NCBI GenBank assembly: GCA_028280715.1
Contig: JANQLG010000033.1
Coordinates: 124,001-188,000 of the forward strand
Reading direction: 5' to 3'
Length of the DNA stretch: 64,000 nt
Source of the DNA: Spongiibacteraceae bacterium
GTDB taxonomy: Bacteria; Pseudomonadota; Gammaproteobacteria; Pseudomonadales; Dasaniaceae
Below, one piece after another: positions 1 through 64,000 of the stretch. The position numbers and the translations under genes were made by a program. The stretch's first letter is position 1. Each line of letters begins with the position of its first letter. The notes beneath the pieces were generated by a model. It saw nothing but the letters and a program-made list of their open reading frames with translations. It was not told where the DNA came from and did no database searches.

Positions 1-390
1 GTCAGGCGTCTACAAAAGAATATGCGACTGCAAACGGATCCGACGATTATTTATGGTTTGGGTCCGAACTTTGATGGCAATTTAAAAAGACGCCATTTGC
101 GAGATTCAAGTAATGTATATAATACATATCGTCATCATGGATTGACGCCGACGCCTATCGCGATGCCAGGTAGAGAGGCAATTCATGCTGCGTTACATCC
201 AGCAAAAGGTGAGGCATTATATTTTGTTGCTAAAGGTGATGGCACCCATCATTTTTCTAAAACGTTAGAGGAACATGAAGCGGCAGTTAAAAAATATCAG
301 ATAAAAGAGCGCCGTAAGGACTATACGTCATCGCCTGTACAGAAAACATTTATATCAGACAATAAAGACGCTGCTAGTAAGCAAGGCTAA
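1..390 (+). CDS. mltG: Endolytic murein transglycosylase MltG, C-terminal fragment
   Basis: This is the C-terminal part of MltG (YceG), the inner-membrane enzyme that cleaves nascent glycan strands and so ends their elongation. The reading frame is open from base 1, so the gene starts left of the window and 129 residues are visible. The family signature [10 protein letters not shown] lies at the start of the fragment, followed by NTY-hydrophobic-GLTPTPI and the closing [14 protein letters not shown] block. The catalytic glutamate of the family should lie just upstream of base 1 and cannot be checked. The last 30 or so residues are a basic, low-complexity tail. The stop is 42 bases before tmk, in the gene order common to Pseudomonas relatives, so co-transcription is likely. 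Confidence 0.93.
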
Positions 391-432
391 TGACTCATTA
401 AACAGAAAAGAAATCAGCAATGGGGTAAGAAC

Positions 433-1077
433 TTGCCAGAGAAAAGAGGCATATTTATTACAGTTGAAGGCTGTGAAGGAGTTGGTAAATCGACCAACAT
501 GGCATTTATTGCCGACCAATTGCAACAGAGTAATATTGATTTTATTCAAACTAGAGAGCCGGGTGGTACCCCACTGGCTGAGGATATACGTGAATTATTG
601 TTGCAGCCGCGGACGGAGAGCGTAGCCGAGAATGCAGAGTTGCTATTGATGTTTGCAGCCAGAGCTCAACATATTGATCAGGTTATAGAGCCTGCTTTGT
701 CCCAAGGTAAGTGGGTGTTATGTGATCGCTTCACCGATGCAACCTTCGCTTATCAAGGTGGCGGCAGAGGTGTTGCCATGCAGAAAATTGCTGAATTGGA
801 GCAGTGGGTTCAAGGGGAATTGCGCCCTGACTTTACTATTCTGTTAGATGCCCCGATTGCTTTAGGAATGGAACGTGCAAATAAACGGGGTGAGCTTGAT
901 CGCTTTGAGCAGGAGCAACAGGACTTTTTTGAAAAGGTGCGTACGGCTTATTTGGAACTCGCAACGGCATATCCACAAAGGTATCGTGTTGTGGATGCGG
1001 CGCAATTTCTGGAGCAAGTTCAAATTGATATCAATACTATTGTGACCGAAATGATTACGCTCAATAATCGCCGATAA
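433..1077 (+). CDS. tmk: Thymidylate kinase
   Basis: Tmk phosphorylates dTMP to dTDP with ATP, an essential cytosolic step in dTTP synthesis. The 214-residue length is normal for the family. The P-loop GCEGVGKS is at residues 13-20, the dTMP-binding REPGGT at 41-46, and the DRFT motif followed by a glycine-rich segment near residues 97-113. The start is TTG at 433, preceded by GGGGT about seven bases upstream; no in-frame ATG lies before the P-loop. It sits between mltG and holB with short gaps, the usual gammaproteobacterial arrangement. Confidence 0.97.
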   Translation: MPEKRGIFITVEGCEGVGKSTNMAFIADQLQQSNIDFIQTREPGGTPLAEDIRELLLQPRTESVAENAELLLMFAARAQHIDQVIEPALSQGKWVLCDRFTDATFAYQGGGRGVAMQKIAELEQWVQGELRPDFTILLDAPIALGMERANKRGELDRFEQEQQDFFEKVRTAYLELATAYPQRYRVVDAAQFLEQVQIDINTIVTEMITLNNRR

Positions 1078-1099
1078 TTTTTTGTAGGAATATTATTCA

Positions 1100-2089
1100 T
1101 TGCAAACGGCAAAAACTGAAAATCAACTGGCTGTAAAGTTGCCCTGGCAGCTCGAACAGTGGCAGCGAATAGAAGATCAAATTTCTTCTGATCGTTTGCC
1201 CCATGCGCTGTTGCTTAGTGGGGTTCCAGGAATTGGCAAGCAGCGTTTTGCTGAAGCTGTGGCACATTATCTTCTGTGTGAATCACCTAAGGATTCAATA
1301 CCCTGCGGACAGTGCCGCCAGTGTCGTTTTATTGTGGCAGGCATGCACCCGGATCTGAAATGGATAGAACCTGAAGAAAAAGGTAAACAGATTAAAGTTG
1401 ATCAGGTACGTGGACTGGTAGAGTTTCTGGGGCATACATCCCAGCAGGGCGGATATAAAGTGGCCGTCATTACACCTGCAGAATCGATGAATATCAATGC
1501 TGCCAATGCGCTGTTGAAGTGTCTCGAAGAACCTACTCCTGGGACATTGATTTTATTGGTCGCTCATAGCCCATCGTCGTTGATGGCAACAATTAGGTCG
1601 CGATGCCAAAACATTACATTCCCTTCGCCTCCAGTTGATGCTGGTTGCGAGTGGTTACGTACGTTGGTTCCTGGTGTAGAGGCTGAGCAGCTCCTTAAGC
1701 TTGCATCTGGGCAGCCATTTTCAGCGCTGAGGCTACTGGAGACGGATAGCGTAGATCGTTATTTGCAGCTAAATAACGAATTATTGTCGTTGCTTGGTGG
1801 GAAAATTTCAGCATTGACCCTGGCGCAGAAGTGGCTAGAGCATGATCTGGATGAATTATTGGTTTGGTTATCGAATAAACTCTCCGATGGTATAAAACTG
1901 CACTTTGGGCTGGCTAGTGATGATAAAAAATGGAGTCAGCGTATTCTGGAAGCGGATCAACAGAAATTGTTCCAATTATACGACAGAGTTAATTTATTGC
2001 TGTCACAGGTGAGAAGGGGGGCAAATCCAAACAAACAGTTGGCATTGGAAGATTTATTGCTGGCAACATGTGATGGATTTCACAGCTAG
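1100..2089 (+). CDS. holB: DNA polymerase III delta-prime subunit
   Basis: HolB is the delta-prime subunit of the clamp loader that opens the beta clamp for DNA polymerase III. The 329-residue protein has a P-loop-like GVPGIGKQ at residues 41-48, in which the usual Thr/Ser after the lysine is Gln, consistent with delta-prime not being an active ATPase. The zinc module Cys60, Cys69, Cys72 and Cys75 is intact. The arginine-finger SRC motif appears as IRSRC near residue 172. The start is TTG at 1100 with GGAAT upstream; tmk, its neighbour, also uses TTG. The 22-base gap to tmk supports one transcript. Confidence 0.96.
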   Translation: MQTAKTENQLAVKLPWQLEQWQRIEDQISSDRLPHALLLSGVPGIGKQRFAEAVAHYLLCESPKDSIPCGQCRQCRFIVAGMHPDLKWIEPEEKGKQIKVDQVRGLVEFLGHTSQQGGYKVAVITPAESMNINAANALLKCLEEPTPGTLILLVAHSPSSLMATIRSRCQNITFPSPPVDAGCEWLRTLVPGVEAEQLLKLASGQPFSALRLLETDSVDRYLQLNNELLSLLGGKISALTLAQKWLEHDLDELLVWLSNKLSDGIKLHFGLASDDKKWSQRILEADQQKLFQLYDRVNLLLSQVRRGANPNKQLALEDLLLATCDGFHS

Positions 2090-2224
2090 TTTGACTCAGA
2101 TATATGGAGAATAGTGAGTTTTACGGCTATTCTTAAACGATCAGCTATATGCATTTCTAGTAGCTTCCGGTAGGTTTCTCGTAGGTATAAGTTAGATTTA
2201 AGTTAGGCAAAAGCAGGTATAAAT

Positions 2225-2578
2225 ATGGCTAGTGCGCCTCAAGGGGCTCGTAATGGAATTTTGTCTTTAACGATAAAAGATAAGGCTGTTCTTTACGCAG
2301 CCTATATGCCATTTCTGGTCAATGGTGGGCTTTTCATTCCTACCAATAAACCCTATAAGCTGAATGATGAAGTGTTCATGCTATTGAATCTCATGGATGA
2401 GCCTGAAAAAATTCCTGTAGCTGGACGTGTTGTCTGGGTGACGCCAAAGGGGGCTCAGGGCAATCGCGCAGCGGGTATTGGTGTCCAATTTAATGGTCAG
2501 GATGATACTGCCAATCAAAAAATAGAGAATTACCTGGCTGGTAGCCTTGATTCAGATCGGCCAACTCATACAATGTGA
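2225..2578 (+). CDS. pilZ: Type IV pilus assembly protein PilZ
   Basis: This 117-residue protein has the single PilZ-domain fold and length of Pseudomonas PilZ, needed for type IV pilus biogenesis. Visible family features are GILSLTIKDKAVLYAAYMPF at the N terminus, GGLFIPTNKPY, and the GRVVWVTPKGAQGNR-GIGVQF block. It lacks the RxxxR c-di-GMP motif at the N terminus, as does pilus PilZ, so c-di-GMP binding is not predicted. The ATG at 2225 has AGG seven bases upstream. It lies between holB and tatD, the position of pilZ in Pseudomonas, and is followed by a strong terminator at 2600-2626. Confidence 0.92.
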   Translation: MASAPQGARNGILSLTIKDKAVLYAAYMPFLVNGGLFIPTNKPYKLNDEVFMLLNLMDEPEKIPVAGRVVWVTPKGAQGNRAAGIGVQFNGQDDTANQKIENYLAGSLDSDRPTHTM

Positions 2579-2599
2579 TGTTGAATAAATATGATCAAG

Positions 2600-2626
2600 C
2601 GGCCCGGTTTTCCGGGCCGTTTTCGT
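2600..2626 (+). terminator. Rho-independent terminator after pilZ
   Basis: A CGGCCCGG stem with a short T-rich loop and its CCGGGCCG complement is followed by TTTTCGTT. It closes the mltG-tmk-holB-pilZ transcript before tatD. Confidence 0.85.
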
Positions 2627-2681
2627 TCTGTAGTGTGTAATTAAAGATTGATGAAGATAAATAGTATTGTGAGCTGTTTTA

Positions 2682-3458
2682 ATGTTGACTGATTCCCATT
2701 GCCACCTTGATCGATTGGATTTGTCGCCTTACGACGGAGATCTGTCTTCAGCTATTACTGCTGCCCAGGACAGGGGAGTTGAACGTATTCTATGTATTGG
2801 CATTGATATGGCTAATGCAGAAACCGTCGTCAATATTGCCAACCAATATGCAAATGTTTATGCCTCGGTCGGGGTTCATCCGTTGGATGTTGCGGAAGAG
2901 CTTGTGCAAATAGCCGAACTAGAGTCATTAGCTCGATCAGAGAAGGTGCTGGCAATTGGAGAAACGGGGCTAGATTACTACTATAAAAACGATACGGCTG
3001 AACTTCAGCAACAGAGCTTTAAATTGCATTTAGACTTGGCAAAGGCGGTTAATAAGCCCGTTGTGGTCCATACGCGCGATGCTAGAGAAGATACTTTAGC
3101 CATTATCAGAGAGTCAGGTATTAGTGAGGTGGGTGGTGTTTTACATTGCTTCACTGAAAACTGGGCAATGGCCAGTGCGGCTCTTGATGAAAATTTTTAT
3201 ATATCCTTCTCAGGAATTATAACGTTCAAGAATGCAACGCAGTTACGCGATGTTGTTGCCAAGGTGCCTTTAGAACGAATGCTGGTTGAAACCGATGCGC
3301 CGTATTTGGCTCCAGTGCCCTATAGAGGGAAAAAGAATGAGCCTAAATATGTCGTTGAAGTGGCACAGTGTATCGCAGATATCAAAGGCTTATCTTTGCC
3401 GGAAGTGTCAGAAATAACTTCAAATAATTTCGATAAGCTATTCTTAAATAAAGAATAA
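2682..3458 (+). CDS. tatD: TatD-family metal-dependent DNase (YcfH-like)
   Basis: This is a TatD-family metal-dependent hydrolase of 258 residues, thought to act as a 3'-5' DNase in DNA turnover. Metal ligands expected for the family are visible: the N-terminal SHCHLD (His7, His9), GETGLDYY with the bridging Glu near residue 91, VHTRD near 126, LHCF near 152 and ETDAPYLAP near 203. It is the last gene of the mltG-to-tatD cluster but sits behind the terminator at 2600-2626, so it may depend on read-through or its own promoter. The symbol covers the broad family; YcfH is the closer subfamily. Confidence 0.93.
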   Translation: MLTDSHCHLDRLDLSPYDGDLSSAITAAQDRGVERILCIGIDMANAETVVNIANQYANVYASVGVHPLDVAEELVQIAELESLARSEKVLAIGETGLDYYYKNDTAELQQQSFKLHLDLAKAVNKPVVVHTRDAREDTLAIIRESGISEVGGVLHCFTENWAMASAALDENFYISFSGIITFKNATQLRDVVAKVPLERMLVETDAPYLAPVPYRGKKNEPKYVVEVAQCIADIKGLSLPEVSEITSNNFDKLFLNKE

Positions 3459-3467
3459 TTTCCACAT

Positions 3468-3497
3468 AAAAAAACCGGTACTCAAGTGAGTACCGGT
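3468..3497 (-). terminator. Minus-strand terminator of the candidate small RNA
   Basis: ACCGGTACTC (3474-3483) pairs perfectly with GAGTACCGGT (3488-3497) around a 4-base loop. The T-tract is on the minus-strand side only, because the plus strand has an A-run before the hairpin and no T-run after it. It therefore reads as a terminator for minus-strand transcription, not primarily for tatD. Confidence 0.75.
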
Positions 3498-3597
3498 CAA
3501 GACCATTAGGAGTGAAACATTAAGGAATTGCTTCCTGGGTGGAACGATTCCTAAGTTCCAGTAGATGTCTGTTGAACATAGGGGATAGACATCTGCA
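3468..3597 (-). ncRNA. Candidate structured small RNA
   Basis: Read on the minus strand this gap encodes four hairpins in a row: an 8-bp stem AGATGTCT/AGACATCT (3594-3563, 16-base loop), GGAAC/GTTCC with the loop TTAGGAATC (3559-3541), AGGAA-GCAA-TTCCT (3536-3523), and a 10-bp terminator stem followed by six or more U (3497-3468). A promoter-like pair lies at 3632-3604 and would start the RNA just before the first hairpin, giving about 130 nt. I see no convincing coding frame. Three GGA triplets, one displayed in a loop, recall CsrA/RsmA-binding RNAs but are too few to name it so. The class is inferred and expression is unproven. Confidence 0.5.
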
Positions 3598-3603
3598 TAT
3601 TTC

Positions 3604-3632
3604 AGTATCGTAGAATTGGTATTATTTGCCAG
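3604..3632 (-). promoter_or_regulatory. Putative sigma70 promoter of the candidate small RNA
   Basis: On the minus strand CTGGCA (3632-3627) and GATACT (3609-3604) are separated by 17 bases. Each hexamer matches the consensus at four of six positions. The predicted start near 3597 coincides with the base of the first hairpin. Weak as a stand-alone call. Confidence 0.35.
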
Positions 3633-3721
3633 CTGCGAGTGAACAATTTTTAAACGAATTCGGAATAACACATTTATAGTTTATCTAATGCGATGCTTAA
3701 TTTAGCGGCTTAAAGATTGAG

Positions 3722-4789
3722 ATGGATAATTTCTTTTACGGGGTTATTGAAGGGTTTTATGGTCGGCAATGGTCTTTTGCCGACAGGCATTCCTATGCTG
3801 GCTTTTTATCTCGCTGTGGTTTCGATTGCTACATCTATGCTCCCAAGGGTGATAATTTATTTCGGTCCCGGTGGCGAGATTTATTGCCTCCGGAGCATCT
3901 TCAGGCATTGCTTCGGTTGAGGGCTGAGTATCGTTCGCAGGGAGTACGATGGGGCATCGGATTTTCTCCACTGGGTCTTTCAGAGCAATTTAGTCAGGCT
4001 GACAGGCAATTATTGATAGAAAAAATACAGCAGCTGAATGAACTTGAGCCAGATATTTTGTGTGTCTTATTTGATGATGTGCGCGGTGATATTCAAGCCT
4101 TGGCGGACAATCAATTAAGTGTGATCAGCTCGATAGTCGAATACAGCCAAGCTTCCCAGCATATTGTTTGTCCTACTTACTATAGCTTTGACCCAGTGCT
4201 TGAAGAGATATTTGGTTCAATGCCAAAAGGCTATTGGTCAGACTTGGGCAAGGGGCTTGATAGTGATATCGATATTTTTTGGACAGGCAATCAGGTGATT
4301 TCAACATCGTATTCGATGGGGGATATTGACCAAATAGGGCAATACTTCTGTAGGAAACCAGTTTTATGGGATAACTATCCGGTAAATGATGGTAAGAAAA
4401 CCAGTAACTTCCTGAACTTAAAAGCTTATAGTGGTAGGCCTTCTGCTCTCAGCGATGTGTTGAATGGCCATCTGGTTAATCCAATGAATCAGCCTTGGTT
4501 ATCTCGCTTGGTGCTGCAAACTTTGGGGCAGCTTTATCAGGAGGTAGAAGCTTATGATCCATTAGCAGCTTTTGAGCAGTCTCTAGTTTCCTTGCAGGAT
4601 ATGCATTTTGCCAATCAGTTGAAAGCAGATGCTTCGGTATTTCAGGATAAGGGCTTGATGTCGATGTCAGATAAGCAGCGGCAGGAGTTGGCATCAATCT
4701 ATTCTCAATTTCAACATCCAGCAGCGAAAGAAATTGCTGAATGGCTAAAGGGTGAATATGCTTTTGATCCTGCCTGTTTGACGGGTTAG
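3722..4789 (+). CDS. GH84-type beta-N-acetylglucosaminidase (O-GlcNAcase-like)
   Basis: This 355-residue protein matches glycoside hydrolase family 84, which removes beta-linked GlcNAc by substrate-assisted catalysis. The N-terminal GVIEGFYGRQW (residues 7-17), the YAPKGDN region (39-45), the adjacent catalytic aspartates Asp118-Asp119 in LFDDVRGD, and the later VLWDNYPVND block that binds the sugar in the family are all present. Canonical enzymes carry APKDD where this one has APKGD. There is no signal peptide or extra carbohydrate-binding domain, so it is a minimal and apparently cytosolic enzyme. It stands alone between the candidate RNA and tRNA-Leu. Whether it acts on cell-wall fragments, chitin sugars or glycoproteins cannot be told. 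Confidence 0.85.
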   Translation: MDNFFYGVIEGFYGRQWSFADRHSYAGFLSRCGFDCYIYAPKGDNLFRSRWRDLLPPEHLQALLRLRAEYRSQGVRWGIGFSPLGLSEQFSQADRQLLIEKIQQLNELEPDILCVLFDDVRGDIQALADNQLSVISSIVEYSQASQHIVCPTYYSFDPVLEEIFGSMPKGYWSDLGKGLDSDIDIFWTGNQVISTSYSMGDIDQIGQYFCRKPVLWDNYPVNDGKKTSNFLNLKAYSGRPSALSDVLNGHLVNPMNQPWLSRLVLQTLGQLYQEVEAYDPLAAFEQSLVSLQDMHFANQLKADASVFQDKGLMSMSDKQRQELASIYSQFQHPAAKEIAEWLKGEYAFDPACLTG

Positions 4790-4876
4790 GGTCATCTTAA
4801 TATGGCGATATTGGCTGTTTTTGCGGCTTTCTATGCGCCTCTATACATTTTGTTTTCATCTTGTGACTAATCGTAG

Positions 4877-4905
4877 TTGAAGAGGTTATATCATTATGGC
4901 AAAAT
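4877..4905 (+). promoter_or_regulatory. Possible promoter for tRNA-Leu
   Basis: TTGAAG (4877-4882) and CAAAAT (4900-4905) are 17 bases apart and followed by a GC-rich discriminator (CTGCGGCC), typical of growth-rate-controlled stable RNA promoters. It would leave a leader of about 120 bases before the tRNA. The rest of the 4790-5030 gap shows nothing recognisable. Confidence 0.3.
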
Positions 4906-5030
4906 CTGCGGCCCTACGAATATGATGATTTGTTGATTGCTATTCGTTTAATAAAGTAATTCAACAAGTTAGCAAGCAAAGTTCAGGTTGTAGAGTAAGA
5001 GTGCCTGAGTTGGTACCTGGTTTACGGTAT

Positions 5031-5115
<85 letters not shown>

Positions 5116-5228
5116 TTTTAATACCGTTTAAGTGATGTAGTGTCCAGGTGGCTTATTGATAACTACAAGGTGGCTAATACTCTTTTCAGCCGATAGCTCG
5201 TTCTGAGTGAGTATCCAGAGGATTTCTA

Positions 5229-6587
5229 ATGCAAGTTTCTATTCAAACGACTTCAGGTCTTGAACGCAAGTTGACTGTTGGGGTTCCCGCAGAGCGTGTA
5301 GACAAAGAAGTGAATGCCAGATTACAAAAAGCAGCTGGCCAGGTTCGCCTCGATGGCTTTCGTCCAGGCAAAGTGCCCATGAAAGTGATGAAGCAGCGTT
5401 TTGGTGCAGGCGTTCGCCAAGAAGTTATTCAAGAAGTAATGAGCCAAAGCTTTCAGGAAGCCATCGTCCAGGAAAAAATTAAACCTGCAGGTATGCCTTC
5501 AATTGAGCCAAAGAACCTAGAGCCTGGCAACGATCTTGAGTACGTCGCTACTTTTGAAGTTTTTCCTGATATTGACATCCAAGACATTAGTTCAATTGCA
5601 GTTGTAAAACCGGTTGCAGAAATTTCTGATACTGACATTGATAACATGGTTGAAACGCTGCGTAAGCAACGTGCAACGTGGGAAGAAGTGGATCGTGCTG
5701 CAGCTGAAGGTGATCAGGTCAATATTAATTATGTTGGCACTAAGGATGGTGAAGAATTTGAAGGTGGATCTGCGGAGAATTCACCTCTGGAATTGGGTTC
5801 AAATCGCATGATTCCAGGTTTTGAAGATGGCATCGTGGGTCAGTCAAAGGGAGAAGAAAAAGTATTAGCGCTGACTTTTCCTGAAGAGTATCAAAGCGAA
5901 GAGCTTAAAGGTCAGGCAGTAGAATTCAAAGTGACTGTTAATTCGGTATCGGAGAAAAAACTGCCAGAGATGGACGATGAATTCTTTAAAGTGTTTGGGG
6001 TTGATGAAGGCGGCCTGGAAAAGTTTAGGGAAGATGTCAAAGATAACATGCAGCGTGAGTTAAACAATGCTGCCAAGTCAAAAGTGAAAAACCAGGTGAT
6101 GGATGGCTTATTGGATTTGCATCCTGATGTTCAGGTTCCACAGGCGTTGATTAAGCAAGAAATCCAGGGCCTTAAAGGGCAAATGTTGCAGCAATTTGGT
6201 GGTTCGGCAAACAATATCGATACGGATTCTTTATTGCCTGACGATATGTTCACTGATCAGGCTAACAAGCGCGTAAAGCTAGGTTTGGTATTAAATGAAT
6301 ATATTGCCAAGGAAAATATCACTGCAGACCCGGATAAAGTTAAAGAAACCATTGAGGGCATTGCTGAGACTTATGAGAAGCCTGAAGAGGTCGTAAATTA
6401 TTATTACGGTAATGAAGAACAGCTGCAGCAAGTGCAATCATTAGTGATTGAAGAAACTGTGGTCGAGAAAATATTAGCGCAAGCTCAAGTATCAGAGAAT
6501 AATTGCAGCTATGAGGACGTTCTGGCGCAAGAGCAACCTGCGGAGCAAGAGGAAGAGGCTTCTGATTCAGTGGAATCTGAAGAGTAA
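5229..6587 (+). CDS. tig: Trigger factor chaperone
   Basis: Trigger factor is the ribosome-bound chaperone and peptidyl-prolyl isomerase that meets nascent chains at the exit tunnel. The 452-residue length is slightly longer than in E. coli because of an acidic tail. The ribosome-docking signature GFRPGKVPMKVMKQRFG is at about residues 41-60, the FKBP-type domain runs from about 150 to 245 (DQVNINYVGTKDGEEFEGG), and the helical arms fill the rest. It heads the tig-clpP-clpX-lon-hupB-ppiD cluster, a conserved gammaproteobacterial order. The ATG at 5229 has an AGAGG ribosome site upstream. Confidence 0.98.
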   Translation: MQVSIQTTSGLERKLTVGVPAERVDKEVNARLQKAAGQVRLDGFRPGKVPMKVMKQRFGAGVRQEVIQEVMSQSFQEAIVQEKIKPAGMPSIEPKNLEPGNDLEYVATFEVFPDIDIQDISSIAVVKPVAEISDTDIDNMVETLRKQRATWEEVDRAAAEGDQVNINYVGTKDGEEFEGGSAENSPLELGSNRMIPGFEDGIVGQSKGEEKVLALTFPEEYQSEELKGQAVEFKVTVNSVSEKKLPEMDDEFFKVFGVDEGGLEKFREDVKDNMQRELNNAAKSKVKNQVMDGLLDLHPDVQVPQALIKQEIQGLKGQMLQQFGGSANNIDTDSLLPDDMFTDQANKRVKLGLVLNEYIAKENITADPDKVKETIEGIAETYEKPEEVVNYYYGNEEQLQQVQSLVIEETVVEKILAQAQVSENNCSYEDVLAQEQPAEQEEEASDSVESEE

Positions 6588-6630
6588 AGCGCTTTTTTAA
6601 TTAATCTGGCATTTCGATGCGGGCATTTCA

Positions 6631-6668
6631 AATCAAGCGACTACACTGTACAGTGTAGTCGCTTGATT
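6631..6668. repeat. 38-bp perfect palindrome between tig and clpP
   Basis: AATCAAGCGACTACACTGT (6631-6649) is followed with no spacer by its exact reverse complement (6650-6668). As RNA it would form a 17-18 bp hairpin with a tiny loop. It is followed only by a loose T-rich stretch (GCTTTAGGGGCTTTT), so it is a poor classical terminator. It could be an attenuator, an mRNA-stabilising hairpin or an operator. Confidence 0.9.
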
Positions 6669-6730
6669 GCTTTAGGGGCTTTTAATCTTATTACATAATA
6701 GAAACTGCTAAACCGGAGTTTTACTGCCAT

Positions 6731-7375
6731 ATGTCTATACATGATTACCAAGGAATAAATCGACAAGAAATTAAGAATCTGGGCCTTGTTCCCATGGTTG
6801 TCGAGCAAACTGCTCGTGGTGAGCGTTCGTATGATATTTATTCACGGTTACTGAAAGAGCGGGTCATTTTTATGGTGGGTCCTGTCGAAGATAATATGGC
6901 CAACCTGATCGTTGCGCAGATGTTATTCCTTGAATCTGAAAACCCTGACAAAGATATTCATTTGTATATTAATTCCCCAGGTGGCTCGGTGACAGCAGGT
7001 CTTTCTATTTACGATACCATGCAATTTATCAAGCCGGATGTTAGTACAATGTGTATTGGTCAAGCGGCGAGTATGGGGGCGTTTTTGCTATGTGGAGGCG
7101 CAGCTGGTAAACGTTACATTTTGCCTAATGCGCGTACTATGATTCATCAGCCTAGCGGTGGTGCTCAGGGACAGGCGACAGATATCGATATTCAGGCCAG
7201 AGAGATCCTTATTATTCGTGAGCGTCTAAATCAGTTGATGGCCGAACATACTGGTCAAGACATAGAGACCATTGCCAGAGATACCGAGCGCGATAATTTT
7301 ATGAACGCTGAGGCCTCAAAAGCCTATGGCCTGGTCGATGAAGTCTTGGTTCACAGAAAACTAACAGATAATTGA
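6731..7375 (+). CDS. clpP: ATP-dependent Clp protease proteolytic subunit
   Basis: ClpP forms the tetradecameric serine protease chamber that degrades proteins unfolded by ClpX or ClpA. The catalytic Ser114 lies in GQAASMGAF and His139 in TMIHQPSGG; the Asp lies near the C terminus. The 214-residue protein has the usual short N-terminal propeptide ahead of [19 protein letters not shown]. It is 114 bases before clpX, the partner ATPase. The palindrome at 6631-6668 lies about 60 bases upstream and may insulate or modulate its expression relative to tig. Confidence 0.98.
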
Positions 7376-7489
7376 TTTATAAGAAGTTTTGTTAATATTT
7401 CATGCCGGTGCTTGCAATATTGCTCAAAAGGCAGCATCTTTATAAGGTAAGAAATTGAGATTTAAGGTGCTAGACGGGGAATAGCATTA

Positions 7490-8785
7490 ATGAGTGATGA
7501 TACTAAAGATACTGGTGATGACGGCGGCAAGCTGCTGTATTGCTCCTTCTGTGGTAAAAGCCAGCATGAGGTTCGTAAGCTCATCGCCGGGCCATCAGTC
7601 TTTATTTGCGACGAATGCGTTGATCTTTGTAACGACATTATTCGCGAAGAAGTTCAGGAAAGCGGCGGAGAGAGTGCTCAGGACCGGCTGCCGACCCCTA
7701 AGGAAATTAAAGAGATTCTCGATGAGTATGTCATCGGTCAGCGTCGTGCCAAAAAGGTTTTGGCTGTAGCTGTTTATAACCACTATAAGCGTCTACGTTT
7801 TGGTGATCCTAAAAAAGATGAGGTTGAGCTAGGTAAGAGTAATATCCTGTTAGTAGGTCCTACAGGTAGCGGTAAAACACTTTTAGCAGAAACCTTGGCT
7901 AGATTGTTAGATGTACCTTTTACTATCGCCGATGCCACCACTTTAACCGAAGCAGGTTATGTGGGTGAAGATGTTGAAAATATCATCCAGAAGTTGCTGC
8001 AAAAGTGTGATTACGATGTCGATAAGGCCCAGATGGGTATTGTCTATATTGATGAGATCGACAAGATCTCTCGGAAATCTGATAATCCTTCGATTACCCG
8101 CGATGTATCAGGCGAAGGTGTGCAGCAAGCATTACTTAAGTTGATCGAAGGCACGATTGCATCAGTACCTCCACAGGGTGGTAGAAAACATCCGCAACAG
8201 GAATTCCTGCAGGTAGATACCTCGAATATTCTGTTTATCTGTGGCGGCGCCTTTGCTGGTTTAGATAAAGTTATTCGTGATCGCTCTGAAAAAGGTGGTA
8301 TTGGTTTCAGTGCTGAGGTTAAGAGTAAGGATGAATCCAAAAATGTTGGAGAGGTTTTAGCGGATCTCGAGCCGGAGGATTTAGTACGTTACGGCTTGAT
8401 TCCAGAATTTGTAGGTCGTTTGCCGGTTATCGCGACGTTAGAAGAGCTGGATGCTGATGCGCTGGTTAACATCCTAACCGAGCCTAAGAATTCACTTACT
8501 AAACAATATGCCAAGCTGTTTGAAATGGAAAATGTCGAGATAGACTTCCGTGAGGACGGGTTGAGAGCAATTGCCGAGAAGGCGATGGAGCGTAAAACGG
8601 GTGCTCGTGGGTTGCGTTCTATCCTTGAGTCGGTGTTGCTGGAAACTATGTACAAAATTCCATCAGAGGATACGGTAAGCAAGGTCGTTATCGATGAATC
8701 AGTTATCAAAGGTGAGTCAGAGCCATTGCTGGTATACAAAACACCAGAGCAAGAGCAACTCAAATCGGCCGCGCCGGAAGAGTGA
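7490..8785 (+). CDS. clpX: Clp protease ATP-binding subunit ClpX
   Basis: ClpX is the AAA+ unfoldase that feeds tagged proteins to ClpP. The N-terminal four-cysteine zinc domain has Cys18, Cys21, Cys40 and Cys43. Walker A GPTGSGKT starts at residue 123, and Walker B appears as [10 protein letters not shown]. The GYVGEDVE pore loop and the IGF-type ClpP-docking loop (GGIGFSAEV) are also present. Length is 431 residues. The gene ends at a clear terminator at 8812-8836, separating it from lon. Confidence 0.98.
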
Positions 8786-8811
8786 TTTAACGGTCTGGAA
8801 TTAGATTTGAT

Positions 8812-8836
8812 AAAGGGGCGTGAAAGCCCCTTTTTT
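8812..8836 (+). terminator. Rho-independent terminator after clpX
   Basis: AAAGGGGC, a 6-base loop, GCCCCTTT and a continuing T-run end the clpP-clpX transcript. Lon must therefore have its own promoter. Confidence 0.9.
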
Positions 8837-8865
8837 CATGCAAAAATAAAATAAATGACCAACAT

Positions 8866-8893
8866 CTTGTAATTTTCGGTTATAGCCCCAATC
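8866..8893 (+). promoter_or_regulatory. Sigma32-like heat-shock promoter for lon
   Basis: CTTGTAA (8866-8872) and CCCCAATC (8886-8893) are separated by 13 bases. The E. coli RpoH consensus is CTTGAAA, 13-17 bases, CCCCATnT, so each element differs at one or two positions. It would give a leader of about 165 bases before lon, a classic heat-shock gene. Confidence 0.6.
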
Positions 8894-9064
8894 TACTTTT
8901 ATATGTATCAGATACGTTTAATAATCCGTTATCTGCTCTGGATTAAAACCGATTAGAGCCTATTATTAACTGATTATCACAAATTCATTTATTGCTGGCT
9001 AAAAAACGGGCAAGCTGATTGTATCGTGCCAGTAGTACCCTATAAGTTAGTACCCAAGGTATAA

Positions 9065-11494
9065 GTGAGTATGAGTCAAACACAAGAGCCTATTGAGTTA
9101 CCTTTATTGCCACTTCGAGACGTGGTGGTTTACCCACATATGGTGATCCCATTATTTGTCGGTCGGGAGCGTTCGATACAGGCTTTGGAAGAGGCAATGG
9201 CTACAGATAAGCAAATTCTGTTGGTAGCTCAGAAAAGCGCCTCTGTGGATGATCCTGGGTCTGATGATATCTACAGGGTCGGTACTGTCTCCAGCGTACT
9301 GCAGTTGCTGAAACTTCCTGATGGCACGGTCAAAGTACTGGTAGAGGGTGGATACCGCGCAAAACTGGAAGAAGTGAATGACGGCGACTTTTTTACTGCA
9401 GTTGCTTTTGCTGAAGAGACTGAGGAATTCGAGGCTACAGAAGCAGAATCGCTGGTGCGTACTACCATGGCGCAATTTGATAAGTACGTTAATCTGAGCA
9501 AGAAAGTCCCTTCGGAAGTACTTAATTCACTGTCCGGTATTGAAGAACCTGGTCGTCTGGCTGATACCATCGCTGCTCATATGTCCCTGGAGCTGGAACA
9601 AAAACAGGCCATCCTTGAAATATTTGATGTGCAGAGTCGAGTAGATCATTTAATGGGGTTGATGGAGGCCGAAATCGATTTATTTCAGGTTGAAAAGCGT
9701 ATTCGTGGCCGTGTTAAAAAGCAGATGGAGAAAAGCCAGCGCGAGTACTACCTCAATGAACAAATGAAGGCGATTCAGAAAGAGTTGGGCGATATGGATG
9801 AAGCACCCAACGAGATAGAGGATCTCCAATCCAAGATTAAAAATAGTGGTATGAGTAAAGAGGCAGAAGAAAAAGCTTCAGCTGAATTGAATAAATTGAA
9901 AATGATGTCGCCGATGTCTGCTGAAGCCTCTGTTGTGCGCAGTTATATCGACTGGATGGTCGGAATACCCTGGAAAAAGCGTTCAAAGGTCAAACACGAT
10001 TTAAAACGTGCTGAGCAGATTCTGGAAAAAGACCACTACGGTTTGGAAGAAGTTAAAGAGCGCATTCTTGAATATTTGGCTGTTCAAAAACGCGTCAGAA
10101 AAATCAAAGGCCCTGTTTTGTGTTTGGTGGGGCCTCCGGGCGTGGGCAAAACCTCTTTAGGGGAATCCATCGCTCGTTCAACTAACCGAAAGTTCATTCG
10201 TATGGCGCTGGGTGGTGTGCGTGATGAAGCGGAAATTAGAGGCCACAGAAGAACCTATATTGGCTCTATGCCCGGTAAAATCATTCAGAAACTTTCCAAG
10301 GTTGGGGTTAAAAATCCCCTGTTTTTATTGGATGAAATCGACAAAATGGGTATGGATCACCGCGGTGACCCAGCTTCTGCACTATTGGAAGTGTTAGACC
10401 CAGAGCAAAATAATAGCTTCAACGATCACTATCTGGAGGTCGATTACGATCTGTCTGATGTGATGTTTATCTGTACCTCAAATTCGTTAAATATCCCTGG
10501 GCCATTACTCGATCGGATGGAAGTTATTCGAATTCCCGGTTATACCGAAGATGAAAAGCTCAACATCGCCCTTCGTTATTTAAAGCCCAAGGCGATGAAA
10601 AACAATGGTTTGAAGGAAGATGAGCTTACTATCACAGAAGATGCTATCAGGGATCTAATCCGTTACTACACGCGTGAAGCGGGTGTGAGGGGATTGGAGA
10701 GAGAGGTCTCCAAGCTTTGTCGTAAAGTTGTCAAAGAATTCTCATTAGGGCAAAAAACAGCGCCTATTACTATTACGCCTGATGAGTTGGAAGATTACTC
10801 TGGTGTGCGCAAGTTTAACTATGGAAAAGCCGAGGACGAAAACCAGATCGGGCAAGTTACCGGCTTGGCCTGGACTCAGGTTGGAGGCGAATTGCTGACC
10901 ATCGAAGCGGTATCCGTAGCAGGTAAGGGGCGTCAGGTAACCACTGGCTCGCTGGGTGATGTAATGCAGGAATCCATAAAAGCAGCCACGACAGTGGTAC
11001 GTAGCCGTTCCCAGTTGCTTGGTATTCCTTCCAAATATCATGATGAACACGACTTACATATTCACGTGCCGGAAGGAGCTACTCCAAAAGATGGCCCAAG
11101 CGCCGGTATTGGAATGTGTACAGCCCTGGTATCGGTATTAACAGGTATTCCAGTGAGATCTAATGTGGCCATGACTGGAGAGATCACACTTAGAGGTCAG
11201 GTGTTGCCTATCGGTGGGTTGAAGGAAAAGTTATTAGCAGCACATCGGGGCGGTATAAAAACGGTTCTGATACCTGATGAAAATAGTAGGGACTTAAAAG
11301 AAATACCTGACAATATAAAAGCAGATCTTGAGATAAAGCCTGTCAAATGGATCGAAGAGGTGTTGGAAGTAGCGCTTGAAAGAATGCCAGAACCCCTTTC
11401 TGACGAAGAGTTTTGGGGAACTGATTCGGGAGATGCCTCGGCAGTCGATGAAAAATCAACCAAGTCTGAAAAAAGTCGTCCTAACGCGCATTAA
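9065..11494 (+). CDS. lon: ATP-dependent protease Lon
   Basis: Lon is the homo-hexameric AAA+ serine protease that removes damaged and short-lived regulatory proteins. The N-terminal LON substrate domain starts at ELPLLPLRDVVVYP; Walker A GPPGVGKT is at residues 356-363; the protease domain carries the Ser679-Lys722 dyad in PKDGPSAGIG and GGLKEKLL. Both residue numbers coincide with E. coli when the GTG at 9065 is the start. That GTG has AAGG five bases upstream; an ATG two codons later is the alternative. The 809-residue protein ends in a charged, probably disordered tail. Expression probably uses the heat-shock promoter at 8866-8893. Confidence 0.98.
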   Translation: MSMSQTQEPIELPLLPLRDVVVYPHMVIPLFVGRERSIQALEEAMATDKQILLVAQKSASVDDPGSDDIYRVGTVSSVLQLLKLPDGTVKVLVEGGYRAKLEEVNDGDFFTAVAFAEETEEFEATEAESLVRTTMAQFDKYVNLSKKVPSEVLNSLSGIEEPGRLADTIAAHMSLELEQKQAILEIFDVQSRVDHLMGLMEAEIDLFQVEKRIRGRVKKQMEKSQREYYLNEQMKAIQKELGDMDEAPNEIEDLQSKIKNSGMSKEAEEKASAELNKLKMMSPMSAEASVVRSYIDWMVGIPWKKRSKVKHDLKRAEQILEKDHYGLEEVKERILEYLAVQKRVRKIKGPVLCLVGPPGVGKTSLGESIARSTNRKFIRMALGGVRDEAEIRGHRRTYIGSMPGKIIQKLSKVGVKNPLFLLDEIDKMGMDHRGDPASALLEVLDPEQNNSFNDHYLEVDYDLSDVMFICTSNSLNIPGPLLDRMEVIRIPGYTEDEKLNIALRYLKPKAMKNNGLKEDELTITEDAIRDLIRYYTREAGVRGLEREVSKLCRKVVKEFSLGQKTAPITITPDELEDYSGVRKFNYGKAEDENQIGQVTGLAWTQVGGELLTIEAVSVAGKGRQVTTGSLGDVMQESIKAATTVVRSRSQLLGIPSKYHDEHDLHIHVPEGATPKDGPSAGIGMCTALVSVLTGIPVRSNVAMTGEITLRGQVLPIGGLKEKLLAAHRGGIKTVLIPDENSRDLKEIPDNIKADLEIKPVKWIEEVLEVALERMPEPLSDEEFWGTDSGDASAVDEKSTKSEKSRPNAH

Positions 11495-11509
11495 TTGCAT
11501 TAATCGTCC

Positions 11510-11538
11510 TTGACCGGTCTGGTCGCAATTGGTATAAA
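11510..11538 (+). promoter_or_regulatory. Sigma70 promoter for hupB
   Basis: TTGACC (11510-11515) and TATAAA (11533-11538) are 17 bases apart, a near-consensus housekeeping promoter. The leader to hupB would be about 110 bases. It fits the high expression expected for HU. Confidence 0.75.
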
Positions 11539-11655
11539 TTGCGGCCTTGCCGAAAATATTGCCGCGTTATTTATTAATAATAAAGCTGGTTATTTGAATA
11601 CATAAAGCATTTATCTTTAGAGTAAATGTCTATTTAAGCTATAAAGGGGAAAAGA

Positions 11656-11928
11656 GTGAATAAATCTGAACTGGTTGAAGCGATTGCTGCATCTGCTGAT
11701 TTACCAAAAGCAGCAGCTGGTCGTGCACTAGATGCAATGGTTGAGTCTATTACCAATGCTCTGAAAGAAGATGATCAAGTGGTATTAGTTGGTTTTGGAA
11801 CCTTCTCTGTTAAAGAGAGAGCAGCGCGTACAGGCCGCAATCCACAAACTGGTGAAGAAATTCAAATCGCTGCTGCAAAAGTTCCTGGTTTTAAAGCAGG
11901 TAAAGCATTAAAGGATGCAGTTAATTAA
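11656..11928 (+). CDS. hupB: DNA-binding protein HU-beta
   Basis: HU is the small, abundant dimeric nucleoid protein that bends DNA without strong sequence preference. The 90-residue chain begins [11 protein letters not shown] and contains the DNA-binding arm signature [22 protein letters not shown], followed by [14 protein letters not shown]. The start is GTG at 11656 after a strong AAAGGGG ribosome site. It has its own promoter at 11510 and a terminator at 12071-12097, about 140 bases beyond the stop, and lies between lon and ppiD as in Pseudomonas. Confidence 0.98.
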
Positions 11929-12070
11929 TCTTATTATCCTGTGATACCTTGACGCAAAGTAAAAAGGTAGCGACAGGAAAAATTATAATAAGTATTAAAT
12001 AACAAGTTCTAAAAATTTGACATCGTATGGATGACAAAAAAGAAGATTTAAAAATCAGTAAGAATTAGAA

Positions 12071-12097
12071 AGGCGCATCAATTGATGCGCTTTTTTT
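12071..12097 (+). terminator. Rho-independent terminator after hupB
   Basis: GCGCATCAA and TTGATGCGC (12073-12090) form a perfect palindromic stem followed by seven T. The 140-base stretch between the hupB stop and this hairpin is AT-rich and shows no gene. Confidence 0.9.
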
Positions 12098-12139
12098 AGT
12101 TTTAAACGCTTATATGTAAGTTGATTGGTGGAGACGTAA

Positions 12140-14008
12140 ATGCTGCAAAACATTCGTGATAATGCTCAAGGCTTAGTCGCAAAAATAATAATCGGTCTTA
12201 TTGTTATCAGCTTTGCGTTGTTTGGCGTAGAAAGTTTAGTTGGTGGTGGACAAGAAAACGCAGCCATTGTTAATGGTGACGAAATTTCCGTTGCTGAACT
12301 TGATCAAGCTATCAATACCCAGCGCAATCGCATGATAAATGCAATGGGGGACAATTTTGATCCTGCTATGGTTGAGGATAGTCGTCTAAAAGGGCCAGTT
12401 TTAGAACAATTGATTCAAAAACGATTGTTATTACAGACAGCTGATAGCGCCGCTATGGGTGTATCTGAAGCCTCCATCGATCAGATGATTTTAGGCATGC
12501 AGCAATTTCAGCAGGAAGGTCAGTTCTCTCCGGAATTATTCCAAAGTATCTTACGTTCTAACGGATTAAGCCCCGCTTATTTCAAGCAATTATTGCAAGA
12601 AGATATTGTAATTAATCAATTTAATACAGCTGTTGCAGGTTCTGATTTTGTGACGGAAAAAGATTTATCACAGATGGCAACAATAATCGGCCAAAAGCGC
12701 AGTTTTAATTATATTTTCTTGCCAGAATTAGAGTTGGCATCGGAGGCGGCGGCCTCGCCAGAGGAGGTTGAAAATTACTATCAGGAGCATCCGGAACAGT
12801 TTCAGTCAGAAGAGCAAGTTAGGCTTGATTATATTGAAGTGAAACTACAGGACTTCTTTTCAGAGGTCTCAGAAGAGGAGTTGCGTGTTGTTTACGAGGA
12901 AGAGTTAGCAGACTTTGAAAGTAGCGAAGAGCGTAGAGTCTCTCATATTCTGATTGAAATCTCTGATGCTCTTGATGATAAAGCGGCTCATAACAAAGCG
13001 CTGGGCGTTATCAGCCGAATAGAGCAGGGTGAAGACTTTGCGACTCTTGCAGAAGAGCTATCAAATGACCCTGGTTCATCCAGTAATGGCGGTGATCTAG
13101 GATACACCAGCGGAGATACTTTTCCCCCGGAATTTGAGGATGCCTTGTTCTCACTTGAGTTAAATGCTGTATCCGAACCTGTATTAACTGATGCTGGTTA
13201 CCATGTTATTAAAGTCACTGATATCAAAGGTAATGAACCACCAAGTTACGAGCAGCGTTTGCCTATTTTAACGCAGCGCTTACAAGCAGATGGTGCCGAG
13301 ACTGAATTTGTTTCAGTTGTCGAGGAATTACGTGATTTTGTTTTTAACTCAGAGGGCCTTGCGGGTCCTGCATCTGAACTTAATTTAGCTCATAAACAAT
13401 CTGACTGGCTATCGAGAAATACATCAGATTCGCTTTTAGGTAATGCGCGTATTTTAGAGGCCGCCTTTAGTGATCAAGTATTGTTGGAAAGAAATAATAG
13501 CGAAGTTATTGAGCTGGCATCAGATCATTTCATCGTTATTAGTGTTGTTGATCATGAGCTGCCTAGCACAAAGGATTTTGATGAAGTGAAAAATGCCATT
13601 GAGCAACAATTAACGGCAGAGAAAATAGCTGCCATGGCTCAAGAACGGGCGGATCAATTAATAACTAATTTGATTGCTGGTGTTTCGAAAGAGGAAGTTG
13701 CAAAAACGTTGGGGGCCGAGTGGCAAACAGCAGATGCCGTTCAACGAAATTCAATTAATCTTGACCGACAATTATTGCAATCAGTTTTTGCTTTACAGAT
13801 AGAAGAGGGAGTTTTTGAAGCAGTTAAGCTACTTAATGGTGATATGTATATCGTCGAAATCAATGAAATTGAACCTGGAAATCTGCAAGACTTTTCTCAA
13901 ATAGAACAGCAGGGAATTAGAGCAGAATTACAGCGTAGAGTAAGTAATTCAAGCATGACAGGTTTCATGTCTGCGTTGAGTGAATCTGCCGATATACAGA
14001 CATTATAA
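12140..14008 (+). CDS. ppiD: Peptidyl-prolyl cis-trans isomerase / periplasmic chaperone PpiD
   Basis: PpiD is anchored in the inner membrane near the Sec translocon and helps newly exported proteins fold. The N terminus MLQNIRDNAQG is followed by one membrane segment (about residues 13-35), a SurA-N-like chaperone region, and one parvulin domain at about 265-360 (RRVSHILIEI through GGDLGYTS and GYHVIKVTD). The 622-residue length is normal. It follows hupB behind a terminator; 21 bases separate it from the next gene, so the two may be co-transcribed. Confidence 0.95.
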   Translation: MLQNIRDNAQGLVAKIIIGLIVISFALFGVESLVGGGQENAAIVNGDEISVAELDQAINTQRNRMINAMGDNFDPAMVEDSRLKGPVLEQLIQKRLLLQTADSAAMGVSEASIDQMILGMQQFQQEGQFSPELFQSILRSNGLSPAYFKQLLQEDIVINQFNTAVAGSDFVTEKDLSQMATIIGQKRSFNYIFLPELELASEAAASPEEVENYYQEHPEQFQSEEQVRLDYIEVKLQDFFSEVSEEELRVVYEEELADFESSEERRVSHILIEISDALDDKAAHNKALGVISRIEQGEDFATLAEELSNDPGSSSNGGDLGYTSGDTFPPEFEDALFSLELNAVSEPVLTDAGYHVIKVTDIKGNEPPSYEQRLPILTQRLQADGAETEFVSVVEELRDFVFNSEGLAGPASELNLAHKQSDWLSRNTSDSLLGNARILEAAFSDQVLLERNNSEVIELASDHFIVISVVDHELPSTKDFDEVKNAIEQQLTAEKIAAMAQERADQLITNLIAGVSKEEVAKTLGAEWQTADAVQRNSINLDRQLLQSVFALQIEEGVFEAVKLLNGDMYIVEINEIEPGNLQDFSQIEQQGIRAELQRRVSNSSMTGFMSALSESADIQTL

Positions 14009-14029
14009 GAAACCAGCAGTTAATCGATT

Positions 14030-14860
14030 GTGAGTGGGGTTAATTCCAGTTTTAACATAATAGACTCTAACGATGAGTCTATTGCTATGGGCCAAAATCA
14101 TTTAACGTTGAATGATCGGGAAGTGCATCTGTGGTTTACTTTTACAGATAGCGTTGAAGTGGCCTCTTTAGATCATCGTTATAAAACATTACTGTCCTTT
14201 GATGAGTTGGAGAGTTTTAAACGTTTGCAGCAGGAAGAGCACAAGACAGAATATTTGGTCAGTCATGCTCTTTTAAGAAGCTGTTTAAGTCAGTATATTG
14301 ATAAAGCTCCACAAGATTGGCAGTTTGTACGCAATAATTATGGCAAGCCGTCAGTGTTAATAGACGACTCTCCTATCAATTTAAAATTTAACCTTGCTCA
14401 TACTAAAGGTTTAGCCGTATGTGCTGTTAGCAGAGATTATGAGTTAGGAGTCGATGTTGAATATCATTCTGATCCGCAAGCCATGTTGGAGATGGCGGAT
14501 CATTATTTTTCTGAAACTGAAATTAATTATATGAACCGATTGCCAAAAGCCGAGCAGGAAAAGTTATTTTTTCGCTACTGGACATTAAAAGAAGCTTATA
14601 TAAAAGCGAAAGGTCAGGGGCTGACGGATAATTTATCTACTAATTTCAGTTTTGATTTTTCTGATCTTAATGGCGTTATTTTTAGACCTCCTGTAACTGA
14701 AAGTGCGGATGAGGCGTCTAATTGGTCTTTTCATTATTGTTTTCCGACAGAGAGATATACAGCATCCGTTGCCGTCAATGTACCACATAGCAATGTTCGT
14801 TGTTTTAATGCAATACCTGATAATTGCTATAGTGATTTTAAAATAGATACCAGCTGTTAA
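14030..14860 (+). CDS. 4'-phosphopantetheinyl transferase (Sfp type)
   Basis: This 276-residue enzyme belongs to the Sfp/AcpT superfamily, which transfers the phosphopantetheine arm of CoA to a serine of carrier proteins. Magnesium-binding and catalytic motifs are visible: GVDVE near residue 140 and WTLKEAYIKAKGQGL near residue 184; the upstream NLAHTKGLAVCAVS block is also typical. The assigned start is GTG at 14030; an ATG at 14087 would remove a poorly conserved N-terminal 19 residues and is possible. No polyketide or peptide synthetase lies in the window, so its carrier-protein partner is elsewhere. Confidence 0.85.
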   Translation: MSGVNSSFNIIDSNDESIAMGQNHLTLNDREVHLWFTFTDSVEVASLDHRYKTLLSFDELESFKRLQQEEHKTEYLVSHALLRSCLSQYIDKAPQDWQFVRNNYGKPSVLIDDSPINLKFNLAHTKGLAVCAVSRDYELGVDVEYHSDPQAMLEMADHYFSETEINYMNRLPKAEQEKLFFRYWTLKEAYIKAKGQGLTDNLSTNFSFDFSDLNGVIFRPPVTESADEASNWSFHYCFPTERYTASVAVNVPHSNVRCFNAIPDNCYSDFKIDTSC

Positions 14861-14885
14861 TTAATAAAAGTAAGGAGTTCATACT

Positions 14886-16055
14886 GTGTTTCAGGTATTG
14901 ACCTTGAATCAAATTTCAACAAAAGGTCTGGACAAGTTGTCTAGAGAAAACTATGAAATTGCTAGCGAATTTAATGCGCCTGATGCCATTCTTTTACGCA
15001 GCCATAAATTAAAGCCCGAAGATATTTCTGCTTCTGTACTGGGAATTGCCCGGGCAGGGGCTGGCTTTAACAACATTCCAGTGTCCTATTGCACAGAAAA
15101 TGGTATTCCCGTATTCAATACGCCAGGTGCCAATGCTAATGCCGTTAAAGAGTTGATAGTGTCGGCACTAACCTTAGGTTCCAGAGGCATTCTGGAAGGA
15201 ATGGAATATGTGCATACATTAAGTGACATGTCAGATGCTGCTGAAATGAATAAATTGCTGGAGAAGGAAAAAAAGCGGTTTAAAGGCAATGAGTTGTCTG
15301 GCAAAACACTTGGCGTCATTGGTTTAGGTGCTATTGGTTCCATGGTGGCCGATACCGCATTAGCTTTGGGAATGAATGTGATAGGCTATGATCCTGCTCT
15401 TTCCGTAGAAGCAGCATGGCGTTTATCAAGTGATGTCAAAAAAATGGATAACCTGCAAAGCCTGATGGCCAAGTCAGATTTTATCACTTTGCATTTGCCT
15501 GTATTGGATAGCACGCGAAATTTGGTCAACAGTGAATTGCTATCGAATGTTAAAGCGGGCGCGGTCTTACTTAATTTTGCACGTGAAGAAATCGTAGACT
15601 CCACTGCTGTTATTAAAGCGCTGGAGGCGGGTGCATTATCAAAATACATTGCTGATTTTCCTTCGCCTTCATTAATCGGCGTCAAAGGAACCGTTTTAAT
15701 GCCGCATATTGGGGCTAGCACAGATGAAGCTGAAGAAAATTGTGCGGTCATGGCGGCCTGCCAAATCAAAGACTTTCTAGAAAACGGAAATATTAAGAAC
15801 TCGGTTAATTTCCCTGCGTTAAGCCTTGAGAGAAATGGCATTCGCTTGGCAATCAGTAATCGTAATGTGCCAAAAATATTAGGTAATATTCTGTCAATTT
15901 TGGCTGATCAAAATATCAATATAATTGATATGTTGAATAAAAGCCGTGAGGATATAGCCTATAATTTAATTGATATAGAGTCTGAACCGGATGAAAGTGT
16001 TTTGGCTTCTATGCGGGATATTGAGGGCGTTATTAACGTTCGCCTTATTCCCTAA
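14886..16055 (+). CDS. D-3-phosphoglycerate dehydrogenase-like enzyme with ACT domain
   Basis: A D-isomer-specific 2-hydroxyacid dehydrogenase of 389 residues, most like the short SerA type that oxidises 3-phosphoglycerate to start serine synthesis. The NAD-binding GLGAIGS is near residue 146, the active-site Arg lies in NFAREEIVD, and the catalytic His in MPHIGASTDEAE near residue 274. Residues from about 318 onward form an ACT-like domain (NVPKILGNILSILADQNINI), the usual site of serine feedback. The start is GTG at 14886 with a good AAGGAG upstream. The assignment to SerA rather than another hydroxyacid dehydrogenase is by domain layout. Confidence 0.85.
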   Translation: MFQVLTLNQISTKGLDKLSRENYEIASEFNAPDAILLRSHKLKPEDISASVLGIARAGAGFNNIPVSYCTENGIPVFNTPGANANAVKELIVSALTLGSRGILEGMEYVHTLSDMSDAAEMNKLLEKEKKRFKGNELSGKTLGVIGLGAIGSMVADTALALGMNVIGYDPALSVEAAWRLSSDVKKMDNLQSLMAKSDFITLHLPVLDSTRNLVNSELLSNVKAGAVLLNFAREEIVDSTAVIKALEAGALSKYIADFPSPSLIGVKGTVLMPHIGASTDEAEENCAVMAACQIKDFLENGNIKNSVNFPALSLERNGIRLAISNRNVPKILGNILSILADQNINIIDMLNKSREDIAYNLIDIESEPDESVLASMRDIEGVINVRLIP

Positions 16056-16115
16056 AATTTCTTATCCTTTTTTGAGGGAGAAATTCATTTATTTTTCCTG
16101 CTGGAGGTCGCGTCG

Positions 16116-16718
16116 ATGCAAACTATCTATATAGTCTTTTTATCGATTATTTTAATGGCGCTTTCAGCATGTACACCGTCATACACGACTGAAAAGGTTG
16201 GTGAATATAGCCGTCAGATAGGTTTGACGGATCAATATGAAATAAGTCGTTGGCGAAATTATACGTTCTCTTCTGACAATCAATTATTAGTTGCTGTTGA
16301 TGCGGAGTCTGATGAGCAGGCTTCGCAACTTGCCAGTGTTATTGCTAAGAATCTTTCTCCTTTCTTTACTTCAGTACAGTCCTTGTCCAGAGCGTCAGCC
16401 GTTTCTGTCGGCCTCAAGGAGGCCAGGCGTTCAGGTTGTCACTTCCTTTTGGCTGTGCAAGAAACCAGCTTTAAATTGGCGTTTGATCCAACTATTAATG
16501 CTAGAGACACAGCGCAGGAAAATGATCGCTCTGACACAACTGATAAATATACCAGAGTGAATTTTTTACTATCCATTATTGATGCCAATACTGGCAAGGT
16601 CGTCGATAAGGTCAATCTTTCAGTTAGTACGGCTCATTATGATTTTATTGGCTCTGATTTTGTTGACTTGTTAGATAAGCCTATTAGCCAGCTTGGCAGT
16701 GATTTAGTCGGCAATTGA
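16116..16718 (+). CDS. DUF4823-like outer-membrane or periplasmic lipoprotein
   Basis: A 200-residue predicted lipoprotein: a hydrophobic signal ends in the lipobox LSAC with Cys19 as the lipidated residue. The mature part begins TPSYTTEKVGEYSRQIGL and carries a central domain with the SVGLKEARRSGCHFLLAVQE block, which resembles the DUF4823 lipoproteins of Pseudomonas (recalled, not searched). Function is unknown. It precedes a DUF1285 gene by 55 bases and lies opposite the ETF-QO gene, an association I recall from Pseudomonas. The start ATG at 16116 has CTGGAGG about eight bases upstream. Confidence 0.75.
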   Translation: MQTIYIVFLSIILMALSACTPSYTTEKVGEYSRQIGLTDQYEISRWRNYTFSSDNQLLVAVDAESDEQASQLASVIAKNLSPFFTSVQSLSRASAVSVGLKEARRSGCHFLLAVQETSFKLAFDPTINARDTAQENDRSDTTDKYTRVNFLLSIIDANTGKVVDKVNLSVSTAHYDFIGSDFVDLLDKPISQLGSDLVGN

Positions 16719-16773
16719 ATTTCTGCGATTAAATTGTAGAAAGGTTTTATTTTAGTGGTGTTACTCTCAAATC

Positions 16774-17319
16774 ATGGATCCGTTATCAAATATTGAACAA
16801 GCCTTAAAAAATCAATCACCGCAACCACCATTAGAAAAATGGCAGCCGCCAATTTCTGGTGATATTGACATAATTATCTGTGCCAATGGTGATTGGTTAC
16901 ATGAGGGCGACAAAATCCAGCGCCCGCAGCTGGTATCCTTATTTGCATCGATTCTAAGGCGAGAAGAAGATAATCAGTACTATCTTGTTACGCCGGTGGA
17001 AAAGTGGCGAATCACTGTAGAAGAGTTGCCACTTCAGATTGTGATGATGGATATCGAAAATTCGTGCACTGAAAAACAATCCATTCTTTTTACAAGCAAT
17101 GTTGGCAGAAAATACCTGTTAGGTCGCAACTATTCTCTGCAGGTGGACTATAAGGAAACTACTGCTGAGCCTTTTCCCTATGTCACTTTGGACTACGGAT
17201 TACAGGCTAAAATTAACCGCTCAGTATTTTATTCGCTAGTGGATGTAGCGGAAGAGGCTGGTAATGAATTAGTGATAGTTAGTGACGGCGTAAAATTTTC
17301 GCTTGGCAGTGTAGAGTGA
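16774..17319 (+). CDS. DUF1285 family protein
   Basis: A 181-residue soluble protein matching DUF1285. Family features visible are the start ...PPLEKWQPPISGDIDI, the segment WLHEGDKIQRPQLVSLFASIL near residues 45-65, and YYLVTPVEKWRITVEELP. It has no signal or membrane segment. Its biochemical role is unknown. It is the last gene of a plus-strand run and ends three bases before a large bidirectional terminator that it shares with the convergent ETF-QO gene. Confidence 0.85.
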   Translation: MDPLSNIEQALKNQSPQPPLEKWQPPISGDIDIIICANGDWLHEGDKIQRPQLVSLFASILRREEDNQYYLVTPVEKWRITVEELPLQIVMMDIENSCTEKQSILFTSNVGRKYLLGRNYSLQVDYKETTAEPFPYVTLDYGLQAKINRSVFYSLVDVAEEAGNELVIVSDGVKFSLGSVE

Positions 17320-17322
17320 GAT

Positions 17323-17378
17323 GTATTAAGTGCATAAAAAAAGGCGGTAAACACCGCCTTTTTTTATGCACTTAATAC
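17323..17378. terminator. Bidirectional terminator with 26-bp perfect arms
   Basis: Two exact 26-base complementary arms (17323-17348 and 17353-17378) enclose the loop AAAC. The inner part is a GC-rich GGCGGT/ACCGCC stem next to A7/T7 tracts, so it works in both directions for the convergent DUF1285 and ETF-QO genes. The outer 13 bp lengthen the stem beyond what termination needs. Confidence 0.9.
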
Positions 17379-17388
17379 TAAATAAACC

Positions 17389-19038
17389 TTACATGTTGGG
17401 ATAGTTAGGGCCACCCAAACCTTCTGGTGTTACCCACACAATATTTTGCGTTGGGTCTTTAATATCACAGGTTTTACAGTGCACACAGTTTTGGGCATTG
17501 ATCTGGAAAAGTTTTTCTCCATCATCGTTCTCGACAATTTCATAAACCCCTGCAGGACAATAACGTTGCGCAGGCTCATCATAGAGTGGCAAGTTATGCT
17601 TGATGGGTACTTCAGGGTCCTTGAGCGTCAGGTGGCAGGGCTGATCTTCTTCGTGGTTAGTATTCGATAGAAATACAGAAGATAATTTATCGAAGCTGAT
17701 GACGCCATCAGGTTTTGAGTATTCGATTTTTGGCATTTCAGCGGCAGGTTTCATGGCACTGTGATCAGGCTTGCTGTCTTTCAATGTGAATGGCAGTTTG
17801 CCTTGGAAAATGCCTTGATCGATGAACGATAATGCGCCACCAATAATGCCGCCAAATTTGTGGATGTAAGGGCCGAAGTTGCGCCATTTACTCAATTCTT
17901 CATTCAACCAGGAGTTATCAAAATTCTCAGCGTATTGAGTAAGGTCATCGCCACCCGCATTATCGCCGGCTAATGCAGCATGCAAGGTATCACCGGCGAT
18001 AATGCCTGATTTCATTGCAGTGTGGCTGCCTTTAATTCTGGCGAAGTTTAGCGTGCCGGCATCATCTCCAATCAGAAGACCGCCAGGGAAAGACATTTTG
18101 GGACGTGACTGAGGGCCGCCTTTGATTAAGGCTCTGGCGCCATAAGTCAGGCGCTTACCGCCTTCAAGGTAGTGTTTAATGGCTTTGTGCTGCTTCCACT
18201 GCTGGAATTCATCAAAAGGCGAGATGTGCGGGTTTTCATAGCTGAGAGGAACAACGTAACCCACCGCTACTTGGTTGTTGGCGTTGTGATAGAGATAGGA
18301 CCCAGATACTGTGCCTTTGGCCGCCGGCCACCCCATGGTGTGGATCACTAGGCCTTCTTCGTGCTTTTCAGGGTCGATTTCCCAGATTTCCTTGAAGCCG
18401 ATACCGTAATGTTGAGGGTCTTTACCTTCATCTAGCTTAAAACGTTCAATAATTTGTTTGCCTAAATGGCCACGACAGCCTTCTGAGAAAATAGTGTATT
18501 TCGCATGTAGCTCCATGCCGGGCATGTAAGAGTCTTTTTGCTCGCCTGTGGCACTGATACCCATGTCGCCTGTTGCGATACCTTTAACGCTGCCATCTTC
18601 GTTATAGAGGACTTCTGCGGCAGCAAAGCCTGGATAGACTTCAACACCTAGCGCCTCAGCCTGTTCTGCCAGCCAGCGACAGACATTGCCCAAGCTGATA
18701 ACGTAGTTGCCGTGGTTTTGCATACCGGGAGTGAAGATCGTTGGGACACTGAAAGCATTGTTTTCACCAGCCAGGAACAACACCTTATCGCCTGATACAG
18801 GCGTATCTAATGGGGCGCCCATATCTTTCCAGTCGGGGAAAAGCTCTGACATGGCGCGAGGATCAAGAACGGCACCTGATAAAATATGGGCGCCTACTTC
18901 AGAACCCTTCTCAACAACACAGACGCTGATTTCGTTACCGGATTCCTGGCTTAATTGACGGATGCGACATGCAGCAGATAAGCCAGCAGGACCAGCACCA
19001 ACAATGACTACATCGAACTCCATTGATTCTCGTTCCAC
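17389..19038 (-). CDS. Electron transfer flavoprotein-ubiquinone oxidoreductase
   Basis: ETF-QO takes electrons from reduced ETF and passes them to ubiquinone at the inner membrane, draining acyl-CoA and amino-acid dehydrogenases. The 549-residue chain has an N-terminal FAD-binding VIVGAGPAGLSAACR (about residues 10-24). The C-terminal 4Fe-4S domain begins at YCPAGVYEIV, continues with NCVHCKTCDIKDP, and ends in EGLGGPNYPNM. The GTG start at 19038 gives MEREsMEFDVV, the N terminus I recall for Pseudomonas relatives; an ATG at 19023 is the alternative. It is divergent from etfBA, its electron donor. Confidence 0.95.
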   Translation of the reverse strand: MERESMEFDVVIVGAGPAGLSAACRIRQLSQESGNEISVCVVEKGSEVGAHILSGAVLDPRAMSELFPDWKDMGAPLDTPVSGDKVLFLAGENNAFSVPTIFTPGMQNHGNYVISLGNVCRWLAEQAEALGVEVYPGFAAAEVLYNEDGSVKGIATGDMGISATGEQKDSYMPGMELHAKYTIFSEGCRGHLGKQIIERFKLDEGKDPQHYGIGFKEIWEIDPEKHEEGLVIHTMGWPAAKGTVSGSYLYHNANNQVAVGYVVPLSYENPHISPFDEFQQWKQHKAIKHYLEGGKRLTYGARALIKGGPQSRPKMSFPGGLLIGDDAGTLNFARIKGSHTAMKSGIIAGDTLHAALAGDNAGGDDLTQYAENFDNSWLNEELSKWRNFGPYIHKFGGIIGGALSFIDQGIFQGKLPFTLKDSKPDHSAMKPAAEMPKIEYSKPDGVISFDKLSSVFLSNTNHEEDQPCHLTLKDPEVPIKHNLPLYDEPAQRYCPAGVYEIVENDDGEKLFQINAQNCVHCKTCDIKDPTQNIVWVTPEGLGGPNYPNM

Positions 19039-19442
19039 GACCCTTACCTCTTCTTAAAATTGTTAATGTTTCCCACAGGCATCAGCAGCTTTATTAGCGG
19101 CCCAGAGATTCAAAAAGGGCGCTAAGTATATAAGTTCGCTAGTAAAAGTGCCAATTTCTGTAGTGTTATGTGGCCATTGGAGTGACGACTTAACATAACG
19201 ATACAGGCGGCAGTGTGCTCAGTGTTAAGCACACAAACAACCTACCATTGGTAAGGTTATGGGGGGGCTAAATCATTAAAAACTATTGACCTTATGGGGG
19301 TTTAGCGGCACCATACGCCCGTTTTTTTCGCGGCTTTTTTCGTGATTCTGACTGGGACTGGCTGGATTGTGGCTGGAAGTCCCGATAGTCTAGTCGACCC
19401 GGATTAGCCAATTTCCATGTACCACTAATAACGGAGAATCTT
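19039..19442. other. Divergent regulatory region between ETF-QO and etfBA
   Basis: This 404-base gap has no gene. It holds a minus-strand promoter (19125-19154), an inverted repeat GTGTGCT-8-AGCACAC (19213-19234), and two copies of TTATGGGGG 35 bases apart (from 19257 and 19292). The last 120 bases before etfB are T- and GC-rich with no recognisable sigma70 promoter. Confidence 0.55.
19125..19154 (-). promoter_or_regulatory. Sigma70 promoter for ETF-QO
   Basis: On the minus strand TTGGCA (19154-19149) and TATACT (19130-19125) are separated by 18 bases, each matching consensus at five of six positions. Transcription would start near 19118, 80 bases before the gene. Confidence 0.6.
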
Positions 19443-20192
19443 ATGAAGGTTCTTGTTGCTGTAAAGCGCGTTGCGGATTACAACGTTAAGGTCCGCCCGA
19501 AGTCTGATGGAACTGCGCCAGACTTAAATAACGTCAAAATGTCTATTAACCCCTTCTGTGAGATTGCTGTAGAAGAAGCAGTGCGTCTGAAAGAAGCGGG
19601 TACTGCCACTGAAGTGGTGGTGGTTTCATTGGGTGATAAAGCCTGTCAGGAACAGATCCGTACGGCATTGGCACTGGGTGCTGATCGCGGAATTCAGGTT
19701 GATACTGATGCAGAATTACAGCCATTAGCGATTGCCAAGCTGTTAAAAGCTGTTGTCGACAAAGAGCAACCTGATTTGGTCATCATGGGTAAACAGTCAA
19801 TTGATGGTGATAACAACCAGACTGGTCAAATGCTGGCAGCTCTGGCTGGTTTGCCGCAGGGTACATTCGCGTCTGAAGTGAAAATCGAAGGCGGTAAAGC
19901 TAATGTAACGCGTGAAATCGATGGTGGTCTGCAAACGGTAGCGCTGAATTTGCCTGCAATCGTGACTACTGATTTGCGTTTGAATGAGCCTCGTTATGCA
20001 TCATTGCCAAACATCATGAAAGCTAAGAAAAAGCCAATGGATGTTTTGACAGCAGATGAACTGGGTGTAGAGGTTGCACCTCGTTTAACAACTGTGAAAG
20101 TTGAGCCACCTGCAGAACGTGCAGCCGGCATCAAAGTAGAAGATGTTGCTGCGCTTGTTGATAAACTGAAAAATGAGGCGAAGGTGATCTAA
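19443..20192 (+). CDS. etfB: Electron transfer flavoprotein beta subunit
   Basis: EtfB pairs with EtfA to form the soluble FAD/AMP protein that collects electrons from acyl-CoA and other dehydrogenases. The 249-residue protein starts [18 protein letters not shown], has the family block [16 protein letters not shown], and the [18 protein letters not shown] segment, with the dehydrogenase-recognition loop near [18 protein letters not shown]. The ATG at 19443 follows ACGGAG. It overlaps etfA by one base (TAATG), so translation is coupled, and it lies opposite the ETF-QO gene that receives its electrons. Confidence 0.97.
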
Positions 20193-21121
20193 TGAGTATT
20201 TTAATTCTTGCTGAGCATGACAATGCCTCAATCAAATCAGCGACCTTGAATACGGTTGCTGCTGCAAATGCCATTGGTGGCGATGTAACTGTTTTGGTTG
20301 CAGGTGAAGGTTGTGCTGCTGCCGGTGAAGCGGCTGCGAAAATCGCTGGTGTGAGCAAAGTACTGGTTGCCGATAACGCTGCTTACGGCCATCAATTACC
20401 AGAAAATGTTGCTCCTCTGGTTGCGGAAATTGCTAAAGATTACGGCTACGTATTGGCTGCTGCGACAACTACGGGTAAGAATGTTTTGCCACGAGCAGCA
20501 GCGTTATTAGATGTTGCTCAAATTTCTGAAATCACTGCAGTAGAAAGTGCTGACACATTCAAGCACCCAATCTATGCAGGCAACATCATTGAAACAGTTC
20601 AATCTTCAGATGCTATTAAAGTTATCACTGTACGTACTACAGCATTTGATGCCGTTGCTGCTGAAGGTGGTAGTGCTGCTGTTGAAACCGTTGGTAGTGC
20701 TCACGATGCGGGTATTTCCGGCTTTGTTAGCGAAGAAGTTGCACAAAGCGATCGTCCTGAATTGACGTCAGCTTCTGTTGTTATCTCTGGTGGTCGTGGT
20801 ATGCAAAATGGTGAGAACTTCGCCATGCTGGAGTCCATTGCTGACAAATTGGGTGCAGCAGTAGGTGCATCCCGTGCTGCGGTTGATGCCGGTTTTGTGC
20901 CTAACGATATGCAGGTAGGTCAAACAGGTAAGATTGTTGCACCTGAGTTGTATATCGCAGTTGGTATTTCTGGTGCGATTCAACACTTGGCTGGTATGAA
21001 AGACAGTAAAGTGATCGTTGCTATTAACAAAGATGAAGATGCTCCAATCTTCCAGGTTGCTGATTACGGTCTGGTGGCTGATTTGTTTGAAGCTGTTCCA
21101 GAGCTGGATGCAGCACTGTAA
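20192..21121 (+). CDS. etfA: Electron transfer flavoprotein alpha subunit
   Basis: EtfA carries most of the FAD-binding site of the ETF heterodimer. The 309-residue protein begins [11 protein letters not shown] and includes the GRGMQNGENF segment and the FAD signature near residues 245-270 (QVGQTGKIVAPELYIAVGIS, then GAIQHLAGMKDS). Its first base is the last base of the etfB stop. A strong terminator follows at 21137-21168. Confidence 0.97.
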   Translation: MSILILAEHDNASIKSATLNTVAAANAIGGDVTVLVAGEGCAAAGEAAAKIAGVSKVLVADNAAYGHQLPENVAPLVAEIAKDYGYVLAAATTTGKNVLPRAAALLDVAQISEITAVESADTFKHPIYAGNIIETVQSSDAIKVITVRTTAFDAVAAEGGSAAVETVGSAHDAGISGFVSEEVAQSDRPELTSASVVISGGRGMQNGENFAMLESIADKLGAAVGASRAAVDAGFVPNDMQVGQTGKIVAPELYIAVGISGAIQHLAGMKDSKVIVAINKDEDAPIFQVADYGLVADLFEAVPELDAAL

Positions 21122-21136
21122 GACAGAGTTGATTTG

Positions 21137-21168
21137 AAAAAAACCGGCCTATAGGCCGGTTTTTTTTT
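21137..21168. terminator. Bidirectional terminator between etfA and the antiporter gene
   Basis: The self-complementary core AACCGGCCTA/TAGGCCGGTT is flanked by an A-run on the left and nine T on the right. It serves etfA on the plus strand and can also end the minus-strand antiporter transcript. Confidence 0.9.
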
Positions 21169-21215
21169 GCACTAAACATTTTCACCAAAATAAAGTGCAG
21201 AAAAACAAAAAGAAA

Positions 21216-22385
21216 TCAGTCTCGCCGCAAATGATCGGACAGGGCAATCGGTGTCATGCAGTTAAAGATAACAATATAAGAAGAAATAACAAAAGTGATA
21301 ATCGCCGTTGCTTGAATCAAATGTGAAGCTTCTTTGCCTATTAGCGATGCTCCCGTTGCCACATAAGCAATTAATAAAGAAAACTCACTGATCTGACCAA
21401 GCCTGAAGCCGATATCCCACGCTAGTGGCTTTCTTTCACTGGCATTTCTCAGTAAGCCGTAGTAGGTCAAAGGCTTTATGCCTAACATCAATACAGCCAG
21501 GATGATTGCCGGCCATAATACATCTGACAAAAGGGCTAAGTCGAAACGTGCACCTAGTGAAAAGAAAAATAATACCAGGAAGAAGTCCCGTAAAGGTTTG
21601 AGGTTGACGGCAATATATTGAGAGATTGGGCTGGTAGCTAGCGAGATCCCGGCGATAAAGGCGCCAATCTCGGCAGAAAGTCCCATCATGGCGGCAGCTT
21701 CAGCCATACCGAGGCACCATCCGAGTGCGAGTAAAAAGATATACTCATGAAAGCGATCAAACATTTGGATCAGTTTTAATAACACGAAGCGAACGGTTAA
21801 TACGGAGGTAAGTGCAAATACAGGTAGTGCAACTAACGTCTTGCCAAAGGTAGCAAAATCAAACTGTCCTGGGTCGCCACTCAATAAAATTAGAATAACA
21901 AAGATGGCGATGACATCCTGAATAAGTAATAAGCCAATCATCATCTCACCCATATGACGATGATGTAACACGGTGGTGGGTAGTAATTTGATGCCGATAA
22001 TGGTGCTGGAAAACATCATCGAAGCACCGATAATTAATGATTCGATATGACTAAAACCAAAGCTGAAAGCGATAACATAGCCGGTAACGGCAAAGATGAT
22101 CGAGCTGATTAATGCGATCAGTGAAACCTTTCTCAGCGTAGACAATAGTGCTTGTGGTTGCATATCAAGGCCAAGCAGGAATAGCAAAAAGATAATGCCG
22201 AAGTGCGCGATATCTGAAAGCAGTTTTAAATCGGTAACGTAACCAAATCCATAGGGGCCGATTAATGCACCTAAGGCGATATAGGCAATAATTAAAGGTT
22301 GTCGAGTGTATAAGGCGAGAGTAGCTAGAACGGCTGCCCCAGAGAATATGATAAAAAAAGCAAAAGTAATGCTATTAGCTTCCAT
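21216..22385 (-). CDS. CPA2-family cation:proton antiporter
   Basis: This 389-residue protein is almost entirely hydrophobic with about 12 membrane segments and resembles the membrane domain of KefB/KefC and NapA-type antiporters (CPA2 family). Typical blocks are RQPLIIAYIALGALIGPYGFG near residues 28-48, LLFLLGLDMQP, and the GAFIAGISLATSP segment. It ends after the membrane domain: there is no TrkA-N/RCK regulatory domain as in KefB or KefC, so ligand gating of that kind is not expected. The transported ion (Na+ or K+) cannot be told. It is transcribed alone, convergent with etfBA. Confidence 0.85.
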   Translation of the reverse strand: MEANSITFAFFIIFSGAAVLATLALYTRQPLIIAYIALGALIGPYGFGYVTDLKLLSDIAHFGIIFLLFLLGLDMQPQALLSTLRKVSLIALISSIIFAVTGYVIAFSFGFSHIESLIIGASMMFSSTIIGIKLLPTTVLHHRHMGEMMIGLLLIQDVIAIFVILILLSGDPGQFDFATFGKTLVALPVFALTSVLTVRFVLLKLIQMFDRFHEYIFLLALGWCLGMAEAAAMMGLSAEIGAFIAGISLATSPISQYIAVNLKPLRDFFLVLFFFSLGARFDLALLSDVLWPAIILAVLMLGIKPLTYYGLLRNASERKPLAWDIGFRLGQISEFSLLIAYVATGASLIGKEASHLIQATAIITFVISSYIVIFNCMTPIALSDHLRRD

Positions 22386-22446
22386 AGATTGCTTAAGAAG
22401 ATCAGTTGCTTAACGATGAGTTATTTATTCATTATTGCGTTAATCG

Positions 22447-22475
22447 AAAAAAAAGGCCACAAAATGTGACCTTTT
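22447..22475 (-). terminator. Minus-strand terminator after the cysI-DUF934 operon
   Basis: On the minus strand AGGTCACA, a TTT loop and TGTGGCCT (one G-U pair) are followed by eight T. It lies 20 bases past the DUF934 stop. Confidence 0.85.
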
Positions 22476-22495
22476 ACTACTAAACAGTTTTGTTG

Positions 22496-22978
22496 TTAGC
22501 GTCTTTTGAAAAGTGGTTCGGGTTGATCAATAGAGGCCTGATAGCTATCGGTGAAGTCCTTAAAGCTATCGAGAGCATTCTCTAAATCAGAGTTTTCTAA
22601 TGCAAAGGCATTGAAACCACAGCGTTTTAGAAAAAATAATTGGTCGCGCATAAATCCACCAATAGCTCTTATTTCCCCATGGTAGCGATAAACATCTCTC
22701 AATGATCTACCGTAGGAAAACCCTCTGCCATCAGCGAAGGCGGGGAAATTAATAGCGATGACTTTAAATTGATCAAGCTCGTCTTTAATCAATTCAGGAG
22801 ATTCATCACTATTTAACCAAATGCCAAAATCTTCACGGTTGGATAATGAATCTTTGTTTTCACTCCACAGTGCGACGGGGACGATTACTTTACCTTCGGG
22901 GATATCCGTTGCATCTGCAGAAACGAGTTGCCAATTATCCACTACAACTGCACCATCTTTAATAATATTATTTGGCAT
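22496..22978 (-). CDS. DUF934 protein, sulfite-reductase partner
   Basis: A 160-residue soluble protein of the DUF934 family, which in many proteobacteria is encoded directly after a siroheme sulfite reductase. Visible features are MPNNIIKDGAVV at the N terminus, the GIWLNSDE segment, and the strongly conserved FADGRGFSYGRSLRDVYRYHG near residues 78-98. Its start overlaps the end of the upstream cysI by 11 bases, which implies translational coupling. A role in sulfite reduction is inferred from this pairing; its biochemistry is unknown to me. A terminator follows. Confidence 0.9.
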   Translation of the reverse strand: MPNNIIKDGAVVVDNWQLVSADATDIPEGKVIVPVALWSENKDSLSNREDFGIWLNSDESPELIKDELDQFKVIAINFPAFADGRGFSYGRSLRDVYRYHGEIRAIGGFMRDQLFFLKRCGFNAFALENSDLENALDSFKDFTDSYQASIDQPEPLFKRR

Positions 22979-24626
22979 ACACTTTCTCCTTGAACGGATC
23001 TAAACCGATGCGACGGTACGTATCCAGGAAGCTTTCTTCCTCGGTACGATTATCGACGTAAGTGTCCAGGATTTTACCAATAACATCAGGGACATCTTCC
23101 TGCGAAAATGACGGACCAAGGATTTTTGCAATAGAAGCATCTTTATCCTGACTGCCACCTAAACAAATCTGGTAGAACTCCTGGCCTTTTTTATCAACAC
23201 CAAGAATACCAATGTGACCAACATGGTGATGCCCACAGGCATTCATGCAGCCAGAAATATTCAAATCGATCTCACCGAGGTCATAGATATAATCTAAATC
23301 GTCAAATTTGCGCTGTATCGCTTCGGCAATCGGAATGGATTTAGCATTGGCCAGGGCGCAATAATCACCGCCAGGGCAGCAAATTATATCTGTTAGATAA
23401 TTGATATTTGCTGTAGCCAGATTCAATGCTGTAGCGCGTTGCCATAATTCAAATAACTGATCTTTGCGAACATGAGCAAGAATCAGGTTTTGCTGATGAC
23501 TGACGCGAATTTCTCCAAATGAGAACTCATCAGCGAGGTCAGCGACAGCTGCCATTTGTACATCGGTTACATCGCCCGGCGCATAGCCCGTTGCTTTCAA
23601 TGACAGTGTGACACTGACATAGCCGGGAGCCTGATGGGTGGAGGTGTTTCGGGTTAGCCAGTTGGCAAATGCTGCATTATCTGCCGCTTGCGCCTGCAAA
23701 CGGGTTTCAGCCTCTGTATCATCGATGACCAGGTATTCTGGTGATCGGAAAAAGGATTTAGCGCGTTCAAATTCGGCGTCTGTCAGTGTGGAAGGTCCGT
23801 CTTTTAAGGCTTGCCATTCCAGCTCTACTTTCTCTCGGAAGGCATCGATGCCTAGTGCCTTAACCAGAATTTTAATCCGTGCTTTATATTTGTTGTCTCT
23901 GCGTCCCAATTGGTTATAGACGCGAAGAATAGCTTCCAGATACGTAATCAGATGCTGCTTGGGTAAGAAGTCGATAATTTCAACGCCAATAACCGGCGTG
24001 CGTCCCAAACCGCCGCCAACCAGCACACGGAAACCTGTTTCGCCCTGGTCATTATGAACGATTTCAACACCGATATCGTGTACATGAATTGCCGCACGGT
24101 CAGAGGCTGAAGCACATACGGCGATTTTGAACTTCCTTGGCAGGAAGGCAAATTCAGGGTGGAAAGTTGACCATTGGCGGATAATCTCGCAATAGGGGCG
24201 GGGATCTTCCAGTTCATCGGCTGCGGCACCGGCATATTGGTCCGTGGTAGTGTTGCGAATACAGTTGCCTGAAGTTTGTATGGCGTGCATTTGCACAGAT
24301 GCTAGTTCCTCAAGAATATCGGGCACTTCTTCAAGTTGAGGCCAGTTCAGTTGCACATTCTGACGTGTGCTGAAATGTGCGTAACCTTTATCATAATTGC
24401 GTGAAATGTCAGCGAGCTTACGCATTTGTGTGCTGTTTAAGGTGCCATAGGGGATGGCGATGCGTAGCATGGGTGCCAGACGCTGAATATAAAGGCCGTT
24501 CTGTAAACGCAGGGGTAGAAATTGCTCATCGGTGATTTGGCCAGCGAGATAGCGTTCTGTCTGCCCGCGATACTGTGCGACTCGTTCATCGATTAAGCGT
24601 TGATCGTATTCGTCGTAGATATACAT
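22968..24626 (-). CDS. cysI: Siroheme sulfite (nitrite/sulfite) reductase hemoprotein
   Basis: This 552-residue enzyme reduces sulfite to sulfide by six electrons on a siroheme coupled to a 4Fe-4S cluster. Cluster ligands appear as C-x5-C in CCPGGDYC and C-x3-C in ISGCMNACGHHH, with the siroheme-binding TSGNCIRNTTTDQYAG upstream. The start is taken as ATG 24626 (MYIYDEYDQRLIDERV); a longer frame to 24707 adds a hydrophobic stretch unlike the family and is not used. Pairing with DUF934 and the absence of a CysJ flavoprotein nearby suggest the Pseudomonas-type assimilatory enzyme fed by another electron donor. A TATTAT element near 24667-24662 could be its -10 box; no clear -35 is seen, as expected for CysB-activated genes. 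Confidence 0.9.
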   Translation of the reverse strand: MYIYDEYDQRLIDERVAQYRGQTERYLAGQITDEQFLPLRLQNGLYIQRLAPMLRIAIPYGTLNSTQMRKLADISRNYDKGYAHFSTRQNVQLNWPQLEEVPDILEELASVQMHAIQTSGNCIRNTTTDQYAGAAADELEDPRPYCEIIRQWSTFHPEFAFLPRKFKIAVCASASDRAAIHVHDIGVEIVHNDQGETGFRVLVGGGLGRTPVIGVEIIDFLPKQHLITYLEAILRVYNQLGRRDNKYKARIKILVKALGIDAFREKVELEWQALKDGPSTLTDAEFERAKSFFRSPEYLVIDDTEAETRLQAQAADNAAFANWLTRNTSTHQAPGYVSVTLSLKATGYAPGDVTDVQMAAVADLADEFSFGEIRVSHQQNLILAHVRKDQLFELWQRATALNLATANINYLTDIICCPGGDYCALANAKSIPIAEAIQRKFDDLDYIYDLGEIDLNISGCMNACGHHHVGHIGILGVDKKGQEFYQICLGGSQDKDASIAKILGPSFSQEDVPDVIGKILDTYVDNRTEEESFLDTYRRIGLDPFKEKVYAK

Positions 24627-24872
24627 CGTGTTTAAAAGGTACCCGTTAAAAATGACGCAGCATAATACTAAAAATCGTTTCTGTGAGCGAGCTGAGAATG
24701 AATACACATAGTTTTTATAGGCATATGGTTATCACAGTGTTATTACTGAGGCAATTTAGAGCAGCATCGCTTGAAAAAGGTCGGTAATACAAGACGAAAC
24801 GTTGCTGAATTCAAGATTACTTGGATATAAGCAAATTCCACTGGGTTTTGGACTGTTGATTTTTTAGGTGGC

Positions 24873-24881
24873 TGCTATAAT
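24873..24881 (+). promoter_or_regulatory. Extended -10 promoter of the small membrane protein gene
   Basis: TGCTATAAT combines a perfect -10 hexamer (24876-24881) with the upstream TG of extended -10 promoters. The CTGTTG 17 bases further upstream is a weak -35. The start would be near 24888, 30 bases before the gene. Apart from this and the cysI leader the gap 24627-24917 is featureless. Confidence 0.6.
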
Positions 24882-24917
24882 GCGCGCAGTTCATTATTAT
24901 GATTGAGGAAGTTAAAG

Positions 24918-25034
24918 ATGTCAGATCAAGAATCAAAAGATAACGACGGGTTAAATGACGCACTGGCTTCAGCAGCTGTGATTGCTATCGTTGTGGGAAC
25001 CGTTGTTTACTGGTTATCAGGCATGCCGACCTGA
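24918..25034 (+). CDS. 38-residue single-span membrane protein, unknown
   Basis: A short frame encodes MSDQESKDNDG, then about 20 hydrophobic residues (roughly positions 14-34, rich in Ala, Val and Ile) and the end GMPT. An acidic head and one membrane helix suggest a small inner-membrane protein. Support for a real gene: GAGGAA seven bases before ATG, an extended -10 promoter 37 bases upstream, and a strong terminator beginning 17 bases after the stop. I do not recognise the family. It stands alone between the divergent cysI gene and the convergent DUF2970 gene. Confidence 0.7.
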   Translation: MSDQESKDNDGLNDALASAAVIAIVVGTVVYWLSGMPT

Positions 25035-25050
25035 ACCGGAGCAGCTTATA

Positions 25051-25089
25051 ATATAAAAAAGGCGGCTTTTAAAGCCGCCTTTTTTATAT
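25051..25089. terminator. Bidirectional terminator between the 38-residue gene and DUF2970
   Basis: Two exact 19-base arms (25051-25069, 25071-25089) around one T contain GGCGGCTTT with A6 and T6 tracts at the outer side, so it works on both strands. Confidence 0.9.
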
Positions 25090-25124
25090 CTCTGCATTTT
25101 TGTTATCTATTGTGCCAAATAGAA

Positions 25125-25346
25125 TCATTGACTCAAAACGATCTGTACTACTGTATAAACCGTAATCAAAAACATAAGCGTCATAATGATTCCTACAGCA
25201 ATAAACACCCTATGGTTGCCGTGTTTAAAATCACGCTCCTTGTTTTTGCTGCTTTGAACACCAAAAAAAGAGGCTAAAACACTACCGATCACTTGTAAAA
25301 GCGTTGGTGCTTGCTCTTCTTCGTTTTTGTCCTGGGGTTCGTTCAT
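25125..25346 (-). CDS. DUF2970 small membrane protein
   Basis: A 73-residue protein with an acidic head, the conserved LLQVIGSVLASFFGVQSSKN segment followed by RDF-HGN, and one C-terminal membrane helix (about 46-70). This matches DUF2970, whose function is unknown. The ATG at 25346 is chosen because AGGTG lies six bases upstream; a GTG at 25355 overlaps that ribosome site. It is 49 bases after metH on the same strand with no terminator between, so it is probably on the metH transcript. Confidence 0.85.
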   Translation of the reverse strand: MNEPQDKNEEEQAPTLLQVIGSVLASFFGVQSSKNKERDFKHGNHRVFIAVGIIMTLMFLITVYTVVQIVLSQ

Positions 25347-25395
25347 AAACAGCACCTATAAAAAAGACTTTAAATGCAACACTCAATAGAAGCGA

Positions 25396-28300
25396 TTATA
25401 TGTCGTAACCAAGCACTGGTGATAACCAGCGTTCCATTTCATTCATTGTCACGCCTTTACGTTCGGCTAGGCTCTGCACCTGATCTTTACCGATTTTACC
25501 AGTGGCAAAATAGGAAGAATCAGGATGCGAGAAATAAAAGCCGCTCACCGCTGCTGTCGGTGTCATGGCAAAGTGTTCGGTCAGTTCCACTTGTATAGTA
25601 TTTTGAGCGTCTAACAATTTAAATAGCGTTGCCTTTTCTGTATGGTCAGGACAGGCGGGATAACCTGGGGCTGGGCGAATACCCTGATAACGTTCTTTAA
25701 TGAGCGCTTCATTATTCAGATCTTCCTCGGCTGCATAGCCCCAGAATTCTTTACGTACCCTCCGGTGCATATGCTCGGCGAATGATTCTGCTAATCGATC
25801 TGCCAGTGCTTTGACCATAATTGCATTGTAGTCATCGCCTTTGCCTTCATAATCCTTAGCCAGTTGTTCTACACCGTGACCTGTCGTGACGACAAAACCA
25901 CCAATGTAGTCCTTTGCCGATGAATCTTTGGGGGCGACAAAGTCAGCCAGACTGAAGTTGGGTTTGCCGTTTGGTTTTTCTGTTTGTTGCCTGATGTGAT
26001 GCAGGGTCGCTAACGTTTCACTACGATTTTCATCTTTGTACAGCTCAATATCATCGTGCTTGGTTTGTGCTGCTGGCCAAAAACCAATAGTTGCCTTCGC
26101 CTGGATAAGCTTGTTATCAATAAGATAGCGCAGCATTTTTTGTGCATCGTCGAAAAGATTGCGTGCCGCTTCGCCGACTATTTCGTCCTGCAGGATTTTT
26201 GGGTATTTACCCGCCAGGTCCCAGGATATGAAAAAGGGTGTCCAGTCGATGGTTTCAATTAGCGTATCAAGATCATAGTTATCAAACACTTTTACGCCCA
26301 AGAAACTGGGGGTAGGTGGAGTGTATCCCTCCCATTTCAGTTTAGGGGCGTTGGCTATAGCCTGCGGATAACTCATTTTATTAGCTTTGGGCTTTCGATT
26401 TGCATTACGTTCACGAATAGCAGCGTATTCTTCACGTCGTTCATCGATATAAACTATACGTTGCTGTTTATTCATCAATGTACTGGCAACAGATACACTG
26501 CGAGACGCGTCTGCCACATAAATTGCCCCCGAGTTTTGATACTGCGGTTCAATTTTCACTGCAGTATGAGCCTTTGAGGTTGTCGCTCCGCCGATCATTA
26601 GTGGCACATTGAAATCCTGCCGCTGCATTTCCTTAGCGACATAAACCATCTCATCCAGAGAAGGTGTAATGAGCCCGCTTAAACCGATTATGTCGGCATT
26701 ATGGTCATTGGCAGCTTTTAGAATATCTTCACAGGCAACCATCACACCGAGATCAACCACTTCAAAATTATTGCATTGCAGCACAACGCCCACGATGTTT
26801 TTGCCAATATCGTGTACGTCGCCTTTCACGGTGGCCATGATAATTTTGCCGTTACTTTTAGCTTTTTCCGATTTTTCCGCTTCGATGAATGGCGTTAAGT
26901 AGGCAACAGACTGTTTCATTACCCGTGCGCTTTTTACTACCTGCGGTAAAAACATTTTGCCTTCGCCAAATAAATCGCCAACGACATTCATGCCATCCAT
27001 GAGCGGGCCTTCAATGACTTGAATGGGGCGTACAGCATTTTGTCTAGCTTCTTCAGTGTCTTCTTCTATAAAGGCAGTAATACCCTTAACAAGTGCATGC
27101 TCAAGGCGCTTTTCTACAGGTAGTTTGCGCCACTCTAAGTCTTCTTCCGCTTTAACGGCGCCATCGCCGGTGTAGTTGCCGGCAATTTCCAACAGCCTTT
27201 CTGTGGCATCGTTGCGGCGGTTTAGAATGACGTCTTCAACACGCTCACGTAACTCTTCAGGAATGTCTTCATAAATGGCTAACTGTCCGGCATTGACGAT
27301 TCCCATCGTGAGGCCAGCTTTGATGGCATGGTAGAGAAATACCGCATGAATGGCTTCGCGAACGGTGTTATTGCCTCTAAATGAAAAGGAGACATTACTG
27401 ATGCCACCTGAAATCTTTGCGTGAGGTAACTCACGGCGAATGTATTCACAGCTTTTGATGAAGTCGATAGCGTAGTTGTTATGCTCCTCAATACCGGTTG
27501 CTACCGCAAAAACATTCGGGTCGAAGATAATGTCTTCGGGGGCAAAGCCAACGGTATCCACCAATATGTCGTAAGAGCGCTTACAGATTTCGTTTTTGCG
27601 TGCTTCAGTGTCGGCCTGACCGGTTTCATCGAAGGCCATCACAATGACTGCGGCACCATAGCGCAGGCACAGTTTTGCCTTTTCGATGAAGTCTTCTTCG
27701 CCTTCCTTAAGGCTGATGGAGTTAACAATGGCCTTGCCTTGAATGCATTTAAGCCCGGATTCAATGATCTCCCATTTAGAGGAGTCGATCATAATGGGCA
27801 CACGGCAAATGTCTGGTTCAGCGGCAATCAGATTCAAAAATCTTACCATGGCGGCTTCTGAATCGAGCATTCCCTCATCCATATTGATGTCGATAATCTG
27901 CGCGCCGTTTTCGACCTGTTGCAGGGCGACTTCTAGGGCGGTGTCGTAGTCTTCTTCAATAATAAGGCGTTTAAAACGAGCGGAGCCGGTGATGTTTGTG
28001 CGCTCACCTATGTTAACGAATAGCGACTCGCCGTCGATGGAAAAAGGTTCCAGGCCACTCAGGTTACAGGCAGGGGTATGCGTGGGTAATGGCCTTGGCG
28101 GGAATTGGCTGGCAACATCAGCGATAGCGGTAATGTGAGCAGGGGTTGTACCACAACAGCCACCGACAATATTCAAAAAGCCGCTGCTAGCAAATTCATG
28201 GATAACCTCGGCCATTTCCTCTGGGGTTTCATCGTACTCACCAAATTCATTGGGTAGGCCTGCATTGGGGTGTGCGCTCGTTGGAGAAGTAGCACATTCG

Positions 28301-29094
28301 CTTAATGCCTTCACATAGGGTCTTAAATCTTCAGCGCCTAAGGCACAGTTGAGACCAACGCTGACCGGTTTTGCGTGAGAGACTGAGTTCCAAAAAGCTT
28401 CGGTAGTTTGGCCTGAAAGGGTGCGGCCGCTGGCATCAGTGATGGTGCCAGAAATCATAATGGGCAGCTCAAACCCCTGAGCTTCAAAGACCCCTTGAAC
28501 CGCAAAAATAGCCGCCTTAGCGTTGAGGGTATCAAAGATGGTTTCTATCAAAATGATGTCGGCACCGCCCTCAATTAAGCCCTCGGTGGCTTCGGTATAA
28601 TCTTTTACCAATTCGTCGAAGGTGATATTGCGAAAACCGGGATCGTTAACATCCGGTGAAATAGTCGCAGTGCGACTGGTTGGGCCTAACACGCCAGCGA
28701 CAAAACGCGGTTTGTCGGGCGTTTTGGCCGTTATCGCATCTGCGGCTTCTCTGGCTACACGAGCACCAGCGACATTAAGTTCGCGAGCCAATGATTCCAT
28801 GGCATAGTCGCCCTGGGAAACCTGCGTGGCATTAAAGGTATTGGTTTCAAGTATATCGGCACCGGCTTCGAGATAAGCCGTATGAATGTCTCGAATGATA
28901 TCCGGTTGGGTAATGCACAATAGGTCGTTATTGCCCTTAACATCTCGGTCGTAGTCGGCAAAACGCTCACCGCGGTAATCGGCTTCTTCCAATTTATAAG
29001 TTTGAATCATCGTGCCCATCGCACCGTCGAGGACTAAAATACGCTGTTTAAGCGCGTCCAGGAGTTTGCTAAGCCGTGTTTCCGTGTCGATCAT
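25396..29094 (-). CDS. metH: Cobalamin-dependent methionine synthase
   Basis: MetH transfers the methyl group of methyltetrahydrofolate to homocysteine through cobalamin. The 1232-residue protein contains all four modules: the homocysteine domain with zinc cysteines in GLNCALG and GGCCGT (first 330 or so residues), the pterin domain ([16 protein letters not shown] onward), the cobalamin cap and binding domain with the DVHDIGKN histidine near residue 758, and the C-terminal AdoMet reactivation domain with [12 protein letters not shown] near 1138. I searched its 5' region by eye for a B12 box and found none. With sulfite reductase nearby it links sulfur assimilation to methionine. Confidence 0.98.
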
Positions 29095-29238
29095 TGTTTA
29101 ATTGCCTTGCTAATTTTTTACTTTTTCTAGCCCGTTTTCGAGCCGAATCCCGTAGATTATGTAGGGATATGCAGCAAACTTGTACCGATCATGCCGCTAT
29201 TTTATATTTCAGGCTTCATTATCCTGATATATAAGCAG

Positions 29239-29244
29239 TATAAT
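29239..29244 (+). promoter_or_regulatory. Possible -10 element for nfuA
   Basis: TATAAT at 29239-29244 has a weak -35 (TTCATT) 18 bases upstream. Transcription from here would run through the palindrome at 29270-29301 before nfuA. The remaining metH-nfuA gap shows no other signal I can name. Confidence 0.4.
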
Positions 29245-29269
29245 CGCTGTAATTTATTGGTGCGCATTC

Positions 29270-29301
29270 TAATCTATATCAAAATATTTTGATATAGATT
29301 A
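29270..29301. repeat. 32-bp perfect AT-rich palindrome upstream of nfuA
   Basis: TAATCTATATCAAAAT (29270-29285) is followed directly by its exact reverse complement (29286-29301). It lies about 20-50 bases downstream of the likely nfuA transcription start and 57 bases before the gene. It has no T-tract or GC core, so it is not a terminator. A symmetric operator or an mRNA hairpin are the simple readings; it does not match the IscR, Fur or FNR consensus as I know them. Confidence 0.85.
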
Positions 29302-29357
29302 TTTTGCTTAACTGGTCAAAAGAGAAATTTATCTAGCTTTCATAGGGTTACAAATTA

Positions 29358-29963
29358 ATGTCGGATACAGAAATTGAATTGAAGTTGACTATTACCGATT
29401 CTGCACAGGACTACCTGGCTGAGTTGTTGTCTTCGCAGGAGGACGATGTTCTGGGTATCCGCATGTTTATTAATGAACCCGGTACACCCAAAGCAGAAAC
29501 CTGTATTGCCTATTGCAGAGAAGCCGACTGTCGTGATGATGATCTGGTCATCGAATATGAGAAATTTACTGCGCGATACGAGGGGCGCAGTATCCCATTT
29601 CTGGAAGATGCCTTTGTCGATTATGCAAAAGATCGCATGGGAGGGCAGTTAACCATTAAGGCACCCAATGCCAAACTGCCTAAAGTGAATGAAAACAGTC
29701 CGTTGGAAGATCGTATTAACTACATTTTGTACAACGAAGTTAATCCTTCATTGGCTTCGCACGGCGGTGAAGTGTCGCTGGTAGAAGTCGCTGAAGGTAA
29801 TATTGCGATTCTGCGTTTTGGCGGTGGTTGTCAGGGGTGCGGAATGGTTGAGGCAACGCTTAAAGATGGGGTGGAAAAGAGCCTTTTAGAGCAGATTCCT
29901 GAATTAACCGCTGTGAAAGATATGACTGACCATACTGATCGTTCACATGCCTACTACAAATAA
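29358..29963 (+). CDS. nfuA: Fe-S biogenesis protein NfuA
   Basis: NfuA carries and delivers 4Fe-4S clusters to target enzymes, especially under oxidative stress or iron limitation. The 201-residue chain has an N-terminal degenerate A-type domain (about 1-100) and a C-terminal Nfu domain in which GGGCQGCGM supplies the CxxC cluster ligands near residues 157-160. It is divergent from metH. The ATG at 29358 follows a weak AGGGTTA. The palindrome at 29270-29301 lies in its leader. Confidence 0.97.
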
Positions 29964-30050
29964 ATTAAGGTTTTGAATTTCTAGGCTGTGTTTAATCGAT
30001 TTTCTATTGTGAATTCTTTCTTACCAGCTTAAAAAACCTCCACAAAGTCG

Positions 30051-30078
30051 TTGACGGGCGTGATTCAGTGGTTACAAT
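30051..30078 (+). promoter_or_regulatory. Sigma70 promoter of the cold-shock gene
   Basis: TTGACG (30051-30056) and TACAAT (30073-30078) are 16 bases apart. Transcription would begin near 30085 and give a leader of about 178 bases, typical of cold-inducible csp mRNAs. The leader shows no convincing coding frame. Confidence 0.65.
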
Positions 30079-30262
30079 CCTACTAGCTTGGAACTACTGC
30101 TTGTTTTTATGTTGAACCACGAGTCTTCTGCTATAGCAATTCGTCCTGTTAATCATAATCAATGTTGTAATTTCTCAGCTAAGCGCCAAGAATATTCATG
30201 CAAAGGTAACATCGAGTTGCCAAGTGAATGGCAATTTTTTATTACACAAATAGGATTGAAAT

Positions 30263-30472
30263 ATGTCTGAACAAACTACTGGCACTGTAAAGTGGTTTAA
30301 CGAAAGTAAAGGTTTTGGTTTTATCGAGCAGGAATCTGGTCCTGATGTTTTTGTTCACTTCAGTGCGATTAAATCTGAAGGCTTCAAAACACTGGCAGAA
30401 GGCCAAAAGGTAGAGTTTACTGTTACACAGGGCCAAAAAGGTCCACAAGCTGAGAATGTAACTCCACTGTAA
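30263..30472 (+). CDS. CspA-family cold-shock protein
   Basis: A 69-residue single cold-shock domain that binds single-stranded RNA and DNA and melts mRNA structure. Both RNA-binding motifs are present: KGFGFIEQ (RNP1) and VFVHFSAI (RNP2), and the chain begins [11 protein letters not shown]. The ATG has AGGA seven bases upstream. The long leader from the promoter at 30051 suggests post-transcriptional control as in E. coli cspA. Which csp paralogue this is cannot be told. Confidence 0.96.
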
Positions 30473-30641
30473 TTGGATTCATTGCAGTAAATAGCTCCAC
30501 TCGTTTTTCGATTGCTAACTTCATTAGAAGAAGTAATTGTTTTTTAAACATTTTGTGCAGATAGGCAATTTACAATATGCGATCTGTATGAAGTGCATTC
30601 TTATCAGAATATTTCACTTCTATTTACAAAAAGTTGTTGTA

Positions 30642-30669
30642 AAAAAGCCGCGTAAAACGCGGCTTTTTC
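30642..30669. terminator. Bidirectional terminator between csp and DAHP synthase
   Basis: GCCGCGT, AAA, ACGCGGC flanked by A6 on the left and T5 on the right. It lies 170 bases past the csp stop and 27 bases past the aroG-type stop on the other strand. Confidence 0.88.
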
Positions 30670-30696
30670 ATTTCTGCCAGAGCAAATTGCTTGGGA

Positions 30697-31767
30697 TTAT
30701 CTACGTCCAGGCAAAATGTCCTTCAGACTATTGCGCATGGCTCTCAGTGATTCCGCCGTGGTTTCCCAGTTAATACAGCCATCGGTTACCGAAACACCGT
30801 ATTTCAATTGAGATAAGTCTTCGGGAATTGATTGATTACCTTCGTGAATATGAGATTCAATCATTAAGCCGATGATAGATTGATTGCCGGCAATGACTTG
30901 ATTACTGACATCTTCAATAACTTTGGGCTGCAATTCAGGTTGTTTATTGGAATTGGCATGCGAGCAATCAACCATAATATTTTTGGGTACATTCGCCTTT
31001 TCCAGTGCTTCCTCAGTAAGGCCAATATGCACTGAATCGTAATTGGGACCTTTTGAACCACCACGAAGAACGACATGGGCGTAGGGGTTACCTTTAGTGT
31101 GAATGATAGAAACCTGTCCAAGGCCATTAATTCCGAGAAAACGATGGGGCTTGCTGGCTGACTGAATAGCATTCATGGCCACGCTTAGTCCGCCATCAGT
31201 ACCATTTTTAAAGCCAACAGCTGATGATAAACCACTGGCCATTTCGCGGTGAGTTTGCGATTCAGTCGTGCGTGCTCCAATTGCCGACCATGAAATACAA
31301 TCCTGCATATATTGTGGAGAAATAGGATCTAATGCCTCAGTGGATGTAGGTAGCCCCAGTTCGGCGATATCCAGTAACAATTTACGACCAATATGCAGAC
31401 CTTTCTGAATTTTAAAAGTGTCATTCAGGTGCGGGTCGTTAATCAGGCCTTTCCAACCAACAGTTGTGCGTGGTTTTTCAAAATACACGCGCATGACAAT
31501 ATAAAGCGTATCGCTGAGCTCATCGGCTAGTGCTTTCAGGCGCTGGGCATAATCCATGGCGGCTTCTACATCATGAATAGAGCAGGGGCCGACTACCACA
31601 AACATGCGATGATCTTTCCCGTCCAGAATATTACGAATAACTTCCCGGCTTTGAGCAATCGTTTGAGCGGCACTCTCTGACATTGGGAGTTCAGCTTTTA
31701 ACTGCTCCGGGGTAATTAAGATTTCCTGTGATTGAACGTTTAAATTGTCTACTACGGTATCTGTCAT
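30697..31767 (-). CDS. 3-deoxy-7-phosphoheptulonate synthase, class I (AroG/F/H type)
   Basis: This 356-residue enzyme condenses phosphoenolpyruvate with erythrose-4-phosphate, the first step of the shikimate pathway. Family motifs in order are MFVVVGPCSIHD, MRVYFEKPRTTVGWKGLINDP, GARTTESQTHREMASGLS and GFKNGTDGG, followed by VDCSHANS and the C-terminal GCINWE. It is the feedback-regulated class I alpha type; which aromatic amino acid inhibits it cannot be read safely. Upstream, TACAAT (minus strand, 31833-31828) may be its -10 box, with a poorly spaced -35. It is transcribed alone. Confidence 0.96.
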   Translation of the reverse strand: MTDTVVDNLNVQSQEILITPEQLKAELPMSESAAQTIAQSREVIRNILDGKDHRMFVVVGPCSIHDVEAAMDYAQRLKALADELSDTLYIVMRVYFEKPRTTVGWKGLINDPHLNDTFKIQKGLHIGRKLLLDIAELGLPTSTEALDPISPQYMQDCISWSAIGARTTESQTHREMASGLSSAVGFKNGTDGGLSVAMNAIQSASKPHRFLGINGLGQVSIIHTKGNPYAHVVLRGGSKGPNYDSVHIGLTEEALEKANVPKNIMVDCSHANSNKQPELQPKVIEDVSNQVIAGNQSIIGLMIESHIHEGNQSIPEDLSQLKYGVSVTDGCINWETTAESLRAMRNSLKDILPGRR

Positions 31768-32063
31768 GACGATAAATCCTGGCTAACGCCGGCGTTTGGT
31801 TCCAGTGAAGCTGTAAAGCAGCCGGCTATTGTAGCCGATCTGAGGGTAAGATGCGCAAGTACATCAGTAAAATATCAAAGGCTAATTTATTAGCAATAAA
31901 GAGGTTGTTAGAAGAAAGGGTGTGAGGTAAATCCAGCGAGAGTTAGGTATTTTGATGTAACGAAGGTTACAATAATTCGCAGTGTCTTGAGCCTGTTTGG
32001 GTTGGAATAACAATAGGGCAGTCAGCAATTGCCCTAATAATATGCCTGTAAACCGTACTGAGA

Positions 32064-34946
32064 ATGTCGCCACTCCATTCCTTTTTTGATGTAGAACCTT
32101 TACTAGAGCCGCTTCGCGAGGGCAATCTGATACTGACGCCCAATCAGCGTTTAGCCAGCCGTATCAAAACAGCCTATATTCTGTTCCAAGGTCAAAAGAA
32201 CAAAAAGGGAGAGGTGGTTCTAGAAACGCCTAATGTGTATTCACTGAATGGCTGGATTGAAAATTGTTGGCGGCAGCTATTATTAAATGCTCATCCGGTG
32301 GTAGTCAGCCAGCATATACTGACTGACTATCAAGAAACACAGTTATGGCAACAGGTCATTGAATCATCGGCAATGGCTGAATCACTGCTTAGACCGCAGA
32401 TCATTTCCGAACAGGCCAAATCTGCCTACAAACTATTGCAAGAATGGAAGCTGGATCTTAATGACGAAACAATCAGGTCCAGCCTTGAAGTTGTAGAAGA
32501 TTCGCGATGCTTACTAAATTGGATTGATCAATTTGAAGTACAGTGCCAGCAGCAGAATTGGCTGCCAGCCATTAAACGCATAAGCCTGCTAATAGAACAA
32601 TTTCAGCAAAATAGCTTGCCTGAAGCTGGGAAAATTTATGGAGTGGGGTTTCTTGATGTTTCGCCTTTGTATCAGCAGTTGTTGTGTAGTGCTGGAGGAA
32701 GTGCCGGAGAGTTCGTGCGTTATACCGCTGAGGAAAAAAATCAAAAAACTGCCATTGTTGAATGTGATACCCCACTCCAGGAAATGCAGGCAGCAGCTGT
32801 TTGGGCCAAGCAGATTATAAAGAATGATCCGAAAGCAACAGTGGCCATCGTTGTTCCAGATTTAATACAAAAACGGAATGTTCAGCAGCGAGTACTGCAG
32901 GAAATTTTTGATCCAGGCTATAACGATCCGTTGTCTCTATTACAGAGCCGGGAAGGTCAGGAGAGTAAAGATAGAGAGAGCCAAGAGACTCAAGAGTATC
33001 AAGAACTCGCGACACTCAGTGTCAGAAAAGATTTAGCAGTCAATTTTTCTGCAGGTAGTTCACTATTAGATACGCCGGTCATTTCTGCCGCAATTAATTT
33101 GCTGCAGCTATTAAAAACGCAACCTATACAGCTCAACGTGTTTGAAACTATTCTGCACTCGCCTTTCTATAATCTGACTGATTCTGACCTGCCATTCATT
33201 TCTTCTATGTTGGAAAAAGTAGCTGGTGAGAAAAACTTTGAATTAACTTCAGCCCGATTCAGGCAATTAGCTCATCATCTTACGGAAAATATGTTGCCAG
33301 AAGAGGGCTCCGAATTTGAAGGTGCTTTACAGCAATTAGCTGAAAAAAGTCGCCCTTCGGTAATCAATCAGTTGCGCAGTCCGTCTCAGTGGTTAGAACT
33401 ATTTCAAGAAATTCTACAGTTTTTCCATTGGCCTGGTGTTCGTAGACTGGATTCCATTGAATACCAGCAAGTTAGTCAATGGAAAAATGTCTTAATAGAA
33501 TTTTCTTGCGCTGATTTGCTGCCAGAAAATCAGCAACAAACGTTTAATCAGGCATTGGCGGCGTTAAAAGAATTATTAGAACAATGTGTTTTTCAACCTA
33601 AAACTGCTGATTCGCCACTTCAGGTCTTGGGTTTGTTGGAAGCAACGGGTTTACAGTTTAGCCATTTGTGGATTCAGTCAATGTCCGATAAACAATGGCC
33701 ACCTGCGCCCGCACCTCATCCGTTGTTGCCGGCGACATTACAAAAAAAAATGGGCATGCCGCATTCCAGTGCTGATAGGGAATTATCTTATGCGAGATCG
33801 CTTTCTGATTTGCTGATTAACAGTGCCTGTGAAGCCATCATTAGTTATCCGGGGTTATTAGATGAATTAACCTGTCAAAAAAGTCGATTATTTCAGAATG
33901 TACCAGACTTAACCTTACAACAGATAATTGGGCGACCGTTGCAGTCTATGTCCCCATTGATCGAAATTCGCCGCCGGTTTTTTGAAGCTGATGCGGTGGA
34001 AGTATATCAAGAGGATTGTGCGCCGCAGATTGATGCGAGTGAAATGGTAAAAGGCGGCAGCCAGATATTTACTGATCAGTCGGCATGTCCTTTTCGTGCA
34101 TTTGCCAAGCATCGTTTACACATAAAAGCCAAAGATGAGCCCGTGTTAGGTTTAAATGCTGCTGAGAGAGGTCGTTTAGTTCACCGTTCATTAGAGTTGA
34201 TGTGGAAAAAACTGGGTAATAAAAGTCACCTTTTAGCAATGTCTGAGCAAGAAAGGCATCATCTTTGTGGAGAGGTCAGTACTTATTCGGTTAATCAAAT
34301 ATTTGCCAACAAGCATTCTCGTTTTGGAGCGCGATTGCAAAGCCTTGAAATCGAAAGACTGAATAAACTTTTGCTATCGTGGTTAGAGGTGGAAGAATCA
34401 AGAGCAGATTTCAACGTAATAGAAACCGAGAAAATTATTGAGCAGGATGCGTTTGGTATCACTATTCGCGCTCAAATAGATCGGATAGATGAGTTAACAG
34501 ATGGTAGCCAGCTTATTATCGATTATAAAACAGGGGGGGTATCGGTTAACTATTGGTGGGGAGACAGACCGGATCAGCCACAGTTGCCACTTTATAGTGT
34601 ATTAATGGCTCAGCAGAAAGATCGAGGTGGGATTGCTTTTGCCAGAGTCAATGTAGAGGAAAGTAAAATAATTGGTATTGCGGATGCCGATTCTCCCGAA
34701 AAGTCACTGTGCTGGAACGAAAGAATTCAAACTACTAGCGGACAGCAGGATTGGGTTCAGATGCAAGTGCACTGGCACAATACGCTGGCCAAGATTGCGG
34801 CAGAGTTTATCCAAGGTGATGCCACAGTGAACCCGAAACATCACCCCAATGACAATCATAAAACCTGTCAGTATTGTCATCTTGCGCCGGTATGTCGAGT
34901 TAGTCATAGAGAGGTGGAGATTGAAAGCGGGGAGAGCACACAATAA
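32064..34946 (+). CDS. AddB-like PD-(D/E)XK nuclease with iron-sulfur cluster
   Basis: A 960-residue protein of the 'probable DNA repair protein' group related to AddB, pairing with the helicase gene that follows. The N terminus (LTPNQRLASRIK) is helicase-like but lacks a full Walker A. The C terminus holds the nuclease: a lone Cys in DQSACPFRAF, the active-site IIDYKTGG, and CQYCHLAPVC, which together give the four-cysteine 4Fe-4S arrangement of AddB. Residues about 292-318 are a Ser/Glu/Gln-rich insertion. The stop overlaps the next start by one base (TAATG), so the two are translationally coupled. The likely job is double-strand break end processing in place of RecBCD. Confidence 0.85.
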   Translation: MSPLHSFFDVEPLLEPLREGNLILTPNQRLASRIKTAYILFQGQKNKKGEVVLETPNVYSLNGWIENCWRQLLLNAHPVVVSQHILTDYQETQLWQQVIESSAMAESLLRPQIISEQAKSAYKLLQEWKLDLNDETIRSSLEVVEDSRCLLNWIDQFEVQCQQQNWLPAIKRISLLIEQFQQNSLPEAGKIYGVGFLDVSPLYQQLLCSAGGSAGEFVRYTAEEKNQKTAIVECDTPLQEMQAAAVWAKQIIKNDPKATVAIVVPDLIQKRNVQQRVLQEIFDPGYNDPLSLLQSREGQESKDRESQETQEYQELATLSVRKDLAVNFSAGSSLLDTPVISAAINLLQLLKTQPIQLNVFETILHSPFYNLTDSDLPFISSMLEKVAGEKNFELTSARFRQLAHHLTENMLPEEGSEFEGALQQLAEKSRPSVINQLRSPSQWLELFQEILQFFHWPGVRRLDSIEYQQVSQWKNVLIEFSCADLLPENQQQTFNQALAALKELLEQCVFQPKTADSPLQVLGLLEATGLQFSHLWIQSMSDKQWPPAPAPHPLLPATLQKKMGMPHSSADRELSYARSLSDLLINSACEAIISYPGLLDELTCQKSRLFQNVPDLTLQQIIGRPLQSMSPLIEIRRRFFEADAVEVYQEDCAPQIDASEMVKGGSQIFTDQSACPFRAFAKHRLHIKAKDEPVLGLNAAERGRLVHRSLELMWKKLGNKSHLLAMSEQERHHLCGEVSTYSVNQIFANKHSRFGARLQSLEIERLNKLLLSWLEVEESRADFNVIETEKIIEQDAFGITIRAQIDRIDELTDGSQLIIDYKTGGVSVNYWWGDRPDQPQLPLYSVLMAQQKDRGGIAFARVNVEESKIIGIADADSPEKSLCWNERIQTTSGQQDWVQMQVHWHNTLAKIAAEFIQGDATVNPKHHPNDNHKTCQYCHLAPVCRVSHREVEIESGESTQ

Positions 34947-37900
34947 TGAGTCTTGTCGTTGCTCCCGCTGATCAATCACAACGTGATGCCGCGTTAAATC
35001 CACTACGCTCTGTTTGTGTGACAGCACCTGCAGGTTCTGGAAAAACAGAGTTGCTTACCCAGAGAGTGCTGCAACTTTTATCTAAGACAAATCAGCCAGA
35101 AGAGATTTTAGCAATTACCTTTACCCGTAAAGCTGCAGCGGAAATGCATGAGCGAATTATGCTGTCATTGCAGTCTGCAATTGATACTGATGAGCCAGAA
35201 CAGGAACATAGGAAAAAGAATTGGCTATTATCCAAAAAAGTCCTACAAAGAAACGAACAACGGCAATGGAATCTATTGGAGAACCCATCACGACTAAAAA
35301 TTCAAACGATTGATAGTTTTTGCGCCGGGCTAACTCGACAGATGCCCATCTTGTCGAATTTTGGTGGTCAACCTGGTGTTACTGAGCAGGCTGATGATTT
35401 ATACCAACAGGCAGCACGAAACTTTCTTGGTTATCTGGAGACGAATAGCCCTTATTCAGATTGTTTAGCATTATTGTTGCAGCATCTCGATAATAATTTT
35501 TCCCGATTAGAACGTTTGTTTGTTTTTATGCTGCAACGTCGAGATCAGTGGCTAATGCACATCGGTTTGGGGCGCTCCCCAGATAAGGCCAGAGAGTTAA
35601 TTGAAAAAACGTTACAGCAGATTATTATTGATGTGCTTAAGCAGTTAAATTGTTTATTGCAGCCTATCGCGCCAGAGTTATTACCTTTGTTAGATTATGC
35701 TGGTACAAATTTAAAGACAGAAAAAAATTCTTCCACAATCGCTTTATTGGCAGGCTGTGTTGAACTTCCACCTGTCAGTATAAATGTCGTCGATCAATGG
35801 CAGGCTATTCAGGATTTACTGACTACCAAGGATGATAACTATAGAAAAACGGCTAATAAAAACATTGGTTTTCCAACGCAAACATTAGATGGTGATAAGG
35901 CCTTAGCTAAGGATTATAAACAGCGCTTTTTATTGTTAATTGATCATTTAAAGGAGAATGATCAATTGCTGGATGTTTTTACGCAGTTAAGAAAATTACC
36001 CTCGGCCGAATATTCGAAACAGCAATGGTTATTAGTTCAGGCGTTGACAGCTTCATTACCAGGATTGGTAGCGGAGTTGATGTTGGTTTTTCAGCAACAG
36101 GGTCAGGTAGACCATCGGCAAATAGCCATTGCTGCCTTGTCGGCATTAGGTGGCGAGCAGGCACCCTCTGAGCTGGCGTTAAAACTGGATTACCGTTTAC
36201 ATCATATTTTAGTGGATGAATTTCAGGATACATCTAGCTTGCAGTTTCGATTATTAGAACGATTGACTGAAGGCTGGGCTGAATACAATCAGGAAAATCC
36301 TGAGCAACCGAATACACTTTTTTTAGTCGGCGATGGTATGCAATCCATTTATGGTTTCCGCGAAGCTAGTGTAGGGTTATTTTTAGAGGCAAGAAAGCAG
36401 GGTGTTAATGGCGTTTTTCTAGATGATTTATTACTGAATGCCAATTTTCGTTCTGATCCAACTGTTATTGATTGGGTTAATCGGGTTTTTGCTATTTCAT
36501 TTCCTCTTTCAGACAATTTGTCTCGTGGTGCGGTTTCCTATGAACAGGCTATTGCCTTTAATCAAAATAACGATGCTGCGAAAGTGACAGTTGAAGGTTT
36601 TGTCGGTGAGACTTCAAGTTATCAAGAAGCCTGTAGGGCTGTAGCGTTGGTAAAGGAAAGAATTTCGGAGAACCCTGAAGCGAGTGTTGCGATTTTGGTT
36701 CGCAGCCGTCCTCATCTGTACGAGATCATTCCTGAATTAAGCAAGGCGGGAATTACTTGGCAGGCTACGGATATAGATCCTCTGTCCGATTATGCTGTTA
36801 TTCAAGATCTTTTGAGTCTTACTAAAGCTTTGTTGGATATTTCAGATAAGGTTAGTTGGTCAGCATTACTCCGGTCCCCATGGGTTGGCTTAAATCATCG
36901 GGACTTACATGTTTTGTTATCAACAAACTCAGATAAGCCGGTTTTATCTATTTTGAAAAATTGGCAGAGTTATCCAGCGTTATCTCAATTTGCCCAAAAA
37001 AGACTCTCTGAATTTATTCACGTTATCGATTTTTCCTGGAATCAACGTTACCGTTTATCACCACGATCATGGATTGAAGGCATTTGGTTAGCTTTAGGCG
37101 GTGCCGCTGCTTTGCAATATGAACAGGAATTTTCGATGGTAGATGATTTCTTCGATTTACTGGAAAAATTTCAGCAAGGTGATGCTATTCAATCATTGCC
37201 GCTATTTGAAGATGCGGTACATGCGTTATATGCAAAACCGCAGTCGAATAATTCAAATGTGCATGTAATGACAATTCACAAATCCAAAGGCTTGGAATTT
37301 GATACTGTCATTTTACCGGGATTGTCTAAGGTGTCGCGAAGTGATGATAAGGCTTTGTTGATGTGGCATGAGTATTTATCTGAAACAACTAACGAAGCCG
37401 GACTAATACTATCACCGTTACCTGCAGCGGGATTAGATGACGCGACTTATGAGTATTTGCGCTATGAACAATCACAAAAGAATCAGTTAGAAAATACCCG
37501 GCTAATGTATGTGGCAGCGACAAGGGCAATCAATCGTTTACACTGCCTTTTCACTGCGAATAAAGATGATAGAACCGATCAACCAAAGCCGCCGGCTAAG
37601 GGAAGCTTGTTGTCTTCAATCTGGAATGCGATTGATGGAGAGGTACAGTGGCATGAGTCGGTGGTTTTAGAAACAGGACAAATGGATTTTTCCTTTGTAT
37701 CTGGAACCGATATTTCACTATATCGTTTAAAAGATAACTGGAAACGTCCTTCCTGGATAAGTACCAATCCACTTGAACCCTATGTTTATCATGGTGATAC
37801 TGGCAGCGAGGATAATACGCCTGATTTGACTTTGGATCCGCTGCCTCAGATTGTTGGAACGATTGTGCATGGGATTTTTGAATCTATTGTTGAAAATGGA

Positions 37901-38368
37901 TTGGATCACTGGTTGCTCATGAAGTCAGAAGATAAACATCGCTGGATTAATGCCCTAATGCACTACCATCAGCTGTCAAAGCAATATTGGGATACAGTGC
38001 GTCAGCAAATAATGACGGCTGTTGATAAAACGATTATGAATGATAAAGGCAGGTGGCTACTTGATGGTCAATCAAGTTATTCAAAGGCTGAATATGCGTT
38101 GACCTCTTGCACATCATCACAGATTAAACATCGCGTTATTGATAGAATAGTTCAAGGCACAGATGGTGTTATTTGGATAGTGGATTATAAAACATCACAG
38201 CCGCAATCTGGTGAGTCCAGGCGTGAATTTCTAGAGCGCGAAATAGATATGTACTATCCTCAATTGGCAGATTATAAATGGCATATGCAGCAATTATTGG
38301 GTTCGGATAAACCGATTAAAACGGCGTTGTTTTTTACTTGTTTTCCCCTGTGGCAGGAATTGTCTTAA
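34946..38368 (+). CDS. AddA-like UvrD/Rep helicase-nuclease
   Basis: A 1140-residue superfamily 1A helicase with a C-terminal nuclease, the expected partner of the preceding AddB-like protein. Walker A APAGSGKTEL lies near residues 29-38, motif Ia region ITFTRKAAAEMHERI follows, Walker B is LVDEFQDTS, motif III GDGMQSIYGFR, and motif VI MYVAATRA. The end carries VDYKTSQP, the PD-(D/E)XK nuclease core. Family knowledge: AddAB unwinds and resects broken DNA ends and loads RecA. The gene starts inside the addB-like stop codon. Ten bases or so separate it from a small secreted-protein gene. Confidence 0.88.
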   Translation: MSLVVAPADQSQRDAALNPLRSVCVTAPAGSGKTELLTQRVLQLLSKTNQPEEILAITFTRKAAAEMHERIMLSLQSAIDTDEPEQEHRKKNWLLSKKVLQRNEQRQWNLLENPSRLKIQTIDSFCAGLTRQMPILSNFGGQPGVTEQADDLYQQAARNFLGYLETNSPYSDCLALLLQHLDNNFSRLERLFVFMLQRRDQWLMHIGLGRSPDKARELIEKTLQQIIIDVLKQLNCLLQPIAPELLPLLDYAGTNLKTEKNSSTIALLAGCVELPPVSINVVDQWQAIQDLLTTKDDNYRKTANKNIGFPTQTLDGDKALAKDYKQRFLLLIDHLKENDQLLDVFTQLRKLPSAEYSKQQWLLVQALTASLPGLVAELMLVFQQQGQVDHRQIAIAALSALGGEQAPSELALKLDYRLHHILVDEFQDTSSLQFRLLERLTEGWAEYNQENPEQPNTLFLVGDGMQSIYGFREASVGLFLEARKQGVNGVFLDDLLLNANFRSDPTVIDWVNRVFAISFPLSDNLSRGAVSYEQAIAFNQNNDAAKVTVEGFVGETSSYQEACRAVALVKERISENPEASVAILVRSRPHLYEIIPELSKAGITWQATDIDPLSDYAVIQDLLSLTKALLDISDKVSWSALLRSPWVGLNHRDLHVLLSTNSDKPVLSILKNWQSYPALSQFAQKRLSEFIHVIDFSWNQRYRLSPRSWIEGIWLALGGAAALQYEQEFSMVDDFFDLLEKFQQGDAIQSLPLFEDAVHALYAKPQSNNSNVHVMTIHKSKGLEFDTVILPGLSKVSRSDDKALLMWHEYLSETTNEAGLILSPLPAAGLDDATYEYLRYEQSQKNQLENTRLMYVAATRAINRLHCLFTANKDDRTDQPKPPAKGSLLSSIWNAIDGEVQWHESVVLETGQMDFSFVSGTDISLYRLKDNWKRPSWISTNPLEPYVYHGDTGSEDNTPDLTLDPLPQIVGTIVHGIFESIVENGLDHWLLMKSEDKHRWINALMHYHQLSKQYWDTVRQQIMTAVDKTIMNDKGRWLLDGQSSYSKAEYALTSCTSSQIKHRVIDRIVQGTDGVIWIVDYKTSQPQSGESRREFLEREIDMYYPQLADYKWHMQQLLGSDKPIKTALFFTCFPLWQELS

Positions 38369-38381
38369 GCGAGATGTTGTG

Positions 38382-38654
38382 ATGCGATCATTCATCAGTT
38401 ATTTAAGTAGTGTCATGACTATCTGCATAATTTTTTACAGTACAGTCGTCGTGGCGCAGCAAAGCGATACAGTTAAGTTGACACCTCAAATAAGAGAGGT
38501 TGATAGAAGTGAAGCGTTTTTTTCTTCAATTCCCTGTGATGATATTCATAGTGTTAAAGTATATTCGAAAAAAGAACAACAGCTGCTGAGAAAACGCCAA
38601 AAACAATGTGTTAGTCAGCTTGATGCTTTTTTGCCCAAGCCAGTTAATCGTTAA
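38382..38654 (+). CDS. Small secreted protein, unknown
   Basis: A 90-residue frame with a credible signal peptide: a hydrophobic run at about residues 5-24 ending VVVA before QQSDTVKL. The mature part is charged and has two cysteines (in IPCDD and KQCVSQ) that could form a disulfide, with a basic KKEQQLLRKRQK stretch. ATG 38382 or the GTG one codon earlier may be used; the ribosome site is weak (GAG). It starts 13 bases after the AddA-like stop and ends 16 bases before rlmD. I do not recognise the family. Confidence 0.5.
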   Translation: MRSFISYLSSVMTICIIFYSTVVVAQQSDTVKLTPQIREVDRSEAFFSSIPCDDIHSVKVYSKKEQQLLRKRQKQCVSQLDAFLPKPVNR

Positions 38655-38670
38655 CATCAGTCTTTTCTTT

Positions 38671-40041
38671 ATGTCACAAAAGCGTCGTTTTTCATCTAAC
38701 AAAGGCCCTCGCACCTTTAAGCCAATAAAACGTGAAGTCTCTGCAACTCCCTTTACGATAAAGATTGATTCATTGAGTGATGATGGAAGAGGCGTAGGTC
38801 GACATCAGGGAAAAGTTGTATTCGTTGAAAACGCCCTGATTGGTGAAGAGGTCAGGGCACAGCTGGTTAAATCTTATAAGCGATACGATGAAGCACGTTG
38901 TTTAGATATATTGTCCCCTTCAGTAGAGCGTACTGACCCGAGCTGTCAGTATTATGCCGAATGCGGTGGTTGTGATGTACAGCATCTCAGTTATCAGGCT
39001 CAGTTAACGTTTAAAGTACAGAAAATTGAACAATTAGTCAGTGATTTGAATCTCGATGATTTAAATATTGATAGAAACGTTGTTTCCGATGAGGTGCTAA
39101 TGTCACCGCCAACGGGGTATCGACATAGGGCTAGGTTTAGTGTTAACGCCAAAGGAGATTTGTTCCAGTTGGGATTTAAACGTAGTGAAAGTCATAGGGT
39201 AATAGATGTTGAATACTGCCCAATATTAAGCAAGGAGCTTAATGATAGCTTACCCATTATTCGCAATTCGATTACTTCACTGAAGAACAGATCTCAGATA
39301 AAAGAAGTATCAGTTTGTATTGATGATGATAAGCGGCTGGGTGTGCAGTTAATGATTAAGAATGAGCTACCTAATGCTGATATTAAGGCGTTGCAGCAAT
39401 TTAGTGAGCATACAAATTGTAGGGTTGAAGTCATTAGATCAGCTAAAGTGCATGATGAGATGCAATGGTACAGTGATTCCAAGCCCTTTGTTTATAAGTA
39501 TGCCAACACTGAACAGTTTTATTATTACGATTTAGGTGATTTCACCCAGGTTAATCGAGTGGTCAATGAGCAGTTGGTTGCGAGAGTGATTGAACTATTT
39601 GATCTTAATCCAGGCGATCGTATCGCAGATTTTTACTGTGGAGTGGGAAACTTTAGTTTACCGATTGCTGAGCATGTGGCATCAGTAACTGGATACGAAT
39701 GGAGTAATGCGATGGTTGAAAAGGCCAAGAGCAATGCCGCTTCAGCCAAATTGACTAATGCTTGCTTTGAATCTGCCGATTTAAGCAAAGGAGTGCCGGC
39801 AGGATTACCTGATATTAATAAGGTTTTATTGGATCCTCCCAGAGCAGGTGCCGAGATGGTGTGTAAGCAGTTAGGGCAAACAAGGGTGACACATTGTGTT
39901 TATGTATCATGCAATCCTGTGACCTTTCAACGGGATGCAGGTTTGTTGTTGAATTTAGGATTTAGCATGAAAACCGTTCAATTGGCAGATATGTTTCCAC
40001 AAACTAGGCATTGTGAGTTGGTTGGGCTATTTGGCCGCTAA
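38671..40041 (+). CDS. rlmD: 23S rRNA (uracil-1939-C5)-methyltransferase RlmD
   Basis: RlmD methylates U1939 of 23S rRNA with S-adenosylmethionine. The 456-residue protein has an N-terminal TRAM domain (FTIKIDSLSDDGRGVGRHQG), a 4Fe-4S cluster site formed by CQYYAECGGCDVQH and an upstream Cys, the AdoMet motif DFYCGVGNFSLPIA, and the catalytic Cys in VSCNPVTFQRD. The start at ATG 38671 (MSQKRRFSSN) is preferred over an in-frame codon at 38608, which would add a hydrophobic stretch foreign to the family and overlap the small upstream gene. Confidence 0.95.
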   Translation: MSQKRRFSSNKGPRTFKPIKREVSATPFTIKIDSLSDDGRGVGRHQGKVVFVENALIGEEVRAQLVKSYKRYDEARCLDILSPSVERTDPSCQYYAECGGCDVQHLSYQAQLTFKVQKIEQLVSDLNLDDLNIDRNVVSDEVLMSPPTGYRHRARFSVNAKGDLFQLGFKRSESHRVIDVEYCPILSKELNDSLPIIRNSITSLKNRSQIKEVSVCIDDDKRLGVQLMIKNELPNADIKALQQFSEHTNCRVEVIRSAKVHDEMQWYSDSKPFVYKYANTEQFYYYDLGDFTQVNRVVNEQLVARVIELFDLNPGDRIADFYCGVGNFSLPIAEHVASVTGYEWSNAMVEKAKSNAASAKLTNACFESADLSKGVPAGLPDINKVLLDPPRAGAEMVCKQLGQTRVTHCVYVSCNPVTFQRDAGLLLNLGFSMKTVQLADMFPQTRHCELVGLFGR

Positions 40042-40185
40042 ATTAGGGCATGACCTGCTGGTAGTTGAGTTGAAGTTGGCTATATTTGGTAATAGAAAAT
40101 TTGTAGCTCCAAGCCGTAGTTTATAGTTCCGAGTATATAGGCCCGAGCTGTATTTTTAGATTAAAAGTGAGATGTGGAGTAATAC

Positions 40186-40749
40186 ATGGCAGATGATGAA
40201 AGAGACGAAGATGATGCTGTTGAGGTAGATCCTGCGGCGGTATTACTCAAAGTCGAAAAACAGGCTGCACTGAATAAATACTTGTTGATCGCGACATTAG
40301 TGATAGCGGGAATAGTCTTCACCGTGATGGCGACGGGATTAACCGTCATGTATCTCCAGCTTTCCTCTTTGAGTGAAACGCTGGAGCAGCAAGAGGATGA
40401 AACGCTGGATGAGCAGTTTTTGGCATTAGAAGAACAATTGATATTACTGGCTGATTTTCGAAAGAGCGAGCTTAGAAAAATTACAACATATACCAGCCAG
40501 CTGGAAAAAATTAGTCAGGACTGTAGTTTAGAGAAAGCCGCACCTTATAGAGATTTCTTATCTTCACGAGAAAAAGATTTTCAGTCCTTTTTGTCAGTTG
40601 TTAAATCAGGTACCAATAATTTGGCAAATATGAATAAAGGATCGCGAGGCTGGCTAGAAGTTTATAACAAGGAGTTAGATGATCTACAGCAGCAAAGCGC
40701 AACTCGACAAAATACGCTCGACAAATTGATGCGTAAATCCGGAGGGTAG
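40186..40749 (+). CDS. Single-span membrane protein with coiled coil, unknown (paralogue A)
   Basis: A 187-residue protein: acidic cytosolic head (about 1-28), one membrane helix (about 32-57), then a long charged helical region likely to form a coiled coil on the outer face of the inner membrane. Its last 37 residues begin KGSRGWLEVYNKELDDL. The following gene encodes a protein of the same plan whose C-terminal 50 residues align without gaps (shared E, D, L, T, L, GS, W, Y, L and R positions), so the pair arose by duplication. No catalytic motif or known domain is seen. The gap to rlmD, 40042-40185, shows nothing else. Confidence 0.8.
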   Translation: MADDERDEDDAVEVDPAAVLLKVEKQAALNKYLLIATLVIAGIVFTVMATGLTVMYLQLSSLSETLEQQEDETLDEQFLALEEQLILLADFRKSELRKITTYTSQLEKISQDCSLEKAAPYRDFLSSREKDFQSFLSVVKSGTNNLANMNKGSRGWLEVYNKELDDLQQQSATRQNTLDKLMRKSGG

Positions 40750-40750
40750 T

Positions 40751-41275
40751 ATGGCCGTGTCAGACGATATGCCAGATGACGAAGAAAATGGTTACGAGCG
40801 TCAAGCTGCTAAATTTTCAAAACAGGGTTTTGCTCATTTAATAACAACTATTGTTATGCTGCCGGTTTTTATTATTTTGTTTATCGTTGGTGTTTTGATG
40901 CTTGCAAATACTAAAAAGGAACTTGATCGATTATCTGATATTGAGCCAGAAAATAGAGCGGATATTTTTGCAGATAAAATAGAAGATACAGAAAAGCTGA
41001 TTCAGAACCAGTATGCTGAATATCTGGATAAAATGCAGGACGATTCCATTTTTCAGCTTAATGAAAAATTTCAGATCATGTATGAAGTTTCCAAAGAGAG
41101 CGAGCAGGACTATAGTCGATTGTTAGATATCTATCGGGATGCGACCTATCAGCTTTCCAGTAAAGTGAGAGGCTCTGGTGAATGGTTTTATTATTATGAT
41201 AGAAGGTTAAATAACTTTATCGCATCACAGAATAGTCGCGAGCAAGATATGTTTAGTTATTTTGCTGAGGAATAG
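40751..41275 (+). CDS. Single-span membrane protein with coiled coil, unknown (paralogue B)
   Basis: A 174-residue protein with an acidic head, one membrane helix (about 29-54) and a helical outer region ending RGSGEWFYYYDRRLNNF (from residue 140), matching the C-terminal signature of the preceding gene. Only one base separates the two genes, and the GGAGG ribosome site for this one is inside the end of the first, so they are made together. A partner or hetero-oligomer role is inferred. Function is unknown. It is convergent with rlmG, 24 bases away, with no clear terminator. Confidence 0.8.
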   Translation: MAVSDDMPDDEENGYERQAAKFSKQGFAHLITTIVMLPVFIILFIVGVLMLANTKKELDRLSDIEPENRADIFADKIEDTEKLIQNQYAEYLDKMQDDSIFQLNEKFQIMYEVSKESEQDYSRLLDIYRDATYQLSSKVRGSGEWFYYYDRRLNNFIASQNSREQDMFSYFAEE

Positions 41276-41299
41276 CAAAATAATAAAGCTGCAATTTGG

Positions 41300-42451
41300 T
41301 CAAGGTCTACTAGGATTCTTTTTACAGCGCAGTACCACGAATTTGCGATTGTTATTAATTAAATCTACATTGCCAAATATTTTTTTCAGCTTACTGTGGT
41401 AATTAAGGTGTCGATTGCCAACCACCCATAGTTCGCCATTTATGTTCAGCTTTTTATTACTTTGATTGAACATAGTCCAGGCTATATGATCGCCTACGTG
41501 CTGTTGTTGGTGAAAAGGGGGATTGCATAGGATTAGGTCAAACTGTTCGTCAATGTTATCAAGGCAGTTGCTGGGAAAAATGCTTAAGGCGATTTCTTCA
41601 TTTGAAAAAGTTTGCTGATAGTTTTTGCCAGCAGAGTCTAGCGCCATATAGGACTCATCGACCATTGTAACTTTGGCTTGAATTTGATGAATGAAGGCTA
41701 TTTGCCTTTTTGCCTGTATACCCAGTAAGCCATTGCCACAACCCACATCCAAAATGGTTTCTGCAGCAGGCAGTTCATCAAACTGCTCTAACATGAAACG
41801 AGTGCCAATATCTAATTTCTGCCGTGAAAACACATTGGCATGATTCCAAAGAGTTAAATTAAGTTTCTCATTTTTATAGTTTGTAGGATAAGGCGATTGA
41901 TATTGGTCGGGTATTTCAACCATAGAAAACAGTAATCTGGCTTTTTTTTTGGTTAAAGAAGGCTTGGTTTTTCCGATATATTTTTCCATTAATTGATAGT
42001 GTGAGGGTTGTATATATTTCACCATGCCCGCTGCAACCACGCGTGTATGCTCGTGAATATGAGGGCGAATGGAAATCAGCTGATGTTCAAGGAGTGCCAG
42101 TGTTTTCGGCAGTTTGATAATTACGATGTCGATTGGTTTGGGTATTACTTCTGTACTTGCCAGGTAAAGTGTTGAGTCACTAACATTATTTTCCTGGTGA
42201 TTCATTTTGCTGGCTTGGTGTGCGATAAACGAATCACTGTAATTAATGGTGGAAAAAGAGTGTAATGCCGTACTTAATGCACCGAATGCATCGTTAGTGA
42301 TCAAAATTGAGTCAGAATTTTCTATAGAGTTTTCGTGTAGGTGGTTTAATAGTAATTCATCGGCAGCATCCCATGCCTGCAGCAGAAGCTTGGTTGCAGC
42401 GGGGATGCGTTGAAGTTTGTAGGTTCCAAAGGGTGTTTGAAAACTGGGCAT
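41300..42451 (-). CDS. rlmG: 23S rRNA (guanine-1835-N2)-methyltransferase RlmG-like
   Basis: A 383-residue two-domain methyltransferase of the RsmC/RlmG group, modifying a guanine of large-subunit rRNA. The N-terminal half is the degenerate domain starting MPSFQTPFGTYKLQRIPA. The C-terminal half holds the AdoMet motif DVGCGNGLLG near residue 237 and the catalytic NPPFHQ near residue 313. The ATG at 42451 is preferred over 42490 because the shorter form matches the family's N terminus (LQR-PA followed by LQAWDAADE). RsmC is the alternative, but the N-terminal match favours RlmG. Confidence 0.85.
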   Translation of the reverse strand: MPSFQTPFGTYKLQRIPAATKLLLQAWDAADELLLNHLHENSIENSDSILITNDAFGALSTALHSFSTINYSDSFIAHQASKMNHQENNVSDSTLYLASTEVIPKPIDIVIIKLPKTLALLEHQLISIRPHIHEHTRVVAAGMVKYIQPSHYQLMEKYIGKTKPSLTKKKARLLFSMVEIPDQYQSPYPTNYKNEKLNLTLWNHANVFSRQKLDIGTRFMLEQFDELPAAETILDVGCGNGLLGIQAKRQIAFIHQIQAKVTMVDESYMALDSAGKNYQQTFSNEEIALSIFPSNCLDNIDEQFDLILCNPPFHQQQHVGDHIAWTMFNQSNKKLNINGELWVVGNRHLNYHSKLKKIFGNVDLINNNRKFVVLRCKKNPSRP

Positions 42452-42555
42452 GTAACTTAGGCCATAAAAGATTGTTTTGAACGTTATCAAGAAGTCAGGC
42501 GATATGGAAGAGATGTGTCTATAATGAGGCTATTGTTTATTTTGTAGTGGGCGCG

Positions 42556-44016
42556 ATGAGTAACGATCAAAATCAAGGTACCGAATATTGGGCTAAGCAA
42601 TTAAGTAATGTTGAGCTGCCTGTATTATCCACAGTTATGCAGGAAATTAGTGCTGTTACTCAGGCTGATGATAGCTGCGCGACACAATTATCAGAAATTA
42701 TTTTAAAAGATAGTGCACTTACGGCCAAAGTGTTACGTGTTGCTAACAGTGCTTATCAAAATCCAAATACTGAAAACCCTATCAATACAATTAGCCGTGC
42801 AGTTGTACAGCTGGGTTTTCAGGGAATAAAAGCCATATCTCTTTCTGTAATGATGGTTGACTCCTTATTAAAACACGAGCCAAAAGAGAGAATGCTGGAA
42901 TGGATGGCTCGTGGTTTTCATACCGGTGTGCAGGCCGAGAATTTATTAATGCACGCAGGAGGTAATGAAAAAGAAGAAGAGGTGTTCATTACTTCCTTAC
43001 TATTGCATGTAGGAGAAATGGCATTTTGGAGTTGTAAAAACAAGGTCGCCGATGAGCTGGATGAAAGTCTGGATGCCAAAAGTGCAGGAGACTCTGAGAT
43101 CGAACAGGAAATCCTGGGTACCAGCATGAAACAAATCACACAGGCGCTGGCTGCACAGTGGAATCTGGGTAAGCATGTTGAAGAAGCACTCAATCCAGGG
43201 CATCACCCCAGCAAAGCTACAGAGGCCGTATTATTAGGCGATGAGATCAGTATTGCAGCAGAAAAAGGCTGGGACTCTCAAGAGTTTAGAGATGTGCTGG
43301 TCAAAGCTTCTTTGTATTCGGGGTTAGGTTTGGAAGATGCGCGCAAGATGATAGAAGAGGGTGCCGACAAGGCGGCAAGTGTTGCTGTCACCTATGGTGC
43401 GAATAAGATTTGCCATCTTATACCCAGTACTGTTGAGAAAGAAGAAAAGCCAGAACCCAAGAGCCTCAAGGCAGATCCACAATTACAACTGGATGTGCTG
43501 CGTGAAATGGGCACTATGGTTGAACAGATGGTTGATATCAATACGCTGTTTCAGATGGTGGTCGAGGGTATTCATCGTGGCATTGGTTTGGATAGAGTAG
43601 CTCTTTGCTTAATTGATCCTAAAGTCACTACGATGACAGCAAAATATGTGCTGGGAGAAAATTCTGATGAATGGAGAAGCGATATGCGCTTCCCCGTTAT
43701 TAGTGATCAGGATAATTTATTTGCGCACTGTTTACACAGTCGTCAATATCTCTGGTTGCGCCGTAACAGGGCGTCAAACCTAAATCATTTAATTAATAAA
43801 AAAATAGAACGCTTAATAGATACCAGTAATTGTTTAATATCGGCAGTGTATGCTAGTAACCGTCCCATTGGCGTGATAGTAGCGGATAAGGGTAAAGATG
43901 GTGTTGAAATTTCTCCTGAGCAGCATGAGAGTTTTGACCACTTTTCACAACAGACCAGTATGTCTCTGGCCATGCTAGCAGCGAAGAGAAAAGAAGCATT
44001 AAAGAATAAAAGATAA
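42556..44016 (+). CDS. HDOD and GAF domain signalling protein
   Basis: A 486-residue soluble protein. Residues about 15-215 form an HDOD domain, an HD-like fold without the catalytic HD pair, recognisable by VELPVLSTVMQEI, ILKDSALTAKVLRVANSAYQ and AVVQLGFQGIKAISLS. Residues about 315-480 form a GAF-like sensor domain (LREMGTMVEQMVDINTLFQ through GLDRVALCLIDP and SAVYASNRPIGVIVAD). Such proteins act in signal transduction, often around motility or c-di-GMP; the ligand here is unknown. ATG 42556 is preferred over the GTG three codons earlier. It is divergent from rlmG and convergent with mltD. Confidence 0.85.
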   Translation: MSNDQNQGTEYWAKQLSNVELPVLSTVMQEISAVTQADDSCATQLSEIILKDSALTAKVLRVANSAYQNPNTENPINTISRAVVQLGFQGIKAISLSVMMVDSLLKHEPKERMLEWMARGFHTGVQAENLLMHAGGNEKEEEVFITSLLLHVGEMAFWSCKNKVADELDESLDAKSAGDSEIEQEILGTSMKQITQALAAQWNLGKHVEEALNPGHHPSKATEAVLLGDEISIAAEKGWDSQEFRDVLVKASLYSGLGLEDARKMIEEGADKAASVAVTYGANKICHLIPSTVEKEEKPEPKSLKADPQLQLDVLREMGTMVEQMVDINTLFQMVVEGIHRGIGLDRVALCLIDPKVTTMTAKYVLGENSDEWRSDMRFPVISDQDNLFAHCLHSRQYLWLRRNRASNLNHLINKKIERLIDTSNCLISAVYASNRPIGVIVADKGKDGVEISPEQHESFDHFSQQTSMSLAMLAAKRKEALKNKR

Positions 44017-44032
44017 TACTGAGGTGCTGCCT

Positions 44033-45703
44033 CTAATTAATAGCGTTAGTGATATCAACGTATAAGGTAAGCCGTTGGCCGGGCTGTAAATATTTTTTCG
44101 GATTTACTGCATTCCACTTAACTATATCGCTAATTCTTACATTAAACTTGCCCGCAATCCTTGCCAGTGAGTCACCATTTCTTACTTTATAGCCAACTTT
44201 TCTGACGACTGCATTGCGCTGGCCTGGTTGTGCGCTAACGGGTTCTTTGGTCCATACGCTAAGTTTTTGTCCTGGCTTGATCATATCTCTGGGTGCAATA
44301 CCATTCCAATGTGCCAAGCGAGAAACGGAGACATTATATTTTCTTGAGATGGTCCATAGACTTTCACCTGATTGAACAGTATGAAAAATCTGTTGGCTAT
44401 CAGGTGTGCCCTTGCGTTGTTTTTGTAGGTTGGCCAGGCGCTGTTCTGCGCTCAGTGAATAGTGTTCACCCTGTTTTGATGCGGTGGGGATCATAATGGA
44501 GTTGCCAGCGCGGATGGTGTTGCCACGTATTCCATTAATCTGTCGTATCGTGCTGACATCAGTGTGGAAGCGCTTGGCTAACAGTAATAGCGAGTCGCCC
44601 GGTTTTATTGTGTACCGCTCCCAATGCAGACGTTGCTCAGGTGGCAGTTCTGCGAGTGCTTGCTCAAATTGCAAATTATTCGTCATGGGTATTAACAGGC
44701 GATGTGGACCATTGGGTGCAGTGGCCCAGCGGTTATAACCTGGATTTAATAAATACAGTTCGTCTATTGAGATACCTGCCATATCGGCTGCCTGCGCCAA
44801 ATCAATTTGAGACTGAGTATCCACTGCAGCGAAGTAGGGTTTGTTGGCTACAGGGTGTAGCTTTATACCGTAATGCCTGGGGTTATCGACCAGCTTTGCT
44901 AAGGCGATTAACTTGGGTACGTAACTCCGTGTTTCCCTTGGAAGTTGCAACGACCAGAAATCAGTCGGTTTACCTGCTTTTTTATTAATCCTAATGGCCT
45001 TATTCACATTGCCCTGGCCGGAATTATAAGCTGCAAGAGCAAGTAGCCAATCGCCCTTATAGTATTGTTGTAATTTATGTAGATAAGCGATGGCTCCCTG
45101 AGTTGAAGCAATAACATCACGGCGACCGTCATACCACCAGTTGATATCCATTTTATAAAGTCGAGCAGTGCCGGGGATAAATTGCCACATGCCTGCGGCT
45201 CTGCCATGTGAATAGGCGAATGGATCGAAGGCGCTCTCAACGATGGGTAATAGCGCTAATTCTAATGGCATATCCCTGGCTTCCAGCTCTTCAACGACGT
45301 AATGAATATAGCGCTCGGCGCGTTTGCTGACACGGGCCATATATTCCGGGTGTCTTTGATACCAGTTGAATTCAGCGTCAATGCGTTTATTGGCGATCGA
45401 TTCAAATTGATAACCCAATCGTATGCGTTGCCATACGATGTCAGGATTTACCCATAACGGTTCAAATTGTTCAGGGCGATCTTTGCTATGAAGACAGCCG
45501 TAGGGAGAACCGAAATCGGTGAAGTAGTCCCAGGATTCATCGTGGATAAGAGCGACTACGGGATTAGAGTTGAGCTCAGAGTCGACTTGGCTTGTTATTG
45601 GTGGAGTTTGCTCAAATTGACTGCAGGCCTGTAGTAATAAGATGCACAGCAGCGGTAGGAGTAAAGACAATTTTCTGTAAGGGCTTGATTTTGGCAAGAT
45701 CAT
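44033..45703 (-). CDS. mltD: Membrane-bound lytic murein transglycosylase D
   Basis: MltD is an outer-membrane lipoprotein that cleaves peptidoglycan glycan strands to 1,6-anhydro ends. The signal ends in a LQAC lipobox with Cys27. The lysozyme-like domain shows the catalytic Glu in LPIVESAFDPFAYS and the AGMWQFIP and ALAAYNSGQGNV motifs. Three LysM repeats follow (from about residues 355, 430 and 500: YTIKPGDSLL, HTVQSGESLW, YKVRNGDSLA). The 556-residue length and its place ahead of gloB in a divergent-free minus run match Pseudomonas order. Confidence 0.95.
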   Translation of the reverse strand: MILPKSSPYRKLSLLLPLLCILLLQACSQFEQTPPITSQVDSELNSNPVVALIHDESWDYFTDFGSPYGCLHSKDRPEQFEPLWVNPDIVWQRIRLGYQFESIANKRIDAEFNWYQRHPEYMARVSKRAERYIHYVVEELEARDMPLELALLPIVESAFDPFAYSHGRAAGMWQFIPGTARLYKMDINWWYDGRRDVIASTQGAIAYLHKLQQYYKGDWLLALAAYNSGQGNVNKAIRINKKAGKPTDFWSLQLPRETRSYVPKLIALAKLVDNPRHYGIKLHPVANKPYFAAVDTQSQIDLAQAADMAGISIDELYLLNPGYNRWATAPNGPHRLLIPMTNNLQFEQALAELPPEQRLHWERYTIKPGDSLLLLAKRFHTDVSTIRQINGIRGNTIRAGNSIMIPTASKQGEHYSLSAEQRLANLQKQRKGTPDSQQIFHTVQSGESLWTISRKYNVSVSRLAHWNGIAPRDMIKPGQKLSVWTKEPVSAQPGQRNAVVRKVGYKVRNGDSLARIAGKFNVRISDIVKWNAVNPKKYLQPGQRLTLYVDITNAIN

Positions 45704-45914
45704 ACTGCGTCATATTTGGCGCGAGATAAACTAACGGTGACTTATTGTTAGTATTTGCGACTTAGTTGTTAATTTATTTAATGTTGATTTAATAGTGCTA
45801 TTAATTCTTTGATATTACTGGCATTTTAGGTTGAGGAATTTAACTGGTCAACCTGATATGTGTGTGGTTATTTGCCAGGCATATTTGAACATTTGATAGA
45901 CACAGTCGTTAAAT

Positions 45915-46709
45915 TCAGTAGTTGTCCTTCCATTTGCGAATGGCGGCAAATACCTCGGTACTATTAATTAGCTTGGTATCGCTATGGCTGTTTGCTGCTT
46001 CGATCACTGCTTGTTCTGAGCTGCGTAGGAATGGATTTGTGGCCAGTTCCAGGTTTATTGTCGAAGGCAGTGTAGGAAGCTTCTGGTTTCTTTTTGACTG
46101 GTCTTCTTTGATGCGCTCTATCAGTAATGAGTTTTTTGGCTCCACCTGTCGGGCAAAATCGAGATTGGCCAGTGTGTATTCATGTGCACAATAAACTTTT
46201 GTTATGTCTGGCAGAGTCGCTAAGCGGTTGAGCGAGTTCAGCATCATTTCCGGGGTTCCCTCAAAGAGCCTTCCGCAGCCACCAGCAAATAAGGTATCAC
46301 CACAGAAAACAATAGGGCCAAGAGGACTTTGTTCTGCGAATAAAGCTATATGGTCAAGTGTATGGCCGGGAACTGCCAGCGTCGTAAAGCTAATGCCAAA
46401 TAACTGGAAGGTCATTTGCTCAGATAATCTATGAGTAATTTGCGATATGTTGGGGTTTTCTGGTCCGTAGACAGGGATTTGTTGTGGTGAATAACTGGAT
46501 AAAAGGCCGTCGATGCCGCCTGTATGGTCCATATGGTGATGGGTAATAATGATAGCTTCAAGCTGTAAGTTCCACTTGTTTAGGGCAGTTATAACAGCTT
46601 CACTGTCCCCTGGGTCAACCACTGCAGCTTTGTGCCCACCTTGGTCAATCAGGCACCATATGTAGTTGTCACTAAAGGCGGGAATTGGTTTAACTTGGAT
46701 CATAGTCAT
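45915..46709 (-). CDS. gloB: Hydroxyacylglutathione hydrolase (glyoxalase II)
   Basis: GloB hydrolyses S-D-lactoylglutathione to D-lactate and glutathione, completing methylglyoxal detoxification. The 264-residue metallo-beta-lactamase fold shows the metal-binding THHHMDHTGG near residue 55, VPGHTLDH, FCGDTLFAGGCGRLFEG and CAHEYTLANL, then the C-terminal IRKWKDNY substrate-contact end. The first ATG (46709) has AGG six bases upstream and is used rather than the ATG two codons later. It is divergent from the methyltransferase-rnhA-dnaQ run, the Pseudomonas order. The 211-base gap to mltD shows nothing. Confidence 0.97.
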   Translation of the reverse strand: MTMIQVKPIPAFSDNYIWCLIDQGGHKAAVVDPGDSEAVITALNKWNLQLEAIIITHHHMDHTGGIDGLLSSYSPQQIPVYGPENPNISQITHRLSEQMTFQLFGISFTTLAVPGHTLDHIALFAEQSPLGPIVFCGDTLFAGGCGRLFEGTPEMMLNSLNRLATLPDITKVYCAHEYTLANLDFARQVEPKNSLLIERIKEDQSKRNQKLPTLPSTINLELATNPFLRSSEQAVIEAANSHSDTKLINSTEVFAAIRKWKDNY

Positions 46710-46926
46710 TAACTACCTGTTACTATTGTTCCATTTTAATGATTCATTAACGAAAGCCAGGACTACAGCAACTGAAAACATCGGAATTTTGCTATACCAT
46801 AAAACCTCTGGAAGCTGAGGTCTAGAGTAGCTGAGGTCAAAAGCAATTAGCCTAGAGTCTTAATGTCTAGAGCAATTGGGCATCTAGGGCAAATAAACAC
46901 TGTACAAATCAATAATAAGGTTGGAT

Positions 46927-47766
46927 GTGGCCAAGATATTTAAAGGCTGGGGTAACAAGCTCGCGGTAGAGCAGATACTGCCCCAGATAGAACAGTGGTT
47001 TGAGTGTGATAACGGCGAGCGTTTCCTTGAGCGCGAGCAACAATTTATTAACCGAGCATTGGGCAATGTGTTTGGTTATCATCTTTTGCAGTTGAGTATT
47101 AACCCCAAGGTTAAACTCTATGAAGATAGCAGGGTGCAGACTAACTATCAGTGCCATCCATACGCCAAGGGAATGGATGCAATATGTTTATATGATCAGT
47201 TACCCTTTGCTAGCGAAAGTCTGGATGCGGTGATTTTGCATCATGCACATGAATTTGTAGAAGATCCACACCATATGTTGCGCGAAGTCCAGCGTGTAGT
47301 AATTCCTCAGGGACATTTGATTATATTGGGTTTTAACCCCGTCTCACCTCGTGGGATTTATACAATGGGTCGCAGACTGTTTCCCAATGCTATTTGGCTG
47401 AATCATATGATTCGTTGTGGCAGGATGAAGGATTGGCTAGGGTTGTTGGGGTTTAGTAGTTACCAAGTGATTTACGGTTCGCATATGCCTAAGTTTATTG
47501 AGCAGAGCGACAAAGCATGGATGGATAAATTATTAGAGCGTTGGCCGTTGGGTAACTTCTATATGATTGCGGCTAAAAAGCAGGTTGCTTCGGTAATTCC
47601 TTCCAAGCCAAAATGGAAAGTTGAGCGCAATAACTATGCTGGATTAAGTCCGATAAAACCAACAACATCGGGCCCAAGGATTGGTTCAGATTTAGCAGCG
47701 AGGGATGCTATTAAGGTAGCGCCTTTTTCGAATCTAAAAAGAAAAGATCAAAAAAGAAAACAATAG
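46927..47766 (+). CDS. Class I SAM-dependent methyltransferase next to rnhA
   Basis: A methyltransferase of about 279 residues in the YafS-like group that is regularly encoded between gloB and rnhA. Recognisable parts are LPFASESLDAVILHHAHEF (the post-motif II region), REVQRVVIPQGHLIILGFNP and the Ser/Arg-rich GIYTMGRRLFP. Its glycine-rich motif I is poorly conserved, so cofactor binding is inferred from the rest. The substrate is unknown. GTG 46927 is chosen because AAGG lies six bases upstream; TTG 46921 has no spacing to that site. The basic C-terminal tail is probably disordered. rnhA follows after 15 bases. Confidence 0.75.
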   Translation: MAKIFKGWGNKLAVEQILPQIEQWFECDNGERFLEREQQFINRALGNVFGYHLLQLSINPKVKLYEDSRVQTNYQCHPYAKGMDAICLYDQLPFASESLDAVILHHAHEFVEDPHHMLREVQRVVIPQGHLIILGFNPVSPRGIYTMGRRLFPNAIWLNHMIRCGRMKDWLGLLGFSSYQVIYGSHMPKFIEQSDKAWMDKLLERWPLGNFYMIAAKKQVASVIPSKPKWKVERNNYAGLSPIKPTTSGPRIGSDLAARDAIKVAPFSNLKRKDQKRKQ

Positions 47767-47781
47767 ACAAGAGAGAATTGC

Positions 47782-48219
47782 TTGAAGACAGTAGAGTTAT
47801 TTACCGATGGTGCCTGTAGGGGAAATCCGGGGCCTGGCGGTTGGGGTGCATTGCTAAGATACAACGATTCTGAGAAAGAGCTTTATGGTGGTGAGCACGA
47901 TACGACTAATAATCGTATGGAGTTAACAGCGGCAATAGAAGGGCTAAAAGCCTTGAAAGAAGCTTGCGATGTTGTCTTAACCACTGACTCAGAATACGTG
48001 AAGAATGGTATTACGCAATGGATTGAAAACTGGAAAAAACGCGGTTGGAAAACCGCAGCTAAAAAGCCGGTTAAAAATGTTGATTTGTGGCAACAACTAG
48101 ATGAGCAGTCCAATAGGCATTCAATAAAATGGCAATGGGTTAAAGGCCATAGTGGTCATCGTGAAAATGAAATCGCTGATCAATTGGCTAACCGCGGCAT
48201 TGATGAATTGTTAGATTAA
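47782..48219 (+). CDS. rnhA: Ribonuclease HI
   Basis: RNase HI cuts the RNA strand of RNA-DNA hybrids, removing R-loops and primers. The 145-residue protein has the DDEDD-type residues in [16 protein letters not shown] (first Asp), [12 protein letters not shown] (Glu), TDSEYV (Asp) and NEIADQLAN (Asp), plus the basic [16 protein letters not shown] handle. The start is TTG at 47782 after GAGAG. It precedes dnaQ by 28 bases, a pairing common in gammaproteobacteria, though there the two are often divergent; here they run in the same direction. Confidence 0.97.
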
Positions 48220-48247
48220 TAATTAGATAAATAGTTAGAGGTTTACA

Positions 48248-48964
48248 GTGAGACAAGTTGTACTGGATACAGAAACCACGGGGCTTGATCCGAGTCAGGG
48301 ACACCGAATTATTGAAATCGGTTGTGTGGAGTTGGTAGATCGTAAATTGACCGGACGTCATTATCATCAATATATCAACCCTAATAGAGAGGTTGAAGCT
48401 GGTGCTATTGAAGTGCACGGCATTACCAATGAATTTTTGGCAGATAAACCCTTATTTCACCAAATCACTGAAGATTTTTATGCGTTTATCAAAGGCGCGG
48501 AATTAGTTATCCACAATGCGCCTTTTGATGTGGGTTTTATCAATCACGAATTTGCTTTATTGGATAAACAAAGTCCCGGAGTCGTTGAGGATTTCTGTGG
48601 TATTGTCGATACGCTACAAATGGCTCGACAGAAACATCCTGGGCAGAGAAATACGCTAGACGCTTTGTGTCAGCGTTATACGGTAGATAATTCCCAGCGC
48701 GAACTCCACGGCGCATTATTGGATGCCGAAATTCTGGCCGATGTTTACCTGTTAATGACCGGTGGTCAAACTAAACTGTCGCTGTCTAGTGATGACATGG
48801 AAGGAGGTGATGATGGTGAAGTGGCTACCGCGATCAGACGTTTATCTGAAGGCCGCCCAACATTAAAAGTTATTCGTGCCAATACTGATGAATTGGCTCA
48901 ACATGAAGTACGTTTACAGGAAATTGATAAAGCCAGCGAGGGGGAAAACCTTTGGCGGCAGTAG
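48248..48964 (+). CDS. dnaQ: DNA polymerase III epsilon subunit (proofreading exonuclease)
   Basis: DnaQ supplies 3'-5' proofreading to the replicative polymerase. The 238-residue protein shows the DEDDh motifs VLDTETTGLDP (Exo I), HNAPFDVGFINHEF (Exo II) and HGALLDAEILADVY (Exo III), and a C-terminal tail that would bind the alpha subunit. The start is GTG at 48248 with GAGG eight bases upstream. A bidirectional terminator at 48997-49033 closes the methyltransferase-rnhA-dnaQ transcript. Confidence 0.97.
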   Translation: MRQVVLDTETTGLDPSQGHRIIEIGCVELVDRKLTGRHYHQYINPNREVEAGAIEVHGITNEFLADKPLFHQITEDFYAFIKGAELVIHNAPFDVGFINHEFALLDKQSPGVVEDFCGIVDTLQMARQKHPGQRNTLDALCQRYTVDNSQRELHGALLDAEILADVYLLMTGGQTKLSLSSDDMEGGDDGEVATAIRRLSEGRPTLKVIRANTDELAQHEVRLQEIDKASEGENLWRQ

Positions 48965-48996
48965 TCAATTAATTAGCAACTAAACAATTCACAATT

Positions 48997-49033
48997 AAAA
49001 AGGCACCTGATCTAGCGAACAGGTGCCTTTTTT
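48997..49033. terminator. Bidirectional terminator between dnaQ and nhaB
   Basis: AAAAGGCACCTG pairs with CAGGTGCCTTTT around a 10-base loop, with an extended T-run to the right and an A-run to the left, serving both convergent genes. Confidence 0.9.
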
Positions 49034-49046
49034 AATGTAGTTTTCT

Positions 49047-50552
49047 TTACAGGGTTAAGTAGACTGCTACCATGCCAACACTGCCCATAATAATCGTATA
49101 AGGCAATGCCATAATCACCATGCGTCCATAGGACAATCTAATTAATGGAGCCAGTGCCGAGGTCAACAAAAATAAGAAAGCAGCCTGACCGTTAGGCGTC
49201 GCGACACTGGGGATGTTGGTTCCTGTGTTAATTGCGATAGCTAATTGATCAAACTCAGCACGAGTAATAGTGCCTGCATCCAATGCAGCTCTTACCTCAT
49301 TGATATACACCGTAGCGACGAACACATTGTCACTAATCATTGATAGTACACCATTGGCGAGATAGAACATGGTGGGTTTAATGCTCGGATCCATCGCCAG
49401 TACTTCAGTAATGATCGGGCTAAACAGGTGTTGCTCATGGATAACCGCTACGATGGCAAAGAAGACAACTAATAATGCGGTAAAGGGGAGAGCTTCCTCA
49501 AAGGCGTGGCCCAATTGATGCTCTTCGATAATACCGTTAAACGCTGTGAGCAGAACGATGATAGCAAGCCCGATTATACCCACGGCCGCAACATGTGTAG
49601 CCAGGGCTACAACCAGAAATAGCGCGACTATCCCCTGGACTACAAGGCTGGCTGAGTCGCGGGGCGTGCGCTTTTTTTCTTGTTCAGCTTCAAATTCTTC
49701 CAAGACTTCTCTAACTGTCTGAGGTAGCTCAGCACCATAGCTGAAGGTTTTAGTGACTTCCAACAATAGGCAGGTAATCAAGCCCCCCACCAACACCGGC
49801 ATGGTGATTGGCGCCATACGTAAGAAAAATTCCAAGAAATTCCAGCCAGCTTTTTCAGCAATCAGCAAATTTTGAGGCTCACCAACCAACGTACAAACAC
49901 CACCTAATGCGGTTCCTACGGCACCGTGCATCAATAAGCTTCTTAGGAATGCGCGGAATTGCTCAAGGTCTTCGCGGTGGTATTCGATTACAGAAGCATC
50001 ATCACTGTGATCATGCCCTGAATGATGCAATTTTTTGCCTGAGGCAACCTTGTGGTATACCGCATAAAATCCAGTACCGACACTGATCAGTACAGCCGTC
50101 ACTGTCAACGCATCGAGAAATGCACTCAAAACTGCGGCTACCAGGGAAAATAGTAGAGAGAGTACTTTTTTGGATTTCACGCCAAGAAGAATTTTGGTAA
50201 ACACGTATAGTAATAAATTCTTCATGAAATAGATGCCTGCCACCATGAAGATCAGCAGCAAGATTACTTCAAAGTTGGCCAGGGCTTCATGGTATACAGC
50301 CTCGGCTGGGGCCATACCTATAGCAATGGCTTCGATAGCCAGTAAGCCTCCGGGTTGTAATGGATAACATTTAAGCGCTAGTGCTAGTGTAAATATAAAC
50401 TCCAGTATCAATATCCAGCCCGTCACAAATGGGCCGAGAGTCATCAGTAGTATTGGGTTAAGGATGAGAAAGGCGATAATTGTCTGCTTGTACCAGGTGG
50501 GGGCTTGCCCTAAAAAATTTGCTACAAAAGCTTGCGGCATACTCTGTGCCAT
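49047..50552 (-). CDS. nhaB: Na+/H+ antiporter NhaB
   Basis: NhaB exchanges cytosolic Na+ for H+ in the inner membrane. The 501-residue protein has about 12 membrane segments and family blocks such as [21 protein letters not shown] at the N terminus, [41 protein letters not shown] and [21 protein letters not shown] histidine/aspartate-rich loop ([10 protein letters not shown], near residue 177) sits between two segments. Its place between dnaQ and fimL matches Pseudomonas. It is divergent from fimL. Confidence 0.96.
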
Positions 50553-50909
50553 GCGTACTCTCCTAGAGGAATTTTTATTAACCAGGGCAAAAAGGTAGCC
50601 CTAAATTTGTTACCTATTGAAATATATACTGTTTTTGAGTTATTGCAGTATTTTTCATGATAAATCAGTGATTATTTTCCTGTTTGTATAGATTACGAGC
50701 AAAATTGTTGCAAAAGTCAGGTGGATATCCAGGGATAGCACTAGAGAGCTGCCATCAGTGTTGCGATATTTATCTTTAATAATGTGATGCAAGTAGCTGT
50801 GAACATTATTAAAAATCCCAGTGATATAGAAATTAACCGCTATAATGAATGGATGATAAACCCTCAGTAGCCGCAAAATAGCGGGTAGTCACATAAAAAA
50901 GGAGTGGTT
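50553..50909. other. Divergent gap between nhaB and fimL
   Basis: This 357-base AT-rich stretch has no gene. It holds a weak 5-bp hairpin (AGGGC/GCCCT, 50584-50602) near nhaB and a perfect TATAAT at 50841-50846 that could be the -10 box for fimL, but no good -35 stands in front of it. Otherwise I see nothing. Confidence 0.4.
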
Positions 50910-52628
50910 GTGTCGCTCGAAGTCGCCATAAACATAAATTTGCTAAATACCATTCTGGAAGAGCTGCGAAGTGCGATCACTCATGCAGCAACAGATTTCG
51001 AAGCTTATTTGGCTGACAGGAATAATCAGGAGAATATCAGGCATAGCCAAGAGGGTATCAGCCAGGTTGGCGGTATTTTCAGACTGCTGGAGTATCGTGG
51101 CGCTGCACTGCTGGCAGATGAAATGGCAGCCCTGGAAAAAATCATTGCTGATCCTGATATCAAAACGTCAGAAGCTATGATTAATGCTTTAACTAATGCT
51201 TTTTTTATCCTGCCAAGCTACATAGAATTTATTACCGTTAAGCAGCATGAATTGCCTATTCTGGTGATTCCCTATGTGAATGAATTACGGGCCAGCCGCC
51301 GAGTGGATTTAATCCCCGAATGGCACTTTTTTGAAAGCGATATTCCCAGCTTGGGATTGATGGAAGTCAGCAGTGCTCAAAGTGATATTCCTTCATTGCT
51401 TGCTACAGCTCCAAGACTCCGGCATATGTATCAAACAGGTTTGGTTGGCGTTATTAAAAACCCCGATAGTGCCCCACATTTACAATTTATGCGTAGGGCG
51501 ATAACACGTTTTTTAGCCCTGCTAGGTAACCATCCCAGTGCGGAAATATGGCAAATTGCCAGTGCTGTTTTAGAGGCGTTTGTTGCAGACAAGATGGAAA
51601 TTACTCTTAATAGAAAGCGCGTTCTCGCCGAAGTAGAGAAGATGTTGCGCACTGTTGTGAGTAAAGGTGAAGAGGGGCTTAATGAATATCCCTCGGCGAA
51701 CTTAAAGAAGGATCTCTTGTTTATCTTGATGTTGACTAATATCAGTCGTCCAGAAGTTGATGCAGTAAGAAAGAGCTATTCCTTGCCTGTGTTGGGAACA
51801 ACTGACGCAGAGATAAGACAGCAGCGTGAAGCGATACATGGCCCAAGCATTGACACTATCGAGTCAGTTATTGCAGTACTCAATAGCGAATTGGGGTCAG
51901 CTAAAGATATTTTGGAAATAGCATCTCAAAACAACAGCATCGAGCACGAAGATGTTGAAGCGCTTAGAGCAGTAATGGCACGTGTCGCTGATACTTTGCA
52001 GGTACTAAACCTCTCTGGCCCTAAAGATATGCTGAAGGAGCAGCTCGACGGTATTGATAACTGGTCTTCAGAGACAGGAGAGCCTGTAGGGCGTGAAGGT
52101 TTTAACAATGTTGCCGATACCATACTTTACGTTGAGAGTGTTTTGTCCAGTCTTGATCGCAGAGAAGTTACGGTTGACGATATAAATAAAGCGAATGAGC
52201 GAACTCGAAGAAAAATTGTTGCCAGAAGTCAATTGGCCAAAGCACAAATGATAGTTCTGGACGAGGCGCAATCGGGAATTGCATTGGCAAAACGAGCTAT
52301 CACTTCCTATGTTGATTCCAATTTTGATAAAGGGCATATCGCAAATGTTAGTACAACACTCGATACGGTAAGAGGTGGATTGAAGGTTTTAAATTACTCG
52401 CGAGCTGCTGCCATTCTTAAGAGTTGTTCCGATTTTATTACGGATCATATCAATACGAATGATCAGAATAGCCAAAGATTTCAGTTGCTGGAAACACTGG
52501 CGGATGCTTTGATCAGCTTGGAATATTATTTATCTGAGTTGCTGTCGAGCAGGGATGTTGATGAAAATGTCCTTGAAATTGCTGAACAAAGCTTGGAAGC
52601 ACTGGGTTATTCGGTGGAGAAGAAATAG
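50910..52628 (+). CDS. fimL: FimL-like type IV pilus / cAMP regulator
   Basis: A 572-residue protein made of helical Hpt-like repeats, resembling Pseudomonas FimL, itself like the N-terminal part of the chemosensory kinase ChpA. FimL promotes twitching motility and Vfr/cAMP signalling. It lacks kinase, receiver and P-loop motifs, and the degenerate Hpt regions have no evident phosphorylatable His-x-x-K-G. The GTG at 50910 (MSLEVAININLLN) has AAAAGGAG five bases upstream and is preferred over GTG 50904, which overlaps it. Position after nhaB is the same as in P. aeruginosa as I recall, which strengthens the call. Confidence 0.75.
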   Translation: MSLEVAININLLNTILEELRSAITHAATDFEAYLADRNNQENIRHSQEGISQVGGIFRLLEYRGAALLADEMAALEKIIADPDIKTSEAMINALTNAFFILPSYIEFITVKQHELPILVIPYVNELRASRRVDLIPEWHFFESDIPSLGLMEVSSAQSDIPSLLATAPRLRHMYQTGLVGVIKNPDSAPHLQFMRRAITRFLALLGNHPSAEIWQIASAVLEAFVADKMEITLNRKRVLAEVEKMLRTVVSKGEEGLNEYPSANLKKDLLFILMLTNISRPEVDAVRKSYSLPVLGTTDAEIRQQREAIHGPSIDTIESVIAVLNSELGSAKDILEIASQNNSIEHEDVEALRAVMARVADTLQVLNLSGPKDMLKEQLDGIDNWSSETGEPVGREGFNNVADTILYVESVLSSLDRREVTVDDINKANERTRRKIVARSQLAKAQMIVLDEAQSGIALAKRAITSYVDSNFDKGHIANVSTTLDTVRGGLKVLNYSRAAAILKSCSDFITDHINTNDQNSQRFQLLETLADALISLEYYLSELLSSRDVDENVLEIAEQSLEALGYSVEKK

Positions 52629-52715
52629 TTCACAATACTAGATACTGTCATTTAACTAGGCATTGTCACGTGTTTTCAATAACAAAAAGAGTAAGGATTA
52701 AAAGGTTCAATAAGA

Positions 52716-53369
52716 ATGGTCTATACGATACTGTCTGGAATAATTATCTTTCTTGCTTTGATCGTAGTATTGCTTGCGGGGCGTTTGTTATTTAAGGGCA
52801 GCTGGATATACGGTTGGCTTCGCGGTATGTCTGGATTAGTGCTATTGTTTTTTGCCGTTGTATTAGCCCTTGCCGCCTTTGATTTTTATAGTTATCAGCA
52901 AATTTCCAAAGAGCATCCCGTTGCGACAATCAGTTTTACGGAAATTTCACCACAGGACTTTAAGGTATCTTTAGTAGGAGATAATGGCATTGAAGAAACC
53001 TACCAGTTGCGGGGCGATCTGTGGCAACTGGATGCAAGGGTTATTAAATGGAGTAATGGTTTGGCCGGTTTGGGATTAAAAACCGGTTACCGCCTGGATC
53101 GGCTTAGCGGTAGATATTATTCACTGGAAAAAGAACATAATGAGCAACGTACTGTTTATCAGCTGGGCGAAAGCAGCAGTATGATTGACTTATGGAGCTG
53201 GTTACGTGAATACGGTCAAGGGTTTGCGGTTGTTGACGCAACTTATGGCAGTGCGACCTATATGCCTATGGAAGATGGCGCTTTATTCTCCGTCACTATT
53301 TCAAATTCCGGTTTGGTCGCCAGGCCTTTGAATGATCGTGCCAAGACTGCAATTACTCGTTGGCAGTAG
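52716..53369 (+). CDS. Membrane-anchored protein of unknown function
   Basis: A 217-residue protein with two membrane helices near the N terminus (about 4-26 and 38-60) and a soluble C-terminal domain that by topology lies in the periplasm. The soluble part has FTEISPQDFKVSLVG, a GLGLKTGYRLDRLSGRY block and ends in PLNDRAKTAITRWQ. Similar proteins in Pseudomonas relatives carry vague 'multidrug transporter' labels, which the sequence does not support. It follows fimL by 87 bases and precedes sohB. Confidence 0.75.
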   Translation: MVYTILSGIIIFLALIVVLLAGRLLFKGSWIYGWLRGMSGLVLLFFAVVLALAAFDFYSYQQISKEHPVATISFTEISPQDFKVSLVGDNGIEETYQLRGDLWQLDARVIKWSNGLAGLGLKTGYRLDRLSGRYYSLEKEHNEQRTVYQLGESSSMIDLWSWLREYGQGFAVVDATYGSATYMPMEDGALFSVTISNSGLVARPLNDRAKTAITRWQ

Positions 53370-53537
53370 CGGTGTTATCTATTTCATCTAGACAGTAAAA
53401 CCTTGACAGTTTTATCTGCTACCCTCAAGATTGCCAGTCAATTTTGCTACATGCTGTTCTGCCACTTCTACCTACCAGATTGCCGCTTGGCTAAATTAAA
53501 TAGGCTAGATTAAATATTTTTATAACGGAGCTTGGTT

Positions 53538-54575
53538 TTGGAATTTCTCAGTGAATACGGCTTATTTCTTGCGAAGGCTGTCACCATCGTTATTGCTATT
53601 CTTTTCGTTGTAGTTGGCAGTATTTCTGCTAGCCAGAGGCATAGCAGACAAACTCCTCAAGGAGCGATTGAAGTTAAAAAACTCAATAAAAAATATGATG
53701 ATCTTGAGAAAGGGCTTAAGTCTGTAGTGTTATCACAGGAAGATCTCAAGCAGCAGCAAAAGGAAGAAAAGAAGCGTTTAAAGACTGAGAAAAAGAAATC
53801 AAAAGACGAAGAACGAAAAAAACGCATTTATGTCATTAATTTCAACGGTGATATAAAAGCTTCGGCAGTATCTTGTTTGCGAGAAGAGGTAACAGCAATA
53901 CTTACCATAGCTGAAAAGGATGATGAGGTGGTCGTATGCCTTGAAAGCCCGGGTGGTATGGTACATGGCTACGGCTTGGCTGCATCGCAATTGGCTAGAA
54001 TTACACAAAAGGAAATTCCCTTAACGGTTGCTGTTGATGCTGTTGCCGCTAGTGGTGGTTATATGATGGCATGCATAGGCAATAAAATTATTGCAGCGCC
54101 CTTTGCTGTGATTGGTTCAATTGGTGTTATTGCTCAGTTACCTAATTTCAACAGGTTACTAAAGAAGCATGATATTGATTATGAAATGTTTACCGCTGGT
54201 GAGTATAAGCGCACTGTGACCATGTTTGGTGAAAATACCGATAAAGGAAAAGAGAAATTTATTGAAGAGCTAGAAGATACTCACCAACTATTCAAGGATT
54301 TTGTCGCGGAACACCGTCCACAAGTTGATATAGCCGAGGTGGCAACAGGCGAGGTTTGGTATGGTAAGCGCGCTATTGAACGTCAGTTAATTGATGAAAT
54401 TCAGACTAGCGATGAATATTTGCTAAACCTAAGAGAAGATAGTGATATTTTTTCTGTCAAATATTCTGAGAAAAAGAGCCTGCAAGAACGCCTGAAGCTT
54501 GCCGCTGAAGAAACTGCAGATGGTGTATTTACAAAGATATGGGAAAAGTTGCGTAGTGAACAGTGGTTTAAATAA
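53538..54575 (+). CDS. sohB: Inner-membrane serine protease SohB
   Basis: SohB is a signal-peptide-peptidase-A-like serine protease of the inner membrane. The 345-residue protein starts MEFLSEYGLFLAKAVT, matching the family's N terminus, with one membrane helix and then a highly charged Lys/Glu stretch (about 65-95). The catalytic Ser172 lies in ASGGYMMA and the likely Lys224 in GEYKRTVTMFGENT. TTG 53538 is chosen because GGAG lies seven bases upstream and the protein then matches the family; TTG 53532 is too close. It is convergent with gspD, 20 bases away. Confidence 0.93.
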   Translation: MEFLSEYGLFLAKAVTIVIAILFVVVGSISASQRHSRQTPQGAIEVKKLNKKYDDLEKGLKSVVLSQEDLKQQQKEEKKRLKTEKKKSKDEERKKRIYVINFNGDIKASAVSCLREEVTAILTIAEKDDEVVVCLESPGGMVHGYGLAASQLARITQKEIPLTVAVDAVAASGGYMMACIGNKIIAAPFAVIGSIGVIAQLPNFNRLLKKHDIDYEMFTAGEYKRTVTMFGENTDKGKEKFIEELEDTHQLFKDFVAEHRPQVDIAEVATGEVWYGKRAIERQLIDEIQTSDEYLLNLREDSDIFSVKYSEKKSLQERLKLAAEETADGVFTKIWEKLRSEQWFK

Positions 54576-54595
54576 ATCATTGTTCGCTTAATACA

Positions 54596-56464
54596 TCAAT
54601 TGATGTCGCTGTCTTTTCGAGGCGTAAAGGTACTGAAATCGTCCAATTGATTTGCTTGGTCAGATTGCCACAAATTGTTAGTTGCTTCTTCACGCAATTG
54701 TTTCATGAAGTTATAACGTTTTTGCGTAATTGATCGAATGTGTTCTTCGTCCTTGAGAATGACCGGGTGAATAAAAACCATTAAATTAATTTTATTGTGA
54801 TTGGTCCCGGTACTGCTAAACAATCTTCCGACTAAAGGCAGGTCGCCAAGAAATGGAACCTTTTCCTTTACCTCCCTTTCCTCGTCACTGATCAAGCCAC
54901 CTAAAACTAAAATTTGCCCGTCTTTTATCAAGGCTTTAGTGAGTATTTCGCGCTTATTAGTAATGATGTCTGATGCCACTTCTAAAGAGGAGTCGATATT
55001 TTCTGTAGTTTGTTTAATCTCCAATGTTATTGAATCACCCTGATTGATTCTGGGAGTTACTTCCAGCGAGATACCAATATCTTGTCTTTCTATGGTGGTG
55101 AAAGGATTGTTCGTTGACGAAGAAGAACCAGTAGATTGGCCGGTGATAAAGGGAACATTTTGTCCGACCAATAAAGAGGCTGCTTCGTTATCAATGGCAA
55201 CGATAGTGGGTGTTGATAGTATATTGGCATTTTGCGTAGCATCGAGTGCACGAATAGCTGCTTGTAAATCACCGTCATTAAAATAGCCAAAGGTAAAGCC
55301 TCTACCAGCTGAAAAAGCGGGTAGGCCATCGCCAGTATTAGGGACAGCCAAGGGCAAATCCCCGAGAGTGTTTACTGCACCGATAAAGTCTTTTTCAGGG
55401 TCGGTAATCCATGTTACACCTACATCGCTGGTTACATCACCTCTGACTTCTACCACCAAAGCTTCAACTAACACTTGTGCTCTGCGGATATCCAACTGAG
55501 AGATAACACGTTTCATGGTGGATAGCAGGGCAGGAGGTGCATTAATGACCAGTGCGTTGGCGCTGTCACTGGACTCAATGCTGATGTTGCCGCTGGAGTC
55601 TTTTTCATTGGCCTGAATGCTACTGGCCAAGCTGGTTAGGATAGGAGCGATTTCTTTGGCATCTACATAATGTAAATAAACCACCTGTGTATTTCCCTGA
55701 CCGGTTAAGGGTTTGTCCAGTTGTTCAATCAAGTTGCGGGCTTGTTTGCGACGGTTAGGATCGCCCGCCATCAGTATGCTGTTAGTGCGCTCGTCAATGG
55801 ATAGATTAATACTTGGCCTGTCTCCGTTATTGCCATCAGTAAGAAGGCTTTGCAAACTTTGTAAGATGTCCTGGGCATCTGCATGTTGCAGTTGAATTAA
55901 TTCAATATCTGTGTTGCCAGATTGATCCAGCCTGTTAATCAACGCTCTTGCTGATTCGATATTGTTTGCATGGTCTGCTATGACAATAGAATTAGTTTCA
56001 GCGAAAACAGAAACAGCGGCGTTGTTGCTCAGTAGTGGACGAAGGACATCATTCATTCTTTCGGCAGAAACATTTTCCATCTTTAATATTGCGACCACCA
56101 TATCTGAGTCGGTATAAACCCCGACACCAGGAACCCCACTATTGGCAGCAATACTTTTGGGTACTATTTTGAGTGCTTCAGGTGTTTCGATGGCTGCATA
56201 TCCGTGTACCTGCAGTACGGATAAAAAAACTTGATAGGCTTCTTCCGGTGTAACAGGGTTAGGCGATAAGACGGTAACCAGCCCTTCGACATCTTTATGC
56301 ACAATAATATTTTTACCAGTATTGTCAGCTACCCATTGTATTAAGGCGCGGATATCGGCATCGCGCATATTCATGGTGAGCTGATCTTGAGCGCTTACGG
56401 TTTGGGATAACAGCGCTAATAATATCGGCAGAAGGAATTGTCGAAGGTAATGGTTTTTTATCAT
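54596..56464 (-). CDS. gspD: Type II secretion secretin GspD
   Basis: GspD (XcpQ-like) forms the 15-mer outer-membrane channel of the type II secretion system. The 622-residue protein has a signal peptide (about residues 1-25, ending SVSA/QDQL-type), N0 and three N domains, then the secretin core with VEALVVEVRGDVTSDVGV, the GQNVPFITG segment and the conserved end VLGGLISDEEREVKEKVPFLGDLP. It overlaps gspC by four bases (ATGA), so the two are coupled. Gene order C-D divergent from E-onward matches Pseudomonas Xcp. Confidence 0.95.
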   Translation of the reverse strand: MIKNHYLRQFLLPILLALLSQTVSAQDQLTMNMRDADIRALIQWVADNTGKNIIVHKDVEGLVTVLSPNPVTPEEAYQVFLSVLQVHGYAAIETPEALKIVPKSIAANSGVPGVGVYTDSDMVVAILKMENVSAERMNDVLRPLLSNNAAVSVFAETNSIVIADHANNIESARALINRLDQSGNTDIELIQLQHADAQDILQSLQSLLTDGNNGDRPSINLSIDERTNSILMAGDPNRRKQARNLIEQLDKPLTGQGNTQVVYLHYVDAKEIAPILTSLASSIQANEKDSSGNISIESSDSANALVINAPPALLSTMKRVISQLDIRRAQVLVEALVVEVRGDVTSDVGVTWITDPEKDFIGAVNTLGDLPLAVPNTGDGLPAFSAGRGFTFGYFNDGDLQAAIRALDATQNANILSTPTIVAIDNEAASLLVGQNVPFITGQSTGSSSSTNNPFTTIERQDIGISLEVTPRINQGDSITLEIKQTTENIDSSLEVASDIITNKREILTKALIKDGQILVLGGLISDEEREVKEKVPFLGDLPLVGRLFSSTGTNHNKINLMVFIHPVILKDEEHIRSITQKRYNFMKQLREEATNNLWQSDQANQLDDFSTFTPRKDSDIN

Positions 56465-57159
56465 TGTGAATTTTCTCGTTGTTCCCTGGCGCGGTTCCTG
56501 AGTTCCTGCAGGCGTTGACGAATCAATTGCTGTCTTTCTTCCGCTGTTAAACTCGAGCTGCTTAATTGTTGCCTCGTCGATGAAATTTCCTCGGCTGTCA
56601 TTGTATTTCTAACAAGTGTTTGAACATTTTGCGGCAGGTCATTTACAGAGAGCTGATTGGTATTGCTTGCTGTTGATGACGGCGTTGGAAAATATAAGGT
56701 TTCAAGTTCTCCACTCTGAGATAGCACTATACGGTCTGCAAAAACAGAATGTAATTTGGCATTACCAAAAACAGTACTGTTCACTTTAAACGAGCGGGTG
56801 GTACCGTCAGGGCTTTCAATGATAGCACTGCCTTGTGTAGGATTAGTGGAGGTGAAAACACCGCGAAGCATTAGCTGTAAGCTTGTAGTCGGCAAATTTG
56901 CCGATAATGCCTGGTCTGGATCTGCCTGCCCAAACAGATTTTTACTAGTGATGGAAGATACTTGATAGGCTTGCGTGTTGGTATTGGTCGTTTGAGTAAC
57001 AGGTTGTTGAACCTCTGGGCTAAAAGTGATGCCTGAGTAAAATACAAACAATTGCCACAGGATCAGTAAGGCCACAATTAAAATAGCAAGTGGTGCCAAA
57101 GCCCTGTTGAATCCATTGCCAGATAGGAAGTTAGCAGTGTTCGAAAGTGATCTAGGCAC
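56461..57159 (-). CDS. gspC: Type II secretion protein GspC
   Basis: GspC (XcpP-like) links the inner-membrane platform to the secretin. The 232-residue protein has one N-terminal membrane helix (about 19-43), a linker, and an HR domain (TSLQLMLRGVFTSTNPTQGSAII through RIVLSQSGELETLYFP) that binds the secretin N0 domain. The C terminus is a Gln/Arg-rich helical stretch rather than a PDZ domain. Start is GTG 57159 with GGA six bases upstream. It is divergent from gspE, 154 bases apart. Confidence 0.9.
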   Translation of the reverse strand: MPRSLSNTANFLSGNGFNRALAPLAILIVALLILWQLFVFYSGITFSPEVQQPVTQTTNTNTQAYQVSSITSKNLFGQADPDQALSANLPTTSLQLMLRGVFTSTNPTQGSAIIESPDGTTRSFKVNSTVFGNAKLHSVFADRIVLSQSGELETLYFPTPSSTASNTNQLSVNDLPQNVQTLVRNTMTAEEISSTRQQLSSSSLTAEERQQLIRQRLQELRNRAREQRENSQ

Positions 57160-57313
57160 GAATCATCCAGTAAGTTTGAACTGTTTAAAAACTTTGTAAA
57201 TTATAGCGTAGGAACAAGAACTTAGGCATGAAAGTTAGTGGAATTTGGCCAGATATCGATTATTCTTTGGAGATAGGCGATATATTGCCTCCCAATTACG
57301 AGAAACCTGTCAC

Positions 57314-58801
57314 ATGAGTTCGCCTTCATCTTTGCATCTTCCCTTTAGTTTCGCCAAACGCAATGGTGTTTTTCTGCGTTTCGACGCGAATAAGATGCCA
57401 GTCTTGTGCCACCAGCCAGGTATTTCTGCCCATACCTACGCTGAAGTTCGTCGTCTAATCGATGGGCCCTTTAAGCGTGAGCTGATTAATGCGGATGAAT
57501 TCGAGCAAGCTCTTGCCACGGCCTATGAAAGAGATTCCTCCGAAGCGATGCAGATGGTTGAAAATCTGGGCGATGAAATCGATCTGAATAGTATTGCCAA
57601 TGCTGTTGTTCGAGAGACAGAGGATCTTTTGGAGCAAGAGGCTGATGCTCCGATCATTATGCTAGTAAATGCGATTTTGGCCGAAGCGGTTAAAGAAGGT
57701 GCTTCCGATATTCATATTGAGACCTTTGAAAAGCGGCTTGTGGTCCGTTTCAGAGTTGATGGTGTATTACGCGAGGCGGTAGAACCGAAGCGTGAATTAG
57801 CGCCATTACTGATTTCACGTATTAAAGTTATGGCCAAGTTGGATATAGCCGAGAAGAGGGTGCCTCAGGATGGTCGAATTTCCTTGAAAATGGGGGGTAG
57901 GGAGATCGATCTGCGGGTTTCTACTATGCCATCTAATAATGCAGAACGTGTTGTTTTACGTTTGCTGGAAAAGGAGGCGGGTCGGTTAAGCCTAAATTCA
58001 TTGGGAATGCCCAGATTGCGAGATCAGCAGTTTATCCGTCTGTTGAATCGCCCTCATGGAATTATTCTGGTGACCGGGCCTACGGGCTCCGGTAAAACCA
58101 CAACGCTCTATGCAGGATTGTCAGCAATCAATAACTCAACGCGCAATATTCTGACGGTAGAGGACCCTATTGAATATAACCTCGAAGGAATAGGCCAAAC
58201 CCAGGTGAATACGAAGGCAGAGATGACTTTTGCCAGGGGCTTGCGAGCCATGCTACGCCAGGATCCAGATGTGGTGATGGTGGGTGAAATTAGGGATCTG
58301 GAAACCGCTGAAATTGCGGTACAAGCGAGTTTAACAGGGCACTTAGTGTTATCGACACTACATACTAATACGGCAGTTGGTGCGGTAACCCGGTTACGGG
58401 ACATGGGGGTTGAGCCCTTTCTGTTGGCCACTAGCTTGATCGGTGTGTTGTCGCAGCGTCTGGTTCGAGTTCTGTGTCCTGCTTGTAAAACAGAACAAAG
58501 GCCTAGTGTACTGGAACGTGAATTCCTTGGTGATTTGTTGGAGCAGGATGACCTCATCTATTCACCCACCGGATGCCCAGAGTGCAATAACTTAGGTTAC
58601 AAAGGGCGTACAGGTATTTATGAGTTGCTGATAGTGGATGAGCAAATTCGGCAATTAATCCACAATGAAGCGGCAGAAGAAGATGTCGTTGCCGCTATGC
58701 GTTTGAAGAGTATGCAGAGTATTCGCGCAGATGGTAGGGCGCGGATTATTGAAGGTATCACTACGGTGGAAGAGGTCCTTCGAGTGACACTCGAAGACTA
58801 G
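57314..58801 (+). CDS. gspE: Type II secretion ATPase GspE
   Basis: GspE is the cytosolic hexameric ATPase that powers pseudopilus assembly. Walker [13 protein letters not shown] begins near residue 257, the Asp box and Walker B appear as LRQDPDVVMVGEIRDLETAEIA, and the His box as GHLVLSTLHTN. The C-terminal zinc site is formed by CPAC and CPEC. The ATG at 57314 (MSSPSSLHLPFSF) gives 495 residues; an in-frame TTG at 57245 would add 23 residues unlike the family. The upstream 154 bases must hold promoters for both gspE and gspCD, but I see no confident one. Confidence 0.95.
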   Translation: MSSPSSLHLPFSFAKRNGVFLRFDANKMPVLCHQPGISAHTYAEVRRLIDGPFKRELINADEFEQALATAYERDSSEAMQMVENLGDEIDLNSIANAVVRETEDLLEQEADAPIIMLVNAILAEAVKEGASDIHIETFEKRLVVRFRVDGVLREAVEPKRELAPLLISRIKVMAKLDIAEKRVPQDGRISLKMGGREIDLRVSTMPSNNAERVVLRLLEKEAGRLSLNSLGMPRLRDQQFIRLLNRPHGIILVTGPTGSGKTTTLYAGLSAINNSTRNILTVEDPIEYNLEGIGQTQVNTKAEMTFARGLRAMLRQDPDVVMVGEIRDLETAEIAVQASLTGHLVLSTLHTNTAVGAVTRLRDMGVEPFLLATSLIGVLSQRLVRVLCPACKTEQRPSVLEREFLGDLLEQDDLIYSPTGCPECNNLGYKGRTGIYELLIVDEQIRQLIHNEAAEEDVVAAMRLKSMQSIRADGRARIIEGITTVEEVLRVTLED

Positions 58802-58810
58802 GATTAAGCC

Positions 58811-60040
58811 ATGGCAGCCTTCAGTTACGCGGCTCTTGATCAAAAGGGTAAAGAGCAAAAAGGAATTCTGGAAGCCGATAGTTCGCGGCAAGTGCGGCAA
58901 CTCCTCAGAGATCGGGGATTGGCGCCGTTAAAAGTCGATACAGTTGGGCAGCATCAGGAACAAAAACAATCGGCAGAACCCTCCATTTTTAAATTTTCCA
59001 CTGGGCCAAATTTAACCGTTGCCGACTTGGCACTTTTCACCCGGCAATTGGCCACCTTATTACAATCGTCAATGCCTCTGGAAGAAAGTCTGGCGGCTAT
59101 CTCTCAACAAACAGAGAATGCTAAAGCCAAGTCAATCATCCTAAGTGTTCGTTCCAAAGTGATGGAGGGGCATACCTTGGCTAACAGTATGGCTGAGTTT
59201 CCGCGAGCTTTTCCCACGCTTTATCGTGCTACGGTCTCTGCTGGAGAGCACGCAGGTCATCTGGATTTAGTGCTTAATCGCTTGGCGGATTACACCGAAA
59301 ATGTTCATGCTTCAAGGCAAAAGGCCAGACTTGCGTTGTTGTATCCGGTATTGCTATTCGTTATGTCTGTTGCCATCGTATCTGGTCTTATGGCCTTTGT
59401 TGTTCCCGATGTTGTAGAAGTATTTATCGGTCAAGGGCAGCAATTGCCAGCCTTAACGCGAGGCCTAATCGCGTTGAGTGACTTTATCGTAGATTATGGT
59501 TTGTTTTTACTGATATTAATCAGTTTGTCGGTTATAGCATTCAATTATTCGCTGCGTAGCGAGAGTATTCGTTTGCAGTGGGATCGGCGCCGTTTAGGAT
59601 TGCCGCTAATAGGGCGCTTATCCAAAGGAAATAATACAGCACGCTATGCCAGTACCCTCAGTATTTTGACCAGCAGCGGTGTGCCCTTGGTTGATGCGAT
59701 GAAAATTGCGGGCGAAGTTATGGAAAATACCTGGCTACAACAGGTAGTGAGAGAAGCCACTCAGCAGGTGAGCGAAGGGGGTAGTCTACATAAGGCACTG
59801 GAACAATCCGGCCAATTCCCTCCTATCATGATTCATATGATTGCCAGTGGTGAAGCCAGTGGTGAATTAGATACTATGCTTGAAAGAGTGGCGGAAAGTC
59901 AGCAACGCGAATTGGATAATTTGGTGGCTACATTGATTGGTATATTTGAGCCGGCGATGCTGTTATTCATGGGTGGCGCTGTTTTGATAATTGTGATTGC
60001 TATTTTGCAGCCCATTTTTGCTCTCAACCAATTGATTTAA
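58811..60040 (+). CDS. gspF: Type II secretion inner-membrane platform protein GspF
   Basis: GspF is the polytopic core of the type II secretion assembly platform. The 409-residue protein begins AAFSYAALDQKGKEQKG, has two repeated cytosolic helical domains (FTRQLATLLQSSMPLEESL and STLSILTSSGVPLVDAMKI), and three membrane helices, the last near the C terminus (AMLLFMGGAVLIIVIAILQP). It follows gspE by nine bases and precedes gspG, so it is part of the gspE-L operon. Confidence 0.95.
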   Translation: MAAFSYAALDQKGKEQKGILEADSSRQVRQLLRDRGLAPLKVDTVGQHQEQKQSAEPSIFKFSTGPNLTVADLALFTRQLATLLQSSMPLEESLAAISQQTENAKAKSIILSVRSKVMEGHTLANSMAEFPRAFPTLYRATVSAGEHAGHLDLVLNRLADYTENVHASRQKARLALLYPVLLFVMSVAIVSGLMAFVVPDVVEVFIGQGQQLPALTRGLIALSDFIVDYGLFLLILISLSVIAFNYSLRSESIRLQWDRRRLGLPLIGRLSKGNNTARYASTLSILTSSGVPLVDAMKIAGEVMENTWLQQVVREATQQVSEGGSLHKALEQSGQFPPIMIHMIASGEASGELDTMLERVAESQQRELDNLVATLIGIFEPAMLLFMGGAVLIIVIAILQPIFALNQLI

Positions 60041-60073
60041 GCTTGGATAATATAGGCGAGTGTGGAGTTGATC

Positions 60074-60493
60074 ATGGAAAAACAACAAGGCTTTACGCTG
60101 ATCGAAATCATGGTGGTGGTGGTCATCATCAGCGTGTTGATCGGCCTGGTGGCTCCCAATATTCTCGGACGCGTTGACGAGGCAAGGGTGACTGCTGCGC
60201 AGGCCGATATTTCGATGATTGAGCAGGCCCTGGAAATGTATCGCTTGGATAATCAACATTATCCATCAACGGATCAAGGGCTGGAAGCGTTGATTACCAA
60301 GCCCAGTGGTTCACCCGAACCTAAAAAATGGAAGCCGGATGGTTACCTGAAAAAAGGGATGCCGGTAGATCCCTGGGGTAATAGCTACCAATATCTTAGC
60401 CCGGGTAGCAATGGCGCTTATGATTTGTACTCCTTCGGTGCCGATGGCCGCGATGGCGGTGAAGGCTATGATTCGGATATCGGCATATTCTGA
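60074..60493 (+). CDS. gspG: Type II secretion major pseudopilin GspG
   Basis: GspG is the major pseudopilin of the periplasmic pseudopilus. The prepilin site is at EKQQG/FTLIEIMVVVVII, with cleavage after the Gly and Glu at position +5. The globular domain shows the GLVAPNILGRVDEARVTAA helix, DNQHYPSTDQGLEAL, and the C-terminal PWGNSYQYLSPG and FGADGRDGGEG calcium-site loop. ATG 60074 has GGAG six bases upstream; a GTG at 60062 overlaps that site. Length 139 residues. Confidence 0.97.
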   Translation: MEKQQGFTLIEIMVVVVIISVLIGLVAPNILGRVDEARVTAAQADISMIEQALEMYRLDNQHYPSTDQGLEALITKPSGSPEPKKWKPDGYLKKGMPVDPWGNSYQYLSPGSNGAYDLYSFGADGRDGGEGYDSDIGIF

Positions 60494-60520
60494 ACACAAG
60501 ACATTATTTTCAGTAAGCGG

Positions 60521-61066
60521 ATGAAACTAATTCCTAACCACAATGGCTTTACCTTACTGGAAGTGTTAGTGGTTATGGTTATTATTGCTGTCATGGTTGG
60601 GATGGTTACCTTGGCCACTGGCAGTAATCCAGCACGAGACCTTGATAGAGAAGCTAGACGCTTGCAGGCCGTTATGTCGCTGGCAGCTGAAGAGGCTGTA
60701 ATGCAAGGTCGAGAAATCGGTTTAGCGCTGTCGGCAACGGAATCTGCGGGCACAACTTATCAATTTTTATATCTTAATCCTGAAACCGAAAGTTGGGATG
60801 TTGTAGAAGATAACGCATTAGCCGCCTACGATCTTCCTGACGATATCGACCTGGATATCGAGATCGATGGGCAGTCTGCCGATCGGCAAGTACTTGATCA
60901 GATTCGACGAATGCAATCGATTCAAAGTAATGCTTCACAGCGCCCCTTAGTGTTGATGTTGTCCAGTGGTGAAGTGACACCTTTTATACTGACTTTGACG
61001 CATCTTCGTACAAATTTGTCGATGCAATTGGCAACAGATGGTTTTTCCGAGATGGTGCTGCAATGA
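60521..61066 (+). CDS. gspH: Type II secretion minor pseudopilin GspH
   Basis: A 181-residue type IV pilin-like protein with prepilin site HNG/FTLLEVLVVMVIIAVM. The EARRLQAVMSLAAEEAVMQGREIGL segment after the helix is typical of GspH. It would be part of the pseudopilus. It overlaps gspI by four bases (ATGA), so translation is coupled. Confidence 0.9.
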   Translation: MKLIPNHNGFTLLEVLVVMVIIAVMVGMVTLATGSNPARDLDREARRLQAVMSLAAEEAVMQGREIGLALSATESAGTTYQFLYLNPETESWDVVEDNALAAYDLPDDIDLDIEIDGQSADRQVLDQIRRMQSIQSNASQRPLVLMLSSGEVTPFILTLTHLRTNLSMQLATDGFSEMVLQ

Positions 61067-61446
61067 TGTTATCAGCCATGTCACGCCATAAAGGTTTTAC
61101 CTTGCTCGAAGTTTTGGTTGCATTAAGCGTACTGGCAATTTCTGCCATGGCGGTGATTAATCAGACAGGACAAAGTCTGCAAAGCATACAGCAATTAGAG
61201 AGTAACACGGTCGCTTTAGTTGTTGCTGAAAATCATATTACCAGTTTGTATATCGCTGAAAATTGGCCGGCAACAGGCCGCTCTACCGATTACCTCACCT
61301 ATGCCGATCAGCAATGGGTGATCAATACACAAGTGTCCTCAACAAATGATCCATGGCTGCGTAAGATCGATGTCACGGTAAGTCAAAATCTTGATCAAAT
61401 AGAAATCCCTCTGGTTAATCTGGTGACATATCGGGGGAGATACTGA
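61063..61446 (+). CDS. gspI: Type II secretion minor pseudopilin GspI
   Basis: A 127-residue minor pseudopilin with prepilin site RHKG/FTLLEVLVALSVLAISAMAV and the characteristic ALVVAENHITSLYIAENWPATG region. GspI starts the tip complex with GspJ and GspK. Start is ATGATG at 61063/61066; the first overlaps the gspH stop. Two bases separate it from gspJ. Confidence 0.93.
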   Translation: MMLSAMSRHKGFTLLEVLVALSVLAISAMAVINQTGQSLQSIQQLESNTVALVVAENHITSLYIAENWPATGRSTDYLTYADQQWVINTQVSSTNDPWLRKIDVTVSQNLDQIEIPLVNLVTYRGRY

Positions 61447-61448
61447 TC

Positions 61449-62111
61449 ATGGCAAGAACTAATTTTGAGGCTAGCCAGGCGGGTCTTACCTTATTGGAAA
61501 TACTGATTGCCTTGAGTATTTTTTCATTGATAGGCATTGCCTCCTTTAATGTCTTGAGTGCGGTTACCGAAACACAAAAAGTAGGCGATGAGCACTCTAA
61601 ACGACTATCAGCGATTCAGAGAGTGATTAACATTATTGATCGCGATGTTAACCAGTATGTCGACAGAGGGATTCGTACTACCAGTGAACCTGAATTGAGT
61701 AGTTTGATTATTAACAAGGGAGAATACAGTCTTGAACTGACTCGTGGTGGCTGGCCAAATCCGCTGGCGTTATCGCGAAGCTCCTTGCAACGAGTTGCCT
61801 ATGATATAGGGCCGCACCCCTTGTCTGCGCAGTCCGGTAGCCCTTATTTTGGTGATGAGCGTAGTTATCTGCGGCGTTTATTCTGGACCAGTCTAGACAG
61901 AGCTGATTCAGCTAATCCGGTTATACAAGCCATGCTGCCTGAGGTTGAAGAGCTGCAAATTTCTATCATTACTGATAAAGGGCGATTTCCGCAGTGGCCT
62001 CTACCCGATAGAGATTCAGGTGCGTCTGAGTCGATAAATATTCTTGGCTTGGAAGTTTCATTTTCAGTTACCGGTGCTGGTGATATTAGTCGGTTATATA
62101 AGGTGCACTAA
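61449..62111 (+). CDS. gspJ: Type II secretion minor pseudopilin GspJ
   Basis: A 220-residue minor pseudopilin with prepilin site SQAG/LTLLEILIALSIFSLIG; the residue after the cleaved Gly is Leu, where Phe is commoner. Later parts match GspJ: RVINIIDRDVNQYVDRGIR, LELTRGGWPNPL and RRLFWTSLDR. It forms the tip with GspI and GspK. Its stop overlaps the gspK start by one base (TAATG). Confidence 0.93.
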   Translation: MARTNFEASQAGLTLLEILIALSIFSLIGIASFNVLSAVTETQKVGDEHSKRLSAIQRVINIIDRDVNQYVDRGIRTTSEPELSSLIINKGEYSLELTRGGWPNPLALSRSSLQRVAYDIGPHPLSAQSGSPYFGDERSYLRRLFWTSLDRADSANPVIQAMLPEVEELQISIITDKGRFPQWPLPDRDSGASESINILGLEVSFSVTGAGDISRLYKVH

Positions 62112-63121
62112 TGTCATTCATTAATCGAGAAACATCTAATAACAAAATACCTGATAGAAAAGCTTTCAAGTTAAGACAGCAGGGTGTTGCGCTGATTAGC
62201 GTATTGTTAGTGTTTGCGATAGCTGCAGTGATAGCAAGCGAGGTGGTATCGAGAAATCTGCGTGACATTCGTAAAACCACTAATCTGATTGATAGCAAGC
62301 AGGCCTATCATTTCGCCATTGCCGGCGAGCAGTATGCCAAGCAACTATTGTTTCGTGATTACGATACTGCGACACGCTCAGGTTTGAGTATCGTCGATAA
62401 ATACAGCGATATTTGGGCGGATGATTTCCAGCCCTTTAACATCGACAATGGCAGTATGACGATCGAGATTCACGATCTGCAGGCAAGGTTTAATCTCAAT
62501 AATCTAGTCAATTCTGATGGTAGTCTTCATCCGAACTCGATTGAACACTTTCGCAAATTACAGCAAACCTTAGATCTCGAGAATGACTATAGCGAAACGC
62601 TGTTAGATTGGCAGGATGCAGATGCTGAAGAGCGCGCCGGCGGTGGCGAAGACTCGCTTTATGGAGAGGATTATCTGGCCGCCAATCGCCATCTGGCTGA
62701 TAAAAGCGAACTAAGGTTATTGTATGCCATGAGCGCAGAAGATTATTTCAAACTCAAGGATCATGTGGTTGCTTTGCCCAAAGTAGTGGCTAAAAAATCG
62801 ATTGATCGCACAAAATACAACATGAATACAGTAGATGCTAAACTACTTGAAGCAATTGGCTCTTATAATACCAGAGAAGTACAGAGCATCGTTTCACAGC
62901 AGAAGGCGGGTGGTTTTGATTCAGTATCTGAGTGGCTTAGTCAGCCAGAAGTCTCACGTTTGAGTAGTATTGAGTCATCATTGGATATCCGCTCAGAATT
63001 TTTTGAAATTGTAGTTAGTGCCAATTACCAACAACGGTTAAGCATCATAAGAACACAGATTTACCGCAATGCAGAGGATGGTAAGTTGACAGTGTTAAAA
63101 CGCCAACAGGGAACTGAATAA
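62111..63121 (+). CDS. gspK: Type II secretion minor pseudopilin GspK
   Basis: GspK is the large minor pseudopilin that caps the pseudopilus tip. The 336-residue protein has a leader ending RQQG/VALISVLLVFAIAAVIASE, lacking the Glu at +5 that other pseudopilins have, as is usual for GspK. The domain pattern includes YGEDYLAANRHLADKSELRLLYAM and NMNTVDAKLLEAIGSY. It starts inside the gspJ stop codon. Confidence 0.95.
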   Translation: MSFINRETSNNKIPDRKAFKLRQQGVALISVLLVFAIAAVIASEVVSRNLRDIRKTTNLIDSKQAYHFAIAGEQYAKQLLFRDYDTATRSGLSIVDKYSDIWADDFQPFNIDNGSMTIEIHDLQARFNLNNLVNSDGSLHPNSIEHFRKLQQTLDLENDYSETLLDWQDADAEERAGGGEDSLYGEDYLAANRHLADKSELRLLYAMSAEDYFKLKDHVVALPKVVAKKSIDRTKYNMNTVDAKLLEAIGSYNTREVQSIVSQQKAGGFDSVSEWLSQPEVSRLSSIESSLDIRSEFFEIVVSANYQQRLSIIRTQIYRNAEDGKLTVLKRQQGTE

Positions 63122-63138
63122 TTCAGTATCTAACCCAT

Positions 63139-64000
63139 ATGAACGCATCATTATTGATTCAATTACCGATAAATACTCTGGAACCTTCGACGGAAGTTGA
63201 ATGGGTGCTGAGTGAAGATGGTGTGTTACTAGAGCAGGACAAGACAGCAATTGCAGAATTGACTGAACGAGTTGCTGGTTTGTGTGACGATTATGATGTC
63301 ATTGTACTGGCGCCCGCTGGCGCAGTTTTGCTGACACAAGTTTCTATTCCTTCCAAGCAATTACGTCAAATTCATCAGGCACTACCTTTTATGGTAGAGG
63401 AATTAATTGCTGAAGATATTGATAATGTTCATCTGGCGATTCCGGAAACACTCGATACCAAGAGCGATACAGTACCTGTGGCTGTAGTTAAACATAGCTT
63501 ATTGATTCACTGGCTGGATGTTCTGCATAGTTGTTCGCTATCACCAGCGATGGTTACTGCGGATTTTTTACTCTTGCCCTGGGATGAGAATAGCTGGAGC
63601 CTTTTTTGTACAGATCAGCAGTTATTTATCCGTAATGATGAATACTCTGGAATAACGGCTGAAATAGCTGATGCTGAAATTATTTTGGATAGCTTGCTGA
63701 GTGAGTGGGCAAATCAAGCCGAAGAGCCGCAAGTGCTACCGCAACTTGTGTTGATGAGTTCTGCAACATCGACCTTTGCCACGCAAAAAGCTCAGGCGAT
63801 AGCGCAAATTATTAATAAAAAATACGATAGCTTTGCAGTAAAAGAACATGTTTATCAGGAAACGCTTCTTGAGCTTATGTCAGCAGAAAGCGATCAAGCT
63901 GATGATCAAATTAATTTGTTGCAAGGTGGTTATGCAGTCAGCCAGAGTGCGGAGTTAAGCGACCCTGGCTGGCGATTAGTCGCCAGTATAGCTGGAATAG
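63139..64000 (+). CDS. gspL: Type II secretion protein GspL, N-terminal fragment
   Basis: An open frame from ATG 63139 runs to the right edge with no stop, giving 287 visible residues. The start MNASLLIQLPINTLEPSTEVEW and the later VAVVKHSLLIHWLDVLHS and TADFLLLPWDENSWSLF blocks match the actin-like cytosolic domain of GspL, which binds GspE. The membrane helix would follow beyond base 64000. It begins 17 bases after gspK and continues the gsp operon; gspM should be next. Confidence 0.85.
   Translation, partial: MNASLLIQLPINTLEPSTEVEWVLSEDGVLLEQDKTAIAELTERVAGLCDDYDVIVLAPAGAVLLTQVSIPSKQLRQIHQALPFMVEELIAEDIDNVHLAIPETLDTKSDTVPVAVVKHSLLIHWLDVLHSCSLSPAMVTADFLLLPWDENSWSLFCTDQQLFIRNDEYSGITAEIADAEIILDSLLSEWANQAEEPQVLPQLVLMSSATSTFATQKAQAIAQIINKKYDSFAVKEHVYQETLLELMSAESDQADDQINLLQGGYAVSQSAELSDPGWRLVASIAGI

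Follow-up and report, generated by a model that had tools for sequence, protein, structure and literature searches.

A divergent RgsA small RNA gene, missed at default Rfam cut-offs, in a Spongiibacteraceae bacterium

In the 64,000-nucleotide stretch of Spongiibacteraceae DNA analyzed here (the window), the minus strand of one intergenic gap almost certainly carries the rgsA gene of this bacterium, encoding a divergent RgsA (P16; RF00628). This is a new member within a known family, one that default Rfam annotation misses. The gap is flanked by tatD (2682-3458) and an O-GlcNAcase-like gene (3722-4789), both on the plus strand, and the small RNA gene measures about 128 to 130 nt, from a start at about 3595-3597, predicted from the promoter sequence, to a terminator ending at 3468. 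Along the minus strand, the AT-rich element TTATTCCGAATTCGTTTAAAAA is followed by CTGGCA-17 nt-GATACT, the transcript, and a 10- to 11-bp stem with seven U. The initial annotation had described a structured minus-strand small RNA of about 130 nt with its own promoter and terminator, and all of these pieces were located, including the promoter-like pair upstream of the hairpins (CTGGCA-17-GATACT, 3604-3632) and the predicted start at the foot of the first hairpin (stem-loop I, 3563-3594). The direction that it assigned was also correct, the plus strand having no T-run after the terminator stem. On the contrary, its statement that no named RNA family fits was wrong, as a permissive Rfam search returned RF00628 (RgsA) with an E value of 4.7e-14. 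The features of the locus are as follows.

2225-2578, plus strand: pilZ, open reading frame, synteny anchor
2682-3458, plus strand: tatD (YcfH-type metal-dependent hydrolase), open reading frame, convergent neighbor and synteny anchor
3468-3597, minus strand: rgsA small RNA gene; full-length RF00628 match, fold z of -4.85, covariation, synteny
3468-3498, minus strand: Rho-independent terminator, 10- to 11-bp stem and U7; 5 of 8 pairs covary, 95.8% of cells paired
3499-3518, minus strand: conserved core GUUUCACUCCUAAUGGUCUU, between stem III and the terminator; presumed target-pairing region
3523-3536, minus strand: stem-loop III, 5 bp, GCAA loop; sequence mostly conserved
3540-3560, minus strand: stem-loop II, 5 to 6 bp, loop UUAGGAAUC with GGA; 4 of 7 consensus pairs covary, 71% of cells paired
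3563-3594, minus strand: stem-loop I, 8 bp, loop with UCCCCU; all 9 consensus pairs covary
3604-3632, minus strand: sigma-38-type promoter, CTGGCA (3627-3632), 17 nt, GATACT (3604-3609)
3647-3668, minus strand: upstream regulating sequence (URS) TTATTCCGAATTCGTTTAAAAA, aligned with the Rfam RF00628 consensus and conserved at fixed spacing

The Rfam search that the initial annotation had proposed as a check reports only a tRNA in the window at default cut-offs, with nothing at rgsA. In the permissive search, RF00628 matched the minus strand from 3682 to 3476 over its full length (model positions 1 to 194) with 61.7 bits, below the gathering cut-off of 88.4, which is a curation threshold and not a biological feature. 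As the start of the model lies upstream of the RNA, the aligned region takes in the URS, the promoter region, and the RNA itself, and the score therefore reflects control sequences too. The window genome yielded this one RF00628 match and no second locus. Weak matches in the window to ncr1175, tsr33, and mir-1264 were attributed to chance. A 75-codon open reading frame on the minus strand (3444-3671) spans rgsA; a coding role was rejected because it starts upstream of the promoter and ends beyond the terminator.

Matches to RF00628 at E <= 0.01 were found in 60 of 194 related genomes, only 8 of them above the cut-off; the 14 control genomes had none. Across 340 genomes of the class, the family was detected in the window genome and one other member of the order, while the other 338 gave 2 weak matches, about chance level. 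Thus, the family is widespread in the order and not detectable beyond it. Of the eight matches above the cut-off, five have tatD next to them, as do many of the sub-threshold matches, which suggests that the cut-off was set for a narrower group. Furthermore, the exact 20-nt core TTTCACTCCTAATGGTCTTG occurs in 62 stretches of the named genome collection, nearly all resembling real genes, against a chance expectation, estimated from base counts, of less than one in 257 billion bases. One core match (L133), which lacks a terminator, is probably due to chance, and matches of the R1 model outside the order (G220 and G423) look like terminator matches lacking the core. No viral contig was found to carry the core, so a phage origin of rgsA is not supported. 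RgsA was not detectable in two genomes of the same genus (G001 and G006, 92% and 96% complete), which may reflect loss or an assembly gap. The acpP start region of these two genomes is identical to that of an RgsA-bearing relative.

The surroundings of the gene correspond to those described in Pseudomonas, where rgsA is convergent with tatD (PMC2375449). In the window, the RNA gene likewise lies tail-to-tail with tatD, near pilZ-holB-tmk. Among 61 loci, 14 have tatD tail-to-tail with the RNA at a distance of about 25 to 140 bases, and in 11 more, where tatD is missing, a pilZ-holB(-tmk) block takes its place, giving 25 loci tail-to-tail with one or the other. Named Pseudomonas and Stutzerimonas loci with the core show tatD-pilZ-holB-tmk tail-to-tail with the RNA; those of Haliea, Halioglobus, and Pseudohalioglobus have pilZ and usually holB-tmk beside it, and most of them share the O-GlcNAcase-like neighbor of the window. 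In Microbulbifer and other Cellvibrionales, the RNA stands in different surroundings. Orthology with Pseudomonas rgsA is well supported because the locus matches the Pseudomonas layout in tatD, the URS, and the RpoS-type -10. Besides the convergent arrangement with tatD next to pilZ-holB-tmk, the URS, and the sigma-38-type -10, Pseudomonas RgsA/P16 and the window RNA have in common a length of 120 to 130 nt, a 5' hairpin with a C-rich loop, a conserved single-stranded core, and a Rho-independent terminator. The window RNA differs in its diverged stem sequences, which accompany a score under the Rfam cut-off, in a terminator loop without the CCCC of Pseudomonas RgsA, in a possible alternative pairing of stems II and III predicted by folding, and in acpP complementarity that appears shifted onto the start codon, with no fis site found. 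The plus-strand gene at 3722-4789 encodes a 355-amino-acid protein assigned by eye as O-GlcNAcase/hyaluronidase-like, and a gene of this type occupies the rgsA spot in loci of the window's family and of Halieaceae.

The varied neighborhoods also bear on whether the locus lacks a small RNA of its own and is only a terminator or 3' region, such as a convergent terminator of tatD. The terminator does follow tatD directly, and part of the folding energy is explained by the terminator alone; however, the U-tract serves only the minus strand, where no convincing upstream gene exists. This explanation was rejected, and we regard it as extremely improbable, because conservation of the promoter, URS, stem I, and core persists at loci with different neighbors.

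The identification as RgsA is further consistent with the sequences upstream of the transcript. Pseudomonas rgsA has an RpoS-type promoter with a -10 of the CTATACT type and, upstream, a conserved element named URS (PMC2375449). The GATACT of the window gene agrees with this -10, and the homologues have the same promoter position and pattern. A scan with the sigma-70 consensus did not include 3604-3632 among its results because the promoter fits the sigma-38 pattern instead. Because consensus similarity served to choose the -10 hexamers of the homologues, counting these hexamers adds no independent evidence, whereas the fixed spacing of the URS does. Across 121 loci, the URS-to-start distance is nearly always 71 to 72 nt, and 64% of the loci match the motif at 13 or more of 20 positions, compared with 5% of shuffles. 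Judged by sequence, the window gene thus has both the RpoS-type promoter and the conserved URS of rgsA. The URS at 3647-3668 is kept across the order at 71 to 72 nt from the start and is not assigned to the site of a known regulator.

The structure of the RNA was evaluated by folding and by covariation. The 128-nt transcript (3468-3595) folds at -42.0 kcal/mol, compared with a shuffle mean of -25.1 (z = -4.85), and none of 200 shuffles folded as well. The stems are so divergent that aligning all 50 families jointly yielded no usable consensus fold, and covariation was therefore assessed on 24 closer relatives aligned by sequence. In these relatives, 85.8% of the cells of the consensus stems are paired, 18 of 28 pairs show double-sided changes, and the covariation score, at 0.316, exceeds that of shuffles (0.195), a value that none of 500 shuffles reached. 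When the pairing partner is shifted by 1 to 3 bases, pairing falls to 35 to 53%; this comparison somewhat favors the true register, since one of the 24 sequences served as the template for the structure. The signal is strongly carried by stem I and the terminator, and stem II is moderately supported, at 71% of cells. Stem III is neither supported nor refuted because its sequence hardly varies. The initial annotation had listed four tandem hairpins of 8, 5, 5, and 10 bp, the last with a U-tract, and these were recovered at 3563-3594, 3540-3560, 3523-3536, and 3468-3498, with U7 on the last; its refuting condition, stems not maintained by compensatory changes in relatives, was examined and did not hold. 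The minimum-energy fold, a prediction for the window sequence alone, refolds stems II and III as a single long arm (-42.0 compared with -36.0 kcal/mol for four separate hairpins). Because this fold merges the two middle hairpins, the middle of the RNA is less certain than its ends; in the window species the predicted folding of this part is ambiguous, and the alternative pairing of stems II and III is possible.

The stem II loop carries the single GGA that had been noted earlier; the motif is there, but it is not conserved in relatives. Such a loop could hint at a CsrA/RsmA-titrating RNA of the RsmY/RsmZ/CsrB type, in which the regulator is sequestered by GGA loops. The RsmX/Y/Z and CsrB family does resemble the window RNA, as both are structured gammaproteobacterial small RNAs with a link to GacA signaling and a GGA in a loop, and GacA affects RgsA expression in Pseudomonas (PMC2375449). 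However, that family has several conserved GGA loops, whereas the window RNA has one, absent from most relatives, and RgsA did not relieve RsmA repression in Pseudomonas fluorescens (PMC2375449). Titration was therefore rejected as a very unlikely reading, and the hint drawn from the GGA was not borne out.

The region of RgsA most likely to contact its targets is the core between stem III and the terminator. In the 24 relatives, a set partly chosen by possession of the core, GUUUCACUCCUAAUGGUCUU is invariant except for one inserted A in one sequence; among 50 unselected Rfam matches, ACUCCUA(A/U)UGGUC is kept in 40. According to a review, nucleotides 71 to 77 of Pseudomonas aeruginosa RgsA are required for pairing with the fis and acpP mRNAs (PMC9308961). 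The core corresponds to nucleotides 70 to 82 of the inferred transcript in one Pseudomonas-like homologue and so overlaps this segment, and GUUUCACUCCUAAUGGUCUU supplies the window RNA with the conserved core expected around these positions. The divergent homologues narrow the pairing region to a near-invariant core of about 20 nt, whose near-invariance across the order suggests a conserved target set.

Candidate targets were evaluated in the window genome, where the core segment AUGGUCUU lies within the near-invariant core. The acpP gene (G000:C41:122051-122278, plus strand) lies about 2 kb before the first base of the window. At its start codon, within the start region AAGACCAUG, 8 nt are complementary to the core. 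The predicted duplex (-20.1 kcal/mol) equals the third-ranked value among 98 background gene starts. GACCATG occurs at the acpP start in 5 of 15 genomes with RgsA compared with 3 of 14 without it, and the exact 8-mer is also in the window genome. Across relatives, the register and length of the acpP site vary with no clear enrichment with RgsA; pairing is missing from some RgsA-bearing relatives and present in some genomes with no detected RgsA. Neither fis (-13.3 kcal/mol, rank 58) nor the rpoS leader (-16.4 kcal/mol, unremarkable) gave a notable pairing signal with the core. Consequently, acpP is a plausible candidate target in the window genome, and fis as a target is unsupported. About 5 kb separate acpP from rgsA, to which it is convergent in strand and part of the same convergent gene block.

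These observations allow a variant, compatible with the RgsA identity, in which the RNA shares descent with RgsA but, in this lineage, has switched to other mRNAs as targets and no longer controls acpP or fis. The lack of fis pairing, the differing register and length of acpP pairing among relatives, and the wide divergence of stems between families are in line with it, whereas the near-invariant core and the plausible acpP site in the window genome point the other way. We consider a change of targets possible but the less probable course.

For the RgsA reading, the sequence-supported components comprise the sigma-38-like promoter, the upstream element, an RNA of about 130 nt, covariation in stem I and the terminator, the core, and the U-tail, together with the rpoS and hfq genes, both present in the window genome. 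A Rho-independent U-tail is typical of Hfq-dependent small RNAs. By analogy with Pseudomonas RgsA, which is RpoS-dependent, binds Hfq, has a role in peroxide (H2O2) resistance, and represses fis and acpP (PMC2375449, PMC3709562, PMC8395346), RpoS would transcribe rgsA on entry into stationary phase or under stress, and Hfq would bind the RNA. The core (CUCCUAAUGGUCUU) would then base-pair at the ribosome-binding sites of the mRNAs that it targets, for example acpP, and block their translation, and RgsA might slow growth functions and help survival of oxidative stress. Most likely, then, RpoS would induce RgsA as growth slows and, with Hfq, the core would lower translation at ribosome-binding sites. 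More tentatively, and slightly less likely than not, RgsA may be an order-wide general-stress small RNA that predates Pseudomonas, set beside an acpP-tmk-holB-pilZ block under RpoS and a regulator that binds the URS at its fixed spacing, with a core that ancestrally couples stress to fatty-acid synthesis.

RgsA ranges far more widely than described in the Pseudomonas studies that we found, and default Rfam annotation misses the gene in most of the order where it is present. Our literature search found no paper with the RF00628 accession, and among the top-ranked results for RgsA together with other genera, none mentioned RgsA; most subscription journals lay outside that search, and earlier reports may exist. 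Within the literature searched, the order-wide range, the near-invariant core, and the fixed-spacing URS outside Pseudomonas are new. The homologue alignment can be used for target prediction and in the search for the URS-binding protein. Additionally, most homologues have C-rich (CCCC) loops on stem I and the terminator, 43 of 50 carrying CCCC close to the stem I loop, and these loops could provide an additional point of contact for G-rich ribosome-binding sites.
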